A DNA stretch of 64,000 nucleotides from Defluviicoccus sp. (lineage in GTDB: Bacteria > Pseudomonadota > Alphaproteobacteria > MPNO01): the NCBI GenBank assembly GCA_022823775.1, contig JAJEHI010000135.1, positions 100,266 to 164,265 of the forward strand, in the 5' to 3' direction. The position numbers and the translations under genes are program-made. The notes beneath the pieces were generated by a model, which saw only the letters and a program-made list of their open reading frames with translations, searched no databases and was not told the origin of the DNA. Positions within the stretch are counted from its first letter, which is position 1, and every line of letters begins with the position of its first letter. This document shows positions 1-64,000 of the stretch, piece by piece.

Positions 1-74
1 GCGACCCCAACGGGAGTCGAACCCGTGTCTTCAGCGTGAAAGGCTGATGTCCTAGGCCTCTAGACGATGGGGTC
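1..74 (-). tRNA. tRNA-Glu (anticodon TTC)
   Basis: The reverse complement folds as a cloverleaf. The acceptor stem is GACCCCA/TGGGGTC, the anticodon loop CTTTCAC carries TTC (positions 38-40), and the T-arm contains GGGTTCGA. The discriminator is G at position 2. Only the first C of a possible CCA end lies inside the window, so the 3' end is cut by the window edge. Confidence 0.95.
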
Positions 75-108
75 GTGGCGCGATTGGTAGCCGCCGAGAT
101 GGCGGAAA

Positions 109-831
109 TCAACCGCTACCTCGCCCGGTGCCGCTTTCGCGCGGCGGTTCCGGGTAGGGACGGCCGGTCTGCATGGGGTCCCGCGGATCGCGGCCGTAGC
201 GCCGCCGGGCGATAAGGCGGCGCCGCGCCACGACCAGCTTCAGCGACCAGACATAGCCTATCCAGGCGGCGGCAACCGCGTAGGGCGGGCAGCCCACCAG
301 CATCGCGAGCCCCCACCCCGCGACGGTGGCAATGCCTTCGAGAAAGATGGCGATGCCTTCGTGAAACATGTCCGGGATCCAGCTCGCGCCCGGCAGGTAG
401 TCGGTCGCCGGGTCCGCCTCGATACTGGCGTCCCGGTGCTCGATGAAGCCGCCATAGCCGGTGAGGTCGTCCCATCGCCCGAGAACCAGCTGCCCGGTCA
501 CGTAGAACATGTAATAGGCCGGCAGCACGGTCGCGAAATTGGTCACCCAGGTCCATGCCATCGCGTGGATCACGTTGAAGTCCCAGCGCGGCGCGAAGCG
601 GCGGACCGCCAGCCAGTGCGCCAGTACGAACATCATTTGGATGCCCACGGTCGGCGTCATCGCCCAGAACAGCCCGACCGCCACGCCGCGGGCGGTGTAT
701 TGCGGCGGATGCCGGCTGCGCTTTACGGGAACCACGAAACGGTATCGCAGCCAGCGGCCGAACCGGACCAGACCGTTGCGGCGCCGATAGGGCTGTGTCC
801 CGGCCGCAGGCAAGCTCCGCCCCTCCGTCAT
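109..831 (-). CDS. DUF2062 domain membrane protein
   Basis: A 240-residue protein of the DUF2062 family, a group of small membrane proteins of unknown function. A basic N-terminus (about residues 15-45) leads into a hydrophobic segment with the family-typical TPTVGIQMMF stretch near residue 60. Further membrane segments lie near residues 90-115 and 165-200, and the tail is Arg/Pro-rich and soluble. It lies 37 nt downstream of recJ on the same strand and may be co-transcribed with it. The family assignment is from pattern recognition; no biochemical role is known to me. Confidence 0.75.
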   Translation of the reverse strand: MTEGRSLPAAGTQPYRRRNGLVRFGRWLRYRFVVPVKRSRHPPQYTARGVAVGLFWAMTPTVGIQMMFVLAHWLAVRRFAPRWDFNVIHAMAWTWVTNFATVLPAYYMFYVTGQLVLGRWDDLTGYGGFIEHRDASIEADPATDYLPGASWIPDMFHEGIAIFLEGIATVAGWGLAMLVGCPPYAVAAAWIGYVWSLKLVVARRRLIARRRYGRDPRDPMQTGRPYPEPPRESGTGRGSG

Positions 832-868
832 CCTCGCCGGCTCGACCGGCGGGTCTCCACCTGCCGCA

Positions 869-2668
869 TCACGGCCTCGCCGCGTCCTCGATCACCAACT
901 CGACCGCATCCCGGCCGCGCCACCGATCCGCCTTGAGGTGCCCGGCGAGGTGGAGCGGGCTGCCCCAGTTCTCCAGCAATGCCTTGCCAAGCGCGGTGTC
1001 CGCGGCACGGAACGCCACTCCCTTGAGCCGGGGGCCGCCGTCCGCGCCGGCGAGGAAACAGCGGACGTGATCGGTGCCGACCACATCGGCGCGCGCCACC
1101 GTGACCCGCGGGAGAGCGAAGCGCGGCCGCGGGTTGCCGGCGCCAAACGGACCGACCGCTTCGAGCGCGCCGACGATATTTGCGGTGGCGCCTTTCGGCG
1201 TCAAGGCGCCGTCGATGGCGAGGCCCGCCGCGGGAATCCGGTAGTTCAACTGCCGCGCGATGTGCTCGTCGAGGAAGGATTTGAGCTCGCCGATCCGTTC
1301 GGTCGCGACCGAAAACCCCGCCGCCATGGCGTGACCGCCCCCGGCGATCAACAGCCCTTCCTGGCGGGCCGCGATTACCGCCGAGCCCAGTGCCGCCCCT
1401 CGTATCGACCGGCCCGAGCCCTTGGCGGTTGCGCCTTCGATCGCCAGCACGCAGGCGGGACGGTCGAAACGTTCGCGCAGCCGCGACGCCACGATTCCGA
1501 TCACGCCCGGATGCCAGCCCCGCTCCGCGACCAGGATTAGCGGTTCCTTCGCCGCGTCCGTTTCCGCGTTCTGCGCCTCGGCGAGCTCCGTCGCACGGTC
1601 GAGCACCTCGGCCTCGATCTCCCGCCGTTCCCGGTTGTAGCGGTCGAGCCGCGCCGCGATGTCGCCGATTTCGGTCGGATCGTCTATGGAGAGCAGCCGT
1701 GCCCCCAGCCCCGATTCGCCGACCCGACCGCCGGCATTGACCCTGGGGCCGAGCACGAAGCCCGCGTGGTAGGCGCCCGGGCGTTCGTCCAGTCCCGCGA
1801 TGTCGGCGAGAGCGGCGATCCCCGGGTTGTCGCGGCGCGCCATGACCTTCAGACCCTGGGCCACCAGCGCGCGGTTGATGCCCGTGAGCGGCACCACGTC
1901 GCAGATCGTCCCGAGAGCCACCAGGTCGAGCCAGGCCATGAGGTTCGGTTCGGAATGCCCCTCGCCGTACCACCATGCGTCCCTGAGCGCCCGGTTGACC
2001 GCGACAGCGAACAGGAACGTAACCCCGACGGCGGCGAGCTGGCGGCAATCGTTGTCCTCGTCGAGCCGATTCGGGTTGACAACCGCGACAGCCTCCGGGA
2101 GCCCCGCCTCGGCGACATGGTGGTCGAGCACGACGATATCGATTCCCAGAGCCGCGGCCTCGGCGAGCGGCTCATGCGCGGTCGTCCCGCAATCCACCGT
2201 AATCACGACGGAGACGCCCTCCGCCCGAAGCGCGCGGAGGCCGCCGATATTGGGTCCGTACCCTTCCGACATCCGGTCGGGAACATAGACCGCGAGATCG
2301 TGTCCGATGGAGGAGAAGAAGCGGACCAGCAACGCCGCCGAGGTGGCCCCGTCGACATCGTAGTCGGCGAACACCCCGATCCGTTCTCCGTCGTTGACCG
2401 CGCGCACGATACGCTCGCAGGCGCGGTCCATGTCACGCAGGGAAGACGGGTCGGGAAGCGCCGCCCGCAGGGTGGGATTCAGGAAATCGTCGACTTCTTC
2501 GATGGCGACGCCTCGCCCCGAAAGGACGCGCGCGACGATCTCCGGCAGCCCGTTCGCCTCCGCGATGGCAAGCGCGTGCCTGTCCTCGGTCGTTCGCGGA
2601 TACCAGCGCTTTCCGGTGATCGACCGCGCGACATCGAGATAGGCGGGGTCCGCTGTCGCCTCGATCAT
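869..2668 (-). CDS. recJ: Single-stranded-DNA-specific exonuclease RecJ
   Basis: RecJ is a 5'-3' single-strand DNA exonuclease used in recombinational repair and mismatch repair. The 599 residues match the family's usual length. The DHH domain shows DYDVDG at 102-107 and LDHH at 181-184, which are metal-binding motifs. The DHHA1-type domain has GGGHAMAAGF near residue 445, and an OB-fold-like C-terminal part follows. The gene is downstream of glpX (31 nt gap) in a same-strand run aminotransferase-hom-glpX-recJ, an order I associate with alphaproteobacteria. The start at 2668 gives the expected N-terminus. Confidence 0.95.
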   Translation of the reverse strand: MIEATADPAYLDVARSITGKRWYPRTTEDRHALAIAEANGLPEIVARVLSGRGVAIEEVDDFLNPTLRAALPDPSSLRDMDRACERIVRAVNDGERIGVFADYDVDGATSAALLVRFFSSIGHDLAVYVPDRMSEGYGPNIGGLRALRAEGVSVVITVDCGTTAHEPLAEAAALGIDIVVLDHHVAEAGLPEAVAVVNPNRLDEDNDCRQLAAVGVTFLFAVAVNRALRDAWWYGEGHSEPNLMAWLDLVALGTICDVVPLTGINRALVAQGLKVMARRDNPGIAALADIAGLDERPGAYHAGFVLGPRVNAGGRVGESGLGARLLSIDDPTEIGDIAARLDRYNRERREIEAEVLDRATELAEAQNAETDAAKEPLILVAERGWHPGVIGIVASRLRERFDRPACVLAIEGATAKGSGRSIRGAALGSAVIAARQEGLLIAGGGHAMAAGFSVATERIGELKSFLDEHIARQLNYRIPAAGLAIDGALTPKGATANIVGALEAVGPFGAGNPRPRFALPRVTVARADVVGTDHVRCFLAGADGGPRLKGVAFRAADTALGKALLENWGSPLHLAGHLKADRWRGRDAVELVIEDAARP

Positions 2669-2699
2669 CGGGATCCTCCGCCCCGGCGGCGCAACCGAC

Positions 2700-3692
2700 T
2701 CAGCCTCCGGCGTGGTCGAGGCCGGTCTTGCGCTCCAGGTTGTGGTGCGCCTCCACCAGCCGCACGGTGCCGGTTTTCGAGCGCATGACCATCGAATGGG
2801 TGTAGGCCCGGCCGGCTTCGCGCCGCACGCCGCGCAGCATGGTGCCGTTGGTCACGCCGGTGGCGGCGAACATCACGTCCCCGTTCGCCATATCCAGGAG
2901 CCCGTATTTGCGGTCGAGGTCGACGATCCCGCAATTGGCGGCACGGCCGCGCTCCTCGTCGTTGCGGAAGATCAGCCGGCCCTGCATCTGGCCGCCGATG
3001 CACCTCAGCGCGGCGGCGGCCAGCACGCCCTCCGGAGCTCCGCCCGAGCCCAGATAGATGTCGACGCCGCTTTCCGGCTGCGATGTCGCGATGACGCCGG
3101 AGACGTCGCCGTCGGTGATCAGCATGATCCGCGCGCCCGATTCCCGCACCTCGGCGATCAGCTCCTCGTGGCGCGGCCGGTCGAGAATGCAGGCGACGAG
3201 GTCGGAGACCTCCACGCCCTTGGCTTTCGCGAGGCTCTCGAGGTTCGCCGCCGGGCTTTCGTCGAGGTCGACCACGCCGTCGGGCAGCCCGCCGCCGACG
3301 GCGATCTTGTCCATGTAAACGTCGGGCGCGTTGAGAAACCCGTCTTCCTCGGCCATGGCGATGACGGCCAGCGCGTTGGTCAGACCCTTGGCGGTGATCG
3401 TGGTGCCTTCGAGGGGATCCAGCGCGATGTCGATCTTGGGCCCGCCGCCCGCGCCGACCTTCTCGCCGATATAGAGCATCGGCGCTTCGTCGCGCTCGCC
3501 CTCGCCGATCACCACCGTGCCGTCTATGGCAAGGCTGTTGAGCGCCGCGCGCATCGCATCGACCGCGACTTGATCGGCGGCCCGCTCGTCCCCGCGACCC
3601 ATCAGCCGCGATGCGGCGAGTGCCGCCGCCTCGGTCACCCTGACCGCCTCGAGCGCAAGGTTTCGGTCCATTTTCGAGGCGGGTTCGGTCAT
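2700..3692 (-). CDS. glpX: Class II fructose-1,6-bisphosphatase
   Basis: Hydrolyses fructose 1,6-bisphosphate to fructose 6-phosphate in gluconeogenesis (cytoplasmic, metal dependent). The 330 residues equal the usual GlpX length. Metal- and phosphate-binding motifs are visible: GEGERDEAPML at 63-73 and DPLEGTT at 92-98. The gene sits 20 nt after the homoserine dehydrogenase stop on the same strand and is followed by recJ. In a cell that lives on organic acids, as the transporters in this window suggest, a gluconeogenic phosphatase is expected. Confidence 0.95.
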   Translation of the reverse strand: MTEPASKMDRNLALEAVRVTEAAALAASRLMGRGDERAADQVAVDAMRAALNSLAIDGTVVIGEGERDEAPMLYIGEKVGAGGGPKIDIALDPLEGTTITAKGLTNALAVIAMAEEDGFLNAPDVYMDKIAVGGGLPDGVVDLDESPAANLESLAKAKGVEVSDLVACILDRPRHEELIAEVRESGARIMLITDGDVSGVIATSQPESGVDIYLGSGGAPEGVLAAAALRCIGGQMQGRLIFRNDEERGRAANCGIVDLDRKYGLLDMANGDVMFAATGVTNGTMLRGVRREAGRAYTHSMVMRSKTGTVRLVEAHHNLERKTGLDHAGG

Positions 3693-3712
3693 GATCCGAC
3701 TCCTTTCGCGCG

Positions 3713-5008
3713 TCAGCTTATCAACGATTCGATCCGAATCATGCGCGGAGGCTGCACCACGCTCCCGAGCGTCTCGATCCGCGCGAGCGCCCGCGCCATC
3801 GCGGCCTCTTCGGTCTCGTGGGTGGTGAGCACGACCGGCACCGCTTCGCCCGGCGCGCGGCCGCGCTGGATCATCGATTCCATCGAAATCTCCTCGTCGC
3901 GGAGCGCGGCAGCCACATCGGCGATGACGCCCGGCCGGTCGAGCACCATCAACCGCAGGTAATAGGGGCCGGCATGTCGGTCCATCGCCGCGGTCCCGGG
4001 CGGGGCGAGCCTGGCGGCCGGAACCGCGAAGACCGGCAGCCGGAGGCCGCGCGCCAGATCGACCAGATCGGCGACAACCGCGGACGCGGTCGGGCCAGCC
4101 CCCGCGCCGCGCCCTTCGAAGACCGCCGTCCCCACGCTGTCCCCCTCGGCGACGACCGCGTTGAACACGCCCTCCACGCCGGCCAGCGGCGCGGTTTCGG
4201 GAATCATGCAGGGGTGGACCCGCTGCTCGATACCGTGCCCGGTGCGCCGGGCGATGCCGAGCAGCTTGATCCGGTAGCCGAGCTCGTCGGCGAAGACGAT
4301 GTCGTCGGCCGATACATGGCGGATGCCCTCGACATGCACGCCGTCGAAGTCGATCTCGGTGCCGAAACCGAGCGCGGTCAGGATCGCGAGCTTGTGCGCC
4401 GCGTCGATGCCGTCGATGTCAAAAGCGGGGTCGGCCTCGGCATAGCCCAGGGCCTGCGCGTCGGCGAGAACCTCGTCGAACGGCCGGCCGGTCTCGCGCA
4501 TCTGGGTCAGGATGTAGTTGCAGGTCCCGTTGAGGATCCCGTATATCGCCGAAATCCGGTTGGCGGCGAGTCCTTCCCGCAACGCCTTGACGATCGGAAT
4601 GCCGCCCGCGACGGCCGCCTCGTAGCCGAGGGTCCGTCCGGTCTCCTCGGCCTGTCTCGCGAGGCGGGTGCCGTGCCTCGCGAGCAGCGCCTTGTTGGCG
4701 GTGACGATGTCGCGTCCGGCGTCGAGCGCGGCCTCGCATGCCGCCTTCGCGATCCCGTCCTCCCCGCCGATCAGCTCGACGAATACATCCGCGTCCGCAT
4801 TGCGCGCCATATCGACCGCATCGTCGAACCAGGCGACGCCGTCAAGATCGAGGCCCCGGTCCCGGGTCCTGTCCCGCGCCGACACGGCGACCACTCTGAT
4901 CGGGCGTCCCGCGCGGCCCGCGAGCGTTTCGGCCTGCTCCCTGAGCAGGGCGAATACGCCAGCGCCGACCGTGCCGAGTCCGGCGAGCGCGACGCCGAGC
5001 GGTGCCAT
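3713..5008 (-). CDS. hom: Homoserine dehydrogenase
   Basis: Converts aspartate semialdehyde to homoserine, the branch point to threonine and methionine. The start at 5008 gives 431 residues, normal for the monofunctional enzyme. Its ATG shares one base with the TGA of the upstream aminotransferase (TGATG), which implies translational coupling. The reading frame stays open upstream to 5359, but that part overlaps the aminotransferase and is not plausible protein. The NAD(P)-binding glycine motif GLGTVGAG is at 10-17, the catalytic domain follows, and an ACT domain (from about 345) probably mediates feedback control by threonine. Confidence 0.93.
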   Translation of the reverse strand: MAPLGVALAGLGTVGAGVFALLREQAETLAGRAGRPIRVVAVSARDRTRDRGLDLDGVAWFDDAVDMARNADADVFVELIGGEDGIAKAACEAALDAGRDIVTANKALLARHGTRLARQAEETGRTLGYEAAVAGGIPIVKALREGLAANRISAIYGILNGTCNYILTQMRETGRPFDEVLADAQALGYAEADPAFDIDGIDAAHKLAILTALGFGTEIDFDGVHVEGIRHVSADDIVFADELGYRIKLLGIARRTGHGIEQRVHPCMIPETAPLAGVEGVFNAVVAEGDSVGTAVFEGRGAGAGPTASAVVADLVDLARGLRLPVFAVPAARLAPPGTAAMDRHAGPYYLRLMVLDRPGVIADVAAALRDEEISMESMIQRGRAPGEAVPVVLTTHETEEAAMARALARIETLGSVVQPPRMIRIESLIS

Positions 5009-6243
5009 CAGGCTTGGACCGTCTGCTTCGGCGCCGAGACGAGCCGGTCGGTATCGGCCAGGAAGCGGCGGACGTTGCGTGCCGCCTGGCGGATACGGTG
5101 CCGGTTCTCGACCAGCGCGATCCGCACGTAGCCTTCGCCATATTCTCCGAATCCGACGCCCGGAGAGACGGCCACCTTCGCCTCCTCCAGCAGGAGCTTG
5201 GAAAATCCGAGCGATCCGATGTTGGAAAACCGGGGCGGAATCGGCGCCCAGGCGAACATGGTGGCGCCCGGCGGCGGGATCTCCCATCCCGCGGCGCTGA
5301 AGCTTTCCACCAGCACGTCCCGCCGCCGGCGATAGAGTGCGCGGGTTTCCTCGATGCACTCCTGCGGGCCGTTGAGCGCCGCCACCGCGGCGACCTGGAC
5401 CGGGGTGAAGGCGCCGTAATCGAGATAGGACTTCACCCGTGCCAGCGCCTCGATCAGCCTGCTGTTGCCGACGGCGAAGCCGATGCGCCAGCCCGGCATC
5501 GAATAGGTCTTGCTGAGCGATGTGAACTCGACGGCGATGTCGACCGCGCCCGGCACCTGCAGGATGGAGGGCGGCGGGTTGTGGTCAAAGTAAATCTCGG
5601 CATAGGCCAGGTCCGAGATCACGTATATGCCGCGCGACTTGCAAAAATCCACGACCTCCTCGTAGAACCCGAGATCCACGGTGTGCGCGGTCGGGTTGGC
5701 CGGGAAGTTGAGAATCACGGCAAGAGGCGCGGGCACGCTGTAGCGCGCCGCACGCTCGATTTCCGACAGGAAATCGATGCCGGGACCCACCGGAACATGA
5801 CGCAGCGCGCCGCCCGCGATGATGAATCCATAGGCATGGATCGGATAGGACGGGTTGGGCACGATGACCACGTCGCCGGGGCTGGTAATCGCCATCGCGA
5901 GGTTGGCGAACCCTTCCTTGGAGCCCAGGGTCGCGATGGCCTCCCGCTCGGGGTCGATCGTCACCCCGAAGCGGCGCTCGTAATAGGCCGCGATCGCGCG
6001 CCTGAGCCCGCGAATGCCGCGCGAGTTGGAATATCGGTGGGTCTTCGGATCCTGCACCGCCTCGACCAGTTTGGCGACGACGTGGGGCGGCGAAGGGGCG
6101 TCCGGGTTGCCCATGCCGAAATCGATGATGTCTTCGCCGGCCGCACGCGCAGCAGCCTTCATCGCGTTCACCTCGGCGAACACGTAGGGCGGCAGACGCT
6201 TGATCCGGTAGAATTCCTGGTCGCTTTCGGGCGTTCCGTTCAT
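5008..6243 (-). CDS. AlaC-like / LL-diaminopimelate-type aminotransferase
   Basis: A class I/II PLP-dependent aminotransferase of 411 residues. The PLP-binding lysine is K245 in SLSKTYSMPGWR, and the Asp/Tyr pair DLAY (211-214) and NPxNPT-like FPANPTAH are present. The closest named groups I recognise are alanine transaminase AlaC (YfdZ) and LL-diaminopimelate aminotransferase. Position directly before hom suggests amino-acid biosynthesis from aspartate or pyruvate. I chose the ATG at 6243 because family members begin at about this point; the frame stays open to 6537 without family-like sequence. The exact substrate is not determined by the sequence. Confidence 0.85.
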   Translation of the reverse strand: MNGTPESDQEFYRIKRLPPYVFAEVNAMKAAARAAGEDIIDFGMGNPDAPSPPHVVAKLVEAVQDPKTHRYSNSRGIRGLRRAIAAYYERRFGVTIDPEREAIATLGSKEGFANLAMAITSPGDVVIVPNPSYPIHAYGFIIAGGALRHVPVGPGIDFLSEIERAARYSVPAPLAVILNFPANPTAHTVDLGFYEEVVDFCKSRGIYVISDLAYAEIYFDHNPPPSILQVPGAVDIAVEFTSLSKTYSMPGWRIGFAVGNSRLIEALARVKSYLDYGAFTPVQVAAVAALNGPQECIEETRALYRRRRDVLVESFSAAGWEIPPPGATMFAWAPIPPRFSNIGSLGFSKLLLEEAKVAVSPGVGFGEYGEGYVRIALVENRHRIRQAARNVRRFLADTDRLVSAPKQTVQA

Positions 6244-6448
6244 GGGCCTGCCGGTATCCCGTTCCTCTCCGGATCCGCCCGCTTCGGGCGGTTCCTTCGT
6301 CGGCGGCGAAACTGCATGGTTTGGCGTGCGCTGACAACCCGGCGCGGCGTTCCGGATTGCCTTTCGACCGTCCGACATGCTGCCGAAAAACGCGCTGCAG
6401 CGGGGCGCGACGCCGCGGTTCCGTTCCGGCGTCAGGAGCGGAACGCCG

Positions 6449-7747
6449 TTACAGGAGGGACCAGGCAAGGTCCCTGGCTTCCTTCTCGGTTTCGACGATC
6501 CGGTCGTCGGGGATCCGGTCGAGCACATCGAACGCAAAAAGGGGTCCGTGGATTCGGTCGTTGATGCCGCAGACGACGATCTCGGTGCGGGTCTGCTTGG
6601 CGCGATCGATGACCTGGGCCAGCAGGTGAGCGGCGCTGTCGTCGACGTGGGTCGCTCTGGAAAGGTCGAATATCACGACGTCGTGGTCGCGGATGTCTGC
6701 GCCGATCAAGGCGATCAGCTTTCGCGAGGACGACACCGTGAAGGAGCCGCGAAAAGCCACCAGCCCTATTCGCGCGGTGAAATCGTCAGGTGCCTCCGCG
6801 CTGAAGGTTCTGTCGAGAAGCGGCGTCGAGATAACGCTGTCGAGTTCGAGCGATTCCAGTTGCGCGGCGTTCACGATATTGGCGGCGATAACCCCGAACA
6901 TGATCGCGAAGACCGGATCCACGAAGATTGTCACGGCCATGACCAGCAGCATGACCGTGGAATATCTCGGGTCCATCCGGGGGATCTTCCGCAGGAACGA
7001 GAACTCGATCATCCGCCAGCCGACGAGCATGACGATCGCGGACAGCGCGGCCAGCGGCAGCGCGGCCACGTGGGGGCCGAGGCGCAGAATGAGCGCCGCG
7101 ACGATGACAAGACAGACGATGCCGGCGACGACGGTTTTGCCGCCGAAGCGGCGCGCCGTCATGGTCGCGATGGTCGCCCCCCCGGGCATGACCCCGGCGA
7201 TTCCCGCCGCAAGATTTCCCAGGCCGACGCCGAACAGCTCGCGGTTCGGATTGTGCCGGGAACCGGTGAAGGTATCGGCGATCAGCGACCACATCAGGGT
7301 GTAGACGGAGCTGATCAGGGCGATCAGCACCGCCGGTCCCACCGCTTTCGGCAGGAAGTCGAGCGACGGAAGCTCGATCACCGGGATCGGCAAACCGACC
7401 GGGACGGGGCCCAGCTGATGGATGTCGGGTATGAAGAGCGCACCGATCCACCCGATCCCGACTGCGGCGAGCGGCGCGGGGATGAATCTGCCTATACGGG
7501 TCGGCCACAGGAAGATCAGGGCCAGGCAAAAGACTGCAAGGGCGAGGTCGCTTGTGCCGAGGTGAAACAGCTTCTCGGCCTGCGTCCAGAGGAGCAACAC
7601 GCCGATCCCCGACATGAACCCGGTGAGTACGATGTGCGGCATGTAGGAGACGTAGCGGCCGACGCCCGCGAGCCCGAGCACGATCTGGATGGCGCCGGCC
7701 ATGACAATGACGACCGCGAGTTCCGGCAGCGTCATCTCATTGCCCAT
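6449..7747 (-). CDS. SulP family anion transporter, C-terminal part with STAS domain (frame-disrupted gene)
   Basis: The larger part (432 residues) of a SulP/SLC26-type anion permease. It has about eight membrane segments beginning around LPELAVVIVMAG, including the SulP-typical GVGRYVSYMPHIVLTGFM region. A C-terminal STAS domain (about the last 105 residues) contains DLSRATHVDDSA. The N-terminal about 90 residues of the same transporter lie in another frame at 7732-8004. The two frames overlap over 16 bases, and homologous sequence passes from one to the other around 7735-7747. Starts ATGGGC (7747) or ATGACG (7735) would allow re-initiation, but a one-base frameshift in an originally 520-residue gene is simpler. 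Transported anion unknown (sulfate, bicarbonate or a carboxylate are family options). Confidence 0.75.
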   Translation of the reverse strand: MGNEMTLPELAVVIVMAGAIQIVLGLAGVGRYVSYMPHIVLTGFMSGIGVLLLWTQAEKLFHLGTSDLALAVFCLALIFLWPTRIGRFIPAPLAAVGIGWIGALFIPDIHQLGPVPVGLPIPVIELPSLDFLPKAVGPAVLIALISSVYTLMWSLIADTFTGSRHNPNRELFGVGLGNLAAGIAGVMPGGATIATMTARRFGGKTVVAGIVCLVIVAALILRLGPHVAALPLAALSAIVMLVGWRMIEFSFLRKIPRMDPRYSTVMLLVMAVTIFVDPVFAIMFGVIAANIVNAAQLESLELDSVISTPLLDRTFSAEAPDDFTARIGLVAFRGSFTVSSSRKLIALIGADIRDHDVVIFDLSRATHVDDSAAHLLAQVIDRAKQTRTEIVVCGINDRIHGPLFAFDVLDRIPDDRIVETEKEARDLAWSLL

Positions 7748-8004
7748 GACAGCGTCGCGGTGACCACCGCGAGCACCGCGCTCGGTCCGCTCACCATCGC
7801 TCGCGTGCCGCCGCAGACGGCCGCAATGATCCCGACGATGACGCCGCACCACAGTCCGGCAAGGGGTCCCATGCCGGAGATGACGCCGAGTGCCATGGCG
7901 GTCGGCACGTAGGATGCCACGAGGATGATGCCGGCCTTCAGGTCCGCCCAACCGGTCTCGCGGGCGTAGGGAGGCCGTTTTTCGTTCCGCAGACTATTCA
8001 GCAT
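7732..8004 (-). pseudogene. SulP family anion transporter, N-terminal fragment
   Basis: A 90-residue open frame starting at ATG 8004, with a good ribosome site GGGAGAG 8 nt upstream. It encodes the first SulP membrane segments, with LKAGIILVASYVPTAMALG and the MVSGPSAVLAVV stretch that normally continues straight into the next helix. Here the frame stops at TGA (7732-7734) just after TLSWAMR, and the rest of the protein continues in another frame at 6449-7747. The good ribosome site and intact coding suggest a recent frameshift or a sequencing error rather than old decay. Confidence 0.65.
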
Positions 8005-8110
8005 GTTCGGGACTCTCCCGCGGTCCGCGTCCGGCGGCCGATCCGCCTCGAATGTTAGTGCATGGACGGTTTCCCGGCCAAGCTGGCCGGTCGGTGTCGG
8101 CGACGGATAT

Positions 8111-8758
8111 TCAACGCTTGCGTGCCGCCAGAGCGACCGCTTCGTCGGCAAGTCGTGCGATTTCGTCGAACCTGGATGCCCGAACGAGAGCGGGACTGAC
8201 GATCCAGCTCCCGCCGCATGCGAGGACATTGGGCAGCGCCAGATAACTTCCGAGGTTGTCCGGACCGATGCCGCCGGTCGGCACGAACCGGATGGAGCCG
8301 TACGGTCCCGACAGAGCTTTCAGGAACGACACGCCGCCGCTGGCCTCGGCGGGGAAGAACTTGACCGCCTCGAGGCCGAAGCCCATCGCCTGTTCGACGC
8401 CCGTCGGGTTGTTGATGCCGGGCAGGATGGGCATGCCCGTCTCCACGCACGCCTCCACGACCGCGGGATTGAAGCCGGGCGTGACGACAAATTGGCTGCC
8501 GGCTTCACGGGCCAATTCCACCTGTTCGGTGTCGAGAACGGTCCCCGCGCCCACCAGCATTTCCGGAAATCGCTCCCGCACGATCCCGATGGAAGCCGCC
8601 GCCGCCTCCGATCGGAACGTGATCTCCGCCACGGGCAGGCCGCCCGCCATCAGCGCCTTCGCGAGAGGCGCGGCGGCGGCGCTCGTCTCCAGTTCCACGA
8701 CGGGCAAGACCCTCGCCTCGCCGAGCCGCGTCAGAACGTTCGATGGATTATCGGTCAT
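8111..8758 (-). CDS. eda: KDPG/KHG aldolase (2-dehydro-3-deoxyphosphogluconate aldolase)
   Basis: Cleaves 2-keto-3-deoxy-6-phosphogluconate to pyruvate and glyceraldehyde 3-phosphate. The 215 residues are normal for class I Eda. The Schiff-base lysine is K133 in AVKFFPAEASGG, the proton-transfer glutamate is E45 in VAEITFRS, and the phosphate site includes PTGGIG. It is 53 nt downstream of a sugar kinase of the KDG kinase type, so the pair forms the lower half of a hexuronate or Entner-Doudoroff-type route. I chose the start at ATG 8758 because it aligns with family starts; the open frame upstream overlaps the kinase. Confidence 0.93.
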   Translation of the reverse strand: MTDNPSNVLTRLGEARVLPVVELETSAAAAPLAKALMAGGLPVAEITFRSEAAAASIGIVRERFPEMLVGAGTVLDTEQVELAREAGSQFVVTPGFNPAVVEACVETGMPILPGINNPTGVEQAMGFGLEAVKFFPAEASGGVSFLKALSGPYGSIRFVPTGGIGPDNLGSYLALPNVLACGGSWIVSPALVRASRFDEIARLADEAVALAARKR

Positions 8759-8811
8759 GGTTCCCGATCCGACCCCGATTTGCGCGGCGACGGACGCAGC
8801 CGAACAAACGC

Positions 8812-9771
8812 TTAGTTGCGCGCAATCAACGCTCCCGGGGCACCGACCACCCGGGAGGCGATATCGTGTCCGGCCAGAAGGCATCGCCTTTCGTCTTCGC
8901 CGCGAAGCAATGCCGCCAGGTAGCCGCCGTTGAAACTGTCTCCCGCTGCGGTCGTGTCGACGACGTCGGAAGCCGGGGCGAATTCGGGATGCGCGTCGCG
9001 GGCGAGAAATGGCGACACCGGGCCGCGCGCCCCCCGCTTGATGGCGCACGCGCGCCAACCCGTAGCTGCGAACCGTGCGATTACGGCCTCCTCGCCGGCG
9101 TCGCCGAACAGGGCGATCTCGTCGTCGAGCGAGGGCAGAGCGATGTCGGCGATCTCCCACATTTCGCATATCGAGCGGCACGCGGTCGCCGCATTCTCCC
9201 AGAGTTGCGGCCGGTAGTTGGAATCGAAGGCGACATGGCACGCTTCGCGCCCGCGCAGGTCGCGCAAGTGAGCGATGAGGCGCTTGCGGGCCGAAGGTTG
9301 CAGGACGGCCAGCGTTATGCCCGACAGATAGACGATGCTCGCCGCCGGCAGGGCGGCAGGGGTTTCGCTCGATGAGAACAGGCGGCGTGCCGCAGAGTCG
9401 TTGCGCCAGTAGTGAAAGCTGCGTTCGCCCGACTCGTCCGTCGACACGGCATAGATGCCGATATTCCGCTCCTCGTCCGATCCGACTTGCGAAACATCGA
9501 TACCCTCGTCCTTCGCAGCGCTCAGGAACGCCCGCGAGAGGGGATCGCGGCCGACGCGCGTGCAATACCCGACGCGGGCCGACGGACCGAATTCCCGAGC
9601 GCAATAGACCGCCGTGTTGAAAGTGTCGCCCGCGAACCCGACGCGGAAGCCGGCCGCCGGTTCTTGCCGGATCTCGGCCATGACTTCCCCGATGGAGAGC
9701 AGGTGAAGTTTCAAGGATCCGGTGCGGCCGGAGCCATGCGCGGCCTCCGATGCTTCGACAGGCGACCGCAC
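8812..9771 (-). CDS. kdgK: 2-dehydro-3-deoxygluconokinase (PfkB family)
   Basis: Phosphorylates 2-keto-3-deoxygluconate, giving the substrate of the Eda encoded next. The 319-residue protein has the PfkB ribokinase fold. An N-terminal GE(V)MAEI strand and the substrate-binding GGDTFN-like segment (here GFAGDTFNTA) precede the C-terminal PfkB signature DTTAAGDSFNGG at 272-283, with the catalytic base D278. The first about 20 residues before LKLHLLSIGE are not family-typical, so translation may begin slightly downstream of 9771. kdgK and eda are in transcription order kinase then aldolase. Confidence 0.88.
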   Translation of the reverse strand: MRSPVEASEAAHGSGRTGSLKLHLLSIGEVMAEIRQEPAAGFRVGFAGDTFNTAVYCAREFGPSARVGYCTRVGRDPLSRAFLSAAKDEGIDVSQVGSDEERNIGIYAVSTDESGERSFHYWRNDSAARRLFSSSETPAALPAASIVYLSGITLAVLQPSARKRLIAHLRDLRGREACHVAFDSNYRPQLWENAATACRSICEMWEIADIALPSLDDEIALFGDAGEEAVIARFAATGWRACAIKRGARGPVSPFLARDAHPEFAPASDVVDTTAAGDSFNGGYLAALLRGEDERRCLLAGHDIASRVVGAPGALIARN

Positions 9772-9911
9772 GCCAGCGTCGCCCGCCGGTCGGGAGAGCC
9801 GCTGTAACCCGGCTTCAAACGGGCATCCCGGTCGGCTGCGTGCTCAAAGGCGACCTCCGGCCGGTCGTCCGGCAAAGCCCGCGTCAGGACCGTCTCGGAC
9901 CGGATCGCGTC

Positions 9912-10205
9912 TCAGGCGTCGACCACGTCGAAATGGCGAATGCTGGGCGGATCCGCGAGGGCCTTCATGAGCCGGTCGCTGGTACCCCTCTCCCGTTGCC
10001 AGGCCAGATATTTCTCGTATTGCTCGTGGGAATCCCACGTCTCTACAACCGCGACGCTATCGGCGTCGTCGGTGTTCTGCAGCACGTCGACGCCTGTACA
10101 GCCTTCATAGGCGCGTGTGTCCGTCAGGATCGACTTGAGGAGCGCAACCAATTCGTTCCCGGTACCGGGTTTTGCCCTGACTTCGAGAATCACCCTTACG
10201 GCCAT
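9912..10205 (-). CDS. Antibiotic-biosynthesis-monooxygenase (ABM) fold protein
   Basis: A 97-residue protein with the dimeric ferredoxin-like ABM fold, most like putative quinol monooxygenases of the YgiN type. It starts with MAVRVILEVRAKPGTGNELV and contains CTGVDVLQNTDD and a Trp-Asp-rich segment (VVETWDSHEQYEKYLAWQ), all typical. Such proteins act on quinols or on reactive products of aromatic degradation. It stands alone between kdgK and a 338-nt non-coding gap, so the context adds little. Confidence 0.75.
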   Translation of the reverse strand: MAVRVILEVRAKPGTGNELVALLKSILTDTRAYEGCTGVDVLQNTDDADSVAVVETWDSHEQYEKYLAWQRERGTSDRLMKALADPPSIRHFDVVDA

Positions 10206-10476
10206 TTCGAGACCTCACTTTCCATCTGTATGACCAGCAACACCGGCGGTTCGTCGTGCCCCGCCACTCATGCGTCAATCGGTTCTCCGCCGACGGCGCA
10301 GAACCCTGCGTCCCCTGCGATATCCGGCGGCGGAGGCCAAGAGCTCGGGCTGCCACGACGGGCAGATTGACGGTCGGATCGTCGCCGACCCGGGAAATGA
10401 AAGCAAGCGCGGTATACCTGCATGGGACAATCTGTCCGTCGTTCCGTCGGCAGACGCGCCGCTCGGGGACGCAAAC

Positions 10477-10516
10477 CCCGGTCCGGTTCGCCGGTAACCC
10501 GAGAAACCGGACCGGG
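10477..10516 (-). terminator. Hairpin in the 10206-10543 gap, possible terminator
   Basis: A perfect 12-bp inverted repeat, cccggtccggtt at 10477-10488 and aaccggaccggg at 10505-10516, with a 16-nt spacer. It lies 27 nt beyond the stop of the minus-strand lipoprotein gene, and on that strand is followed by GTTTGCG, a weak T run. The rest of the 338-nt gap (10206-10543) has no gene that I can support; open frames there are shadows without codon bias. Confidence 0.45.
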
Positions 10517-10543
10517 CTCAAGGGAGGGTTTTTCCGCGGACTT

Positions 10544-10903
10544 CTAACGGGGTTTCGCGGCCGGTCCGCCTGGGGGCGGGTCGAGTTCTTCGCTCTGACG
10601 CGGGATCGTTTCGCTCGAATAGCGGGCGTTCTTGCGGTCCGCGACCAGGCCTTCGGCCATCCTCGAGCGGATCTCGTCCCAATCGGGCGCCGGGGCGGAG
10701 GGTGCGGCGGCAGGCTTCGCGTCCGCCGAACCGGAGGTCTTGTCGTCCGATCCCGAGAGCCAGTTCGTCGCGCCGCAGGCACCGAGCAGCGACGCCAGCG
10801 CGACCAGCCCGGCGGCGGTGAAGAGTCGTGTTCTCAATCGCCTATTCCATCGAAGCGATGCCCGAAGCGCGCGATTCCGTATGGTAGGGCCGGCGATGGG
10901 CAT
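10544..10903 (-). CDS. Small putative lipoprotein
   Basis: A 119-residue protein whose basic N-terminus and hydrophobic stretch end in the lipobox LASLLGAC (modified Cys at 43). This predicts export and lipid anchoring. The mature part is low-complexity (Ala/Pro/Ser/Asp), with a short charged segment DWDEIRSRMAEGLVADR and a Pro-rich end. I do not recognise a family. Start ATG 10903 is chosen because it places the signal peptide within the first 43 residues. It is divergent from the pentapeptide gene (75 nt between starts). Confidence 0.6.
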   Translation of the reverse strand: MPIAGPTIRNRALRASLRWNRRLRTRLFTAAGLVALASLLGACGATNWLSGSDDKTSGSADAKPAAAPSAPAPDWDEIRSRMAEGLVADRKNARYSSETIPRQSEELDPPPGGPAAKPR

Positions 10904-10978
10904 AATCAAACGTGTGCCCGCCGCCGGGTAGCCGGCAGGGTTGCATTCCGGGCATCGAATCGACACCGTGCGGCGGCG

Positions 10979-11488
10979 ATGGCGAAGCGAGTCGAAGAAG
11001 ACGCATTCCGTGGACGCTTCGAGCGCCATCTGAGCTGGGTGCTGAGCGCCGGCAAGGGGGGTGAGCGGGGCGATTTCCGGGGTCTGCACCTCGACGGGAC
11101 CAACCTGCACGGCTTCACGCTGCACGGGGCCGCGTTCGAGAGAGCGAGCCTGCGCCGGGCGGAGCTCAGGCGTGCCCAGTTGCAGGAGGCCGATCTGACG
11201 GGTGCCGATCTCGGCGGCGCGCTCCTGCACGATGCCGTGCTGGCCGGCGCCTCGTTGCGCGGGGCGCGGCTAACCGAAGCCGAGCTGGTCAGGGCCGATC
11301 TCACCGGAGCCGACTTGTCGGACGCCGACCTGGTGGGCGCCGACCTTCTTGGCGCGGTGCTCGACGACGCCAATCTCGACGGCGCCGACCTGACGTCGGT
11401 GCTGAGCCTCGAACCCCGCCAGATTCTCGGCGCTCGCTTCACCGCGCGGACGCGCCTGCCGAAAGGGTTGACGCCTCCGGTAGACTAA
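10979..11488 (+). CDS. Pentapeptide-repeat protein
   Basis: A 169-residue protein. After an N-terminal helix-like segment (about 1-40) it consists of about 20 A(D/E/N)LxG-type pentapeptide repeats (for example ADLTG, ADLGG, ADLSD, ADLVG, ANLDG). These fold as a right-handed quadrilateral beta-helix. Pentapeptide proteins include DNA-mimic gyrase protectors and many of unknown role; nothing here decides between them. Start ATG 10979 is preferred. The frame is open far upstream (to 10256), but that stretch is Arg-rich and overlaps the divergent lipoprotein gene. Confidence 0.8.
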   Translation: MAKRVEEDAFRGRFERHLSWVLSAGKGGERGDFRGLHLDGTNLHGFTLHGAAFERASLRRAELRRAQLQEADLTGADLGGALLHDAVLAGASLRGARLTEAELVRADLTGADLSDADLVGADLLGAVLDDANLDGADLTSVLSLEPRQILGARFTARTRLPKGLTPPVD

Positions 11489-11514
11489 AAGGTCGCGTCG
11501 GCTCCACGCGGCGG

Positions 11515-12204
11515 TCACACGATATCGATCGTCAGACTGCCGATGCCCTCGATCTCGCCGACCAGCCGATCGCCCCGCCCCACCTTGCCGGGCCCCTTGG
11601 GCGTACCCGTGAAGATGAGGTCGCCGGGCTCCAGCCGGCTCAGCGCCGACAGCCGCGCGACGATTTCGGCGACCGGCCAGATCAGATCGGACAGGTCGCC
11701 GCGCTGACGCTCCGCCCCGTTGATCGACAGCGCGATGGCACCGCTCGCCGGATGGCCGATCTCCGCCGCCGGTGCGAGATCGCTCATCGGCGATGCGCCG
11801 TCGAAGCTCTTGCAGAGATCCCACGAATGCTGGTCGGCGATGCAGGCATGCATGATGTCGCGCCGGATCATGTCGAAGCCGACCGCGTAACCGAATACGT
11901 GGTCGAGCGCGGTCTCGCGCGGGATGTCGGCACCGCCCTTGCCGATCGCCGCGACCATTTCGACCTCCGGTTCGAGCCGCTCCGTCCCCGGCGGGAAGGG
12001 CAGGGATGCACCGTCGGGGATCACCGAGTCGGCCGGCTTGAGGGAAACGCCCGGCTTCGACCCGCCGGCGCCGCCGAGACCCGTTTCCGCGGCGTGGGCC
12101 GCGTAGTTGCGCCCGATCGTATAGATCCGGCGAACCGGAAAGCGGAGATCGCTGCCCGCGATCCCCACCGTCGCGGGTTCTACAACGGGTATCGCGTAGC
12201 TCAT
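11515..12204 (-). CDS. Fumarylacetoacetate hydrolase (FAH) family protein
   Basis: A 229-residue, metal-dependent C-C bond hydrolase of the short FAH family. The motifs run in order: RRIYTIGRNYAAHA near residue 25, the metal-binding LEPEVEMVAAIG (acidic ligands), FGYAVGFDM, and C-terminal LEPGDLIFTGTPKGPG. Short members act as fumarylpyruvate or maleylpyruvate hydrolase, or act on 2-hydroxymuconate products in aromatic degradation. It is the last gene of a three-gene operon with an acyl-CoA-synthetase-like protein (22 nt upstream) and an Fe-S protein, which suggests breakdown of an aromatic or dicarboxylic compound. Exact substrate unknown. Confidence 0.85.
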   Translation of the reverse strand: MSYAIPVVEPATVGIAGSDLRFPVRRIYTIGRNYAAHAAETGLGGAGGSKPGVSLKPADSVIPDGASLPFPPGTERLEPEVEMVAAIGKGGADIPRETALDHVFGYAVGFDMIRRDIMHACIADQHSWDLCKSFDGASPMSDLAPAAEIGHPASGAIALSINGAERQRGDLSDLIWPVAEIVARLSALSRLEPGDLIFTGTPKGPGKVGRGDRLVGEIEGIGSLTIDIV

Positions 12205-12226
12205 CGCCGACTTCTCCCCGCTCCGG

Positions 12227-13660
12227 TCAGGCCTTGCCCAATAGGGCGACCGCGCCGTCCTCGCCGATCCTCGCCCGGATACCGGTTCGCCACCAGCGGT
12301 CGCCGGTAAAGGCGCTCCGGTTCGCCGCCTCGTCGTCGAGATAGGAGGGCGCGAGGTTCGGGCCGCGCAGCTCCAACGCGCCTTCCCCGGCCGCGCCCAC
12401 GATTTCGTCGTTTCCCGCGACAAGGCGAAGCGACATGCCGGGCGCCGGCTCCAGCGTCTCGGGCGCCTCGGGAGAAGCGGCGAGCGCGAGCTGCGCTTCC
12501 GGTACGATCCACACGCGGCAACCCGCGTCCGCCGCGAGCGTCAGGCGGACGCCCGGCAGCGGGGCTCCGACGGCGACCGTCGGTCCGGCGTCCCGTCCGC
12601 ACAAAGCGGCACCCGAAAAAAGGGCGAGGTTGATGGCGACGACGGCATGGTGCGGATCGCGCGAAGCGACCGCGATGCGATCCTCCGCCGAGAGCCCGAA
12701 ACGCGCTACGGCCCAGTCGGCTCCGGCGAGGAGGGTATGCGCGTTGTGCACGACGGCGCGCGGCGACTCCCCGTCCGGTCCCGCGAACAGGACCGCCGAC
12801 GGATCGCCCGCCACGGCGTCCCCGTCCCACGGTCCGGAGAACGGCCCCATCGAGTCTTCGATGGGAGCGACGGTCTCGAGCGCAGGCGGTCGCGGCTCCG
12901 GCAACCCGCCGCGGCGGGTAATCAGCACCCGGGCGGAGACCTTTTCGAGGCAGCGGGCGAGCGCCGTTTCCGCCAGCCCGTCCGGCAGCGGAGACAGCAC
13001 CGCGCTAGAAAGCGATGCAGCGGCGTAGGCCAGCAGCAGAGAGGCCGGCGACCCATCGTCGATGGCGATCGCGTCTCCCCGCCCGACGCCGCGTTCCGTC
13101 AAGCCGCTGGCGAGCGACAGCGACCGTTCGAGTGCCGCACTCCAGTCGAGCGTCGTTCCTCCGGCGTCGAGAGCGAGGTCGTCCCCGTTCTCCTCAGCCA
13201 GCGCGCGCAGCCGGTTCGCAGGCGTCGCCGATCCCCAGCGTCCGGTCCGGATGTGACGGCCCGCCTCGCCGGAATCGAATTTGAGAACCGAGCGGAGCGC
13301 CATCGCCCGCTCGTCGAGACTTGCGCGCTCTTCCACGTGAACGAAGCGTTCCGCCCGGTAGCGCCGTCCGCCGCCGAGCTCGTAGAGCCGATGATAATGG
13401 TGGCGCCGGAACTTGCGATGCTCCAGAAGCAGCCGGATATGCGTGACCTGCTCCCGGGTCAGCCCGATCCGCTCCGCGATCTGGACATCGGCGAGACCGG
13501 CACCGTCGCGTTGCGCCTCGATCTGCTCCCAGTCCAGCCTCCGGATGGGGTCGCCGATGCGGACCTGGACGTTATGGCTGAGATCCCAGATCGTCTCTCC
13601 GTAAGCCTCGACCATCTCCTCGGTCAGGCCCATCTGGTCCCGGTTCAGGCCGCGCGTCAT
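12227..13660 (-). CDS. Degenerate AMP-binding (acyl-CoA-synthetase-like) protein with N-terminal HTH-like domain
   Basis: A 477-residue protein that looks like an acyl-AMP ligase from about residue 145 on: the fold resembles DLALDAGGTTLDWSAALERS, with later GALELRGPN and GDRWWRTGIRARIGEDGAVALLG, matching the ANL-family pattern. The ATP-binding loop normally reading SGTTGxPK is replaced by FAGPDGESPRAVVH. The C-terminal about 100-residue lid with its catalytic lysine is absent, so adenylation seems unlikely. The first about 110 residues hold a helix-turn-helix-like segment (ADVQIAERIGLTREQVTHIR). The start abuts the stop of the Fe-S gene with no gap, so the two are coupled. A regulatory or scaffold role, or a lost enzyme, are both possible. 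Confidence 0.6.
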   Translation of the reverse strand: MTRGLNRDQMGLTEEMVEAYGETIWDLSHNVQVRIGDPIRRLDWEQIEAQRDGAGLADVQIAERIGLTREQVTHIRLLLEHRKFRRHHYHRLYELGGGRRYRAERFVHVEERASLDERAMALRSVLKFDSGEAGRHIRTGRWGSATPANRLRALAEENGDDLALDAGGTTLDWSAALERSLSLASGLTERGVGRGDAIAIDDGSPASLLLAYAAASLSSAVLSPLPDGLAETALARCLEKVSARVLITRRGGLPEPRPPALETVAPIEDSMGPFSGPWDGDAVAGDPSAVLFAGPDGESPRAVVHNAHTLLAGADWAVARFGLSAEDRIAVASRDPHHAVVAINLALFSGAALCGRDAGPTVAVGAPLPGVRLTLAADAGCRVWIVPEAQLALAASPEAPETLEPAPGMSLRLVAGNDEIVGAAGEGALELRGPNLAPSYLDDEAANRSAFTGDRWWRTGIRARIGEDGAVALLGKA

Positions 13661-14572
13661 CTACTCGCCGTCGTCGTCGGCATACTCGAAACGGCGTATC
13701 GGGTCCGCCTGCGGCGCCTGGGTCGCGATCGGGCAGACCCGCATACATTCGAAACATTGGGCGAGCAGACCGCCGGAGCCGACCGACATCTTGTACCAGA
13801 GTATCTTGTTGTCGGCGTCGAACAGCGCATCCTCGCGCTCGACCGAATCCCGCGCCTCCACCGCGTCCGCGATCATCGACGGGACGGCCTCGAATTGCTG
13901 GGTCATCTCCGCGCAGGCCGCCATGTCGTAGCGCATGACTGCCTGGTTGCCGTCGTCGTCGATTTCGCCCGACAGGCATTGCACGGGGCAGAATTTCATG
14001 CACGGCGTTTGTCCGGTCTTGCGGTAAAGGCTGACGCAGGACGGCGCAGGGCAGGGGTTTTCCTTCATCGGCTCGTCGGGCGGGAGCTCGAGCTCGGTGA
14101 ACACCGATGCGAAATACATGTAGCCGAAGTCCGGGTGCAGCAGGATGTCGCCCGCGAAGGAGCGTGCCCCGATTCCGGCGACCTCGGCATGCAGCTTGAT
14201 GCTCTGCAAGGGTACCCGGGGGCCCGCTTCGACGTCCATGTCGGGCGGACAGTAGATCGAGCGGATGCCGAACCTGTTCTCGATGAAGAACGCGCAGCCA
14301 TAGGCGATGGTGTAGGCACGGGTCTCGGTGCTGCCGAAATAGCCGAGCGCCTTGGCGGGCAGCGCCCACGCGCCCTGGGTCTGGCCGCCGACGCCGAGCG
14401 CGATGACGGATTTCACCTTCGGCATGAGGTCGGTCGGACGGTGGCCCGGCGGCGCGATGCGTTCCAGCGTCTCCAGGTCGGCGACGCCCGCGGCAAGCGC
14501 CCCCTTGCGCTTGCAATAGGCGAGAATCTCCTCTTTCGCAGCCGCTGGATCGATTCCCTCGCGTCTCGCCAC
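13661..14572 (-). CDS. 4Fe-4S protein, reductive-dehalogenase / epoxyqueuosine-reductase-like
   Basis: A 303-residue iron-sulfur protein. The N-terminal two thirds resemble the cobalamin-binding domain of QueG/RdhA-type reductases. The C-terminal part has an unusual cysteine set: C-x3-C-x11-C-x3-C-x3-C (CPAPSC ... TPCMKFCPVQC), and later CFECMRVCPI, consistent with two Fe-S clusters. Start GTG 14572 is chosen for the AGGGAGGG site just upstream; the open frame continues to 14689 without support. It is the first gene of the operon with the AMP-binding-like and FAH genes and is divergent (110 nt) from the decarboxylase-like gene. A redox step on an aromatic substrate is a plausible but unproven role. 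Confidence 0.7.
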   Translation of the reverse strand: MARREGIDPAAAKEEILAYCKRKGALAAGVADLETLERIAPPGHRPTDLMPKVKSVIALGVGGQTQGAWALPAKALGYFGSTETRAYTIAYGCAFFIENRFGIRSIYCPPDMDVEAGPRVPLQSIKLHAEVAGIGARSFAGDILLHPDFGYMYFASVFTELELPPDEPMKENPCPAPSCVSLYRKTGQTPCMKFCPVQCLSGEIDDDGNQAVMRYDMAACAEMTQQFEAVPSMIADAVEARDSVEREDALFDADNKILWYKMSVGSGGLLAQCFECMRVCPIATQAPQADPIRRFEYADDDGE

Positions 14573-14682
14573 CGAACCCTCCCTTTCGTGCGGCGGGCGC
14601 CATAATAGTCGCGGGCCGAGCGTTGCGCACGTCCCGGCGAAAAGGCACTCTCCCGGCCGGTTACCCTTGGCGGAGAGGCAGC

Positions 14683-15678
14683 ATGGCAAACATCCACCTG
14701 ACGCTCGCGATGGACGAGTACGACCACACCCGCGACCTTCTACAGGGCAAGGTCGCCGCCGAGGGGATCGACCTGACCTGGCTCAACCTCGACGTCGAGG
14801 AGATCTTCTATCGTTTCGCGAGTGCCTGGGAATGGGACGTTTCCGAACTTTCCTTCGCCAAGTACTGCTCGATCGTGTCGCAACCGAATCCGCCGATCAC
14901 CGGGATCCCGGTCTTTGTCTCGCGGGTTTTCCGGCACTCGGCCTGGTACGTCGCCGCCGATGGGCCGGTGAAGGAGGTCGCGGACCTCGCCGACAAGCGG
15001 ATAGGCATCCCCGAATGGTCCCAGACCGCTACTGTCTATGCCCGGGGCTGGCTCGCCGAGGATGCCGGAATTCCGCTTGAGAAGGTCGACTGGGTACAGG
15101 CCGGGGTCAACGAACCGGGTCGGGTCGAGCTCGCCCACCTCAAGCTTCCCGACGGGATCCGGTACCGTCAGGTACCCGACCGGTCGCTCACCGAAATGCT
15201 TCTCGCGGGCGATATCGACGCGCTGATTTCCGCCCGTCCGCCCAAGGCGTTCCTCGGCGGCGATACCCGGATCGAGCGGCTGATCCCCGACTACCGGGCG
15301 CAGGAGCAGGACTATTTCAAACGGACCGGCATCTACCCGATCATGCACACCGTCGCGATCCGGCGGGACACCTACGAGAAGCATCCCTGGATCGCGATGA
15401 ACCTGCTGAACGGTTTCGAAGCGGCCAAGAAGCGGAGCGTCGCCAGGCTGACCAGCGTCACCCATTCCCAGATCCCGGTGCCGTGGATCTACGACATGGT
15501 CCCGGAACTCGGCGGCGACATCTTCCCCGGCGGCGATTACTGGCCTTACGGGATCGAGCCCAACCGGCCGACCATCGAGGCGTTTCTGAGGTTCTGCTAC
15601 GATCAGGGCCTCTGCCATCGCAAGATGGAACCGGAAGACCTCTACCCCGAGGAGGTGCAGTCGGTCTTCCGCGTTTGA
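14683..15678 (+). CDS. 4,5-dihydroxyphthalate decarboxylase-like protein
   Basis: A 331-residue protein with a type-2 periplasmic-binding-protein fold but no signal peptide, like 4,5-dihydroxyphthalate decarboxylase. Recognisable segments are YDHTRDLLQGKV, the strand IGIPEWSQTATVYARG, and LLAGDIDALISARPP, followed by a Trp-rich C-terminus (VPWIYDMVPELGGDIFPGGDYW). Start ATG 14683 follows GGAGAGGCAGC. It is divergent from the Fe-S/AMP/FAH operon, and the shared 110-nt intergenic region is likely to hold a common control site. A decarboxylase of an aromatic acid or a cytoplasmic ligand-binding protein are both possible. Confidence 0.7.
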   Translation: MANIHLTLAMDEYDHTRDLLQGKVAAEGIDLTWLNLDVEEIFYRFASAWEWDVSELSFAKYCSIVSQPNPPITGIPVFVSRVFRHSAWYVAADGPVKEVADLADKRIGIPEWSQTATVYARGWLAEDAGIPLEKVDWVQAGVNEPGRVELAHLKLPDGIRYRQVPDRSLTEMLLAGDIDALISARPPKAFLGGDTRIERLIPDYRAQEQDYFKRTGIYPIMHTVAIRRDTYEKHPWIAMNLLNGFEAAKKRSVARLTSVTHSQIPVPWIYDMVPELGGDIFPGGDYWPYGIEPNRPTIEAFLRFCYDQGLCHRKMEPEDLYPEEVQSVFRV

Positions 15679-15742
15679 CCTCGGGTGCGCGTGCTCTATG
15701 GTGCGGCCCATTCCCCATCCACTGTCCAGATCGAGAGGCGCC

Positions 15743-16294
15743 ATGAAACGGAGTCGGCTGGTGGGTGCGATCGCCATCCTCCTGGGAGCAGCGCTCATGA
15801 CCACCGAAGCGGCCTCGGCCGATCCAGAGAACACGCTTTACATGGACCTCGAACACGGCCGCGTGGTCATCGAGATGCGCCCGGATCTCGCGCCCAAACA
15901 TGTCGGGCAGATCAAGCGGCTCGCCCGGTCCGGGTTCTACGACGGGGTCGTGTTCCACCGCGTGATCGACGGGTTCATGGCCCAGGGCGGCGACCCGACG
16001 GGGACGGGAACCGGTGGGTCGGGCACCAATTTGCCGGCTGAGTTTTCGAACGAGCCCCATGTGCGGGGCGTGACCTCGATGGCCCGCACTCAGGACCCGA
16101 ACAGCGCAGACAGCCAGTTCTTCATCATGTTCGCGCCCGCGCCCCATCTCGATGGGCAGTACACGGTCTGGGGCAAGGTGACCGAGGGGATGGAGTTCGT
16201 CGACAAGCTCAAGCGGGGCGACAGCCGACGCGGCGGCATGGTCTCCGACCCCGACAAGATCGTCCGCATGCGGATCGCCAAGGACGCGGAGTAG
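15743..16294 (+). CDS. Peptidyl-prolyl cis-trans isomerase, cyclophilin type, exported
   Basis: A 183-residue cyclophilin. A signal peptide ends at about residue 28 (AASADPENT). The catalytic domain has FHRVIDGFMAQGGDPTGTG, the SMART-like SMARTQDPNSADSQFFI segment and the LDGQYTVWGKV C-terminal motif. It probably helps folding in the periplasm. Start ATG 15743 is preceded by GAGAGGCGCC; the open frame extends to 15698 without family similarity. The gene is 64 nt downstream of the decarboxylase-like gene and may be read with it. Confidence 0.93.
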   Translation: MKRSRLVGAIAILLGAALMTTEAASADPENTLYMDLEHGRVVIEMRPDLAPKHVGQIKRLARSGFYDGVVFHRVIDGFMAQGGDPTGTGTGGSGTNLPAEFSNEPHVRGVTSMARTQDPNSADSQFFIMFAPAPHLDGQYTVWGKVTEGMEFVDKLKRGDSRRGGMVSDPDKIVRMRIAKDAE

Positions 16295-16325
16295 GCGAAC
16301 CGGACGCCGCCCGGAGCGGCGGACC

Positions 16326-17546
16326 ATGAGCGCGACGGCCTCGCGGGCGCTTTCCGGCCAGCGCACCGTCGTCTCGCTGATCAGCACGGGCCATTGCTAC
16401 AGCCATTTGAGCTCGGTGGCGGTAGCGCCGCTGTTCCCGGCGCTGCGCGAGGCGTTCGACGTGAGCTTTATCGCGCTGGGCGCGCTGATGACGGTCTTTT
16501 CGGTGGCAACCAGCGTGGCCCAGATCCCGGTCGGTCTGATGGTCGACCGTTACGGGGGGCGGCTGGTCCTGGTAATCGGCCTGATCCTCCTCGGCGGAAG
16601 CTTTGCCCTCGCGGGCGGCGCCGATGCCTATTGGCAGGTGATGCTGCTCATGGTTTTCGCCGGCCTGGGGAACAGCGTGTTTCACCCGGCCGACCTCTCG
16701 ATCCTCGCGCGTCGCGTGGATCCGGCGTGGCTCGGGCGCACGGTCAGTCTGCACAGCTTCGTCGGCTATGTCGGCTGGGCCATCGCGCCGATGTCGATCG
16801 CCGGCCTGCAGGCGGCGTTCGGTTGGCGCGGCGCCATGATCGGGGCCGGCATCGTGGGCCTCGCCGTCGCCGCGGCGATCCAGTGGCGGAGGACCGCCTT
16901 CGACGAAGAGCCCGATGCGGCGGAAGACGAATCGACCTCGCGAGGGGAGCGCTTCGATATCCGGGCCCGGCTGATGGCAATGGCGGACGGTCCGATGATC
17001 CGGATCTTCCTGTTCTTCGCTTTCACGTCCATGACGATCGGCGGTATCGCGGCGTTCCTGGCGATCGCGATGATGCAGCTGTTCGGCGCGGATCAGGCCA
17101 GCGGCAACCTTTCCCTGACGGTCTTCATGGTCGCAATGGCCTGCGCGGTGCTCTTCGGCGGTGTGCTGGCCGACCGGATCACCGCGCATGACAGGGTGGC
17201 GGCGTGGACCGTGGCCGGTGCCGCCGCGGCGCTCGTGCTTCTCTCGCTGGCGCTGGGGGGCTTGACCGCCGGACTGGCGGCGGTCGCCGCGGCCGGTTTC
17301 CTGCTCGGCGTATCGAGCCCGTCGCGCGATTTGATCGTACGCGCCTCCGCCCCCGCCGAGTCGCTCGGGCTCGCCTTCGGCTTCACCTCCACGGGGCTCA
17401 GCATCGGTTTCGCGCTCGGGCCGGTCGCGGTCGGCGGGCTGATGGATCTGGGCCGGCCCGACCTCGCCATACTGGTGCTCGCGGCGGTCAGCGGGTTTGC
17501 CGCTCTCGCGCTGGCCGCGCGGCGGAGGACGGCGCCGGCGCGATGA
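16326..17546 (+). CDS. MFS transporter
   Basis: A 406-residue major facilitator with about 12 membrane helices. The loop-2/3 motif appears as GLMVDRYGGRLVL after TM2. The middle loop (about residues 200-220) is acidic and long. The last helix ends AARRRTAPAR. The stop overlaps the start of the MATE gene (ATGA), so the two exporters are co-translated. The substrate is not predictable from sequence. Confidence 0.85.
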   Translation: MSATASRALSGQRTVVSLISTGHCYSHLSSVAVAPLFPALREAFDVSFIALGALMTVFSVATSVAQIPVGLMVDRYGGRLVLVIGLILLGGSFALAGGADAYWQVMLLMVFAGLGNSVFHPADLSILARRVDPAWLGRTVSLHSFVGYVGWAIAPMSIAGLQAAFGWRGAMIGAGIVGLAVAAAIQWRRTAFDEEPDAAEDESTSRGERFDIRARLMAMADGPMIRIFLFFAFTSMTIGGIAAFLAIAMMQLFGADQASGNLSLTVFMVAMACAVLFGGVLADRITAHDRVAAWTVAGAAAALVLLSLALGGLTAGLAAVAAAGFLLGVSSPSRDLIVRASAPAESLGLAFGFTSTGLSIGFALGPVAVGGLMDLGRPDLAILVLAAVSGFAALALAARRRTAPAR

Positions 17547-18862
17547 TCGCGGGCTCCGCGGAGCATCATCGCGCGGTCTGGCGCCTCTCGGTCCCGATCA
17601 TCCTGTCCAACGTATCGGTGCCGCTGCTCGGCGCGGTGGACACCGCCGTGGTCGGCCACCTGCCCGAACCCCACCATCTCGGAGCGGTCGCGCTCGGCAG
17701 CATGGTGTTCAACTTCATCTACTGGGGGTTCGGCTTTCTCCGGATGGGAACGGCGGGGTTGACCGCCCAGGCGCACGGCGCGGGAAATGCGGACGAGGTG
17801 CGAGCCGCGGTTGTCCGCGCGCTGATCGTCGCGGGCGCGATAGCCTTCGTCACGCTCGCCGCCCAGACTCTGATCGTCGCCGTCGTCTTCGATCTCGTGG
17901 AGGCCAGTGCCGATGTCGAAGACTCCGCCCGGACCTATGTGCTGACCCGGATCTGGGGCGCGCCCGCCGCGCTTTCCATATACGTCATCCTCGGCTGGTT
18001 CCTGGGCCAGCAGAACACGCGGGCGACGCTCTACGTCCAGCTCTGGATGAACGGCCTCAACATCGTCCTGGACGTTCTCTTCGTCGTCGGGTTCGGATGG
18101 GGGGTGTTCGGGGTCGCCCTGGCGACCGTGATCGCCGAATTCGCCGGCCTCGCCCTCGCGCTCTGGCTGATGCGGGAGGCGTTGCGCGGGATCGCGGGCC
18201 GGCTCGACTGGGATCGCGTGCGGTCGCGCCGCCGGATGCGCATGACCCTCGGCCTGAACGCAGACATCTTCGTACGCACCGTATGCCTGGTGTTCGCCTT
18301 TGCGTATTTCACCGCCCAGGGCGCGCGTCTGGGCGATGTTGTGCTTGCCGCCAACGCGGTTCTGATGAACTTCCAGATCTTCATGGCGCACGGGCTCGAC
18401 GGCTTCGCCCACGCGGCCCAGGCGATGGTCGGGCGCGCGGTCGGCGCGGCCGATCGGGCGGAGCTCCGGGCGGCGATCAGGGTCTCTTCGTTCTGGGCGA
18501 TCGTGACCGCGGGGGCTTTGGTGCTGGCGTACGCTGTCGCCGGAGAGGGGATCGTGGCGCTTCTTACCGGCATCGAGGAAGTACGGTCCGCCGCCGGCGA
18601 CTATCTCGTCTGGTCGGTCGCGATGCCCGCTTTGTCGGTCGCGGCGTTCCAGCTCGACGGCATCTTCCTCGGCGCTACGCTGGGACGCCAGATGCGCAAC
18701 ATGATGATCGTCTCGGTGGCGGTCTATCTCGTCCTTTGCGCGGTCGTGATCCCGCTCTGGGGCAATCACGGCCTGTGGTTCGCCTTCGCCGCCTTCATGG
18801 CGCTGCGCGGGATCACGCTCGGCGCCGCCTACCCGGCGGTGGGGAGGACGATCCCGCACTGA
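17543..18862 (+). CDS. MATE family efflux transporter
   Basis: A 439-residue protein with 12 predicted helices in two six-helix halves, typical for DinF-branch MATE proteins. Helix 1 contains LSVPIILSNVSVPLLGAVDT, the family-typical segment with the VDTA motif and the downstream GHL. ATG 17543 overlaps the MFS stop by 4 nt. MATE proteins export cationic drugs or metabolites using H+ or Na+. The adjacent MFS gene suggests a shared export need, but the substrate is unknown. Confidence 0.88.
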   Translation: MIAGSAEHHRAVWRLSVPIILSNVSVPLLGAVDTAVVGHLPEPHHLGAVALGSMVFNFIYWGFGFLRMGTAGLTAQAHGAGNADEVRAAVVRALIVAGAIAFVTLAAQTLIVAVVFDLVEASADVEDSARTYVLTRIWGAPAALSIYVILGWFLGQQNTRATLYVQLWMNGLNIVLDVLFVVGFGWGVFGVALATVIAEFAGLALALWLMREALRGIAGRLDWDRVRSRRRMRMTLGLNADIFVRTVCLVFAFAYFTAQGARLGDVVLAANAVLMNFQIFMAHGLDGFAHAAQAMVGRAVGAADRAELRAAIRVSSFWAIVTAGALVLAYAVAGEGIVALLTGIEEVRSAAGDYLVWSVAMPALSVAAFQLDGIFLGATLGRQMRNMMIVSVAVYLVLCAVVIPLWGNHGLWFAFAAFMALRGITLGAAYPAVGRTIPH

Positions 18863-18928
18863 CCCGCCTTGTTGGCGCATCGGCTGGCGGCTAAGCTCTC
18901 GCCGCTTCGGACAGGCTGGGAGGGTATC

Positions 18929-19588
18929 GTGTCGGACGACCTCGACATTTACGAAAAGCAGGGCTTCGGCAACCGCATCGGGTTCGGCGAGAAGCCGGCG
19001 CTTATCGTCATCGACTTCATCAACGCGTTCAACGACCCCGAAATGTTCGGCGGCGGCAGCATCCAGTCGGCGATCGACCATACCGAGGATCTCCTGGGGC
19101 TCGCGCGCCATCTCGACCTGCCGGTCGCGTTCACCTCCCATGCCTACGCGGCCGACCGCAGCGAGGATGGCATTTTCAACATGAAGTCGCCGGGGCTGAG
19201 CAAGCTCCTCCCCAACACCCATGCGACCGCCGTCGTCGACCAGCTCTCGCCGCGCCCGGGCGAACGCGTAATCAGCAAGCTCTACCCGTCCGGCTTCTTC
19301 GCCACCGACCTCGCCAACTGGCTCGCCAAGAGGGGCGTCGACACCGCCATCGTCACCGGCTGCACGACCAGCGGCTGCGTGCGGGCGACGGTGGTGGACG
19401 CCATGGGGTACGGATTCCGGCCGATCGTCCCGGCCGAATGCTCGGGCGACCGCGCCCAGGGTCCGCACGAGGCGAACCTGTTCGACATGGACCAGAAATA
19501 CGCCGACGTCATGCCGCTCGCCGAAGTCCGGAAGGCCCTCGAAGAGCTTGCGCCCGAACAGGCCAGAACGGCGCACGCGGCGGAATAG
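18929..19588 (+). CDS. Isochorismatase-family amidase (N-carbamoylsarcosine / maleamate amidase-like)
   Basis: A 219-residue cysteine hydrolase with the catalytic triad D29 (LIVIDFINAF), K117 (VISKLYPSGF) and C150 (TGCTTSGCV). Start GTG 18929 follows GGGAGGGTATC. Among characterised members the pattern is closest to N-carbamoylsarcosine amidase and maleamate amidohydrolase (NicF). The next gene, 22 nt away, is a maleate-isomerase-like protein (NicE family). Together they could turn maleamate into maleate and then fumarate, as in nicotinate breakdown. That pathway role is inference. Confidence 0.85.
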   Translation: MSDDLDIYEKQGFGNRIGFGEKPALIVIDFINAFNDPEMFGGGSIQSAIDHTEDLLGLARHLDLPVAFTSHAYAADRSEDGIFNMKSPGLSKLLPNTHATAVVDQLSPRPGERVISKLYPSGFFATDLANWLAKRGVDTAIVTGCTTSGCVRATVVDAMGYGFRPIVPAECSGDRAQGPHEANLFDMDQKYADVMPLAEVRKALEELAPEQARTAHAAE

Positions 19589-19610
19589 AACCGGCTCAAG
19601 AGGAAACAGA

Positions 19611-20411
19611 ATGACCGATTCCATCGGCTGGCGCGCCAACTGGGGCGTCATCGCACCGTCGACCAACACGTCGGTTCAGCCCGAGTTCGACGACATGCGT
19701 CCGCCCGGCGTGACCAACCACCACGTGCGCATCTGGATTCCGGACGAGCCGGTGCATTCGGACGAGGATTTCAACCGGCTGATGGACAATATCCGCCGTG
19801 AGTTCGACAACGCGATCCTGCGCGTGATGACCTGCAATCCCGACTACATCGTCATGGGCATGTCTGCCGAGACATTCTGGGACGGGCTCGCCAAGAGCAT
19901 CGAGCTCCGCGAGCAGGTCAAGAAGCTGTCGGGCCTTGGCGTCGCCATGGGCTCGGATGCCTGTCAGGCGGCGCTCCGCTGCTACGGCGACATCAGGCGG
20001 ATCGGCGTGCTCACCCCCTACTGGCCGGTCGGCGATAAGAACGTGAAGAAGTTCTTCGAAGACTGCGGCTTCGAGGTCGTCGCCATCAAGGGTCTCAAAT
20101 GCGAGAGCCCCGCCATGATCGCGCAAGTCACCGAGGACGAGCTGCGCGAGGCGCTGGTCGAGCTCGACGGGCACGATGTGGAGGCGCTGGTGCAGTGCGG
20201 CACCAACCTCGCGATGGCGCGGCTCGCCGGGGAGGCCGAGAAATGGCTCAAGAAGCCGGTGCTCGCGATCAACACCGCGACCTACTGGTATGCCATGCGG
20301 GCCAACGGCTACGACGACGCGATCGAGGGATTCGGCTCCCTGATGACCGATTTCCGCGAGCTTCCCGCGGCTTATCTGGAGAGTGTGGCGGGCGGAGCCG
20401 GGACGGCCTGA
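19611..20411 (+). CDS. Maleate isomerase / arylmalonate decarboxylase-like protein (Asp/Glu racemase superfamily)
   Basis: A 266-residue member of the Asp/Glu racemase superfamily. The C-terminal catalytic cysteine is present (C196 in LVQCGTNLA). At the place where maleate isomerases and racemases carry the first catalytic cysteine, this protein reads GMSAETFW (83-90) with no Cys. One-cysteine members include arylmalonate decarboxylase, so the reaction may differ from maleate isomerisation. Start ATG 19611 follows AAGAGGAAACAG. It forms a pair with the amidase 22 nt upstream. Confidence 0.75.
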   Translation: MTDSIGWRANWGVIAPSTNTSVQPEFDDMRPPGVTNHHVRIWIPDEPVHSDEDFNRLMDNIRREFDNAILRVMTCNPDYIVMGMSAETFWDGLAKSIELREQVKKLSGLGVAMGSDACQAALRCYGDIRRIGVLTPYWPVGDKNVKKFFEDCGFEVVAIKGLKCESPAMIAQVTEDELREALVELDGHDVEALVQCGTNLAMARLAGEAEKWLKKPVLAINTATYWYAMRANGYDDAIEGFGSLMTDFRELPAAYLESVAGGAGTA

Positions 20412-20489
20412 ACTTGCGCTTGTCCGCGCCCGATTCTCTGATAAACATGTAACCGAAATACAGCTTTTATCGTTCGGAGGCGACAGCAC

Positions 20490-20930
20490 GTGATCGGGAT
20501 ATTCCGCAGCCTGATGCTTGGGCTTTTCCTCGCCGTCGGCGCGTTCGCGGTCGATGCGGTGGTGACCGGCACGCCCGCCCAGGCGGCCGGCGACGTCAAG
20601 AAGGGCAAGAAGGTCTTCGCCAAGTGCAAGGCCTGCCACAAGACGGTCGCGGGGAAGAAGAGCGTAGGTCCCAACCTCAACGGCCTCTTCGGCCGCACTG
20701 CGGGAACGCTCGCCAAGTTCAAGTATTCGAAGGACATGAAGGCGGCGGGCGCCAAGGGTCTCGTGTGGAACGAGGAGACCCTGTTCACCTATCTCAAGAA
20801 CCCCAAGCCGTTCGTCGGTTCCTTCATCGGCAAGAAGAAGGCCAAGACACGCATGGTCTTCAAGGGGCTGAAGAAGGAGAAGGACCGCGCGAACCTGATC
20901 GCCTACCTGAAAGAGGCGACGGCCAAGTAG
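20490..20930 (+). CDS. Class I cytochrome c (c2-like), exported
   Basis: A 146-residue c-type cytochrome. A signal peptide ends near AQAAGD (about 33). Heme is bound by CKACH (C46, C49, H50), and the likely axial methionine is M122 in TRMVFKG. The Lys-rich surface and cytochrome c2-like spacing suggest a soluble periplasmic electron carrier. Start GTG 20490 follows GGAGGCGACAGCAC. It could accept electrons from the molybdenum hydroxylase encoded nearby, but no direct link is seen. Confidence 0.9.
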   Translation: MIGIFRSLMLGLFLAVGAFAVDAVVTGTPAQAAGDVKKGKKVFAKCKACHKTVAGKKSVGPNLNGLFGRTAGTLAKFKYSKDMKAAGAKGLVWNEETLFTYLKNPKPFVGSFIGKKKAKTRMVFKGLKKEKDRANLIAYLKEATAK

Positions 20931-20975
20931 CGCCTGCCGGGCCCGATCCGACCCGGGTCCGTTACCCTGCGGGGC

Positions 20976-22595
20976 TCACACCTCTCCCGCCCGAGCCGCA
21001 ACCAACGAATCCGGCGTATCGATGTCGAGCAGGATACCCGGATCCGGCATCGCCACCTCGACGACGGATTCGGGGTGCTCGTCCATCAGGTGCCGCGCGC
21101 CGGCATCGCCCCCGACCTCGCGCATTTCCGCGAAGAAATCCCGGTGCCAGAGCGAGGGGTTGCCGCGTTTTCCGTCGTGCGTCGGCACGCATATGGCGGG
21201 CTCGTCCTGGGCCTCGAATGTCTCGACAAGCCGTGTCGTGTGTTCGGCGGTGACTTGCGGCATGTCTCCCAGGCAGACAAGCGCGCCCTCGGCGTCGTCC
21301 GGGATCGCCGCGAGCCCCGCCTTGAGGGACCCCGACATGCCGGCTGCGTAGTCGGGGTTGTGAACGAACCGGACCGGCCGGCCGGAGAGCGCCGCGCGGA
21401 TCCTCTTGTCCTCGTGGCCGGTGACGACCACCACCGGGGCCGCGCCCGAGGCGACGGCCGCGTCCACCGCGCGGACCACCATCGGGACACCCTCGATTTC
21501 GGCCAGCAGCTTGTTGACCTCGCCCATCCGGCGCGATCGGCCGGCGGCGAGCACGATGCCGGCGACGCCGCTCTCTCCGGTCCCGGCGCTCGGGCTCTCG
21601 CGCGGCACAGGCCGGTTCGCCATCTGCTTGAGCAGCCCGCCCGCCCCCAGGCCCGCGATATCGGCGCCCGATACCTCGATCCCGGCCACGATCCGCTGCA
21701 GCACCCGATCGAAGCCGTGCATCCGGGGCGAGCGCGCCGAACCGGGCAAGCCCAGAACGTGCATCTCTCCCAATCTCCCAACCAGGGTCAGGTGACCGGG
21801 GTCCACCGGCATGCCGAGTCGCACGATCGTACCGCCCGCGCGGACAAGCGCCGACGGAGCCACGTCCCGCCGGTCCACGATGGCGGAGGCGCCGAGGATC
21901 AGGGCGACGTCGATACCGTACGCCCGGAAGGACTCCAGACAACCCGCCACCGCGCCCTCGTCATGGGCGACCCGTTCCGTCCGGTCGAGCGAACAGCCCA
22001 GCGGGTCCAGGCGTCCGCGCGTCGCCGCGAGGGTCTTTTCGAAGAGAGATTCCTTCAGGCCGCCCAGCTCGGTCTGGATCAGCCCGAAACGCCGCGCGGC
22101 AAAGGGCGCGACTCGAACCGGCGCCCCCGGCGCCTCGGCCGACGATACCGCGGAATCGAGGATCGCCTCGTTCACCGCGAAGGGGACGATCTTGACGACC
22201 GCCACGACGGCGCGCGGGGGCACGACCTGCCAGGGCGCGACGGTTGCGATCGTGACGGCCTCGTCGATCGCGTTGATCGCGTGGATGCGCTCGACATCAA
22301 CCACCGCGAGTCCGGCGGCGGACGCGCGGAGATTGGCCCGGCCGGTGAAGGCATTGTCGACCGTGAGCCCCTCTCCGCGGAACGCCTCGGCGAGTCTGAC
22401 GGCCGCCTCGTCCTCCCCCACGTCGCCGGGCTCCAGCCGCGCGGTAACGACTTCCTTCGACCCCGCGCGGGCGAGCGCCGCAACATCGTCGGCGGTGAGC
22501 CGATGCCCCTTCTTCAGGGTACGGTCCGCCAGCGTCGTCGCGTGCGCGAGCAGCGCGCCTTCGGCCTGCGCGAGAAGCGTCGAGCCGAACTTCAC
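20976..22595 (-). CDS. Molybdopterin-binding MoeA-like / MocA-type cytidylyltransferase fusion
   Basis: A 539-residue two-domain protein. Residues about 1-335 form a MoeA/MoaB-like molybdopterin-binding part, with LADRTLKKGHRLTADDV at the start and LGASAIVDRRDV in the core. Residues about 345-539 form an NTP-transferase domain with IVLAAGRSRRMGEVNKLL, VVVTGHED, and PDYAAGMSGSLKAG, as in MocA (CTP:molybdopterin cytidylyltransferase). The product would be the cytidine-dinucleotide form of the Mo cofactor, needed by Mo-hydroxylases of the xanthine oxidase family. It overlaps the XdhC-like gene by 4 nt and ends the maturation part of the cox-type operon. Confidence 0.87.
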   Translation of the reverse strand: MKFGSTLLAQAEGALLAHATTLADRTLKKGHRLTADDVAALARAGSKEVVTARLEPGDVGEDEAAVRLAEAFRGEGLTVDNAFTGRANLRASAAGLAVVDVERIHAINAIDEAVTIATVAPWQVVPPRAVVAVVKIVPFAVNEAILDSAVSSAEAPGAPVRVAPFAARRFGLIQTELGGLKESLFEKTLAATRGRLDPLGCSLDRTERVAHDEGAVAGCLESFRAYGIDVALILGASAIVDRRDVAPSALVRAGGTIVRLGMPVDPGHLTLVGRLGEMHVLGLPGSARSPRMHGFDRVLQRIVAGIEVSGADIAGLGAGGLLKQMANRPVPRESPSAGTGESGVAGIVLAAGRSRRMGEVNKLLAEIEGVPMVVRAVDAAVASGAAPVVVVTGHEDKRIRAALSGRPVRFVHNPDYAAGMSGSLKAGLAAIPDDAEGALVCLGDMPQVTAEHTTRLVETFEAQDEPAICVPTHDGKRGNPSLWHRDFFAEMREVGGDAGARHLMDEHPESVVEVAMPDPGILLDIDTPDSLVAARAGEV

Positions 22596-23302
22596 GCGGC
22601 GACACGCTCCTTGTCGTGCAGCGCCTGGGTCACCTGGGCGAGAATGGAGACCGCGATCTCGGCCGGAGAAACGGCGCCCAGCGAAAGCCCGACGGGGCCG
22701 TGGATTCGTCCGATCTCATCCGCTGTGAACCCCGATTCCGTAAGCCGTTCGACGCGCGCGGCGTGCGTCTTCCTGCTGCCGAGCGCACCGATATAGAACG
22801 CGTCCGAACGCAGAACGGCGGCGAGCGCCGGATCGTCGATCTTGGGGTCGTGGGTGAGCGTCACCACCGCGGTGCGCCGGTCGGGATCGAGCGGCGGCAT
22901 CGCCTCGTCGGGCCATTCGTTGACCAGGGTGACGCCCGGGAACCTGTCGTCGGTCGCGAACGAGCCGCGCGGGTCGATCACCGTCACGTCATAGCCCGCC
23001 ACCGACGCCATCCGCGCGAGCGGCTGGGCGATGTGGACCGCGCCGACGATGAGCAGCCGGAGCGGCGGGTTGAACACCTCGACGAACATGTCTCCGTCCG
23101 TGCCCGGAACGGTGCCCGACTTGTCGTCGCGAATGGCGTTTTCCACCGCCTGGCGCAGCCCGGTATCGACCTCGATCTCGCCCTCGTCCGCGCCGTCGAG
23201 ATAGAGGATGGACTGGCCTCCGGTCTCCAGATGGGTGACCAGCGCGAATTGCCGTTTCGCCTCGCGGTCGGCGAGGACCCGTTGCAGTGTCTCCGTCTTC
23301 AT
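22592..23302 (-). CDS. XdhC-family protein, Rossmann domain (CoxI/CoxF-type)
   Basis: A 236-residue protein with the XdhC Rossmann domain: PPLRLLIVGAVHIAQPLARM near residue 80, VIDPRGSFAT, VVTLTHDPKIDDPAL and YIGALGSRKTHAARVERL. XdhC-type proteins bind and deliver the sulfurated Mo cofactor to xanthine-oxidase-type enzymes. The matching N-terminal domain is encoded by the next gene upstream (23303-23650), with no bases between stop and start, so the protein is a naturally split XdhC. Confidence 0.88.
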   Translation of the reverse strand: MKTETLQRVLADREAKRQFALVTHLETGGQSILYLDGADEGEIEVDTGLRQAVENAIRDDKSGTVPGTDGDMFVEVFNPPLRLLIVGAVHIAQPLARMASVAGYDVTVIDPRGSFATDDRFPGVTLVNEWPDEAMPPLDPDRRTAVVTLTHDPKIDDPALAAVLRSDAFYIGALGSRKTHAARVERLTESGFTADEIGRIHGPVGLSLGAVSPAEIAVSILAQVTQALHDKERVAA

Positions 23303-23650
23303 CTAGTCGAGCTTCTCCACATAGACATGGACCTGACCGCCGCAGGCGAGGCCGACCTCCCAGGCGAGCTCGTTGGTCACGCCGTATTCGAGCACCTTCG
23401 GCTTGCCGGTCTCGATCACCTCTTGGGCCTCGTGGATCACCGCGCCCTCGATGCAGCCGCCCGAGACCGAGCCCACGAAGTTCTGGCCGGAATCGATGGC
23501 GAGGTGGCTACCGACCGGCCGCGGCGAGGAACCCCACGTCCTGATGACGGTGGCGATCGCCACGTCGCGGCCGCCCTCGCGCCAGGCGCGGGCCTCGTTG
23601 AGCACGTCGTCGTCCTTCGAAATCGCGGTCACGCCAGCATCTGCAGCCAT
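23303..23650 (-). CDS. XdhC/CoxI N-terminal domain protein
   Basis: A 115-residue stand-alone XdhC_CoxI domain. It carries VIRTWGSSPRPVGS near residue 40 and FVGSVSGGCIEGAVIHEA with a conserved Cys, then LACGGQVHVYVE with a second. In most bacteria this is the N-terminal half of XdhC. It overlaps the coxE gene by 22 nt at its start and abuts the Rossmann half at its end, so both halves are probably made together. The exact start is uncertain; one ATG is available at 23650. Confidence 0.85.
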   Translation of the reverse strand: MAADAGVTAISKDDDVLNEARAWREGGRDVAIATVIRTWGSSPRPVGSHLAIDSGQNFVGSVSGGCIEGAVIHEAQEVIETGKPKVLEYGVTNELAWEVGLACGGQVHVYVEKLD

Positions 23651-24885
23651 TTGCCCATCCCTTCCCTGCGTCGGACCGATGGCCGGCCCAGCGCTTCGAT
23701 CAACTCTTCCAGGCTCTGGAGATTGTGCACCGGGCGGAACTCGTCAACAAACGGAAGCAGAGACCTGATTCCCTGCGAACGCGGCTCGAACCCCTCGAAG
23801 CGGAGCAGGGGGTTGAGCCAGATCAGCCGGCGGCAGGATTTGTGCAGCCGCTCGATCTCGCCGTGCAGGCCGCGCCCGGCGTCGCGGTCCAGCCCGTCGC
23901 TGATCAGCAGTACCACCGCGCCCTGTCCGAGGACGCGGCGCGACCAGAAGCGGTTGAATTCCTTCAGAGATTCCCCGATCCGCGTTCCGCCGGACCAGTC
24001 CTCCACCGAATCGGCGACTCGCGTCAGAGCGATGTCGATGTCGCGCTGGCGCAGATGCCGCGTGACGTTGGTCAGCCTGGTCCCGAACAGAAAGGTGTGC
24101 ACCCGGTCCCGGTCGTTGGTCAGCGTGTGCATGAAGTGGAGGAACATGCGGGTATAGCGGCTCATCGAGCCGGAGATGTCGCAGACGATCACCAGCGGCG
24201 GCAGGCGCGTCGCCCGTTTTCGCCATTTGAGCGGGATCGTCGCGCCGCCGGACCGCAGCGCCGCGCGCAATGTCGAGCGCATGTCCACCCTGATCCGTCG
24301 CTTGTCGGGCCGGAAACGCCTGGTGGGGATTTCCGCGATGGGAAGGCGCATCCGTGCGATCGCCGCTTTCGCTCGGGCGATCTCGTCCGCGCTCATGTCC
24401 TCGAAGTCCATCTCCTGCAGAAGCTCGTTGGCCGATGCGGTCATCACCGCGTCGAGCTCGATCTCCTGGTCCCGTTCCTTCTCCTCGTCCGCGTCCGAAT
24501 CGTCGTTCGGGTTGAGCGCTTCGAGCAGCCGGCGGCTCGGCGGTTCCGGCGGGGGCGCGGCGACCTCGGCCTCCGGCATGACGATGCCCATCATGCGTTC
24601 CAGGATCTTGGGGTCGCGCCAGAAAATGTGGAACGCCTGGTCGAACAAATCGTGCTGATCGCGGCGGTTGACGAAGACCGCGTGCAGCGCCCAGTAGAAA
24701 TCGGAGCGGTTGGTGACGCCCACCTCCCGCACCGCGTCCACGGCGTCGAGCACCTTTCCCGTGCCCACCGGCAGCCCGGCCGAGCGCAGGATGCGGCCGA
24801 AATGCATCACGTTGGCGGCCAGCCGGCTGCCCTCCAGGCCGTCGAGCAGCGCGAAGGGACCCGGCCTGCTCTCGGCCGGGCTCAT
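23629..24885 (-). CDS. coxE: CoxE-like VWA-domain protein
   Basis: A 418-residue protein with a C-terminal von Willebrand A domain whose metal-binding (MIDAS) motif is DISGSMS near residue 235. In the CO-dehydrogenase literature CoxE works with the AAA+ ATPase CoxD to build the Cu/Mo or Mo active site. An acidic linker (about 120-145: DDSDADEEKERDQE) precedes the domain. The start overlaps the coxD stop (ATGA). Confidence 0.87.
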   Translation of the reverse strand: MSPAESRPGPFALLDGLEGSRLAANVMHFGRILRSAGLPVGTGKVLDAVDAVREVGVTNRSDFYWALHAVFVNRRDQHDLFDQAFHIFWRDPKILERMMGIVMPEAEVAAPPPEPPSRRLLEALNPNDDSDADEEKERDQEIELDAVMTASANELLQEMDFEDMSADEIARAKAAIARMRLPIAEIPTRRFRPDKRRIRVDMRSTLRAALRSGGATIPLKWRKRATRLPPLVIVCDISGSMSRYTRMFLHFMHTLTNDRDRVHTFLFGTRLTNVTRHLRQRDIDIALTRVADSVEDWSGGTRIGESLKEFNRFWSRRVLGQGAVVLLISDGLDRDAGRGLHGEIERLHKSCRRLIWLNPLLRFEGFEPRSQGIRSLLPFVDEFRPVHNLQSLEELIEALGRPSVRRREGMGKWLQMLA

Positions 24886-25805
24886 GGCTGGATTTGCGCG
24901 AGCTGGCTCTTGACCTCGTCGAGGATCCGGGCCGCCTCGCTGCCCCGCATCTTCTCGATGTCATCCTGGTACTTGAGCAGGACGCCGAGCGTCGAATTGA
25001 CGGTCTCGGGGTCGAGATCGATCTTGTCGAGCTGGATCAGGGCGTTGGTCCAGTCGATTGTCTCGGCGACCCCGGGCAGCTTGAACAGGTCCTTGTTGCG
25101 CAGCTCCTGGACGAAGGCGACCACCTGCCGCGACAGCTCCTCGCCGGCGCCCGGCACCTTGACCTTGAGGATTTCGAGCTCGCGCGCGGCATCGGGGTAG
25201 TCCACCCAGAAATAGAAGCAGCGCCGTTTGATGGCGTCGTGTATCTCGCGCGTCCGGTTCGACGTGACGACGACGATCGGCGGCGTCGACGCGCTGACCG
25301 TCCCGATTTCCGGGATGGTCGTCTGGAAGTCCGACAGCAGCTCCAGGAGGAAGGCCTCGAACGGCTCGTCGGTACGGTCGAGCTCGTCGATCAGCAGCAC
25401 CGGCGGCATGCCCGACAGGTCGGTTTCGAGGGCCTGCAGAAGCGGGCGCTTGATCAGGAACCGCTCCGAGAAGATGCCCTCCTCGATGCGCTCGCGGTCG
25501 GTCTCGCCGGTCGCCTCGGCGATCCGGATGTCGATCATCTGGAGGCTGTAGTTCCACTCGTAGACCGCCGAGGAAACGTCCAGCCCTTCGTAACATTGAA
25601 GGCGGATCAGCCGGCGCCCCAGCGCCTCCGACAGGACCTTGCCGATCTCGGTCTTGCCCACGCCCGCTTCGCCTTCGAGAAACAGCGGCCGTTCCAGCTT
25701 GAGCGCCAGGAACAGCGCCGTCGCCAGAGAACGGTCCGCGACATACCGGCCCTCCGCCAGCATCTGGACGACGGCATCCACGGACTCTGGAAGGGATGAC
25801 TTCAT
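24882..25805 (-). CDS. coxD: MoxR-type AAA+ ATPase (CoxD-like)
   Basis: An AAA+ ATPase with Walker A GEAGVGKT and Walker B VLLIDELDR; ATG 25805 gives 307 residues, the usual length. CoxD is a chaperone for maturation of the Mo-hydroxylase active site and pairs with the VWA protein CoxE. The frame extends to 25856 through alternative starts: a GTG at 25850 has a GGAGA site about 8 nt upstream, while the ATG at 25805 has none, so the start is uncertain. A hairpin terminator lies between this gene and coxM upstream. Confidence 0.87.
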   Translation of the reverse strand: MKSSLPESVDAVVQMLAEGRYVADRSLATALFLALKLERPLFLEGEAGVGKTEIGKVLSEALGRRLIRLQCYEGLDVSSAVYEWNYSLQMIDIRIAEATGETDRERIEEGIFSERFLIKRPLLQALETDLSGMPPVLLIDELDRTDEPFEAFLLELLSDFQTTIPEIGTVSASTPPIVVVTSNRTREIHDAIKRRCFYFWVDYPDAARELEILKVKVPGAGEELSRQVVAFVQELRNKDLFKLPGVAETIDWTNALIQLDKIDLDPETVNSTLGVLLKYQDDIEKMRGSEAARILDEVKSQLAQIQP

Positions 25806-25880
25806 CGACGCGCTCGGGCGGCTGGTCCGGTCTGGATCGAACGGCGTCACCGCCAAATCTCCATTCGCTGCGATGTTGCG

Positions 25881-25916
25881 AAAATGCCGGGAGGCCGACG
25901 CTGGCGTCGGCCTCCC
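25881..25916 (-). terminator. Hairpin between coxM and coxD
   Basis: Perfect 13-bp inverted repeat (25889-25901 and 25904-25916), folding into a stem with a short loop. On the minus strand it is followed by GGCATTTT. It lies 40 nt past the coxM stop and before the coxD start, so it may attenuate transcription between the enzyme genes and the maturation genes. Confidence 0.6.
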
Positions 25917-25955
25917 TCGGACTCCGTGCGGGCTCTCTGGCGCCCGCCTGCCGCC

Positions 25956-26753
25956 TCAGCCGTTGGCCTGGGCGACGGCGCGCTTGGCCATCACCGTTAC
26001 CAGGTGGGCCCGGTACTCCGCGCTCGCGTGGATGTCGCTGTTGAGGTCGTCGTCGCCGATCTTGATGTCGGCCACGGCCTCCGGCGCGAAATTGCCCGCC
26101 AGCGCCTGCTCCATCTCCGCCACCCGGAAGACGCAGGGGCCGGCGCCGGTAACCGCGACCCTTGGCCCGCCCGACGTCGCGGCGACGAACACGCCGACGA
26201 TCGCGTAACGGGATGCCGGGTTGGGGAATTTCATGTACGCGGCCTTGGACGGGACCGGGAAACTCACGCCGGTGACCAGCTCGCCCGGCTCCAGCGCGGT
26301 CTCGAACATGCCGGTAAAGAAGTCGTCGCCGGCGATCTCGCGCCGGTTGGTGCGGACCGTGGCTCCCAAACCGACCACCGCCGCCGGATAGTCCGCCGCG
26401 GGGTCGTTGTTGGCGATCGAGCCGCCGATCGTGCCGCGGTTGCGCACTTGCGGATCGCCGATGCCGCCGGCGAGCCTGGCGAGAGCCGGAATGGCCGCCG
26501 CGACCTCGCTCGACGCGTTGACCTCCGCGTGCCGGGCCATTCCGCCGATCTCGACCGTGTTGCCCGAAACCGAGATCCCGGTAAGACCGCCGACGCCGGC
26601 GAGGTCGACCAGGTCGGAAGGGTTGGCGAGGCGCTGCTTGATCGTCGGGATGATCGTCATCCCGCCCGCCAGGAAGCGCCCGTCCTCGGCACCCGTGACG
26701 GCACTAACGGCGTCCTCGACCGACGATGCCTTGCGGTAGTTGAAATCGTACAT
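25956..26753 (-). CDS. coxM: Mo-hydroxylase FAD-binding (medium) subunit
   Basis: A 265-residue FAD subunit of a xanthine-oxidase/CO-dehydrogenase-family enzyme. FAD-binding sequences are visible: FLAGGMTIIPTIKQRL near residue 30, and IGDPQVRNRGTIGGSIANNDPAADYPA near 100 (the typical RNRGTIGGSxAxxDPA). It sits 12 nt after coxL. Electrons pass from the Mo site through the 2Fe-2S subunit to this FAD and then to a quinone or cytochrome. Confidence 0.93.
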   Translation of the reverse strand: MYDFNYRKASSVEDAVSAVTGAEDGRFLAGGMTIIPTIKQRLANPSDLVDLAGVGGLTGISVSGNTVEIGGMARHAEVNASSEVAAAIPALARLAGGIGDPQVRNRGTIGGSIANNDPAADYPAAVVGLGATVRTNRREIAGDDFFTGMFETALEPGELVTGVSFPVPSKAAYMKFPNPASRYAIVGVFVAATSGGPRVAVTGAGPCVFRVAEMEQALAGNFAPEAVADIKIGDDDLNSDIHASAEYRAHLVTVMAKRAVAQANG

Positions 26754-26765
26754 GGTCCAATCCTC

Positions 26766-29144
26766 CTAAGACGCCTTGGCCGATTGAAGGGCCTGCCACA
26801 CGCTTTCCGACGTGACCGGCATGTCGATATGGTTGACGCCGTGCGAGCGGAGCGCATCGACGACCGCGTTGACGACCGCGGGCGGCGCGCCGATCGCCCC
26901 GATCTCGCCGACGCCCTTGGCGCCGAGCGGGTTCATCGGACAGGGCGTCACCGTATGGTCGAGATCGAAGCTCGGCACCGTATCGGCCCTCGGCAGGGTG
27001 TAGTCCATCAGCGAACCGGTGAGCGGCTGTCCGTTCTCGTCGAACACCGCCCCTTCCATCAGCGCCTGGCCGATTCCGTGGGCGAGTCCGCCATGGACCT
27101 GCCCCTCGACGATCATCGGGTTGACGATGTTGCCGACGTCGTCGACGGCGGTGAAGCGTTCCACCGAGACAGATCCGGTCTCCGGGTCGACCTCCACCTC
27201 GCAGACATAGGATGCGAACGGGAAGTTGAAGTTGACCGGATCGAAGAACGCCTGTTCGTCGAGCCCGGGCTCCAGCTCTTCCAGAGGGTAGTTGTGCGGC
27301 ACGTAGGCCGCGAACGCCACCTCGCCGATGGAGATCGTCCGGTCGGTGCCCGAAACGGTGAACGTGCCGCTGTCGAACTCGATATCGTCGACCGAGGCTT
27401 CGAGCAGGTGCGACGCGATCTTCTTGCCCTTGTCGATGATCTTGTCCATCGCCCGGTCGATCGCGCTGCCGCCCACCGAGAGCGAGCGGGAGCCGTAAGT
27501 TCCCATACCCATCACCGCCCGGTCGGTGTCGCCCTCGACGACCTCGACGTTCTCGAGCGGCACGCCGAGCTTGTCGGTGACGAGCTGGGCGAAGGTGGTC
27601 TCGTGCCCTTGGCCGTGGTTGTGGGTGCCGGCGAACACCGTGACGGTGCCGGTCGCGTTGAACCGGACCTGCGCCGACTCGTAGAGACCGGCCCGTGCCC
27701 CAAGCTGGCCCGCGATGGCGGACGGCGCCGCCCCGGTGGCCTCGATCGGCGCGGCGATGCCGATCCCGCGAAGCTTGCCGTCGGCCTCGGACGCGCTTCT
27801 GCGCGCGGCGAACCCGTTCCAGTCCGACTTCTCCAGCGCGATATCCAGCGCGCGTTCGTAGGAGCCCGAATCGTAGAGCAGGGCGACCGGCGTCTGGTAA
27901 GGGAAGGCGTCCGCGGCGATGAAGTTCCGCTTCCTGATCTCAACCGGGTCGATCCCGGTCGCCCGCGCCGCCTCGTCGATCACCCGCTCCAGGAGATAGG
28001 TGGCTTCGGGCCGGCCGGCGCCGCGCAGGGCATCGACCGGGGAGGTGTTGGTGAACACCGCCTTGACGTTGCACGAGATCGCCGGGGTCGTGTACTGGCC
28101 GGCGAATAGCGTCGCGTAGAGGAAGGTCGGGATCAGCGGCGCGAAGGCCGACAGATACGCCCCCATATTGGCGACCGTGTTGACCCGGAGGCCGGTGAAC
28201 TTGCCTTCTGCATCGAGAGCGAGCTCGACCTCGGTCACGTGGTCGCGGCCGTGCGCGTCGGTCACGAAGCACTCCGTCCGCTGTCCCAGCCAGCGGACCG
28301 GCCGCTCCAGTTTGCGCGAGGCCCAGCAGATGATCGCGTATTCGGCATAGGGCGCGACCTTGGATCCGAATCCGCCCCCGACGTCGGGCGCGACCACCCG
28401 GAACTTGTGCTCCGGCTGGTTGAGCACGAAAGCGCCGAGCAGCAGCCGCATCGCGTGCGCCGCTTGGGCGGTGCAGTAAAGGGTCAGCTTCTCCTCGCCC
28501 TTGTCGTACTCGGCCACCGCCGCGCGCGGCTCCATGGAATGCGGGATGATGCGCTGGTTCACGAGTTCCAGCCGCGCGGTGTGCGCCGCCGCCTCGAAAG
28601 CCGCGTCGACCGCCTCGGCCGCTTCCTCGCCGGGGAAATCCCAGTCGAAGCAGAGATTGTTCGGCGCTTCCTCGTGGATCTGCGCCGCGCCGTCCCGGTG
28701 CGCCGTCTCCGTGACCGCCGCCGCGTCGAGAGGCCGGTAGTCGACCTCGACCAGCTCGGCGGCATCCGCCGCCTGTTCCGCGGTCTCGGCGATCACCGTG
28801 GCGACGATCTCGCCGACATAGCGCACCTTGCCCTGGGCGATGACCGGCCATTTGGGCTCGACCATCGGGGTGCCGTCCTTCGACGTGATACCCCAGCCGC
28901 AGGGCAGGCCCCCGAGCCCGTCCGCATCGGCGTCCGGGCCGGTGAGCACGCAGACCACGCCGGGCGCGGCCTCGGCCTTGGACGTGTCTACCGATCCCAG
29001 AGCCGCGTGGCCGTGGGGCGAGCGCAGCATGTGCGCGTGGAGCTGTCCGGCCCGCACCTCGTCGTCGGTGTAGGCGCCGCGGCCGGTCAGAAAGCGGAAG
29101 TCTTCCTTGCGCTTGACGGAAGCGCCAATTCCTCCCTCAGGCAT
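26766..29144 (-). CDS. coxL: Mo-hydroxylase large (molybdopterin) subunit, form II-type
   Basis: A 792-residue molybdopterin-binding catalytic subunit. The active-site loop reads ALRGAGRPEA near residue 372. Form I CO dehydrogenases carry AYRCSFR there, so this is a form II-like enzyme and probably not a CO oxidiser; the substrate could be an aromatic or N-heterocyclic compound or aldehyde. The catalytic glutamate is in GAKGVGEIGAIG near 746, as in xanthine oxidases. An N-terminal KEDFRFLTGRGAYTDD motif and a GHETTFAQL segment are also typical. Confidence 0.9.
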   Translation of the reverse strand: MPEGGIGASVKRKEDFRFLTGRGAYTDDEVRAGQLHAHMLRSPHGHAALGSVDTSKAEAAPGVVCVLTGPDADADGLGGLPCGWGITSKDGTPMVEPKWPVIAQGKVRYVGEIVATVIAETAEQAADAAELVEVDYRPLDAAAVTETAHRDGAAQIHEEAPNNLCFDWDFPGEEAAEAVDAAFEAAAHTARLELVNQRIIPHSMEPRAAVAEYDKGEEKLTLYCTAQAAHAMRLLLGAFVLNQPEHKFRVVAPDVGGGFGSKVAPYAEYAIICWASRKLERPVRWLGQRTECFVTDAHGRDHVTEVELALDAEGKFTGLRVNTVANMGAYLSAFAPLIPTFLYATLFAGQYTTPAISCNVKAVFTNTSPVDALRGAGRPEATYLLERVIDEAARATGIDPVEIRKRNFIAADAFPYQTPVALLYDSGSYERALDIALEKSDWNGFAARRSASEADGKLRGIGIAAPIEATGAAPSAIAGQLGARAGLYESAQVRFNATGTVTVFAGTHNHGQGHETTFAQLVTDKLGVPLENVEVVEGDTDRAVMGMGTYGSRSLSVGGSAIDRAMDKIIDKGKKIASHLLEASVDDIEFDSGTFTVSGTDRTISIGEVAFAAYVPHNYPLEELEPGLDEQAFFDPVNFNFPFASYVCEVEVDPETGSVSVERFTAVDDVGNIVNPMIVEGQVHGGLAHGIGQALMEGAVFDENGQPLTGSLMDYTLPRADTVPSFDLDHTVTPCPMNPLGAKGVGEIGAIGAPPAVVNAVVDALRSHGVNHIDMPVTSESVWQALQSAKAS

Positions 29145-29168
29145 GTCCTGCCTCCCGGGTCAATTGTC

Positions 29169-29645
<477 letters not shown>

Positions 29646-29821
29646 CTGTGACCCTCCTTGAGTCAACAACGCCGTCCGCCGACTACCGATGCGCGGCGAC
29701 AAGGCCGAACGGTCCAATTCCGGAAGGCGTTTCCCTTCCCTGTTCTGTTGCGCCGCAGTATCCCGCCCGAACCCGGAGGGGTCAAGGCGCGGAGACGCGG
29801 CGAGGCTGCCATTCGGGGGCT

Positions 29822-30397
29822 TCAGGCGAGCACGATGACGAGGACGATGACGGCGATGGCGACCAGACCGCCGATCCAGACGGCCGGGCTCAGCCCTTCC
29901 GATTTGGCCTGCGCCGAGGGCGCCTCCGCCGGTTCCTCGACCTCCGCCTCTTCCTCCGCCCCGCCGACCGCCTCGGCGAACTTGTCGAAGAAATCGTCCG
30001 CCATCTTGCGCGCTGTCGAATCGATCAGCCGGGAGCCGATCTGGGCGAGTTTGCCGCCGACGGTCCCGTTGGCCTCGTATGTCAGCAGCGTGCCCGCCCC
30101 GTCGTCCGCGAGCTGCACCTTGGCGCCGCCCTTGGCGAAACCCGCGACGCCGCCCTGGCCCTCGCCGCTGATCGTGTAGCCGTTGGGCGCGTCGACATCG
30201 GAAAGCTGGACCTTGCCGGTAAACTTGGCGGTGACCGGGCCGACCTTGGAGGTCACCCTGGCGCTGAACTCGGTGTCCGAGGTCTTGTCGAGCGACTCGC
30301 AGCCCGCGATGCACTGCTTGAGGATCTCGGGGTCGTTGAGCGCGTCCCACACCTTCTGCCGCGGCGCCGGGATCCGCCGCTCGCCGGTCATCTCCAT
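29822..30397 (-). CDS. coxG: CoxG-like SRPBCC protein with C-terminal membrane anchor
   Basis: A 191-residue protein with an SRPBCC (START-like) fold: [19 protein letters not shown], the typical CoxG opening, then [20 protein letters not shown] Glu/Ala linker ([16 protein letters not shown]) leads to a hydrophobic helix at the end ([19 protein letters not shown]). CoxG anchors CO-dehydrogenase-type enzymes to the membrane. ATG 30397 is chosen for the GGAGGCAGCG site; an ATG 12 nt upstream is the other option. It is 176 nt upstream of coxS on the same strand. Confidence 0.87.
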
Positions 30398-30479
30398 CGC
30401 TGCCTCCAACGACTGTTGCGGCCAACCGGCCGCAACCTAGTGCCTCGACCGGCACCGGGCAAGCAAAGGGCGGGCAAGA

Positions 30480-31691
30480 TCAACCGGCGGCTTCGGGCAC
30501 CGCTCGCTCGACCGGCTTGTCGTCGATCGGCCAGTGGATCAGCGCGGCCGCGATGCCCAGCGCGATGGCGAGCCACCAGGCCGCGTCGTAGCTTCCCGTC
30601 CGGTCGTAGAACATGCCGCCCAGCCAGACCCCGCAGAAGCTGCCCAACTGGTGGCTCAGGAAGACGATGGCGAACAGCGTCCCCATATATCGCGGCCCGA
30701 AGATCTGGGCGACGATCCCGCTGGTCAGCGGCACCGTCGAGAGCCAGAGGAGTCCCATGATCGCGGCGAAGACCAGTACCGAGGTCTCGGTGATCGGAAA
30801 CTGGATGAACGCGAAGAACAGCGCCGCCCGCAACAGATAGAGCGTGCTGAGCAGATATTTCTTACGGTATTGCCCGCCGAGCCAGCCCGCGCCCAGCGTT
30901 CCGATCAGGTTGAACAGTCCGATGAAGGCGAGCGCCCATGCGGCGAGCTCCGCGTCCTGGCCGGAATCGGTGATGAAACCCGGCAGGTGGGTGCCGATGA
31001 ACTGCACCTGGAAGCCGCAGACGAAAAAACCGGTCACCAGCAGCCAGTAGCCGCGATGGCCGCCCGCCTCGGTCAGCGCGGCGCCGAGGCTTTGCGGCGC
31101 CGGGGCAGCCAGCGCCTTGGCCGATCCCGGGCCAAGCGCAAGGCTCAACGGCACCGTGAGCGCGATGATCATCGAGACGACGACGATCGCATCCGACCAG
31201 CCGAGACCGGAGATCAGCCCCTGGCTCACCGGCGCGAACACGAACTGCCCGACCGAACCGCCCGCCGTCACGATGCCGAGCCACAGGCTCCTCTGGTGGT
31301 CCTGGGCCACCCGGCCGACCAGGGCGAGCGGCAGGGTGAAGCCGATTCCCGACGCGCCGAGGCCGACCAGCAGTCCGGCGCTGACGGTCATCGTCTCCGG
31401 CGTGCCGGAGATCGAGATCATGTAGACGCCGAACGCATAGAACGCGGCCGACGCCGCCATCACCCGGATCGGCCCCCACTTGTCGCCGATCGCCGCGACG
31501 AACGGGGCGGCGAGGCCCATGACGATGTTCTGGATGGCGATGGCGAAGGAAAATTCGGCCCGGCCCCAGCCGAGATCGCCGCTGATCGGCACCAGGAAAA
31601 GGCCGAAATTCTGTCGCGAGCCGTTGGCGATCACGAGAATCACCACCGCGCCGCAGAGAACGAAAAGCGGCGTGCGCCAGAATACCCTCAT
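30480..31691 (-). CDS. MFS transporter
   Basis: A 403-residue, 12-helix major facilitator of the oxalate/formate-antiporter-like branch. The N-terminal helices include SRQNFGLFLVPISGDLGWGRAEFS, and a loop motif FVAAIGDKWGPIRVM sits in the TM2-3 position. It is downstream of the DUF169 gene and the selenoprotein-like gene on the same strand (gaps 100 and 135 nt). It could import or export the substrate of that locus; this is inference from neighbourhood. Confidence 0.82.
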   Translation of the reverse strand: MRVFWRTPLFVLCGAVVILVIANGSRQNFGLFLVPISGDLGWGRAEFSFAIAIQNIVMGLAAPFVAAIGDKWGPIRVMAASAAFYAFGVYMISISGTPETMTVSAGLLVGLGASGIGFTLPLALVGRVAQDHQRSLWLGIVTAGGSVGQFVFAPVSQGLISGLGWSDAIVVVSMIIALTVPLSLALGPGSAKALAAPAPQSLGAALTEAGGHRGYWLLVTGFFVCGFQVQFIGTHLPGFITDSGQDAELAAWALAFIGLFNLIGTLGAGWLGGQYRKKYLLSTLYLLRAALFFAFIQFPITETSVLVFAAIMGLLWLSTVPLTSGIVAQIFGPRYMGTLFAIVFLSHQLGSFCGVWLGGMFYDRTGSYDAAWWLAIALGIAAALIHWPIDDKPVERAVPEAAG

Positions 31692-31791
31692 TATGACCCG
31701 CCCGAACCCTTTACCGTATGACGAAATGCGAGTGTCCGGCGGGCTCCCGCCCGGCGCGGATCACCGCTTCAACTCGATGGCTTGCCACCTA

Positions 31792-32508
31792 TCAGGCAAA
31801 TCGCTTGCCGTCCTCGCTGGCGTAGGATGCAACCAGCCTGTCGGCTTCGCAAACCGTCCTCAACGCTTCCACGACCGTGCCCAGCCTGCTGCCCGGGATG
31901 GCGCAGGTCATGTCCTGATTGGGCATGCCCGTGCGCACCCGGCTCAGCATGCAACCGACGCTCACCGCGATATCTCCCTGTTCCTTGGCGATCGCGACGA
32001 TATGGCATTGCGGTTTGCCTTCGAATCGCAGTGACGGCACCGCCGAGTGAAGTTGCATCGCCTGCTTTCCCACGACTCGCAGAAGCACGACATCGGGATC
32101 CACCGGTGTCTCGGACAGCGGTCCGTATACGATCGAGGCGGGCCGCTCTTCAACCGTCGGAATGTCGGGAAACATCTCCGGATGGACCCAGTTCGCCTCG
32201 CACACCGCCTGGACGTCCGCGCGCGTGGCGGCTTCCTCCAGTGAAATCAGCCCATGCGTCAGACTGCCGACGCTGCAGTTCCCGTGATCCTCCGGCACGG
32301 TCGCGAAGGTGGCGTCCTGCCCCGCGCCCCAAAACACGCAGCCCGCCGCAACCGCGCCGGTACGTCCGTCTTCCGTGGGCGGGGGATACGTGCCCGGATA
32401 ACGCGCGATGTCCTCCGGAATGGCGTCGCGGAAAATAATGCCGACCGGCGGTGCCGAGAGGCCCAGAAGATCGACGATTTCATTCGCCAGAGTCTCGAAA
32501 TCCGACAT
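31792..32508 (-). CDS. DUF169 family protein
   Basis: A 238-residue protein of DUF169, a family of unknown function common in anaerobes and marine bacteria. It has several conserved Cys in short motifs: AAGCVFWGAGQD, GNCSVGS, VSVGCMLSR, and DMTCAIPGSR near the end. The N-terminus LLGLSAPPVGIIF is also family-typical. It lies between the LinD-like selenoprotein gene and the MFS gene on the same strand, and may bind a metal, cofactor or the same substrate. Start ATG 32508 follows GGAAGAC. Confidence 0.75.
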   Translation of the reverse strand: MSDFETLANEIVDLLGLSAPPVGIIFRDAIPEDIARYPGTYPPPTEDGRTGAVAAGCVFWGAGQDATFATVPEDHGNCSVGSLTHGLISLEEAATRADVQAVCEANWVHPEMFPDIPTVEERPASIVYGPLSETPVDPDVVLLRVVGKQAMQLHSAVPSLRFEGKPQCHIVAIAKEQGDIAVSVGCMLSRVRTGMPNQDMTCAIPGSRLGTVVEALRTVCEADRLVASYASEDGKRFA

Positions 32509-32643
32509 CGGAGTGTCTTCCCATGTTGTATCCGGACGGTTCCGTCCGCGTCGCCGACGGGCCCGCCCGCTGGCGTTGCTTCATCGGCAATCTGACGGGC
32601 AGCGGACCGGAAATCTGCCGCGGAGTCCCGGCGGGCGGCGGCG

Positions 32644-34167
32644 TCAGCCGCAGCGGATGACGAAGGCGTGCTTGCCGACCGTCGTTTCGACTTCCAGATC
32701 GCCTTCGGCGACGCGCCACTTGTCCGATCGAGCGCCGTCCGCCTCCACGGTGCACTTTTCCGGCACGACGTTCGTAACCCTGAACGTCGTCGGCTCGCCG
32801 GCCGTTCCCGGGGCTCCCGCGTCGGTGGCGACCGCGAGGATGCGCCGTTCGACGTCATAGGCAGCCTGCGAGAGGCACACTCTGGGAAAGTCGACGCCAT
32901 GGACGGTGGGCTCCACAAACTTGCGGAGATTGGGCTGATTGATCAGATCCCACCAGGACCCGGGCCGCGCGACCTCGGCCAGCGCGGAGGTGGCGTTGAG
33001 CTGGCCCCTTGGATGCTCCTCGTTGAGATGGTAGCCCCATGTGAATTCGCCGGTTTCGTCGTCCCAGGCCGGCTCGTGATTTTCCTCCATGAAGCCCTTC
33101 AGCCGGGCGAAAAGATCGTCGTCTCCCAACTCGCGCGCCATGAATGCGGAGCACAGCAGTTGCAGAACGGAAAAATCTCCCGGCGGTATGACGATCGGGT
33201 CGGTCCCGCGCCAACCCAGCTGATCCATCGCGACATTGAACAGCTCCCGGCAATCGTCCCGCTTCAGCGCCAAAGCTCCCATCGCCGGGAGGAGTTTCAT
33301 TCCGGCCAGACGTTCATTGGTGTGATGCACCGGGATCAGCGGGTCGTAATAGACCGTTACCGGACCGCTTATCTTGCCGTCGCGCATCGAGAAATAGTTG
33401 GGACGGGCGTAATCCCACCACGCATCGAACAGCGTCCGAAAATCGCTGCCGTAGACCACGTCGTGGAGGCTCAGACCGAGCCCCGCGCGGGCCATTCATA
33501 ACGGCCAAATCTTGGTATTTTCGCAGTGTATTCCTTCCGGCCGCCTGGACATCTGGGCGGTCAGGTGCTCGGCGATGCGCGTATGGGTCCAGGTGAACGT
33601 ATCCGCGCCGTTACGGACGATATCGAAGGGCTCGTTCCATTTCTCGTCGCCGGTGACATAGGCGTGGAAGCCCAACAGAACCAGGAAATCGCCCTTGTAG
33701 AACAGGTTGCCGTCGCATCCCACCGGATCCATCTGGAGACCCCATGGCTCGACGCCGTTGGCGGTCCAGCCCGGCACGTCGTATTTGCCGCGCAGAAAGG
33801 GCGGAATCAGGTTTTCGTACCAGACCTCGGGATATTGCTCCCGCTTCGGATCGTCGCCAATCTGGTCGAGCCAGTCCTTGGGCGCCCAATAGCCGGTATA
33901 GCGCGCAACGAGTTCGTCCAGTATCCGCCCGTAGACCTCCCGCCAGGCCGGCGTGCGATCGGCCATGACGGCCATCGCGAAGCTCGATTGCACCAGGTCC
34001 ATGCGGTGCCAGGACCGCATGGGCGCGCCTGTGATATTGTCCCAATGCGGGTGCGGCTGGCCGTCCTTGTCCCAGTTGTCCGGCGTCGTCGCCTTGCGAT
34101 AGAGGTAGCGGAGCCATCCCCTTGAGCGGTCGGAGGTGCTGGGATATCCGTGAACCAGGCTCGCCAT
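32644..34167 (-). CDS. Candidate selenocysteine-containing linalool dehydratase/isomerase (LinD)-like protein
   Basis: One gene of 507 residues, split for a standard caller into two ORFs (33496-34167 and 32644-33495) by an in-frame TGA at 33496-33498 (codon 224). Sequence on both sides reads as one (alpha/alpha)6-barrel-type protein of the LinD-like family: ...GIHCENTKIWPL-U-MARAGLGLSLHD. C215 and the TGA stand nine residues apart, the CX8C spacing of the two LinD active-site cysteines. A 7-bp hairpin with loop GGUCU starts 11 nt after the TGA (see separate entry). ATG 34167 follows GGAGGGGC. A C-terminal beta-rich extension (about 90 residues) follows the barrel. The normal stop is TGA at 32644. 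Family assignment is motif-based; Sec insertion is inferred. The alternative is a nonsense-mutated gene, but the matching hairpin argues against it. Confidence 0.7.
33466..33498 (-). promoter_or_regulatory. Candidate bacterial SECIS element (UGA plus hairpin)
   Basis: In the minus-strand mRNA the UGA (33496-33498) is followed by 11 nt. Then comes a perfect 7-bp stem GGGGCUC/GAGCCUC closing the five-base loop GGUCU (33466-33484). E. coli fdhF, from memory, has an 11-nt spacing and a GGUCU apical loop recognised by SelB. Here the loop GGU begins 18 nt after the UGA, in phase, as in fdhF. The stem is also compatible with the coding frame (GGG CTC GGT CTG AGC CTC). Confidence 0.8.
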
Positions 34168-34265
34168 CGGTTGCGCCCCTCCGGATTCGGCTCCAGGCAG
34201 GTCCAAAGCCTAACGGAAATCGAATTGCACCGGAATAGCGGACGCCGGCGTCGCCGATGGGAGGA

Positions 34266-35957
34266 TTAGAGGTAGTATATCAACAGGAAGCCGCCGAGCA
34301 GCACCGCGACCCATAGCGTGGTGGAGCCGAGCGGCCAGGTCCTCGCGAGCGTGGCCTCCGGACCGGCAAGCCGTATCGCCGCGCCGATTCCCGCCCGGAG
34401 CCCGCCCGCCAACGCGCTCAGGAAGCCTTGCCACGCCGACCAGAGGGCGGGCCAGACAACGCCGATCAGGGCCGGGATGCCCCTGCGGTAGGTCCAGTCG
34501 AAATCGAGGTTGGTCGACCGGATCGCCGCCGGGTATATGCGGTAGCGGATCAGCACCGCGAACGCGAGAGCGGCGAACGCCAGGAGTTGCAGCTGGCCGA
34601 TCACGTGGCTCGGCGTGTAGGGCTCGTAGTCGACGTCGTGGGGCAGGATCGAATAGAGCGCCGGCGACCAGACCCCGAGTGCGATACAGAGGAACGCCGC
34701 CGTTCCCATCGCGATCAGCATGTTGAGCGGGGCCTCCTTGCAGCGCTTGCCGGAATCGCGGGAGAAAAAGGCGAAGTACGGGATCTTCATGCCCGAATGG
34801 TGGATCACCCCGGCCGAGGCGAACGTCAGCGTCAGCCAGGCGACGGCATAACCCCCGTAGGCGGCCGCGGACAGCGTCAGGGACTTGGCGATGAAGCCGG
34901 AGAACAAGGGAAAGGCGGAAATCGAGGCGGCGCCGACGATGCAGAAGACGGTGGTGAACGGCATCGACTTGTGGAGCCCGCCCAGCTCCGAGCCCTCGAT
35001 CGTTCCGGCCCGGTAGAGGACCGCCCCCATCGACATGAAGAGCAGCGCCATGTAGAGGGTGGAAACGAACGCGTGTCCCACCGCGCCGTTGAGCGCCATC
35101 GGCGTGCCGATGCCGACGCCGACGACCATGAAGCCGAGCTGGCTGTTGAGGCTGTAGGCGAGCGTGCGGCGGAGATCGTTCTCGATCACTGCGTAGAAGA
35201 TCGGGAACGCCGTCATCGCCGCCCCCACATAGATCAGCATCTCGGTGCCCGGAAAGCCGCGGGCGAGCGCGTAGACCGCCGCCTTGGTGGTGAAAGCGCT
35301 CAGGAACACCGCCCCCGTCACCGTCGCCTCGGGGTAGGCGTCGGGCAGCCAGTTGTGCAGGAAAGGGAAGGCGCATTTGATCCCGAACGCGAGAAGGATC
35401 AGCCAGGTCGCGAGGTCGCCGAGCGCCATGCGGTCGAAGGCGATCGAACCGGTCTGCTCGGCCAGCAGGATCGCGCCCGACAGCAGCAGCACGCCCGATA
35501 CGATCTGGACGATCAGGTACCGCATCCCGGACCGGTACGCGGTCTCGCCGCCGCGCGCCCAGATCAGGAAGACCGACGTGATCGCCATCGCCTCCCAATA
35601 GACGAACAGCGTGACCAGATCGCCCGCGAAGACGGCGCCGATGCCGCTGCCGGCGTACATCATGCCCGCGACGTGCTGGACGGTGTCGCGCACGTGGAGC
35701 GCGTATATCGCGCCCACGATCGCCGCGATGTGGAAGACGTAGCCGAAGATCAGGCTGAGCTTGTCGACACGGACCGGCACGAATTCCGCGCCGAACCAGG
35801 CGAAGCCGAGATAGGTTCCGGGCTCGAGCGCGATCAGCGCCCAGAGCCCCGCCGCGGGCACGACGACCGTCCAGGCCCGGCGCAGCGCGTCCGGCAGGAC
35901 CGGGATCGCGAGCGCGGCCACGATCAGCAGCAGGCCGGGCGGCAGGCTAGCGATCAT
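34266..35957 (-). CDS. NuoL/MrpD-like proton-conducting membrane subunit (third of three)
   Basis: A 563-residue antiporter-like subunit of the NuoL/NuoM/NuoN superfamily with about 14 helices. Typical segments are FVYWEAMAITSVFLIWARGG (the key helix Glu), GIKCAFPFLHNWLPDAYPEATVTGAVFLSAFTTKAAVYAL, and the SLNSQLGFMVVGVGIG region. It is the last gene of the Mrp operon and overlaps the 90-residue gene by 11 nt. A third antiporter-like subunit is not part of a standard Mrp complex; Mbh/Mbs-type complexes have such a subunit (MbhH). Confidence 0.82.
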   Translation of the reverse strand: MIASLPPGLLLIVAALAIPVLPDALRRAWTVVVPAAGLWALIALEPGTYLGFAWFGAEFVPVRVDKLSLIFGYVFHIAAIVGAIYALHVRDTVQHVAGMMYAGSGIGAVFAGDLVTLFVYWEAMAITSVFLIWARGGETAYRSGMRYLIVQIVSGVLLLSGAILLAEQTGSIAFDRMALGDLATWLILLAFGIKCAFPFLHNWLPDAYPEATVTGAVFLSAFTTKAAVYALARGFPGTEMLIYVGAAMTAFPIFYAVIENDLRRTLAYSLNSQLGFMVVGVGIGTPMALNGAVGHAFVSTLYMALLFMSMGAVLYRAGTIEGSELGGLHKSMPFTTVFCIVGAASISAFPLFSGFIAKSLTLSAAAYGGYAVAWLTLTFASAGVIHHSGMKIPYFAFFSRDSGKRCKEAPLNMLIAMGTAAFLCIALGVWSPALYSILPHDVDYEPYTPSHVIGQLQLLAFAALAFAVLIRYRIYPAAIRSTNLDFDWTYRRGIPALIGVVWPALWSAWQGFLSALAGGLRAGIGAAIRLAGPEATLARTWPLGSTTLWVAVLLGGFLLIYYL

Positions 35958-36219
35958 AATAGTCCTCGTCCCGCTTCAGGAGCCTTCCGAGCTCCCTGGC
36001 GGCCAGCCCCGCGAGGCCGCAGCAGACGAAGCCGTACCAGCCATAGAAGCCGAACGACCCGCTGAACCCGAGCTCGGCATGCTTGTGGTAGAAGAAGTCG
36101 AGCGGGGCGAGCACCGCGCAGACGACGATCGCGGCCCAGAACAGCCTAGTGGCGCCGGCCGAGCGGTCGGGCCCGCGCGCGCTCTCTCCTGCGGGTCCGG
36201 GGCGTTCCGTATCGGCCAT
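35947..36219 (-). CDS. Small membrane protein of the antiporter operon
   Basis: A 90-residue protein with a hydrophilic start and two predicted helices (LFWAAIVVCAVLAPLDFF and GFYGWYGFVCCGLAGLAARELG), ending in the charged tail LLKRDEDYYDR. It lies between two MrpD-like genes (10 nt gap and 11 nt overlap), so it is co-translated with them. I do not recognise a named family; it could be an accessory subunit. Confidence 0.7.
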   Translation of the reverse strand: MADTERPGPAGESARGPDRSAGATRLFWAAIVVCAVLAPLDFFYHKHAELGFSGSFGFYGWYGFVCCGLAGLAARELGRLLKRDEDYYDR

Positions 36220-36229
36220 CGTTCCGGTC

Positions 36230-37741
36230 TCAGCGTTGCGCGATCGGGGCGAGGAAGGCCGCGATGTCGTCGGCCGCGAAGAACAGCGCCAGGCAGCCGA
36301 TCGCGGTCAGGCAGAGCGGCACCACGCAGAACATCGGCGCCTCGCGGATGCCGTCCTCGTCTTCGTGTCCGTCATGCGCGACGGCCGCCCCGACCGGCTG
36401 CGGAACCGGGTCGCCCTCGCGCTTCGGCGAAATAAACCCGCGCGCGGCCACGGGAATCAGATAGGCGACGTTGAGCAGCGACGAGATCATCAGCACCGCG
36501 ACGAAGATCAGCTGCTCGGCTTCGACCGCGCCGAGCCCGAGATACCACTTGCTCCATACGCCGCCCAGCGGCGGCAGCCCGGTGACGCTGAGCGCGCCGA
36601 CGGCGAAGGCGGCGAAGGTGAAGGGCATCCGGCGGCCGAGCCCTGCCATGTCGCTGATCTCGGTCTTGTGGGCTGCCACCATGATCGCGCCGGCGCAGAA
36701 GAAGAGCGTGATCTTGCCGAACGCGTGCATCGCGATGTGCATCGCCCCCCCGACCACGCTCCAGCTTGTCGCCAGGGCGGCGCCGAGCACGACGTAGCTG
36801 AGCTGGCTGACCGTCGAATAGGCGAGCCGGGCCTTCAGGTTGTCCTTGGTCAGCGCGACCAGCGAGGCGATGACGACGGTCGCGCCCGCGACGTACATCA
36901 GCCAGGTGCTCGCCCCGGTCTCGCTGAGATAGTCGACGCCGAAGATGTAGATCGCGACCTTGAGCACGGTGAACACGCCCGCCTTGACCACGGCGACGGC
37001 ATGCAGCAGCGCGCTGACCGGGGTGGGGGCGACCATTGCCGCCGGCAGCCAGCGGTGGATCGGCAGCAGCGCCGCCTTGCCGATGCCGTACATGTACAGG
37101 AACAGGAGCACGATCAGCGGCCAGCCTTCGACCTTGCCGGCGAGGATGCCGCCCGGCGTGAAGTCGAGCGTGCCCGTCGCGCCGTAGGTCCAGACGATGC
37201 CGACGAGCTGGAGCCCGATCGAAGTCGACAGCAGGATGCCGAGATAGGTTCGCCCGGCGCGCATCGATTCCGGCGACTGGTGGTGGGTGACCAGCGGGTA
37301 GGTGGAGAGCGTCAGCACCTCGTAGGCGATGAACAGCGTCAGCATGTTGCCCGACATCGCGACGCCCAGCGCCGCCGAGATCGCGATGGCGAAGCAGACA
37401 TAGAACCGCGTCTGGTTCTCCTCGCCATGCCCCCGCATGTAGCCGATGGCGTAGAACGAGGTGACGATCCAGAGGAACGAGGCGACCAGCGCGAACAGCA
37501 TGCCGAGCGGCTCGATGACGAACCGGATGCCGAGCCCGGGCACGAAATCGAACAGGAAGAGCTCCGGCCGCCCGCCCGCGTCGACCGCGGGCAGGATGCG
37601 GTAGACCGCGAGGAAGGTTACGACCGAGGCGACGATCATCGCGCCGTCGCGGAGGTTGGGCCGGCGCCCGAACAGCGCGATCGCTGCCGCGCCCGCGAGC
37701 GGGCCGGCGAGCGCCACCGCCATGGCGAGCTCGACTCTCAC
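36230..37741 (-). CDS. MrpD-like cation/proton antiporter subunit (second)
   Basis: A 503-residue NuoM/N-like subunit. GTG 37741 overlaps the stop of the upstream gene by 4 nt (GTGA). Helices include LFIAYEVLTLSTYPLVTHH (helix with the conserved Glu), KAALLPIHRWLPAAMVAPTPVSALLHAVAVVKAGVF (the proton-path lysine and histidine), and LAYSTVSQLSYVVLGA. It is one of three such subunits in the operon. Confidence 0.87.
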   Translation of the reverse strand: MRVELAMAVALAGPLAGAAAIALFGRRPNLRDGAMIVASVVTFLAVYRILPAVDAGGRPELFLFDFVPGLGIRFVIEPLGMLFALVASFLWIVTSFYAIGYMRGHGEENQTRFYVCFAIAISAALGVAMSGNMLTLFIAYEVLTLSTYPLVTHHQSPESMRAGRTYLGILLSTSIGLQLVGIVWTYGATGTLDFTPGGILAGKVEGWPLIVLLFLYMYGIGKAALLPIHRWLPAAMVAPTPVSALLHAVAVVKAGVFTVLKVAIYIFGVDYLSETGASTWLMYVAGATVVIASLVALTKDNLKARLAYSTVSQLSYVVLGAALATSWSVVGGAMHIAMHAFGKITLFFCAGAIMVAAHKTEISDMAGLGRRMPFTFAAFAVGALSVTGLPPLGGVWSKWYLGLGAVEAEQLIFVAVLMISSLLNVAYLIPVAARGFISPKREGDPVPQPVGAAVAHDGHEDEDGIREAPMFCVVPLCLTAIGCLALFFAADDIAAFLAPIAQR

Positions 37742-39213
37742 GGCCCCGCCCCCATCAGGGCGCGCGCGGCGTGCTCGGAGACGCCCACCGGCAGCGAGGT
37801 CTCGATCCCGAAATAGACGTTGAGAGCGATCAGAACCCAGGTCGGGATCAGCAGCGCGAGCGGCGCCTCGCCGGAGGGCGCGCCGGGCCCGGGCTCCCGG
37901 AAATAGGCAGCCTCCACGACGCGCCAGACATAGATCACCGCGAGCAGCGAGGAAATGACGATCAGCGCCGCGATCAGCGGCTCGTCGGCCGCCAGAGCGG
38001 CCAGGATCAGGTACCACTTGGAGATGAAGCCGGCGGTGAGCGGAATCCCGATCAGGCTGAGCCCGCCGGCGGTGAACGCCGCCATCGTCCACGGCATGCG
38101 CCTCCCCATGCCGGCCAGGTCATCGATCCGGAACGAGGACTGCCGGTAGGCGATGCAGCCGATCGCGAGGAACAGCGCGCCCTTCATGAGCGCGTGGTTG
38201 AACAGGTGGACGATCGAGGCGGTCAGCCCGTCGACCGTCACCAGGCTCAGCCCGAGCACCATGTAGCCGATCTGGGCGACGCTCGAATAAGCGAGCATTC
38301 GCTTCACGCTGTCCTGGAAGATGGCGACCGTCGAGGCGACGAACATCGCCAGAACCGCCAGCAGCATCAGCGGCAGGGCGGTGGGCAGGATGTCGAAGGA
38401 GAACTTCACCCCGAAGACGGTGAACAGGAAGCGGATCAGGACATAGACCCCGACCTTGGTCGCCGTCGCCGCGAGGAAGGCGCTGACGGTGGACGGCGCG
38501 TAGGTGTAGGCCTTGGGCAGCCAGAAATGGAGCGGGAAGAGGGCGAGCTTGATCGCCGCGCCCACGATCAGGAAGGCGAAGGCCGCGATCACCGTCCGGT
38601 TGTAGCCGGTCGCGGGCAGCCGCTCGGCGATGTCGTTCAGGTTGAGCGTGCCGGTCGCGCCGTAGATCAGCCCGATGCCGATGACGATGAAGGTCGCCCC
38701 GATGGTGCCGACGATCAGGTACTGGAAGGCCGCGGTGAGCGCCCGGCGGTGCGGGCCGAGGCTGATCAGGATGCAGGAGGCGAGAGAGGAAATCTCCAGG
38801 AAGACGAAGAGGTTGAACGCATCGCCGGTGATCGCGACGCCGAGCAGCCCGGTCACGCAGAGCAGGAACGCGCAATAGAACAGGTAGGCTTTCTCGCCCA
38901 CCATCTCGATCAGCAGGCTGCGCGGGGTGAAGGGAAGGACGATCGCTCCGATCCCGCTTACGATCAGCAGCACGAAGGCGTTCAGCGCGTCGACCCGGTA
39001 CTCGATCCCGAACGGCGCCGCCCAGCCGCCGAGCTCGTAGCTGACGATGCCCGAGGTCATCACCTGGTCGAGCAGCAGGCAGGAGACCGCGAAGGCCGCC
39101 CACGTCGTGAGCAGGGCGAGCCAGAAGGTCAGGTCGCGTCCCCGCACCAGAATGCAGGCGGGCGCCGCCAGCAGCGTGATCACGACCTGCAGGGCGGGGA
39201 GGTGCGCGGTCAT
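37738..39213 (-). CDS. mnhD: MrpD/NuoN-like cation/proton antiporter subunit (first)
   Basis: A 491-residue antiporter-like subunit. LFVFLEISSLASCILISLG holds the conserved helix Glu, and IKLALFPLHFWLPKAYTYAPSTVSAFLAATATKVGVYVLI is the proton-path region, followed by LAYSSVAQIGYMVLGLSLV. ATG 39213 overlaps the MnhC stop (ATGA). In order and sequence it corresponds to MnhD/MrpD. Confidence 0.88.
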   Translation of the reverse strand: MTAHLPALQVVITLLAAPACILVRGRDLTFWLALLTTWAAFAVSCLLLDQVMTSGIVSYELGGWAAPFGIEYRVDALNAFVLLIVSGIGAIVLPFTPRSLLIEMVGEKAYLFYCAFLLCVTGLLGVAITGDAFNLFVFLEISSLASCILISLGPHRRALTAAFQYLIVGTIGATFIVIGIGLIYGATGTLNLNDIAERLPATGYNRTVIAAFAFLIVGAAIKLALFPLHFWLPKAYTYAPSTVSAFLAATATKVGVYVLIRFLFTVFGVKFSFDILPTALPLMLLAVLAMFVASTVAIFQDSVKRMLAYSSVAQIGYMVLGLSLVTVDGLTASIVHLFNHALMKGALFLAIGCIAYRQSSFRIDDLAGMGRRMPWTMAAFTAGGLSLIGIPLTAGFISKWYLILAALAADEPLIAALIVISSLLAVIYVWRVVEAAYFREPGPGAPSGEAPLALLIPTWVLIALNVYFGIETSLPVGVSEHAARALMGAGP

Positions 39214-39569
39214 ATCGCGGGCCCGTCCTGGTCGCCGATCTCGTCCTCTTCGATGGTCCCGTAGGCATCGCGGATCCGCACCACCAGGGCGAGGCCGAGC
39301 GCGAGCGTTGCCACGCCCACCACGATCGCGGTCAGGATCAGGACGTGGGGGAGGGGGTTGGAATAGGTCTCGATCCCTTCCGCGATGATCGGCGCCGTTC
39401 CGTCCCGGACCTTGCCGAGGGTGATGTAGAGGAGGAACACCGCGGCCTGGAACACGGTCAGCCCGACCATTTTCTTGACCAGGTTGCCGTGCTCGATGAC
39501 GAGATAGAGCCCCGCCATCATCAGGAAGACGACGATCCAGTAATTGTAGAGACCGACGAAGTCGACCAA
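39210..39569 (-). CDS. mnhC: MnhC/MrpC (NuoK-like) subunit
   Basis: A 119-residue, three-helix NuoK-like subunit. Helix 2 region LVKKMVGLTVFQAAVFLLYITLG and the helix-3 region PLPHVLILTAIVVGVATLALGLALVV match MrpC. A charged C-terminal tail follows. It lies one base after the MnhB stop. Confidence 0.9.
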   Translation of the reverse strand: MVDFVGLYNYWIVVFLMMAGLYLVIEHGNLVKKMVGLTVFQAAVFLLYITLGKVRDGTAPIIAEGIETYSNPLPHVLILTAIVVGVATLALGLALVVRIRDAYGTIEEDEIGDQDGPAI

Positions 39570-39570
39570 C

Positions 39571-39987
39571 TCAGCGTCCCCGCCCGGCGAAGTAGTAGAA
39601 GATCGAGATCATCACCGAGGCGACGGTGACGCCGACGCCGAACTCGATCAGCAGGATGCCGAGATGCTGGCCCTTGACCGGATCGCTCGAGAGCACGTTG
39701 TAGTCGAGATAGTTGCCGCCGAGCAAAAGCCCCGCGACGCCCACCCCGGCGAAGATCAGAAGCCCGATGGCGAAGCCCGCCCGCAGGACGTCCGACGACA
39801 ACACCCCGCGCAACGCGTCGAGGCCGTAGACCAGCCCGTAGAGGATGAACCCGGCGCCGAAAATGACGCCGGCCTGGAACCCTCCGCCGGGTCCGTAATC
39901 CCCGTGGAACTGCACGTAGAGCGCGAACAGGAGTATGAACGGCATCAGGATTTTCGTGACGATGCGGAGCACGAGAAGATCGTTCAT
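39571..39987 (-). CDS. mnhB: MnhB/MrpB domain subunit
   Basis: A 138-residue subunit with the MnhB pattern: ILMPFILLFALYVQFHGDYGPGGGFQAGVIFGAGFILYGLVYG, then GQHLGILLIEFGVGVTVASVMISIF. ATG 39987 overlaps the previous stop (ATGA). Confidence 0.9.
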   Translation of the reverse strand: MNDLLVLRIVTKILMPFILLFALYVQFHGDYGPGGGFQAGVIFGAGFILYGLVYGLDALRGVLSSDVLRAGFAIGLLIFAGVGVAGLLLGGNYLDYNVLSSDPVKGQHLGILLIEFGVGVTVASVMISIFYYFAGRGR

Positions 39988-40544
39988 GCCTCGTCCTCCG
40001 CCCGTTCGTCCCTGCGCCGGTGCGCGCGCCACTGGCCGAGCAGCACCACCACGCCGATGCCCGCCGTGAAGATCACCGCCACCTCGCCCAGCGTGTCGTA
40101 GCCCCGGTAGCTCGCCAGCACCGCCGTGACCACGTTGGGAACGCCGGTCTTTTCCGGTCCCTGCTCGAGATATTCGGGGATCACGTGGTGGTTCGCCGGC
40201 GCCGCCGGGTCGCCGTAGCGCGGCATGTCGAGCGTGCCGTATATCAGAACCGCGCCGGTCACCGCGACGACGGCCAGCGAAATCCAGGCGTTGTGGACCG
40301 GCTTCTTCTCCTCGCTGGTGGTGAGCGCCAGCGTGCCGAGAAAGAGCACCGTGGAGATGCCCGCGCCGACTGCGGCCTCCGTGAAGGCGACGTCCACCGC
40401 GTCGAGAACGACGAAGATGGTCGCGGCCAGCAGGCTGTAGATGCCGGTCAGCATGACCACCACGAACAGGTTTCGCGCGCGGACGATGCCGATCACCGCG
40501 ACCGCCATGAACAGCAGGATGACGATGTTGACCGCCTCGTTTAT
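39984..40544 (-). CDS. DUF4040 / MbhD-MbhE-like antiporter subunit (start codon unclear)
   Basis: A subunit of the MrpA C-terminal/MbhD-type family. Its DUF4040 part contains FTEAAVGAGISTVLFLGTLA, and a second part (about residues 100-160) resembles MbhE. The first standard ATG is at 40508, which removes the start of helix 1 (NEAVNIVILLFMAVAVIGIVRARN). A perfect GGAGGAGAGGCC site lies before an ATA at 40544, overlapping the MnhG stop as ATAA in place of the usual ATGA. Initiation at AUA is therefore likely, unless the base is a sequencing error. In a normal Mrp operon this domain is fused to MrpA. Confidence 0.72.
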   Translation of the reverse strand: MNEAVNIVILLFMAVAVIGIVRARNLFVVVMLTGIYSLLAATIFVVLDAVDVAFTEAAVGAGISTVLFLGTLALTTSEEKKPVHNAWISLAVVAVTGAVLIYGTLDMPRYGDPAAPANHHVIPEYLEQGPEKTGVPNVVTAVLASYRGYDTLGEVAVIFTAGIGVVVLLGQWRAHRRRDERAEDEA

Positions 40545-40885
40545 GGCCTCTCCTCCCCGTCGGCCGGTTCGTTCCGGAGATCGTGGTCGAGCAGCGGCTC
40601 CTCGTCGCTCTCGTATGCGGCGTGGACCAGCGCGAAGGTCGCGGTCGGGCTGGTAAAGAAGATGAACACCAGGATCAGGAGCAGCTTGACGGTCACCAGG
40701 GTCCCGCCGCCCTGAAGCATCAGCCCGATCAGGATAAGCCCCGCGCCGCCGGTATCGGTGACGCCCGCCGCGTGGCTTCGCGTGTACACGTCGGGAAAGC
40801 GCACGATCCCGATCCCGCCGATCGTCACCAGCACGCCGCCGCCGAGCAGCAGCACCCAGCTCGCGATGTCGAGGACCAGCGCCAT
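40541..40885 (-). CDS. mnhG: MnhG/MrpG subunit
   Basis: A 114-residue MrpG: LGGGVLVTIGGIGIVRFPDVYTRSHAAG with the family-typical RFPDVYTRSHAA segment, then TDTGGAGLILIGLM. Its ATG at 40885 shares a base with the MnhF stop (TGATG). It has an acidic C-terminal tail. Confidence 0.92.
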   Translation of the reverse strand: MALVLDIASWVLLLGGGVLVTIGGIGIVRFPDVYTRSHAAGVTDTGGAGLILIGLMLQGGGTLVTVKLLLILVFIFFTSPTATFALVHAAYESDEEPLLDHDLRNEPADGEERP

Positions 40886-41151
40886 CAGCTGCCCGTTCCG
40901 CCGAGGTCGCCGTGCTTGAAGAACTTGAGGACGGCGATCGTGCCGATGAAGTTGATCAGCGCGTAGGCAAGCGCGATGTCGAGGAATTCCGGCCGGCCGA
41001 ACAGGAATCCGACGACGGCGAGGATCAGCACGGTCTTGGTGCCGAAGGTGTTGACGGAGAGAATCCGGTCGTAAAGCGTCGGTCCCATCAGCGCGCGGGC
41101 GAGCGCGAGCGCCATCGCCGCGACGACTCCGATCGCGGCGGCGGTGAACAT
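40885..41151 (-). CDS. mnhF: MnhF/MrpF subunit
   Basis: An 88-residue three-helix subunit with the MrpF pattern LARALMGPTLYDRILSVNTFGTKTV and FLFGRPEFLDIALAYALINFIGTIAVLKF. ATG 41151 shares one base with the MnhE stop (TGATG). Confidence 0.92.
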   Translation of the reverse strand: MFTAAAIGVVAAMALALARALMGPTLYDRILSVNTFGTKTVLILAVVGFLFGRPEFLDIALAYALINFIGTIAVLKFFKHGDLGGTGS

Positions 41152-41648
41152 CAGCCTCCGCCCGCCATTTTGGTGACCCGCCGGTCCATTTCGCCCGCCG
41201 CCAGGTCGTCGGCGCCGTCGCGCGAGAGCGCATGCACCAGGATCTCCCCTTCGCCCACGTCGACCGACACCGTGCCCGGGGTGAGGGTGATCGAGTTGGC
41301 GAATATCACGCGGCCGAGGTCGGTCGGCTGGGTGGCGCGGACGCGAAGCATCGTCGGGCTTATCGAGGCGCCCGGGGCGAGGATGCGCCGCGCGACGTCG
41401 ATATTGGCCTTCAGGATCTCGACGAGCAGCCACGGCCAATAGACCGCGCCCCGCCAGGTGAGGTGCACCGGGTGCCCTTCGTGGTCGATCACGTCCATCC
41501 GGTGGGTGAAGTAGACGACCGCCGCGCAGGAGGCTACGCCGAGCCCGATAAGCAGAGGATCGAAGTGACCGGAGAGCAGAAGCCAGGTGCCGAAGAGCAC
41601 ACAACCCAGTGAGAATGCGTGAACCACTACCGCCCTGTCGCAAGACAT
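41151..41648 (-). CDS. mnhE: MnhE/MrpE subunit
   Basis: A 165-residue MrpE. Two N-terminal helices (FGTWLLLSGHFDPLLIGLG) precede the soluble domain with the family segments FANSITLTPGTVSVDVGEGEILVHAL. It is the first gene of the operon E-F-G-(DUF4040)-B-C-D-D-small-D. The operon has no MrpA-type subunit. Confidence 0.92.
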   Translation of the reverse strand: MSCDRAVVVHAFSLGCVLFGTWLLLSGHFDPLLIGLGVASCAAVVYFTHRMDVIDHEGHPVHLTWRGAVYWPWLLVEILKANIDVARRILAPGASISPTMLRVRATQPTDLGRVIFANSITLTPGTVSVDVGEGEILVHALSRDGADDLAAGEMDRRVTKMAGGG

Positions 41649-41872
41649 GCCGACGCGCGATCCGCCCCGCGTGCCCGTGGCTGATCGCGCGTCAGCGAAC
41701 CCTAGTCGGCGCTCCCGGGAATGGCTAGTCCAAAGTAAGGCCTTTCAGCCGGAATCCCCGGATCCGGACGCCCGGCGAGGCGACAAAAGTGTTGGCGCGC
41801 ACCGGCTCAATGGTGTAAGTCTGCTCGAATTGCAACTAATGTAACCTAAACAAAATAATTCTAGGGGGAATT
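41649..41872. other. Intergenic region with AT-rich leader before the cold-shock gene
   Basis: A 224-nt gap between two divergent genes. Its last about 45 bases (41826-41870) are strikingly AT-rich (for example ACTAATGTAACCTAAAC and AAAATAATT) compared with the GC-rich surroundings. This is typical for promoter and 5' leader of cold-shock genes. I cannot assign -35/-10 boxes with confidence. Confidence 0.4.
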
Positions 41873-42433
41873 GTGTCGGAGTCTCAGGGCGGAGGCGACC
41901 CCATCGCCTCGTCCCGTATGCGGGGCACTGTTAAGTGGTTCAACGCCGTGAAGGGATACGGTTTCGTCACGCCGGAGGATGGGTCGGGCGACGTTTTTCT
42001 CCACATGACGGTTCTGAGACAGGCGGGCCTGGACAAGATCCCGGTGGGCTCCACCGTCGAGTGCGAGACGGTTCAGGCGGCGAAGGGGCTGCAGGTGCAG
42101 TCGATCCTTGCCGTCGACCTTTCCACCGCCGTACCGGAGGGCGAAGAGGGGTATTCGCGCGCACCGCCGCCGCCGCCGCCCCAGCCCGAAGCCACCGGCG
42201 ATTTCGAGATGGCGACCGTCAAATGGTTCAATCCGCACAAGGGGTACGGATTCGTTTGCCCCGACGAAACCCAACTCGACGTGTTCATCCACATGGTGAC
42301 GCTGCGCCGCGCCAACCTCGCCGGCCTGGTGACCGGCCAGAAGGTGATGGTGAAGACGGCTCAGGGACCGAAGGGGATGCAGGCGGTGGAGATAATGCTG
42401 CCGGGTCCGGGCAGCGTCGACCAGTACGTCTAG
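41873..42433 (+). CDS. Double cold-shock-domain protein
   Basis: A 186-residue protein with two cold-shock domains. Domain 1 (about 15-82) has the RNP-1 motif KGYGFV after GTVKWFNAV and an RNP-2-like VFLHMTV. Domain 2 (about 112-180) has ATVKWFNPHKGYGFV and VFIHMVT. A Pro-rich linker (about 93-105, APPPPPPQP) joins them. Two-domain CspA-like proteins are common in alphaproteobacteria; they bind single-stranded RNA/DNA. Start GTG 41873 follows AGGGGGAATT. Confidence 0.92.
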   Translation: MSESQGGGDPIASSRMRGTVKWFNAVKGYGFVTPEDGSGDVFLHMTVLRQAGLDKIPVGSTVECETVQAAKGLQVQSILAVDLSTAVPEGEEGYSRAPPPPPPQPEATGDFEMATVKWFNPHKGYGFVCPDETQLDVFIHMVTLRRANLAGLVTGQKVMVKTAQGPKGMQAVEIMLPGPGSVDQYV

Positions 42434-42467
42434 CGGTCATCGAGACTTCCGGAGCGGGTGTCGGGCC

Positions 42468-42938
42468 TTGCTGGGTCGACGGTCGCTGACCCTCGGCCTC
42501 GGCGCCTGTCTCGCCCTCGCCGCGCTGCCGGCGGCGAGCCAGCGTCGCCTGGCGAAATTCGAGCGGAGCATCCTCGTGATCCGGAGCGGCGGCCGCGAGC
42601 ATCGTTTCTCGGTCGAGGTCGCGCGGACGCCCCGCGAGCACTCGCAGGGCCTGATGTTCCGCCGCCGCATGGCCCCCGATGCGGGGATGCTGTTCGTCTA
42701 CGACCCGCCCCGGCCGGTCTCGATGTGGATGCGGAACACCTACCTTCCGCTCGACATGCTGTTCATCGCGCCGGACGGGCGGATATCTCGCATCGTCGAA
42801 CGGACGGTGCCGCTGTCGGAAGAGAATATCCCGTCGCGCGGGACGGTGCGCGCGGTGCTGGAACTGAACGCGGGCACGGCGGACCGCCTGGGAATAAAGC
42901 CGGGGGCCACGGTAACGACCCCGGCGATCGGCCGGTAG
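42468..42938 (+). CDS. DUF192 family exported protein
   Basis: A 156-residue DUF192 protein. A signal peptide ends near ALPAASQRR (about 25). The domain has TPREHSQGLMFRRRMAPDAGMLFVYD, SMWMRNTYLPLDMLFI and AVLELNAGTADRLGI, all diagnostic. Function unknown; an exported role is likely. Start TTG 42468 is the best available in frame. The gene is 34 nt after the cold-shock gene. Confidence 0.88.
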   Translation: MLGRRSLTLGLGACLALAALPAASQRRLAKFERSILVIRSGGREHRFSVEVARTPREHSQGLMFRRRMAPDAGMLFVYDPPRPVSMWMRNTYLPLDMLFIAPDGRISRIVERTVPLSEENIPSRGTVRAVLELNAGTADRLGIKPGATVTTPAIGR

Positions 42939-43026
42939 GCGCGCGGTTGGCCGCTGCCTGAGGACGCGCGCGACCCCGCGATGTGCGATAGTTCCGGCCG
43001 CCGTCCTTCCGGAACCGGGATGCAGC

Positions 43027-44796
43027 ATGACCAGCGACGATAGCAGCCGTCGATCCGGCATGCGCTACGAGGCGAACGAGAAGCCTCCGCCGGCGCTCGC
43101 CTTCGGCCTCGGCCTCCAGCTCGCCATCCTTACCGCCGGCGGCATCGTGCTGACCCCGGCGATCGTGGTACGCGCGGCCGGCGGCTCCGAGGACTTCCTC
43201 GCGTGGGCGGTGTTCGCCGCGGTGGCGATCAGCGGAGCGACCACCGTGCTGCAGGCCGTGCGTGTCGGCCGTGTGGGCGCGGGCTACGTTCTCGCGATGG
43301 GCACCTCCGGCGCCTTCATCGCGATCTGCGTCGCGGCGATCGCCAAGGGCGGCCCCGCGATGCTCGCCACGCTGGTCGTCGCCTCCGCCCTGTTCCAGTT
43401 CGCGCTCGCCGCGCGGCTTTCGCTTTTCCGGCGGATTCTCACCCCGACCGTCGCGGGCACGGTGATCATGCTGATCCCGGTCACGGTGATGCCGATCATC
43501 TTCGGCATGCTGAAGGCGGTTCCCGAAGGCAGCCCGGAATTCGCCGCTCCGGTCAGCGCGCTGCTGACCGTGGTCGTCATTGCCGGCATCGCGCTCAAGG
43601 CAACCGGCGCGCTGCGCCTCTGGGCGCCGGTGATCGGCGTGGTCGTGGGTTCGGTCGTCGCCGGGTTCTACGGCCTATACGAAGTCGAGCGCGTCGCGAA
43701 CGCCGACTGGATCGGTCTACCCGAAGGCTCATGGCCGGGACTCGATCTCGGTTTCGGGCCGGTCTTCTGGGCGCTGCTACCCGCGTTCGTCTTCGTGACG
43801 CTGGTGGGCGCCATTGAGACGATCGGCGATGCCGTAGCCATCCAGCGCGTATCCTGGCGCGAGCCCCGGGCGGTGGACTTCCGGGCCGTGCAGGGGGCGG
43901 TGGCCGCGGACGGCATGGGCAACCTGCTCTCAGGCCTCGCCGCGACGGTTCCCAACACGACCTACTCCACGAGCGTCTCGGTGACCGAGCTCACCGGGGT
44001 CGCGGCCCGCCGGGTGGGGATAGCGCTCGGAATCGTGTTCGTTGCCGTGGCGTTTCTTCCCAAGGCGCTCGCGGTGGTACTGGCAATTCCGGGCCCGGTC
44101 GCCGCGGCCTACATCACCGTTCTGCTCGCGATGCTGTTCGTGCTGGGCATGAAGATCGTCGTCCAGGACGGGATCGACTACCGCAAGGGGCTGATCGCGG
44201 GGATTTCATTCTGGGCCGGGGTCGGCTTCCAGCACGGGCTGATCTTTCCCGAATATTTCTCCGAGTTCGCCGGCGGGCTGCTTGAGAACGGCATGACCGC
44301 GGGCGGGCTGGTGGCGATCGTCCTGACCCTGTTCGTGGAGTTGACGGAACCCCGCCGCCGGCGGATCGAAGTCGCGTTCGATGTCTCGGAACTGCCCAGG
44401 ATCAGGGAATTCATCGCCGGTTTCGCGACCCGGAGCGGTTGGGACGGCGCTATGACGCACCGCCTCGACGCCGCCGTCGAGGAGACGCTGCTGACGCTTC
44501 TGCACGCGAGCGGGGGAGAGGAGGGGGAGGGGCGGCGCCTGCTGCTCAGCGCCCACCGCGAAGGCGGCGGCGCCGTTCTGGAGTTCATCGCCGCGCCGGG
44601 CGAGGACAACCTGCAGGATCGCATCGCCTTGCTCGCCGAACGGGCCGAGGAGGCCCCGGCCGAGCGCGAGGTGTCGCTGCGCCTGCTGCGTCACCTCGCC
44701 TCTTCGGTTCACCACCAGCAATATCACGACACGGATATCGTGACCGTCCGCGTCGACGCGCCGGTGGGGACGGCGATCGGAGGGACCGGAAGATAA
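43027..44796 (+). CDS. Nucleobase-type permease (NCS2-like) fused to an RsbW-like ATPase domain
   Basis: A 589-residue protein. Residues about 25-440 form a 12-14-helix transporter of the xanthine/uracil permease (NCS2/SLC23) fold, with GLQLAILTAGGIVLTPAIVVRAAGG at the start and FVFVTLVGAIETIGDAVAIQRVSW in the core. The C-terminal about 140 residues (from VAFDVSELPRIREFI) are soluble and look like an HATPase_c_2 (RsbW anti-sigma-kinase-like) domain, with AVEETLLTLLH as the N-box-like helix. The fusion suggests regulated transport. The TAXI-TRAP permease starts 5 nt later. Confidence 0.75.
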   Translation: MTSDDSSRRSGMRYEANEKPPPALAFGLGLQLAILTAGGIVLTPAIVVRAAGGSEDFLAWAVFAAVAISGATTVLQAVRVGRVGAGYVLAMGTSGAFIAICVAAIAKGGPAMLATLVVASALFQFALAARLSLFRRILTPTVAGTVIMLIPVTVMPIIFGMLKAVPEGSPEFAAPVSALLTVVVIAGIALKATGALRLWAPVIGVVVGSVVAGFYGLYEVERVANADWIGLPEGSWPGLDLGFGPVFWALLPAFVFVTLVGAIETIGDAVAIQRVSWREPRAVDFRAVQGAVAADGMGNLLSGLAATVPNTTYSTSVSVTELTGVAARRVGIALGIVFVAVAFLPKALAVVLAIPGPVAAAYITVLLAMLFVLGMKIVVQDGIDYRKGLIAGISFWAGVGFQHGLIFPEYFSEFAGGLLENGMTAGGLVAIVLTLFVELTEPRRRRIEVAFDVSELPRIREFIAGFATRSGWDGAMTHRLDAAVEETLLTLLHASGGEEGEGRRLLLSAHREGGGAVLEFIAAPGEDNLQDRIALLAERAEEAPAEREVSLRLLRHLASSVHHQQYHDTDIVTVRVDAPVGTAIGGTGR

Positions 44797-44801
44797 GCGG
44801 C

Positions 44802-46709
44802 ATGCCGAAGATCGACATCGCGGCCTGGCTGACGCGGTCGATCGCCTTCGGCATCGCCTCGGTCTCCATCTACACCGCGGCGTTCGGGGTGATCGACGAG
44901 ATCTACCAGCGCTCGATCACGGTCGGCGCGTCGGTCGTCCTGGTGACGCTCACGGTTCCGCTGATCCGGCTCTACGGCTCCGGCGGACGCGTCCTCCGCG
45001 CCGTCCGGCTCGCCGTCGACGGGGCGCTGATCGCCCTGATGGCGCTTTCGCTCTACTGGTTCGCCTCCGTCTACGACGAGCTCGAGAGCGGGCTGTACGA
45101 CTTCCTGCCGGACGACATCCTGATCGGTGCCGGCGGGCTGATCGCGGTGCTGGAACTCACCCGCCGCGCCTTCGGATGGCCGCTCGCGGCTCTGTCGCTT
45201 CTGTGCATCGCCTACGCGCTGTTCGGAGAAGACCTGCCGTGGATATTCGCCCACGCCGGCTACGACCTCGAACAGGTGATGCGCACCGTCTGGTACTCGT
45301 TCGACGGCGTATTCGGCTTCATCGTCATCACGGTCATCTCGCTGATCTTCATCTTCATCGTCTTCGGTTCGGTGCTCGAGGCGACCGGGGCGGGCGCGGT
45401 CCTGCTGCGCATCGCGGTCAGCCTCACCGGCGGGCTCAGGGGCGGCCCCGCCCACGCCGCGATCGCGGCCAGCGGGTTCTTCGGGACCATTTCCGGCAGC
45501 GTTTCCGCGAACGTGGTGGGGACCGGCGTGTTCACCATCCCCATGATCAAGGAGCGCGGGTTCAGGAACTCGTTCGCCGGCGGCGTGGAGGCGGCGGCGT
45601 CTTCCGGCGGGCAGTTCATGCCGCCGGTCATGGGCGCGGTCGCCTTCGTGATGGCCGACGTGACCGGCATTCCCTATGTGGTGATCATCGGCGCCGCGCT
45701 GATGCCGGCGCTGTTCTACTACGCCAGCCTGTTCGTCGCCGTGTGGGTGGAGGCCGCGCGCGGCGGCATCGAGGCGATTCCGCGCGAGCGCCGCGAGAAA
45801 GTGTCGCGCCGGGACTGGTGGATGTCGCTGATGTTCGTCATCCCGATCCTGGTCATCATCGGCGTGCTGGTGGCCGGGCGCTCGCCCGCCATGGCCGGGC
45901 TGTGGGCGACGATCGTGGGCGCGGCGCTGGGCCTGATGAACCCGGAGGTGCGCCGCAAGCCGCAGGTCTATCTGTCGGCGCTGGTGCGCGGCGGCGAGCA
46001 GTGCGGCCGGATCATGGTCGCCGTCGCCGCGATCGGCATCATCGTGGGCGTGATGAACCTGACCGGGCTCGGCATCCGGTTCTCCAACATGATCCTCGCC
46101 TTCGCCGGGACCGACCTGTTCTTCGCGATGTTTCTCGTCGCGGTGGCCAGCATGATCCTCGGGATGGGGCTGCCGACCATCCCCGCCTACCTCATCATCG
46201 TGCTCATCATGGGTCAGGCGATCGAGAATCTCGGCGTTCCGAAGATCCTGGTGCACCTGTTCGTGCTCTATTACGGGGTCCTGTCCGCGATCACGCCGCC
46301 GGTCGCGATCGCCGCATACGCCGCCGCTCCGATCGCCGGGTCCAATCCGATGACCACGGCGGTGCAGGCGCTCAAGCTCTCCTTCGTCGGCTTCATCGTG
46401 CCCTTCGTCTTCGTCTACAACCCGTCGCTCTCGCTGGTCGTCGGCTTCGAGACCCTGCCCTTCGTCTGGGTGGTGGCGCGGCTCGCGCTGGCGATCTGGC
46501 TGATGACCACGGCGCTCGGCGGCGTCGACCGGGCGCCCTTGCCCCCATGGTCCCGGGCGGCGCGCCTGGCTCTCGGGCTGGGAACGCTGCTGAGCGCGAC
46601 GGAAGTCCAGGTCGTTGCGTTCGTGTTGTCGCTTCTGCTGTTGTTTGCCGATTCCAGGCGCGCGAAAGGTGCTAACCTTCGCGGCGAAAACGGGCAGGGA
46701 AGCGGATGA
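44802..46709 (+). CDS. TRAP transporter, fused DctQM permease (TAXI type)
   Basis: A 635-residue fused small/large TRAP permease, as seen in TAXI systems. The first four helices (to about residue 110) are DctQ-like. The rest is DctM-like with GGLRGGPAHAAIAASGFFGTISGSVSANVVGTGVFTIPMI, and later GMGLPTIPAYLIIVLI. It works with the TAXI binding protein encoded 57 nt downstream. Na+-driven uptake of an organic acid is the usual role. ATG 44802 is taken. Confidence 0.92.
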   Translation: MPKIDIAAWLTRSIAFGIASVSIYTAAFGVIDEIYQRSITVGASVVLVTLTVPLIRLYGSGGRVLRAVRLAVDGALIALMALSLYWFASVYDELESGLYDFLPDDILIGAGGLIAVLELTRRAFGWPLAALSLLCIAYALFGEDLPWIFAHAGYDLEQVMRTVWYSFDGVFGFIVITVISLIFIFIVFGSVLEATGAGAVLLRIAVSLTGGLRGGPAHAAIAASGFFGTISGSVSANVVGTGVFTIPMIKERGFRNSFAGGVEAAASSGGQFMPPVMGAVAFVMADVTGIPYVVIIGAALMPALFYYASLFVAVWVEAARGGIEAIPRERREKVSRRDWWMSLMFVIPILVIIGVLVAGRSPAMAGLWATIVGAALGLMNPEVRRKPQVYLSALVRGGEQCGRIMVAVAAIGIIVGVMNLTGLGIRFSNMILAFAGTDLFFAMFLVAVASMILGMGLPTIPAYLIIVLIMGQAIENLGVPKILVHLFVLYYGVLSAITPPVAIAAYAAAPIAGSNPMTTAVQALKLSFVGFIVPFVFVYNPSLSLVVGFETLPFVWVVARLALAIWLMTTALGGVDRAPLPPWSRAARLALGLGTLLSATEVQVVAFVLSLLLLFADSRRAKGANLRGENGQGSG

Positions 46710-46765
46710 TCGCGGCCGGCCGGTCGGCGGCGGCCGCGCAACCCGCGAAAGGAGGCACGGATCCC

Positions 46766-47770
46766 ATGAGAACGCTCAAGACGCTCGCCGTCGTCGGGCT
46801 TGCCCTCGGGCTCGCCGGCGGCGCCCAGGCCAAGGAATTCTACCGGATGTCGACGATCAGCCTGCCGACGCCGTTCACCATCAACACGACGTTCGCCAAG
46901 CTGGTCCAGAAATACAATCCCGACATCGAGATCCAGATCAACGCCACCGGCGCGGCGCCCCGGCACGCGCTGGATGCGGCCCGCGGCAAGACGGACTTCC
47001 TGATGGGCGCGCCGGCGCTCCACAACCTGATGTCCAACGGAAAGGCGATGTTCGCCAAGGTCAAGGGCGCCAGGGAGCTGTCGAAGAACCTGCGCGCGGT
47101 GTTCAACTACCGGATCGGCTTCTACCAGTTCGGCGTCTACGAGGATTCGGGCATCAAGAAGATCGCCGACCTAAAGGGCAAACGCGTCTTCCTCGGACCG
47201 CCCGCCGCGGTCCAGCGCGTGGTCGCCGGCGGTTTCGTCAGGGCGATCAGCGGTCTCGAGCCGGGCAAGGATTACGAGGTCATCAAGCTCGGATTCTCGC
47301 CCGCCATGCAGGCCTTCCAGGACCGTCAGATCGACGTCCTCGTGGCCGCCGGCAATCCGCCCTCGTCCAATTTCGTGCAGGTGGCGCTCACCAACAAGAT
47401 CCGCTTCCTCGGCGCGTCGGACGCGGACTGGGAAACGCCGGCGATGAAGAAGGTCATGTCGATCCCCGGGCGGACCCGCGGCCGGTTCGCTGCCGACGTC
47501 TACGGCCCCAACCAGGCCAATGAGAAGCCCGTGCAGACGATCGCTGCCTGGGTCGGCATGGTCACCCGAAAGGGCATTCCGGACGAGGTCATCTACAAGA
47601 TGACCAAGACGTTCTGGGACCATATCGACGAGATGCACGCCGTCGCCCCCTGGGCCAAGGACGCCATCAACATCGGCAATGCGTTCAAGGAAATGAACAT
47701 GAAGCTCCATCCCGGAGCGCTGCGCTACTACAAGGAAGCCGGCGTCGAGGTGCCCAAGAACGTCATGTAG
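46766..47770 (+). CDS. TAXI-family TRAP solute-binding protein
   Basis: A 334-residue periplasmic binding protein. A signal peptide ends at AQAKEF (about 22). The TAXI pattern includes GAAPRHALDAARGKTDFLMG and GPPAAVQRVVAGGFV. Start ATG 46766 follows AAAGGAGGCACGG. It binds the substrate for the fused permease upstream. Confidence 0.9.
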   Translation: MRTLKTLAVVGLALGLAGGAQAKEFYRMSTISLPTPFTINTTFAKLVQKYNPDIEIQINATGAAPRHALDAARGKTDFLMGAPALHNLMSNGKAMFAKVKGARELSKNLRAVFNYRIGFYQFGVYEDSGIKKIADLKGKRVFLGPPAAVQRVVAGGFVRAISGLEPGKDYEVIKLGFSPAMQAFQDRQIDVLVAAGNPPSSNFVQVALTNKIRFLGASDADWETPAMKKVMSIPGRTRGRFAADVYGPNQANEKPVQTIAAWVGMVTRKGIPDEVIYKMTKTFWDHIDEMHAVAPWAKDAINIGNAFKEMNMKLHPGALRYYKEAGVEVPKNVM

Positions 47771-47825
47771 CGCGCTTTCCTTCCGCCCTCCGCCGCGCCC
47801 GGCGGGCGAGAAGCGGAGGTATTCC

Positions 47826-49115
47826 GTGCGAAGTCCCGCCGCGGTCCTCGTACTCGCCGCGGCGGTCGCCGCCCCGCACGCGTCGAGCGCCGAGGGCAAC
47901 GGGAACGAAGCGCGCTGGGTGCGCCTCGCCGTCGAACGGCTGTGCCCCCTGCCCGGATTGTCCGGCCTCGATGCGCAGCACGCCCTGCCGGGCAGCTGGT
48001 TGGTGGACGAGTCCCGCTACCCCGGGGACCGGGATCCGCGGCGGATCGCGGTCCGCCTCCTGCTGCCGGAGGCCGACGAGCTCGCGGTCGAGCGGCGGCA
48101 GTTCGGGGGAAGGCTTCGCCAGTTCCGGGTCTCGTACGCGGTGCGGGACGGAGACGCCGCCCGGCCTTTTATCCAGGCAATCGCGGATGGCGGGTGCGCC
48201 ATCCGTTCCGGCCGGGCAATTCGCTCGGAGGGCGATGCGTGGCGATTCCTGGATCGGCTGGAAGCCGATCTGAAGACGATCGAATGGACCGAGACCCTGC
48301 AGGCGCCATGGCCCCGGGGAAAGGACCCCGGCGGCATTCGGGTCGGCCTGGTGGACTCCGGCCTTGCCTACGACCTGCCGCTCTTTCGCCACCGGCTGGC
48401 CCGGAACGGCGAGGGAATGCCGCTCGGTTTCGACTACTGGGATCTCGATCCATGGCCCTATGACGGGGACGTTTCGCGCGGGCCGTTCCTGCCGATCCGA
48501 CACGGAACGGCGGTGGCATCGGTGCTCGCGCGGGAAGCGCCCGGGGCCGCGCTGATCCCGTTCCGCTATCCCCGTCCCGACATGAGCCGCATGGGCGATC
48601 TGGTCGCTCGCGCCGCCGCCGCCGGCACCCGGATCCTCGCCATACCGCTCGGCAGCCGCAAACCCGGAGACTGGCGCACCTTCGAGCGCGCGCTTCGCGG
48701 GCGCGACATCCTTGCCGTCGTCTCCGCCGGGAACGACGGCCGCGATATCGACAGGGAGCCGGTCTATCCGGCCGCGCTCGATCTGGAGAACATCCTGACC
48801 GTGACATCCTCGGACGGGTTCGGCCGCCTTGCGCCGGGGTCGAACTGGGGGCGTGCGAAGGTCGACGTCATGCTGCCGGCCGAAAATCTCGAAATCGTCG
48901 ATTTTCGCGGCGCGTCCGGGAGAGCGTCCGGGTCCAGCTACGCGGTGCCCCGCCTCGCCGCGCTCGCGGCGAGGATGCTGGCGCGCGAACCGGGTCTGAA
49001 CGCAACGCAACTCAAGTCGCGCATCCTGGCCTGCGCGGCGCCGTCTCCCTACGAGCGCGAGGGCGTCGTCGCGGCCGGCTGGATTCCCTACCCGCTATCG
49101 GGCTGTACGCGTTAG
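47826..49115 (+). CDS. S8 (subtilisin-like) exported serine protease
   Basis: A 429-residue subtilase. Signal peptide to about residue 22. A 140-residue N-terminal region precedes the protease domain. The triad is D177 (VGLVDSGLAYD), H226 (RHGTAVASVLA) and S371 (GSSYAVPRLAAL), with the oxyanion N303 (SAGNDGRD). GTS normally at the serine reads GSS, which is allowed. Its TAG stop overlaps the TAA stop of the opposite-strand protease (49112-49115). Confidence 0.87.
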   Translation: MRSPAAVLVLAAAVAAPHASSAEGNGNEARWVRLAVERLCPLPGLSGLDAQHALPGSWLVDESRYPGDRDPRRIAVRLLLPEADELAVERRQFGGRLRQFRVSYAVRDGDAARPFIQAIADGGCAIRSGRAIRSEGDAWRFLDRLEADLKTIEWTETLQAPWPRGKDPGGIRVGLVDSGLAYDLPLFRHRLARNGEGMPLGFDYWDLDPWPYDGDVSRGPFLPIRHGTAVASVLAREAPGAALIPFRYPRPDMSRMGDLVARAAAAGTRILAIPLGSRKPGDWRTFERALRGRDILAVVSAGNDGRDIDREPVYPAALDLENILTVTSSDGFGRLAPGSNWGRAKVDVMLPAENLEIVDFRGASGRASGSSYAVPRLAALAARMLAREPGLNATQLKSRILACAAPSPYEREGVVAAGWIPYPLSGCTR

Positions 49116-51064
49116 CGGCGCCTCGGTGCGGGCGGTGCGCTGTCGATGAAGCGGCGGGCCGCCCTGGCCTGCCGCGGATCCGCCTTCAGCAGCGCCCGAT
49201 AGGCTTCTTCGGCGAGTTCGGGCGCGTTGCCCCAGACGCCCGCCTGTATGGCGAACCGCAGGACCTGCGGATCCTCGGGCGCCATACGCATTACCCGGCG
49301 GGCGTGTCCCGTCATCTCGGCGAACCGCCCGGCGAGCTGAAGGGACACCAGGAGCGAGACCCGCGCGTTGATAGAATTCGGGACCTGCCTGACGGCTTCC
49401 CCGTGCAGCGCGATGGCGCCGCCGAAATCGCGCGCTTGCGCCAGGACGCGCCCGGCTTCGAGCAGTTGGCCGTGGTTCATCGCCTCGGCGCAGGTCTTCG
49501 CGAGCGCATCGCGCTCCGATCCGGTCGCGGTGCGCGGTTCGATCGCGCGTATCGCGGCGGCGCAATCCGAGAGCGCTTTTCCGAGCCGGCGCGTCACTTC
49601 CGGGGCTCTGCCATCCCCGCGCAATGCGAGGAGCGAGCGGACCGCGCCCAGCGGCATGGCCTCGAAACGCCCCTCGCCGCCGCCCACCGCGATCCCCACC
49701 AACTCGCCGCGCGCGTCGACCAGGGCGCCGCCGCTGACGCCGGGTTGCATGCGTGCGCGGACGTGGAGCCGTCCCAACGCCGCGCCTTCCGCCGGTCGCG
49801 CGATCAGTTTGCCGGGTGCGAAGACGCGCACCGTATTCCGGGCGATATCGGCGCCGACCGAATAGAACGCGCCACCGTCGCGGACTTCCGCCTCAAGGTC
49901 CGGGACGTACCCGTTCCCGGGAAGGCCCCGGACTTCGAGCAATGCAAGATCGCCACGATAGGCCGACGGGATCACCCGCGCCTTTCTCGGCCCGTCCGGG
50001 GTGAAGACGACGGCATCCGGACGGTCCGCGACGATATGCCGGTTGGTGACCAGGAGCGTCGGGCCGATCCGCGTCGCGCTCGCCATCGGGTTGAAGCCCG
50101 AGATCGGGAAAACCGCCTGACGGACGCGGCAGACCGGCGCGGGATGGGGGCAATCTCCCGGAGATTTCCGTCCGGCTCGCGGCGCCGGCGCCCTCCGCGC
50201 CGCATCGAAGGACAGGGCGACCGTACGCCGTTCCCCGTCCCGTTGCAGGGTAACGTCGAGCGGCTCGCCGAGATCGCGCAGGACGGCGAACGCCGCGATC
50301 GCATCGCGCGGCGTGAGAATCCGGCGCACCCCGATTTTCAGTATCCTGTCGCCCGGCGCGATGCCCGCCCTCGCCGCCGGACCGCCGTCGCTCACCGCTC
50401 CGACCTCGGGCGCGGCGACCTTGGCCATCCGGTCCCGCCGGGCCGTTCGCAGCCTCCAGCCGGGCGACGGGTAACGGACCTCGCCGTCGGCAATGAGCGC
50501 GTCGACGACCCGAAGGAGCAGATCGGTCGAGACGGCGAAGTTGACGCCGATGTCGGTGTCGCCCTTGGAGGCGAAGATCGCCGACATCATGCCGACCAGG
50601 CGGCCTTGCGCGTCCACCAGCGCGCCGCCCGACACGCCCGGGTTCGAGGCGGCGTCCGTCTGGACGAAGTCCTCCACGGGGTTGAATCCCGCGTTGGACA
50701 CGTTCAGCGCGGACACCACGCCGCAGGTCACCGAAAGGCCGAGGCCGAACGCGTTGCCGATCGCGCAGACCGGTTGGGCCAATTGCGGCGCGGGCGCGAT
50801 CCCGATCGGCGAAAGGGCGGCCTCGACGCCGAGCACGGCGATATCGCTCGCCTCATCCTTCGCGATCAAGCGCGCCGGCAGGATGCGCCCGTCGGAAAGG
50901 CGGACGTCGATCCGCCGGGCGGGTTCCACCGCATGCCAGGCCGTCGCGATATGTCCCGGCCGCAAGACCACGCCGCTCCCTTCCGGCGCGGCACCCGGAC
51001 GCCCGCCGGTACCGCCCTGGGGGCGTCCGGGCCAGACAGGCAGAACCGATACCACCGACGTCAT
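49112..51064 (-). CDS. Two-domain trypsin-like (HtrA-type) serine protease with PDZ and C-terminal helical repeats
   Basis: About 650 residues from ATG 51064. Protease domain 1 has His in TAWHAVEP, Asp in SDIAVLGV and Ser in NPGVSGGALVDAQG. A PDZ-like segment follows (VSDGGPAARAGIAPGDRILKIG). Protease domain 2 has VTNRHIVAD, GDLALLEV and QPGVSGGALVDARG. The C-terminal about 150 residues look like TPR helices. Upstream of 51064 the frame encodes a signal peptide (CLAVALLLALAGLQPAPADA) with no ATG/GTG/TTG start before the tRNA-Ser gene, so the true start is unclear (see findings). Confidence 0.8.
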   Translation of the reverse strand: MTSVVSVLPVWPGRPQGGTGGRPGAAPEGSGVVLRPGHIATAWHAVEPARRIDVRLSDGRILPARLIAKDEASDIAVLGVEAALSPIGIAPAPQLAQPVCAIGNAFGLGLSVTCGVVSALNVSNAGFNPVEDFVQTDAASNPGVSGGALVDAQGRLVGMMSAIFASKGDTDIGVNFAVSTDLLLRVVDALIADGEVRYPSPGWRLRTARRDRMAKVAAPEVGAVSDGGPAARAGIAPGDRILKIGVRRILTPRDAIAAFAVLRDLGEPLDVTLQRDGERRTVALSFDAARRAPAPRAGRKSPGDCPHPAPVCRVRQAVFPISGFNPMASATRIGPTLLVTNRHIVADRPDAVVFTPDGPRKARVIPSAYRGDLALLEVRGLPGNGYVPDLEAEVRDGGAFYSVGADIARNTVRVFAPGKLIARPAEGAALGRLHVRARMQPGVSGGALVDARGELVGIAVGGGEGRFEAMPLGAVRSLLALRGDGRAPEVTRRLGKALSDCAAAIRAIEPRTATGSERDALAKTCAEAMNHGQLLEAGRVLAQARDFGGAIALHGEAVRQVPNSINARVSLLVSLQLAGRFAEMTGHARRVMRMAPEDPQVLRFAIQAGVWGNAPELAEEAYRALLKADPRQARAARRFIDSAPPAPRRR

Positions 51065-51141
51065 CGCGTCGGCGGGCCGCGCATCGGCGGGGGCAGGTTG
51101 GAGGCCCGCGAGCGCGAGCAGCAGCGCGACCGCAAGGCATG

Positions 51142-51234
51142 TGGCGGAGGGAGAGGGATTCGAACCCTCGATAGAGGTATTACCCCTATAACGGTTTAGC
51201 AAACCGCCGCCTTCAGCCACTCGGCCACCCCTCC
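51142..51234 (-). tRNA. tRNA-Ser (anticodon GCT)
   Basis: Reverse complement folds as a class II tRNA. The acceptor stem is GGAGGGG/TCCCTCC, and the anticodon loop sits in GGTTTGCTAAACC (anticodon GCT). A long variable arm and the T-arm GGTTCGAATCC follow, then G discriminator and encoded CCA (51142-51144). Confidence 0.95.
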
Positions 51235-51277
51235 GGCAGGGGTCAGCACTTACCACGGCGCGGGCCGGAATAGAAGG

Positions 51278-51352
51278 TGGTGCCGCAGGAAAGGATTGAA
51301 CTTTCGACCTCACCCTTACCAAGGGTGCGCTCTACCACTGAGCTACTGCGGC
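51278..51352 (-). tRNA. tRNA-Thr (anticodon GGT)
   Basis: Reverse complement starts GCCGCAGTAGCTCAG, with the anticodon stem-loop CCCTTGGTAAGGG (anticodon GGT) and the T-arm ending in TTCAATCC. Discriminator A at 51281 and CCA at 51278-51280 are encoded. Confidence 0.95.
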
Positions 51353-51395
51353 GCCGGAGCGTTATCTGCCACAGCCCGGGCCCGCCCGCAACGGC

Positions 51396-51632
51396 TTACG
51401 CGCCCGGGTCGCGTGCTGGACCGGCGCGCTCCATGTCCTCAAGAGTCACGGGCCGCCCCCTGTGTTTCAACTTGCCGAAGAGGCGGGAAACCGGCCGGAG
51501 GGGGAGGATCAGTACCTGCCCATCGTCGAGAACGACGTAGCGCGGACGGTCCCCCGGCGCGATCCCGAGCGCCTCCCGAACGGCTTTGGGCAGTGTCGTC
51601 CGCCCTTTGGACGTGACCGCAGACTCGAACAC
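51396..51632 (-). CDS. AbrB/MazE-type (SpoVT-AbrB) DNA-binding protein
   Basis: A 78-residue protein with the AbrB/PrlF swapped-hairpin domain: SAVTSKGRTTLPKAVREALGIAPGDRPRYVV. A C-terminal extension LKHRGRPVTLEDMERA resembles PrlF-type antitoxins. No toxin gene is adjacent on either side (tRNA-Thr and an SDR gene flank it), so it may be an orphan antitoxin or a regulator. Confidence 0.82.
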   Translation of the reverse strand: MFESAVTSKGRTTLPKAVREALGIAPGDRPRYVVLDDGQVLILPLRPVSRLFGKLKHRGRPVTLEDMERAGPARDPGA

Positions 51633-51704
51633 CCGATAACTCCCGATTTCGTTCCCGAGTTCACTATAGCCGGGAATTGCCCGGGCGTTGCCTCCTCGGC
51701 GGCC

Positions 51705-52406
51705 CTACGCCCCGCCATACACCGGAATCACAGCGCCTCGGGTGACCGCGTTGTCCGGCGAGGCGAGGAAGGCGATGGTTTGGGCCACTTCCGCGGTCTT
51801 CGGCCAGGTGGCGTGATCCGCGTCCGGCATCGCCGCCCGGTTGGCCGGGGTATCGAGTATCGAAGGCGCGACGGCGTTGACCCAGATTCGCTCGCCCGCG
51901 ACCTCCTCGGCCAGAGCCCGGGTGAGCGCGGCGACCGCGGCCTTGGAGGCGGCGTAGGCGGCCATCCCCGCGCCCGTGCGCGGCTCCAGGCCCGGCCGCG
52001 CCGAGACGTTGACGATGCGCCCGCCGTTCCCGGTCCGGCGCATCGCGGCGATCGCCGCGCGGCAGCACAGGTAGCAGGTCTCGGCGTTCATCGTGATCTG
52101 TCGCGCGAATATCTCGGGCGGGGCGTCGGAGATACCGCCCATGTCGAACCCGCCGGCGAGGTGGATCGAGGCCCACGGACCGTCGATGCCGGAATAAAAC
52201 CTCTCCACCGCCTCCCACTCGGCGAGGTCGCCCGCGACGCTGAGCCGAACCCGCTCGTTGCCCGCATGAGGGAACCGCTCCGCCTCGCCCTCGTCGATAG
52301 CCGGGACGTGGCAAACCGCGCCCGCCTCGATCAGGCGCCCGACGACGGCGGCGCCGAGGGCCCCCGCGCCTCCCGTGACGACCGCGTTTCTGCCGTTCAT
52401 GTCCAT
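51705..52406 (-). CDS. SDR family oxidoreductase
   Basis: A 233-residue short-chain dehydrogenase. NAD(P)-binding TGGAGALG is near residue 10. The usual Ser-Tyr-Lys catalytic set appears as S (NVSARPG) and YAASK. ATG 52406 follows GGGGAGGC. It is 22 nt downstream of the HpaB-type gene and probably in one operon with it. Substrate unknown. Confidence 0.85.
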   Translation of the reverse strand: MDMNGRNAVVTGGAGALGAAVVGRLIEAGAVCHVPAIDEGEAERFPHAGNERVRLSVAGDLAEWEAVERFYSGIDGPWASIHLAGGFDMGGISDAPPEIFARQITMNAETCYLCCRAAIAAMRRTGNGGRIVNVSARPGLEPRTGAGMAAYAASKAAVAALTRALAEEVAGERIWVNAVAPSILDTPANRAAMPDADHATWPKTAEVAQTIAFLASPDNAVTRGAVIPVYGGA

Positions 52407-52428
52407 GCCGTGCCTCCCCGGCTGCACA

Positions 52429-53886
52429 TCAGTCTTGCCGGCCGAGCGCCAGCGCCTGTTCGACCAGCGCGTCGCACACCGAACGGTCGTAGTTCAGGTA
52501 GTTGGCCGCCATGTTGCGTACCGGATCGGCGGCGTAGTAGCGCTCGTACTGGAGCTGTCGCATGCCGAACGCCTCGCCGCAGAGGTCCCAGGCGAGCTTG
52601 TAGAGGGCGACGCGCTCGGCGCCCGGCATCCCTTCGGCGCCCTGGTAGTAGCGCTCGATCTCGGGGCCGATCGGCCCTTCCAGATCGGCCGTGCCGGGCA
52701 TCGCCAGCAGCCCGCCCGCGCCGATCGTCTGCAGGATCTCGATCACCTTGGGATAGGTGCGCGCCAGATAGGTGCGCGCCATGAACAGCGGCGCGATCTC
52801 GGCGCGTATCGATCCCGCCAGCGTCGGCTCGTGATGCACCTCGGACCGGGTGATACAGGCGCGGACGATCTCGATCGCCTCGACGCATTCGCCGAGCATC
52901 TGCTGGACGTGCAGAAAGCGATCCGTCCTGACCGCGCGGGCGACCGCCATCGCGACGCCCACGGCGAACTCCAGCTTGACGAGGCCGCGCACCGAGGTCT
53001 GGTGCGCCGTGTACGACCTGAGGCTGGTGTCGGGAAAGATGGCGTTGGCGATCTCGGCGTCGTTGTAGACGAACACCCGGTCCCAGGGGACCAGGACGTC
53101 GTCGAAGATCATCAGCGAGTCCGGCTCCTCGAAATTGGCGGCGAGCGGGTGATCGGCGGCGTTCATGTCGCCGCCGTCATAGGGCTCGCGGCAGATCTGG
53201 CGCAGCCCGGGCGCGTCGATCGGGACCGCGAACACCAGCGCGTGGCGCCTGTCCTCGGGCGGCAGGCCGGGGATGTTGTAGATGAGCACCTCGTCGGCCA
53301 CGGGACCCATCGTCGCGATCATGCGTGCGCCGCTGACGACGATGCCTTCGTCCGACTCCGAGACCAGCCCGAGATGCAGATCTTCCTCGGCCTGGGCCGA
53401 CGACGCCTTCGACCGGTCGTTCTGCGGCGACATCAGCGCATGCGTCAGGAACAGGTCTTTCTCGCGCACGAACTCGTAGTAGCGGACCATGTTCTCGCCG
53501 AAGCGCTCGCCGCCGCGCGCGAACACTTCCGCCCCCTCGGCGAAGGCCAGCAGCGTGCAGTTCATGAAGTCCTGCGACCGCCCCATCATGCCGAGCGTCG
53601 ACTCCGCGAACGTCCGGTATGCGGCGTGCTTCTTCCGGAGGTCGGCCGCGTCGTGGGCCGGCATGAAGGCCGTCGCGACGGGATCGCCGGTGGAAGGCGA
53701 GGGGTAGGCGAGGGTGTCGCGCAGCGCCGGCTCGTGCTGCAGGTCGAAGAGCTCGGCGAGCCGCGAGACGGGGCGCCGGAATGCCGGAAGCGCGGTGACG
53801 TCGTCCACCTTCTCGCCGCCGACCCACACATCCCGCGGGCGCGCCTTCAGCCCCGCGACGTACTCGCCGCCTGTCCTGACCGGCAC
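52429..53886 (-). CDS. HpaB/PvcC family flavin-dependent monooxygenase or 4-hydroxybutyryl-CoA-dehydratase-like protein
   Basis: A 485-residue protein of the HpaB family, which includes 4-hydroxyphenylacetate 3-monooxygenase (FADH2-dependent) and 4-hydroxybutyryl-CoA dehydratase. Recognisable segments are HAAYRTFAESTLGMMGRSQDFMN, DLHLGLVSESDEGIVVSGARMIATMGP, DDVLVPWDRVFVYND and the C-terminal GPEIERYYQG. Start GTG 53886 follows CGGGAGACTCC. The frame is open far upstream (to 55101), where it overlaps the divergent DctP gene. The four Fe-S cysteines of the dehydratase are not evident to me, which favours a monooxygenase. No reductase partner (HpaC) is next to it. Confidence 0.82.
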   Translation of the reverse strand: MPVRTGGEYVAGLKARPRDVWVGGEKVDDVTALPAFRRPVSRLAELFDLQHEPALRDTLAYPSPSTGDPVATAFMPAHDAADLRKKHAAYRTFAESTLGMMGRSQDFMNCTLLAFAEGAEVFARGGERFGENMVRYYEFVREKDLFLTHALMSPQNDRSKASSAQAEEDLHLGLVSESDEGIVVSGARMIATMGPVADEVLIYNIPGLPPEDRRHALVFAVPIDAPGLRQICREPYDGGDMNAADHPLAANFEEPDSLMIFDDVLVPWDRVFVYNDAEIANAIFPDTSLRSYTAHQTSVRGLVKLEFAVGVAMAVARAVRTDRFLHVQQMLGECVEAIEIVRACITRSEVHHEPTLAGSIRAEIAPLFMARTYLARTYPKVIEILQTIGAGGLLAMPGTADLEGPIGPEIERYYQGAEGMPGAERVALYKLAWDLCGEAFGMRQLQYERYYAADPVRNMAANYLNYDRSVCDALVEQALALGRQD

Positions 53887-54039
53887 CGGAGTCTCCCGAA
53901 ATCGCGGTAAGCCGCCGATTGCGTTTTGTTCTGGCGGCAGCGCCGCCAAACGGGCAAAATGCCGCGCCCGAGGCGGCGACGCAATCCGGGAGGGCGCGAG
54001 GCTGCGCCGATGACAGGGACAAGAGATGGGAGACGATTG

Positions 54040-55089
54040 ATGTCCATGAGTAAGAAATTTGCCGGGAAGGGCGCCCTCGCGGTCGCTCTTGTCGCCGGCG
54101 GGGCCGTCGCGGCGCTCGCGCTGCAGCCGTCCGCGGCGGTGGCCCAAAAATTCCACATGAAGATCGGCATGGCGACGATCAACGACCCGCAGCAGGAGTG
54201 GGGCGAGAAGATCGGCAAGCGGCTGGCCGAGCGCAGCGGCGGCCGGGTCACCTACAAGGTGTTCCCGCTGAGCCAGCTCGGCACGATCGCGCGGCAGGTC
54301 GAGGCCACGCTGCTCGGCACGCAGGAGGTTTTCCTCACCCCGCCCGCCTTCTATGTCGGCGTCAACCAGGCCTTCATGGTGCCGGACGCGCCGGGCATCT
54401 TCCTCAGCCAGAAGCACGGCAACGACGCCATCCGCGACCCCGAGTTCAAGACGCCCTTCCTGGCGGCGGCGGAGAAAAAGGGCGTGGTCGGCGCCGGGCT
54501 GATCGTCTATGAGGGCACCTCGTATGCCAGCACCAAGCCGATCCGCAAGCCCGAGGACATCGCCGGCCTCAAGATCCGCGTGCTGGCGAGCCCGGTCGAA
54601 CGCGCGATACCCGGCGCCTGGGGCGGCACCGGCGTGCCGATGAACTTCACCGAGGTGGTGCCGGCGATGCAGCGCGGCGTGGTCGATGCCTGCCGCTCCA
54701 GCATCGTCGCCATGACCGGGCTGAAGTTCCAGACCGTCGCCAAGTTCACCACCGTATCCGGCGGCGGCTATATCCCGACCGCGACCTGGTACAGCAAGGC
54801 GTGGCTGAACAAGCTGCCGGCCGATATCCGCAAGATGGCCATGGAAATCCCCGGCGAGCTGGAGGAGGAGGTGGCCGAGGCGGTGCGCAACAAGGTCGCG
54901 GCCTCGCACAAGATCTGGGAGGAAGCGGGTGTCGAGCTCATCAGGTTCTCCGACGCCGACCAGAAGCGCTACCTCGCCAAGCTGCGCCCGCTCGGCGAAG
55001 AGATCCTGGGCAAGCACAAGAACCCGCTGGTGCGCGAGCTGTACGGGAAGCTGAAGATCGTGGCGGAGCGGCACCGGCCCAAGAGCTGA
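54040..55089 (+). CDS. DctP-type TRAP solute-binding protein (orphan)
   Basis: A 349-residue periplasmic binding protein. Signal peptide ends near AVAQKF (about 37). DctP pattern: QEWGEKIGKRLAERSGGRV near residue 50, and IAGLKIRVLASPVER in the C-lobe. ATG 54040 follows GGGAGACGATTG. A strong terminator follows directly, and no TRAP permease is adjacent, so the binding protein must use a permease from elsewhere. It is divergent from the HpaB-type gene. Confidence 0.88.
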   Translation: MSMSKKFAGKGALAVALVAGGAVAALALQPSAAVAQKFHMKIGMATINDPQQEWGEKIGKRLAERSGGRVTYKVFPLSQLGTIARQVEATLLGTQEVFLTPPAFYVGVNQAFMVPDAPGIFLSQKHGNDAIRDPEFKTPFLAAAEKKGVVGAGLIVYEGTSYASTKPIRKPEDIAGLKIRVLASPVERAIPGAWGGTGVPMNFTEVVPAMQRGVVDACRSSIVAMTGLKFQTVAKFTTVSGGGYIPTATWYSKAWLNKLPADIRKMAMEIPGELEEEVAEAVRNKVAASHKIWEEAGVELIRFSDADQKRYLAKLRPLGEEILGKHKNPLVRELYGKLKIVAERHRPKS

Positions 55090-55110
55090 CGCCTTTCGCA
55101 TCGATTGGGG

Positions 55111-55137
55111 AAGGGGCCGGCTCGTCCGGCCCCTTTT
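55111..55137 (+). terminator. Rho-independent terminator of the DctP gene
   Basis: Stem GGGGCCGG (55113-55120) and CCGGCCCC (55126-55133), loop CTCGT, then TTTT (55134-55137). It lies 22 nt past the DctP stop. Confidence 0.9.
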
Positions 55138-55171
55138 CGATTCCGGCCCCGCCTTGGGGTGTACCCGTAGT

Positions 55172-55286
55172 GCGTCCTTCGATACGCGGCTTCGCCGCTA
55201 CTCAGGATGAGGAGGGGGTGGGGCGTCGCCTCAGCAACCCACCCCTCATCCCGAATAGCGCCCGTAGGGCGCGTATCGAGGGACGC
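55172..55286. repeat. Long imperfect inverted repeat
   Basis: Two arms (55172-55222 and 55236-55286) are near-perfect reverse complements: GCGTCC(T/C)TCGATACGCG, then a small inner hairpin (GCGGCTTCGCCGC in one arm, GCGCCCGTAGGGCGC in the other), then TACTCAGGATGAGG versus TATTCGGGATGAGG. Between the arms lie about 13 nt. The CGATACGCG...GGATGAGG pattern resembles dispersed palindromic elements common in alphaproteobacterial genomes. It lies between the DctP and SDR genes, whose stops face each other. Confidence 0.75.
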
Positions 55287-55306
55287 CACACGGAAGCGCG
55301 CACGCC

Positions 55307-56056
55307 TCAGCGCATCGTCTCGCCGCCGTCGACGGGGACGACCTGGCCGGTCATGTGGGCCGCGCCTTCGCCGAGCAGGAAGACGATCGCCGACGAGACG
55401 TGCTCCGCCCGCGCGATGGCGCCCAGCGGAATCGTCTTCGCCCGTTCGCGACGCACCGAATCCAGCTCGGCGCCCGCCATGCCGCGCCCGAAGAAGGGCG
55501 TATCGACCGGGCCGGGCGAGACCACGTTCACCCGGATTCCGAAGGGCGCCTTCTCTCGCGCGACCGATTTGGAAAACGCGATCACCGCCGCCTTGGCCGC
55601 GGCGTAGTGGGCCGCGCCCGCCTGTCCGCGCAGGGCGAAGACCGAGGCGGTGTTGACGATCGCGCCGCGGCGGCGCTCGACCATGCCCGGCAGGACCGCC
55701 CGGCAGACATGGAACGTGCCGCCGGCATGGACCGCCATCATCCTGGACCAGTCTTCGTCGGTTATGTCCTCGACATCGGCGAACCCGAGGATTCCGGCGA
55801 GATTGACCGCCCGCTCGACCGGTCCGAGATCCCGCGCGACGGCGCCCGCGACATCGGCGACGGCCGCCGGATCGGCTACGTCAAGCCCGTAGGCGGCGGC
55901 GAGTCCCCCGGTGCCGACGATGGCATCGGCGGTTCTTCGCGCGGCGAACGGGTCGAGATCGGCGACCGCGACCGCGTCGCCGGACTGGCCGAGGGAAATC
56001 GCCGTCTGGCGCCCGATGCCGCTGCCCGCGCCGGTAATCAGGGAAACGCCCACCAT
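55307..56056 (-). CDS. SDR family oxidoreductase
   Basis: A 249-residue short-chain dehydrogenase. TGAGSGIG is near residue 8, NLAGI near 85, the active-site YAAAK near 150 and PGPVDTPFF near 180. It is divergent from the NicX-like gene (68 nt). No substrate can be given. Confidence 0.92.
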   Translation of the reverse strand: MVGVSLITGAGSGIGRQTAISLGQSGDAVAVADLDPFAARRTADAIVGTGGLAAAYGLDVADPAAVADVAGAVARDLGPVERAVNLAGILGFADVEDITDEDWSRMMAVHAGGTFHVCRAVLPGMVERRRGAIVNTASVFALRGQAGAAHYAAAKAAVIAFSKSVAREKAPFGIRVNVVSPGPVDTPFFGRGMAGAELDSVRRERAKTIPLGAIARAEHVSSAIVFLLGEGAAHMTGQVVPVDGGETMR

Positions 56057-56124
56057 GGCGGAAAATTGACAGACCCCGGGCGGCGTGTGAAGGTTTCCCG
56101 GACCCCGTCCCGGAGGATGCCGAG

Positions 56125-57189
56125 ATGCGCCCGCAATCGCTCAACCCGGCCAGGCTGGCCAATCTATTCCGTGCCGAATTCGAGCTCTGCAACGTGCGGG
56201 AGGGCGAGACGGTCGCGCTTCTGAGCGACCTGGCGACCCGGCGCGAATACGTGCAGGCCTCCTTCGCCGCCGCCGAGGCGCTCGGGGCGGACGCCTATGA
56301 GATGTGCGTCAACGCGGTGCCGAGCTGGACCTCGGTCGGCGTGGCGACGGTCGGCGCGTGCAAGGGCACGCTGGAGGCGCTCAAGGCCGCCGACATGCTG
56401 GTTTGCCTGCATATTCCCCTGTTCACCAAGTGGCTCAAGCAGGTCCGCGATGCCGGAACCCGGGTGCTGATGATCGTCGATCATCCCGACGACCTGGAGC
56501 GCACCATGGCGCCGCCCGGCCTGAAGGAGGCGGTAATCCATTCGGGCCGCCGCCTCGAACAGGCCGAAACCATGCGGATGTTCAATGACGCGGGGATGGA
56601 CCTCACGGTTTCTCTCGGCGAGTACCCGACGATGATCCAGTACGGCTTCTCCGAGGAGCCGGGCCGCTTCGACCATTGGGGCGCGGGTCACGTGCATACC
56701 TTCCCCAACGAAGGATCGGCCAACGGCACGGTGGTCATCCGGCCCGGCGATTTCGTCGTCCTCCCCTACAACCGCTACGTCACCGACGAGATCCGGCTCG
56801 AAATCCGCGACGGTTTCATCCGCGCGATCGAGGGCGGGCTCGATGCCAAGCTGATGGACCGGTGGCTCGAGGACAACCGGGCGGATCCGGACGACATGGA
56901 CGGGCACGCGATCTCGCATCTCGGCTGGGGGCTGAACCCGCAATCGCGCTGGGACAACGTGGCGCTCTACGGCGACGACCCGGACCGTTCGAACTCGTCG
57001 CTCCGCGCCTTCGCCGGGAATTTCCTGTTCTCGACAGGGCCCAACTCGCAGGGCGGCGGCAGCCGGACCACCACCGGCCATTACGACGTGCCGATGCGCG
57101 ATTGCTCGATCATGCTCGACAACGAGCTGATCCTCGACAAGGGGCGGTTCGCCGACCCCGAAATGGTCGTGGAGCGCGTGGCGCGTTGA
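56125..57189 (+). CDS. 2,5-dihydroxypyridine 5,6-dioxygenase (NicX)-like protein
   Basis: A 354-residue protein of the aminopeptidase-T-like NicX family. NicX opens 2,5-dihydroxypyridine in nicotinate breakdown (Fe2+ dependent). From memory, P. putida NicX uses H265, H318 and D320; here H265 (AISHLGWG) and H319/D321 (TGHYDVPM) are in the same places. GEYPTMIQYGFSEEPGRFDHW and NFLFSTGPNSQGG also match. The following genes encode a Liv-type ABC importer, probably for its substrate. The exact ring substrate is not certain. Confidence 0.85.
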   Translation: MRPQSLNPARLANLFRAEFELCNVREGETVALLSDLATRREYVQASFAAAEALGADAYEMCVNAVPSWTSVGVATVGACKGTLEALKAADMLVCLHIPLFTKWLKQVRDAGTRVLMIVDHPDDLERTMAPPGLKEAVIHSGRRLEQAETMRMFNDAGMDLTVSLGEYPTMIQYGFSEEPGRFDHWGAGHVHTFPNEGSANGTVVIRPGDFVVLPYNRYVTDEIRLEIRDGFIRAIEGGLDAKLMDRWLEDNRADPDDMDGHAISHLGWGLNPQSRWDNVALYGDDPDRSNSSLRAFAGNFLFSTGPNSQGGGSRTTTGHYDVPMRDCSIMLDNELILDKGRFADPEMVVERVAR

Positions 57190-57215
57190 GGGTATCCAAA
57201 CAGGGAAGGTGCAGA

Positions 57216-58403
57216 ATGAAGAAGACGATCGGAACCGCTTTCGCCGCGACGTTCGCCGGCGCGGTCGCATTGGGCGGATTCGCCGCGAGCGCGGCCGATC
57301 CCGTCAAGATCGGCTTTTCGGAGTCGAAGACCGGCCTGTTCGCCCAGGCCGCGACGTCCCAGTACCAGTCGTACAATCTGTGGCGCGAGCAGATGAACGC
57401 CGCGGGCGGGCTCGACGTCGCCGGCACGAAGCGCAAGGTCGAGTTCGTCTCTTACGACGACCAGTCGAATCCCGGCAAGGCGGTCCAGATCTACGAGAAG
57501 CTGATCACCGACGACAAGGTCGATCTGCTGCTCGCGCCCTGGGGTACCTCCCTCCACCTCGCCATCGCGGGCGTCATCGAGCGCTACAAGTTCCCCGTCG
57601 TCGGCAACACCGCGGCCTCGGTGCAGCTTCGCAAGCTGAAGGCGGGCAATATCTGGTTCCCGACTTCGCTTTTTCCCGACCGTCAGAGCGACGTTCTGGC
57701 GGCCCTGCTGAAGGACCGGGGCGTCAATACCGCGGCGCTGGTCACCAATCAGCTTCCCTATACCCAGGAGAACAAGTCGTTCGTCGTTCCCGCGCTGAAG
57801 AAGGCCGGGATCGAGCTGGTGGTGAACGAGGACTATCCGCCCAACGTCAAGGACCTGACGGCGGTCCTCACGAAGGTGAAGAACGCCAAGCCCGACGCGG
57901 TCCTGGCTTACACCTATCCAGCCGACGCCGTTCTCTACATGAACGGCGCGCGCGAGGTCGGGCTTAACCAGCGGGTCCAGGTGGTCTTGCTCGGTCCGCA
58001 ATACGACTTCTTCGACAAGATCTTCGGGGCCGCGCGCAACGGCATCCTGACGATGGGCCACTGGACGCCGGCGCGGAAGGACTGGCCGTCCGCCAGGACC
58101 TTCGCCGATGCGTTCAAGGCGCGCTGGAAGACCGATCCCGACTTCGTCGATGCGCCGCTCGCCTATGTCTCGGTCGAGATCCTGCAGCAGGCGGTCGCCA
58201 AGGCGGGGCTCGACAAGGACAAGCTGCGCGCGACCATCGCGGGCACGACGTTCGCGACCATCAACGGACCGGTGAGGTTCGAGGGCGTGATGAATGTCGC
58301 GCTGCCCACGATGATCTCGCAGATCCAGGGCGGCACCCAGCACATCGTCTGGCCCCCGAAGGAGCGGACGGCCGAGGCGATCGCCAAGCCAGCCTGGAAA
58401 TAG
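57216..58403 (+). CDS. ABC transporter substrate-binding protein (LivJ/K type)
   Basis: A 395-residue binding protein. Signal peptide ends at AASAADPV (about 28). The Leu/Ile/Val-binding (PBP type 1) pattern is clear: VKIGFSESKTGLFAQAATSQ, then VEFVSYDDQSNPGKAVQIYEKLI. ATG 57216 follows AGGGAAGGTGCAG. It is 27 nt after the NicX-like gene and heads the Liv system. Confidence 0.93.
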   Translation: MKKTIGTAFAATFAGAVALGGFAASAADPVKIGFSESKTGLFAQAATSQYQSYNLWREQMNAAGGLDVAGTKRKVEFVSYDDQSNPGKAVQIYEKLITDDKVDLLLAPWGTSLHLAIAGVIERYKFPVVGNTAASVQLRKLKAGNIWFPTSLFPDRQSDVLAALLKDRGVNTAALVTNQLPYTQENKSFVVPALKKAGIELVVNEDYPPNVKDLTAVLTKVKNAKPDAVLAYTYPADAVLYMNGAREVGLNQRVQVVLLGPQYDFFDKIFGAARNGILTMGHWTPARKDWPSARTFADAFKARWKTDPDFVDAPLAYVSVEILQQAVAKAGLDKDKLRATIAGTTFATINGPVRFEGVMNVALPTMISQIQGGTQHIVWPPKERTAEAIAKPAWK

Positions 58404-58464
58404 CGGTCCCCGAAGTCCGAGGCGGGCCCCGTCCCGAGGCCGGGGCGCGCTTCCGGAGCCGGCG

Positions 58465-59355
58465 ATGGTCGACCTTTTCTCCGGCCAGCTGCTGATCGCG
58501 GCCCTGGTACTGGCCGCGATCTACGGGCTCGTTGCGCTCGGGCTCAACCTGATCTACGGCACCATGCGGCTCCTGAACGTGGCCCATGGCGAAATCCTGA
58601 TGCTGGGCGGGTACCTGGCCTATTGGACGTTCACCCTCACCGGCGTCGGGCCCGTCTGGTCGATGTTCCTCGCCCTGGTTCTCGCCGGCGCGTTCGGGGC
58701 GATCGTCTATCGGACGCTCTGTCGCCGGGTGCTCAGGTCCTCGCGGCTGATCGAGCAGATCGAGGCGAACTCCCTTCTCCTCCTGTTCGGCGTTTCCATC
58801 ATTCTGCAGAACGTCATCGCGCTCTCCTTCACGGCGACCGCGCGGGCCTACCCCTATCTCGACGATATCGTGCGCATCGGCACTTTCCAGGTGACCGCCG
58901 ACCGGCTCGTCGTCCTCGGGATCGGGCTTGCCCTCTGTTTCGCCGCGATCCTGTTTTTCCGCCTTTCGGCGACCGGGCTCCAGATCCGGGCGTTGATCCA
59001 GCAGCCCGACGCGGCTCTGCTGGTCGGCGTCGACGTCGAACGCATGCGGTTGATCAGCTTTTCGCTCGGCTTCGCGATCGCCGGCGTCGCCGGCTGTCTG
59101 ATCTCCATGCTCGAACAGGTCTCGCCGTTCATGGGCTTCCCCTTCACCATTGCCGCGTTCGTCGTGATCATCCTGGGCGGTCTCGGAAACCTCGCGGGCG
59201 GTCTGGCGGGGGCGGCGGTGCTTGCCGCGATCGAGGTTTACGGCGTCGCGCTGACCACTACCAGCATGCGTTCGATCCTGATCTACGGCGTTTTCATCGC
59301 GGTCCTCGTCTGGCGTCCGCAAGGGCTTTTCGGCGGCCGGAGCATGGTCCGTTGA
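58465..59355 (+). CDS. livH: Branched-chain amino-acid-type ABC permease LivH
   Basis: A 296-residue permease with about eight helices. NLIYGTMRLLNVAHGEILMLGGYLAY and FAIAGVAGCLISMLE are LivH-typical. The stop overlaps the LivM start (TGATG). Substrate is probably the heterocyclic or aromatic compound of the NicX locus, not necessarily an amino acid. Confidence 0.93.
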   Translation: MVDLFSGQLLIAALVLAAIYGLVALGLNLIYGTMRLLNVAHGEILMLGGYLAYWTFTLTGVGPVWSMFLALVLAGAFGAIVYRTLCRRVLRSSRLIEQIEANSLLLLFGVSIILQNVIALSFTATARAYPYLDDIVRIGTFQVTADRLVVLGIGLALCFAAILFFRLSATGLQIRALIQQPDAALLVGVDVERMRLISFSLGFAIAGVAGCLISMLEQVSPFMGFPFTIAAFVVIILGGLGNLAGGLAGAAVLAAIEVYGVALTTTSMRSILIYGVFIAVLVWRPQGLFGGRSMVR

Positions 59356-60266
59356 TGGCGGAACATTCCCGCTTCCTGGCCCTGCTGGCGGTCGCGGTGG
59401 CGGCTTTCGCCCTCGTTCCGCGGCTGGGCGGAGACTACGCGATCGGCGTTGCGCTCAACCTCCTGATGTGGATCGCGCTCACCCAGAGCTGGGTCGTGCT
59501 GTCGGCGATGACCGGCTATGTCTCGCTCGGCCATGCGGTGTTCTTCGGAGCAGGCGCCTACGCGATGGTGCTCTGCTTCGGGAGCCTGCCGTTCTGGCTT
59601 TCGGTGATCGTCGCGGGCGCCGCCACCGGTCTGCTCGCCTTGTTGGTGGGTTATCCGTGCCTCAGGGTGCGCGGACCCTATTTCGTCATCCTCACCTTCG
59701 GGCTCGCCGAGCTCGTCAAGTTCGTCGTCATCAATGTCGAGGCCGCGCTCGGCCAGTTCGGGCGGCTGCTGTTCGGCGGTCCGGGGCTCGCGCAGATATT
59801 CTACGTGGTGCTGGTTCTCGCCGCGGTCTCCGTCATCGTCACATGGTTCGTGAGGCGTTCGCGTTTCGGCGCCGGGCTCCGCGCGATCCGGGAGAACGAG
59901 GAAGCGGCCGAGACGCTCGGCATCGACGTCGCGCGGTACAAGGTGCTGGCGTTCGCGCTTTCCGCGATCGTTCCGGGGATGGTCGGCGCCGCGATGGTCC
60001 TTCGCACGACCTATTTCGAGCCGCTCGACCTGTTCAACCCGATCACGTCCTTTACCATCGTATCCATCGCCATCATCGGCGGCGGCGACGACGTGCCCGG
60101 CCCCGTCTATGGCGCGCTTTTCCTGGTTCTCATGCAGGAGCTGCTGTGGGCCAACTGGCCCGAGGTCTACATGATCCTGCTCGGCGGCCTGCTCGTGGCC
60201 TTCGTTCTCGGCGTGCCCGACGGGATTCACGGCCGGGTCGCGGCGTGGAGGAAGGCGAGGGGATGA
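59355..60266 (+). CDS. livM: Branched-chain amino-acid-type ABC permease LivM
   Basis: A 303-residue permease: SWVVLSAMTGYVSLGHAVFFGAGAYA, GLRAIRENEEAAETLGIDVARYK (the EAA-like loop), and IVSIAIIGGGDDVPGPVYGAL. The stop overlaps the LivG start (ATGA). Confidence 0.93.
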   Translation: MAEHSRFLALLAVAVAAFALVPRLGGDYAIGVALNLLMWIALTQSWVVLSAMTGYVSLGHAVFFGAGAYAMVLCFGSLPFWLSVIVAGAATGLLALLVGYPCLRVRGPYFVILTFGLAELVKFVVINVEAALGQFGRLLFGGPGLAQIFYVVLVLAAVSVIVTWFVRRSRFGAGLRAIRENEEAAETLGIDVARYKVLAFALSAIVPGMVGAAMVLRTTYFEPLDLFNPITSFTIVSIAIIGGGDDVPGPVYGALFLVLMQELLWANWPEVYMILLGGLLVAFVLGVPDGIHGRVAAWRKARG

Positions 60267-60994
60267 GCCTGCTGGAGCTCAAGGGGGTTGGCCGCCGCTT
60301 CGGCGGGGTGGTCGCGGTCGATGCGATGGACATGACCGTCGACGAGGGCGAGATACTCGGACTGATGGGGGCCAACGGCGCCGGCAAGACGACGCTGTTC
60401 GCGCTGATCGCCGGCAACCTGCGACCGAGCGCGGGCGAAATCAGGTTCCGGGGCCGGCGCATAGACGGCCTTCGTCCGGACCGGGTGAACCGTCTCGGCA
60501 TCGCCCGCGCCTTCCAGATCGTCCGCCCCTTCGCCGGGCTCAGCGTGCTGGAGAACGTCGCCGTGGCGAGCCTTTTCGGGGCGGGGCGCGAACGCTCGAT
60601 CCGGCGCGCGGAGGAAAACGCGTTCGAGGTGCTCGAGGAGGTCGGTCTCTCCGACCGCGCCCGCGACCCGGCGGGCACGCTGACGCTCGCCGGCCGCAAG
60701 CGGCTGGAGATCGCCCGGGCGCTGGCAACCCGGCCCAGGCTGTTGCTGCTCGACGAGGTGATGGCGGGTCTCACGCCCGTCGAGGTCTCGGAGGCTCTCC
60801 AAATGGTCCTGACGCTGAAAGAGCGGCACGGCCTGACGATCGTCGTGATCGAGCACGTGATGCGGGCGCTCATGCGCCTCTGCGAGCGCCTTGTCGTGCT
60901 GCATCACGGGGTCAGGATCGCCGAAGGAGCACCCGACGAGATCGCCGCCGATCCGAGGGTGATCGAGGCCTATCTGGGCCGCGCCCGGGAATGA
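60263..60994 (+). CDS. livG: ABC transporter ATPase LivG
   Basis: A 243-residue ATPase with Walker A GANGAGKTTL near residue 37 and Walker B LLLLDEVMAGL near 160. The signature region reads TLAGRKRLEIARAL, a variant of the usual LSxGxQR. The gene overlaps LivM and LivF by 4 nt each. Confidence 0.93.
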   Translation: MSLLELKGVGRRFGGVVAVDAMDMTVDEGEILGLMGANGAGKTTLFALIAGNLRPSAGEIRFRGRRIDGLRPDRVNRLGIARAFQIVRPFAGLSVLENVAVASLFGAGRERSIRRAEENAFEVLEEVGLSDRARDPAGTLTLAGRKRLEIARALATRPRLLLLDEVMAGLTPVEVSEALQMVLTLKERHGLTIVVIEHVMRALMRLCERLVVLHHGVRIAEGAPDEIAADPRVIEAYLGRARE

Positions 60995-61704
60995 CGACGA
61001 TGCTGGAAATCGCCGACCTGTCGGCCGGGTACGGCGAGGCAGGCGTGCTCGACGCGGTCTCCCTGGATGTCGCGCGCGGTTCCATTACCGCGCTCGTCGG
61101 TAGCAACGGCGCCGGCAAGACCACGCTGATGCGGACCGTCGCCGGGCTGTTGCCCGTCAAGGCGGGAGGAATCGTGTTCGACGGGTCCGATCTCACCCGC
61201 GCCGCGCCGCATGACCGGGTCGAGCGCGGCCTGTCGCTGGTACCCGAGGGACGGCTGATCTTTCCCGGCTTCTCCGTGGAGGAGAATCTGCGCGCCGGTG
61301 CCATCGCACCTCATGCCAGGCCTCGGCTGGCCGCCCGGCTCGAGGAGATGTACGCGCTGTTCCCGATCCTGAAGCAGCGCAGGCGGCAGCCGGGAGGCAC
61401 GCTGTCCGGCGGAGAGCAGCAAATGCTCGCGATCGCGCGCGGGCTGATGTCGTGCCCCCGCCTCCTGCTGCTCGACGAACCCAGCCTCGGGCTCGCCCCG
61501 GCCGTCGCGCAGTCGCTGTTCGAGACGATCGTCCGGATCCGCGGCACCGGGGTGACGGTGTTCGTCGTCGAACAGGATATCCGGTCGACGCTGGAGATCG
61601 CGGATACCGCCTACGTGCTGGAGAACGGCCGCATCGTCATGCTGGGTACGGCGGCCGATCTGCTTGAGGACCCGCAGGTCAGGCAGGCCTATCTCGGCCT
61701 CTGA
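60991..61704 (+). CDS. livF: ABC transporter ATPase LivF
   Basis: A 237-residue ATPase. Walker A GSNGAGKTTL, signature LSGGEQQMLAIARGL, Walker B RLLLLDEPSLGLAP. Last gene of the Liv operon. Confidence 0.94.
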   Translation: MTTMLEIADLSAGYGEAGVLDAVSLDVARGSITALVGSNGAGKTTLMRTVAGLLPVKAGGIVFDGSDLTRAAPHDRVERGLSLVPEGRLIFPGFSVEENLRAGAIAPHARPRLAARLEEMYALFPILKQRRRQPGGTLSGGEQQMLAIARGLMSCPRLLLLDEPSLGLAPAVAQSLFETIVRIRGTGVTVFVVEQDIRSTLEIADTAYVLENGRIVMLGTAADLLEDPQVRQAYLGL

Positions 61705-61816
61705 GCAGCCGGCGGAGATCGCGCGTGGACAGCACCGGTGACGCTCCCTTAGAGTCCGCCGCAGGCCGCCGCCATGCCGGGCATGTGCGGGAGGCAATCG
61801 AAAGGGGAGACTTCAT

Positions 61817-62803
61817 ATGACAAAACGTATCGGATTCGCCTGTGCCGCCGCTCTCGTCGCGGTTGCTGCGATAGGCGGGTCGGCGGTGCCGGCATCCGCC
61901 GCGACGACGCTGACCGCGGCGAGCTGCTTCCCGATCGGCAGCCCGCCCAGCCGTTCCTTCGAGGCCCTGGTCAAGGAGATCAACGCCCAGGGCGGCGATA
62001 CCGTCAAGATCGACCTCAAGGGCGGCGCTCCGGCGATCGGCAGCCCGTTCACCCTGACCCAGAAGATGTCCAAGGGCGCCTACGACATGGTGGGCTGCAC
62101 GGAGGCCTATTTCGGCAACGTGCTGCCCGAGGCGCCGGTGTTCCGCCTGAGCAACATGACCTACGCCGAGCTTCGCGAGAACGGCGCGCTCGACTATGCC
62201 CAGCAACTGCTGGCGAAGAAGAACATCCAGTTCATCGCCCGGCACGACGACAACGGCCCGTTCCACCTGTGGCTGTCGAAGCCGATCGACAAGCCCGACC
62301 TGACCGGCCTCCATCTCCGCGTGTCGCCGGTCTACACGCCGTTCTTCAAGGCGCTCGGCGCGACCACCCAGCTTTCCAACATCGCCCAGGTCTATACCTA
62401 CATGGAAAACAACACCGTCCAGGGCTTCGGCTGGCCGGCGGTGGGCTGGGTACCGGCGTGGATCAAGGTGACCAAGTACCGGGTCGATCCCGGCTTCTAC
62501 CTCGCCACGCTGCACACTCTGGCCAACCTCAGGGCGTGGAAGAAAACGCCGCAGGCCGCGCGCGACATCATCGAGAAGGTCGGGCTCGCCTTCGAGGTCG
62601 ACGCGGAGACCACCGGACCCAAGTTCAAGGCGAGGCTCAAGAAACAGCTCGACTGGATGGCGAGCGAGGGGCTGAAGACCATCACCTTCACCGGCGCCGA
62701 GGGCGAGAAGTGGCTCAAGACCGCCAACGACGCGGCCTGGGCGCAGGTGATCGAACGCAGCCCGGAGCACGGCCCCAAGCTCAGGGCGCTGTTCGTCAAG
62801 TAG
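61817..62803 (+). CDS. TRAP solute-binding protein (DctP type)
   Basis: A 328-residue periplasmic binding protein. Signal peptide ends near ASAATT (about 28). TRAP pattern: FHLWLSKPIDKPDLTGLHLRVSP and the downstream TPFFKALGAT. It is followed by small and large TRAP permease genes, so it is the binding protein of that system. Confidence 0.9.
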   Translation: MTKRIGFACAAALVAVAAIGGSAVPASAATTLTAASCFPIGSPPSRSFEALVKEINAQGGDTVKIDLKGGAPAIGSPFTLTQKMSKGAYDMVGCTEAYFGNVLPEAPVFRLSNMTYAELRENGALDYAQQLLAKKNIQFIARHDDNGPFHLWLSKPIDKPDLTGLHLRVSPVYTPFFKALGATTQLSNIAQVYTYMENNTVQGFGWPAVGWVPAWIKVTKYRVDPGFYLATLHTLANLRAWKKTPQAARDIIEKVGLAFEVDAETTGPKFKARLKKQLDWMASEGLKTITFTGAEGEKWLKTANDAAWAQVIERSPEHGPKLRALFVK

Positions 62804-62896
62804 CGGCCGGAACGGGGGTCGCGGGCGGCGACCGGCTCGAAATGCCGGTTCCCGCCCGGCTCCCCGGCTCGTAACCGAGCGGCGGCGCGGCGCGCC

Positions 62897-63427
62897 ATGA
62901 CAAGCCGGATCGACGCATTCGAAGCGGCGTTCGCGCGCTTCGTCGAGTGGCTGGCGGTTCTCGTCGCGGTTTCCGTCGGGCTGTTCGCGGTGCTCATCCC
63001 GCTCAACCTCTTTCTGGTCAAGGTGGAGTGGGGCACCCTCCCCTGGCTGTTCGAGGCGGTCGAGTACGCGCTCTATGTCGGCGTGTTCATAGGCGCGCCC
63101 TGGGTTCTCCGGCAAGGCGCTCATATTCGGGTCGACGTCGTTACCGCCGCGCTGCCGGCTACGGTCGCCGCCAGGCTCGAGAAAGTGCTCGATGTCGCCG
63201 GCGCGGCGCTCTGCCTGCTGCTGTTCGTCTATGGCGTCCGCTCGGCGCTCCTGGAGTTCGAGGACGGCACTCTGCCGGACAAGGATCTCCGGATCGAGAA
63301 CTGGTACATGATGGCGGTCTTCGCGCTGTCGTTCCTGCTGCTCGCGATCGAGTTCGCGCTCCGCTTCCGCCGCGCGGCCGAAGCCCTCGAAGAGGAAAGG
63401 GACGTGGCCGCCGGATCCGGGTTCTGA
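62897..63427 (+). CDS. TRAP small permease (DctQ)
   Basis: A 176-residue, four-helix DctQ subunit. Typical is the segment FEAVEYALYVGVFIGAPWVLRQGAHIRVDVV after helix 1. It is 4 nt before the DctM gene. Confidence 0.9.
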   Translation: MTSRIDAFEAAFARFVEWLAVLVAVSVGLFAVLIPLNLFLVKVEWGTLPWLFEAVEYALYVGVFIGAPWVLRQGAHIRVDVVTAALPATVAARLEKVLDVAGAALCLLLFVYGVRSALLEFEDGTLPDKDLRIENWYMMAVFALSFLLLAIEFALRFRRAAEALEEERDVAAGSGF

Positions 63428-63430
63428 ACG

Positions 63431-64000
63431 ATGGAGTGGTACTGGGCCTTCATCCTGCTGCTCGGCACCGTGTGTACCGCGATGTTCCTCGGCATGCCGG
63501 TCGCGTTCGCGTTTTTCGCGGCCAACGTGCTCGGGACGTTCCTGTTCATCAACGGCGATATCGGGCTGGTGTTCATGCCGGCCGAGTTCCACAACGCGAT
63601 CAAGTTCACGCTGGCTCCGATCCCGCTGTTCCTGCTGATGGGCGAAATCCTTCTCCAGACCGGGGTCGCGTTCAAGGCCATCGGCGCGATCGACCGAATG
63701 ATCGCGCGCGTGCCCGGCCGGCTTTCCGTGGTTTCGATAGTGGGCGGGACGATCTTCTCCTCGCTGTCGGGCTCGACCATCGCCAACACCGCCATTCTGG
63801 GCTCGGTGCTGTTGCCCGACATGGTGAAGCGGGGTTACCAGCCGGCGATCTCCATGGGTCCGATCATGGCGGTCGGCGGAATTGCGATGCTGATCCCGCC
63901 TTCCGCGCTGGCCGTGCTGCTGGCGAGCCTCGCCGAACAGTCGGTCGCGCTCCTGCTGATCGCGGGCATCGTCCCCGGCATCCTCATGGCGGTGCTGTTT
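63431..64000 (+). CDS. TRAP large permease (DctM), truncated by window end
   Basis: Starts ATG 63431, only 3 nt after the DctQ stop, and stays open through all 190 codons to the window end. The 5' part of DctM is clear: MEWYWAFILLLGTVCTAMFLG, then PIPLFLLMGEILLQTG, VSIVGGTIFSSLSGSTIANTA and GGIAMLIPPS. Full-length DctM is about 430 residues, so more than half is missing. Confidence 0.92.
   Translation, partial: MEWYWAFILLLGTVCTAMFLGMPVAFAFFAANVLGTFLFINGDIGLVFMPAEFHNAIKFTLAPIPLFLLMGEILLQTGVAFKAIGAIDRMIARVPGRLSVVSIVGGTIFSSLSGSTIANTAILGSVLLPDMVKRGYQPAISMGPIMAVGGIAMLIPPSALAVLLASLAEQSVALLLIAGIVPGILMAVLF

Follow-up and report, generated by a model that had tools for sequence, protein, structure and literature searches.

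An in-frame TGA interrupts a LinD-family gene

A gene related to linalool dehydratase/isomerase (LinD) carries one in-frame TGA in the window, the 64,000-nucleotide stretch of a Defluviicoccus sp. genome analyzed here, and the question is whether this codon ends a protein, marks a damaged gene, or is decoded as selenocysteine (Sec). The gene lies at 32644..34167 on the minus strand and comprises 507 codons and a stop codon if the TGA is read through. ATG 34167 was taken as the start, since database relatives (e.g., P0122) begin at residue 14 of P0001, the numbering of which starts at the upstream TTG 34206; subtracting 13 gives the numbering from ATG 34167. The TTG is likewise open, and the frame 34206-32644 (minus strand) is interrupted by a single TGA at 33496..33498, corresponding to residue 224 (237 in P0001), which divides it into 236 codons (223 from the ATG) and 283 codons. 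The Pfam Ldi profile (PF18566) produced a single match spanning the TGA (residues 158-384, 50.3 bits, cut-off 26.1), which bears out the original prediction that the codon splits one LinD-like gene; when the halves were searched separately, the first scored 27.3 bits and the second gave no match. An NCBIfam search with E up to 1 gave no matching model.

The predicted fold of the protein is a barrel closest to that of LinD. LinD/Ldi of Castellaniella defragrans (PDB 5g1u, 5i3t, and 6tfr) shares about 18% identity with the window protein, and its active-site cysteines, C171 and C180 according to the titles of the mutant entries 6tft and 6tfr, align with columns 228 and 237, the UGA being the second. 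The predicted Sec would stand where LinD has C180, while Cys215 (228 in P0001; TGC at 33523..33525, minus strand), the cysteine of the GIHC motif, occupies the column of C171. The spacing of nine residues, proposed beforehand for both the LinD pair and the pair formed by Cys215 and the predicted Sec224, is confirmed by the alignment. The available part of the study that numbers these LinD residues 170 and 179 (PMC6600392) reports that all four cysteines were replaced by Ala and by Ser, yielding folded, inactive variants, that LinD is oxygen-sensitive and its cysteine pair must be reduced, and that C48-C101 forms a capping disulfide. The window protein contains no Cys before residue 164, and this disulfide therefore has no counterpart. 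His128/129, an active-site residue of LinD in the accessible text of PMC12455561, is replaced at the LinD His129 position by Asp173 in the window protein and by Phe in 47/58 Sec rows and 36/49 Cys rows. D70 is invariant, and Tyr fills column 76 in at least 90% of 40 rows, with Phe in the window protein; by their spacing of six residues, as in LinD, these positions may correspond to LinD Asp38/39 and Tyr44/45. Extra C-terminal strands (about residues 434-519) lie outside the LinD-aligned part. By profile, predicted barrel fold, and paired-residue spacing, the protein belongs to the LinD/Ldi family. The earlier description as linalool dehydratase/isomerase-like holds for fold and family, but linalool activity is not supported, as His129 and the cap disulfide have no equivalent; we accordingly place the protein in the Ldi family and do not file it as a linalool dehydratase.

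The UGA column is cysteine in stop-free relatives and UGA in other genomes

In the protein search, 7996 candidates were scored, 1344 of which had E up to 0.001, and the top 120 of these 1344 homologs were aligned (P0002-P0121, about 450-565 amino acids, sharing 43-66% identity with the query across 82-97% of its length). Cys occupies P0001 column 228 in 120/120 of them and column 237, where the window gene has UGA, likewise in 120/120, the arrangement looked for in a bacterial selenoprotein.

The pattern C-E-N-T-K-x-W-P-x-UGA was then scanned over genome contigs, yielding 59 stretches with 60 places in other genomes from at least five phyla. About 0.5 matches are expected by chance, by a hand estimate assuming equal base use (the pattern fixes 40 bits, and 5 x 10^11 positions were available), and all 60 places continue in frame into the family motif past the UGA. 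Going by their record titles, the stretches comprise Acidimicrobiia (22), Alphaproteobacteria (11), Gammaproteobacteria (11), Chloroflexota (2), Entotheonella of Tectimicrobiota (2), Myxococcota (2), other Pseudomonadota (2), other Actinomycetota (1), and unplaced sequences (6); nearly all of the genomes are metagenome-assembled. Nine genes run off the fetched stretch upstream (L036, L040, L041, L052, L055, L057, L074, L076, and L079) and six downstream (L029, L031, L044 plus strand, L046, L067, and L078). The upstream frames are short in L044 (plus strand) and L066, where the gene is spread over two or three frames (L124 and L125). Multiple UGA copies were observed in three alphaproteobacterial genomes, G407, G415, and G423 (three, four, and four copies, respectively, including L022, L030, and L040), and one copy in G423 is broken across frames. 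The same-genus genome G001 carries a gene 88% identical to that of the window with the TGA kept. No match to the gene was found in three other same-genus genomes and one same-family genome, and none to the UGA pattern in viral contigs.

The in-frame stops listed for homologs in 49 genomes are all TGA. Of 11 loci whose stops were placed on the protein, six carry the stop at column 237, and L117, L119, and L121 carry stops at 228 as well as 237; the remaining two, the N-terminal piece L122 and the Cys form L127, have none. Two extra stops were noted, at residue 16 of L123, upstream of the likely start, and at residue 412 of the frame-broken L119. Among 395 genomes drawn from the class of G409 (Acidimicrobiia), 8 contain a match, with TGA at 237 in five, TGA at both columns in one (L131), Cys-Cys in one (L128), and Ser/His in one (L133), whose listed TAG falls outside its aligned part. 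At the two catalytic Cys columns, the LinD-like relative L133 (G682) carries Ser and His (SENTKVWPEH), which possibly implies a different chemistry. Among 385 genomes of the window's own class, 6 have a match, four of them near full-length; of these four genes, only that of the window has the TGA, and three are free of stops.

A quick maximum-likelihood tree was built from 107 proteins, comprising 58 Sec rows (those long enough among the 62 UGA places, 53 in number, and five more) and 49 Cys rows (44 of the 120 database proteins and five loci). The Sec label needs three changes on this tree, all three forced by starred branches, and the row of L035 (Defluviicoccus sp. bin129) is identical to that of G001. 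The five Cys proteins nearest to the window protein, P0002-P0006, nest within a mostly alphaproteobacterial Sec group. Their position reads as replacement of Sec by Cys, a direction that the tree by itself leaves unfixed. The location of the UGA at a catalytic Cys column and its recurrence in at least five phyla suggest that the family is a predicted new family of selenium enzymes.

A predicted bacterial SECIS hairpin follows the UGA

A predicted bacterial SECIS (bSECIS) hairpin is located at 33466..33484 on the minus strand, with the stem GGGGCUC/GAGCCUC of seven pairs and the loop GGUCU at 33477-33473. It starts 11 nt past the TGA, and the gap from the TGA to the loop is 18 nt; position, loop, and both spacings agree with the original prediction. 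The "perfect" stem described there does have seven pairs, not all of which are Watson-Crick: the second is G.U and stays so in 58/58 flanks. That prediction likened the hairpin to the SECIS element of E. coli fdhF, which starts 11 nt after its UGA, with a loop containing GGUCU at a UGA-loop distance of 18 nt. The classical bSECIS model, as given in the accessible text of PMC13188914, calls for a G in the first two loop positions, a spacing of 16-37 nt, a loop of 3-9 nt, and a stem of 4-16 bp, and the window hairpin fits it with 18 nt, 5 nt, and 7 bp. Single-sequence folding of the 81-nt stretch was no better than that of shuffles (z -0.88); being unremarkable, this fold is weak evidence, and the claim is carried by the comparative evidence. 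When the window gene was recoded synonymously with its own codon use, the loop and at least 6 pairs arose in 0.3% of 4000 draws.

For the comparison, 58 distinct flanks were retained from 62 places, the window and G001 included, after removal of L029 (short), L070 (N), and two duplicates; they align free of gaps. Stem columns 15-21/27-33 are paired in 95.8% of 406 cells, a proportion that falls to 20-58% if the columns are slid by 1-3. The stem is kept through compensatory changes. Column 18, a free third codon place, has C with G in 39 flanks, U with A in 10, G with C in 8, and U with G in 1, and column 19 has C with G in 56 and U with A in 2 (L036 and L046, whose proteins there carry Phe in place of Leu and Lys in place of Arg). 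The numbers of paired cells and of cells changed on both sides and the covariation score were each reached by 0/500 shuffles, these covariation measures being inflated by related rows; the number of pairs with both-side change (reached by 33/500) and of further pair types (386/500) are unexceptional against the shuffles. In 17/58 flanks, the outermost pair is broken, and RNAalifold recovers the inner six pairs unaided. The loop Gly codon is GGT in 58/58. The loop together with at least six pairs is present in 57/58 flanks, against 1.3 expected (mean of 2.2% under synonymous recoding with per-gene codon use), and the one exception, L066, has another loop letter. In contrast, five distinct Cys genes examined as DNA lack the hairpin, with 3-4 pairs and no such loop (0/5); as these genes are distant and encode Gln for Arg beside the loop, they do not form a matched control. 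The predicted bSECIS hairpin is rightly placed and is conserved across the relatives.

In four relatives, L117 (G447), L119 (G431), L121 (G436), and L131 (G846), UGA occupies both Cys columns, and the seven stem pairs and the loop are present in all four. These genes are predicted to encode two selenocysteines nine residues apart. A separate SECIS for the first UGA was considered in the form of a stem TCTGGCC/GGCCGGA around the second UGA in L117, L119, and L121, and was set aside as unproven because the loop in L117 lacks G at both of its first two positions and the 3' arm also occurs in the single-UGA gene L063.

Selenocysteine machinery accompanies the UGA form in most genomes

The window genome G000 (4.8 Mb, 198 contigs) contains all four genes whose presence had been proposed as a check, each above its cut-off: selA (572 bits, C147:27974), selB (457 bits, C147:29374), and tRNA-Sec (75 bits, C147:32274) on one contig, and selD (311 bits) at C195:12824. 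The tRNA-Sec cut-off alone is unspecific, as a second G000 hit has 47.5 bits and 5/14 control genomes pass it; the 75-bit hit stands apart, and ARAGORN reports a tRNA-SeC with anticodon tca at this position. None of the three formate dehydrogenase-like matches in G000 (E up to 1e-60) is interrupted by an in-frame stop within its matched region, so that the Sec system of this genome is not explained by that common selenoprotein.

The survey covered 59 loci in 52 genomes or records, 49 of which were searched for selB (L035 and L079 were left out). selB exceeded the cut-off in 42/49 UGA-form genomes versus 2/14 control genomes. Among the seven genomes below it, a partial SelB (225 bits) is present in G420, and G428, G430, and G439 have a clear tRNA-Sec (69-76 bits). 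tRNA-Sec is marginal in G449 (48.3 bits) and below the cut-off in G420, G444, and G454; the selB and tRNA-Sec status of G444, G449, and G454 counts against the Sec reading. A formate dehydrogenase alpha match with one in-frame TGA was found in 25/51 genomes, the matches in those 25 being below the curated cut-off of that family, and provides an independent sign that UGA serves as a sense codon there. G033 and G053 (L082 and L083) possess the Cys form of the gene together with a clear tRNA-Sec (70 and 68 bits).

Predicted decoding of the UGA and possible role of the selenocysteine

Considering the catalytic column, the conserved hairpin, and the presence of selA, selB, tRNA-Sec, and selD, the UGA of the window gene is predicted to be read as Sec. 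The 120/120 Cys column among the best homologs and the 60 further UGA places support this reading, and we regard Sec insertion as highly probable. SelB, on binding the hairpin that starts 11 nt past the UGA, would deliver Sec-tRNA to this codon; if selenium were lacking, translation would end there and leave a 223-residue fragment. The product would be a 507-residue selenoenzyme in which, according to the model, a LinD-like barrel would hold Cys215 and Sec224 in its pocket. Sec224 could take the part of C180 beside Cys215, either transferring protons to a substrate that is unsaturated or bears an alcohol group, or attacking it. A selenol is ionized at neutral pH and is easier than a thiol to re-reduce after oxidation. 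That the Cys215/Sec224 pair does the work of LinD C171/C180 is quite conceivable, at a little under an even chance.

The same selenoprotein might instead be a redox enzyme, a LinD-like barrel that has lost the hydratase work and forms a selenenylsulfide (or diselenide) in acting on a peroxide, a disulfide, or a similar substrate. In the available portion of PMC13188914 (2026), many prokaryotic selenoproteins are said to resemble thiol oxidoreductases or to bear redox motifs, and most uncharacterized ones are expected to be redox proteins; the replacement of LinD His129 fits this alternative, and the double-UGA forms would suit a diselenide. The 119-family inventory of the same source also includes members that are not plainly redox, such as a MerB-like lyase (SaoL) and an arsenite methyltransferase. 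We consider a redox function rather unlikely. Low-level UGA read-through occurs in bacteria, and the N-terminal half, which has its own start, forms an open frame, so a different amino acid might be inserted at the UGA, or the product might be just the first half, in either case without selenium. We judge this very improbable: the column is Cys in all 120 stop-free homologs (the best 120 of 1344), every stop observed at either Cys column is UGA, with no UAA or UAG, the hairpin covaries, selB or tRNA-Sec co-occurs in most genomes, and half a barrel would hardly fold as modeled. A pseudogene or sequencing error, which a lone stop in a draft genome of 198 contigs might suggest, has a negligible probability given the TGA kept in the 88% identical same-genus gene, the 60 further UGA places, and the family residues kept on either side of the UGA. 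Pseudogene, error, and plain read-through were dropped on these grounds.

Returning to Sec at a LinD-type active site, we propose tentatively, and with more doubt than conviction, that these proteins are widespread Sec lyases or isomerases performing acid-base or covalent C-C and C-O chemistry instead of redox reactions, some with two Sec residues in one active site, and possibly a main reason that genomes such as that of the window, with no UGA seen in its formate dehydrogenase-like genes, keep a Sec system. The suggestion that the family may be new agrees with PMC13188914 (May 2026), in which Table 1, listing 119 prokaryotic selenoprotein families, has no entry for LinD, PF18566, or the like; the LinD-like family is also not among the nine new families in the available text of the deep-Sep paper. 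A literature search with bioRxiv and most subscription papers outside its scope returned no paper joining linalool dehydratase and selenoproteins, and, within the same scope, none on PF18566 or on selenoproteins in Acidimicrobiia, Defluviicoccus, or Entotheonella. If the reading is true, it would add to the 2026 inventory a selenoprotein family within a lyase/isomerase family. Since the role of the cysteine replaced is known from LinD mutants, the question of why selenium is used and not sulfur could then be tested directly on Cys, Cys-Sec, and Sec-Sec enzymes that occur naturally within one family.

Truncated database entries and gene neighborhood

Annotation loses such genes, which databases list cut short. 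With the first half as query, 419 short proteins reached E up to 0.001; among the 120 listed of these, the sequence stops at residue 236 in 91 and at residue 227 in 22 and continues in 7, so that 113/120 stop at one of the two Cys columns, as judged from the protein ends alone. Cut proteins publicly named hypothetical include P0225 (Acidimicrobiales) and P0188 (Entotheonellaceae).

Around the UGA loci, 351 open frames were examined for a clue to the substrate, and the most frequent groups, judged by position, represent the two halves of the gene and an antisense frame; every other group is confined to at most 8 loci. The next gene downstream in the window, on the same strand, encodes a DUF169 protein (PF02596; 31792..32508, minus strand). 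A DUF169 gene also adjoins the gene in the same genus (L081 and L035, probably one organism) and lies directly before the Cys form L128 (G597), making 4/113 loci including the window. The DUF169 protein is a possible functional partner, as a lead only. Further downstream on the same strand, at 26766-30409 (minus strand), the window contains genes resembling coxG, a 2Fe-2S subunit gene, and the gene for the large subunit of a molybdenum hydroxylase.
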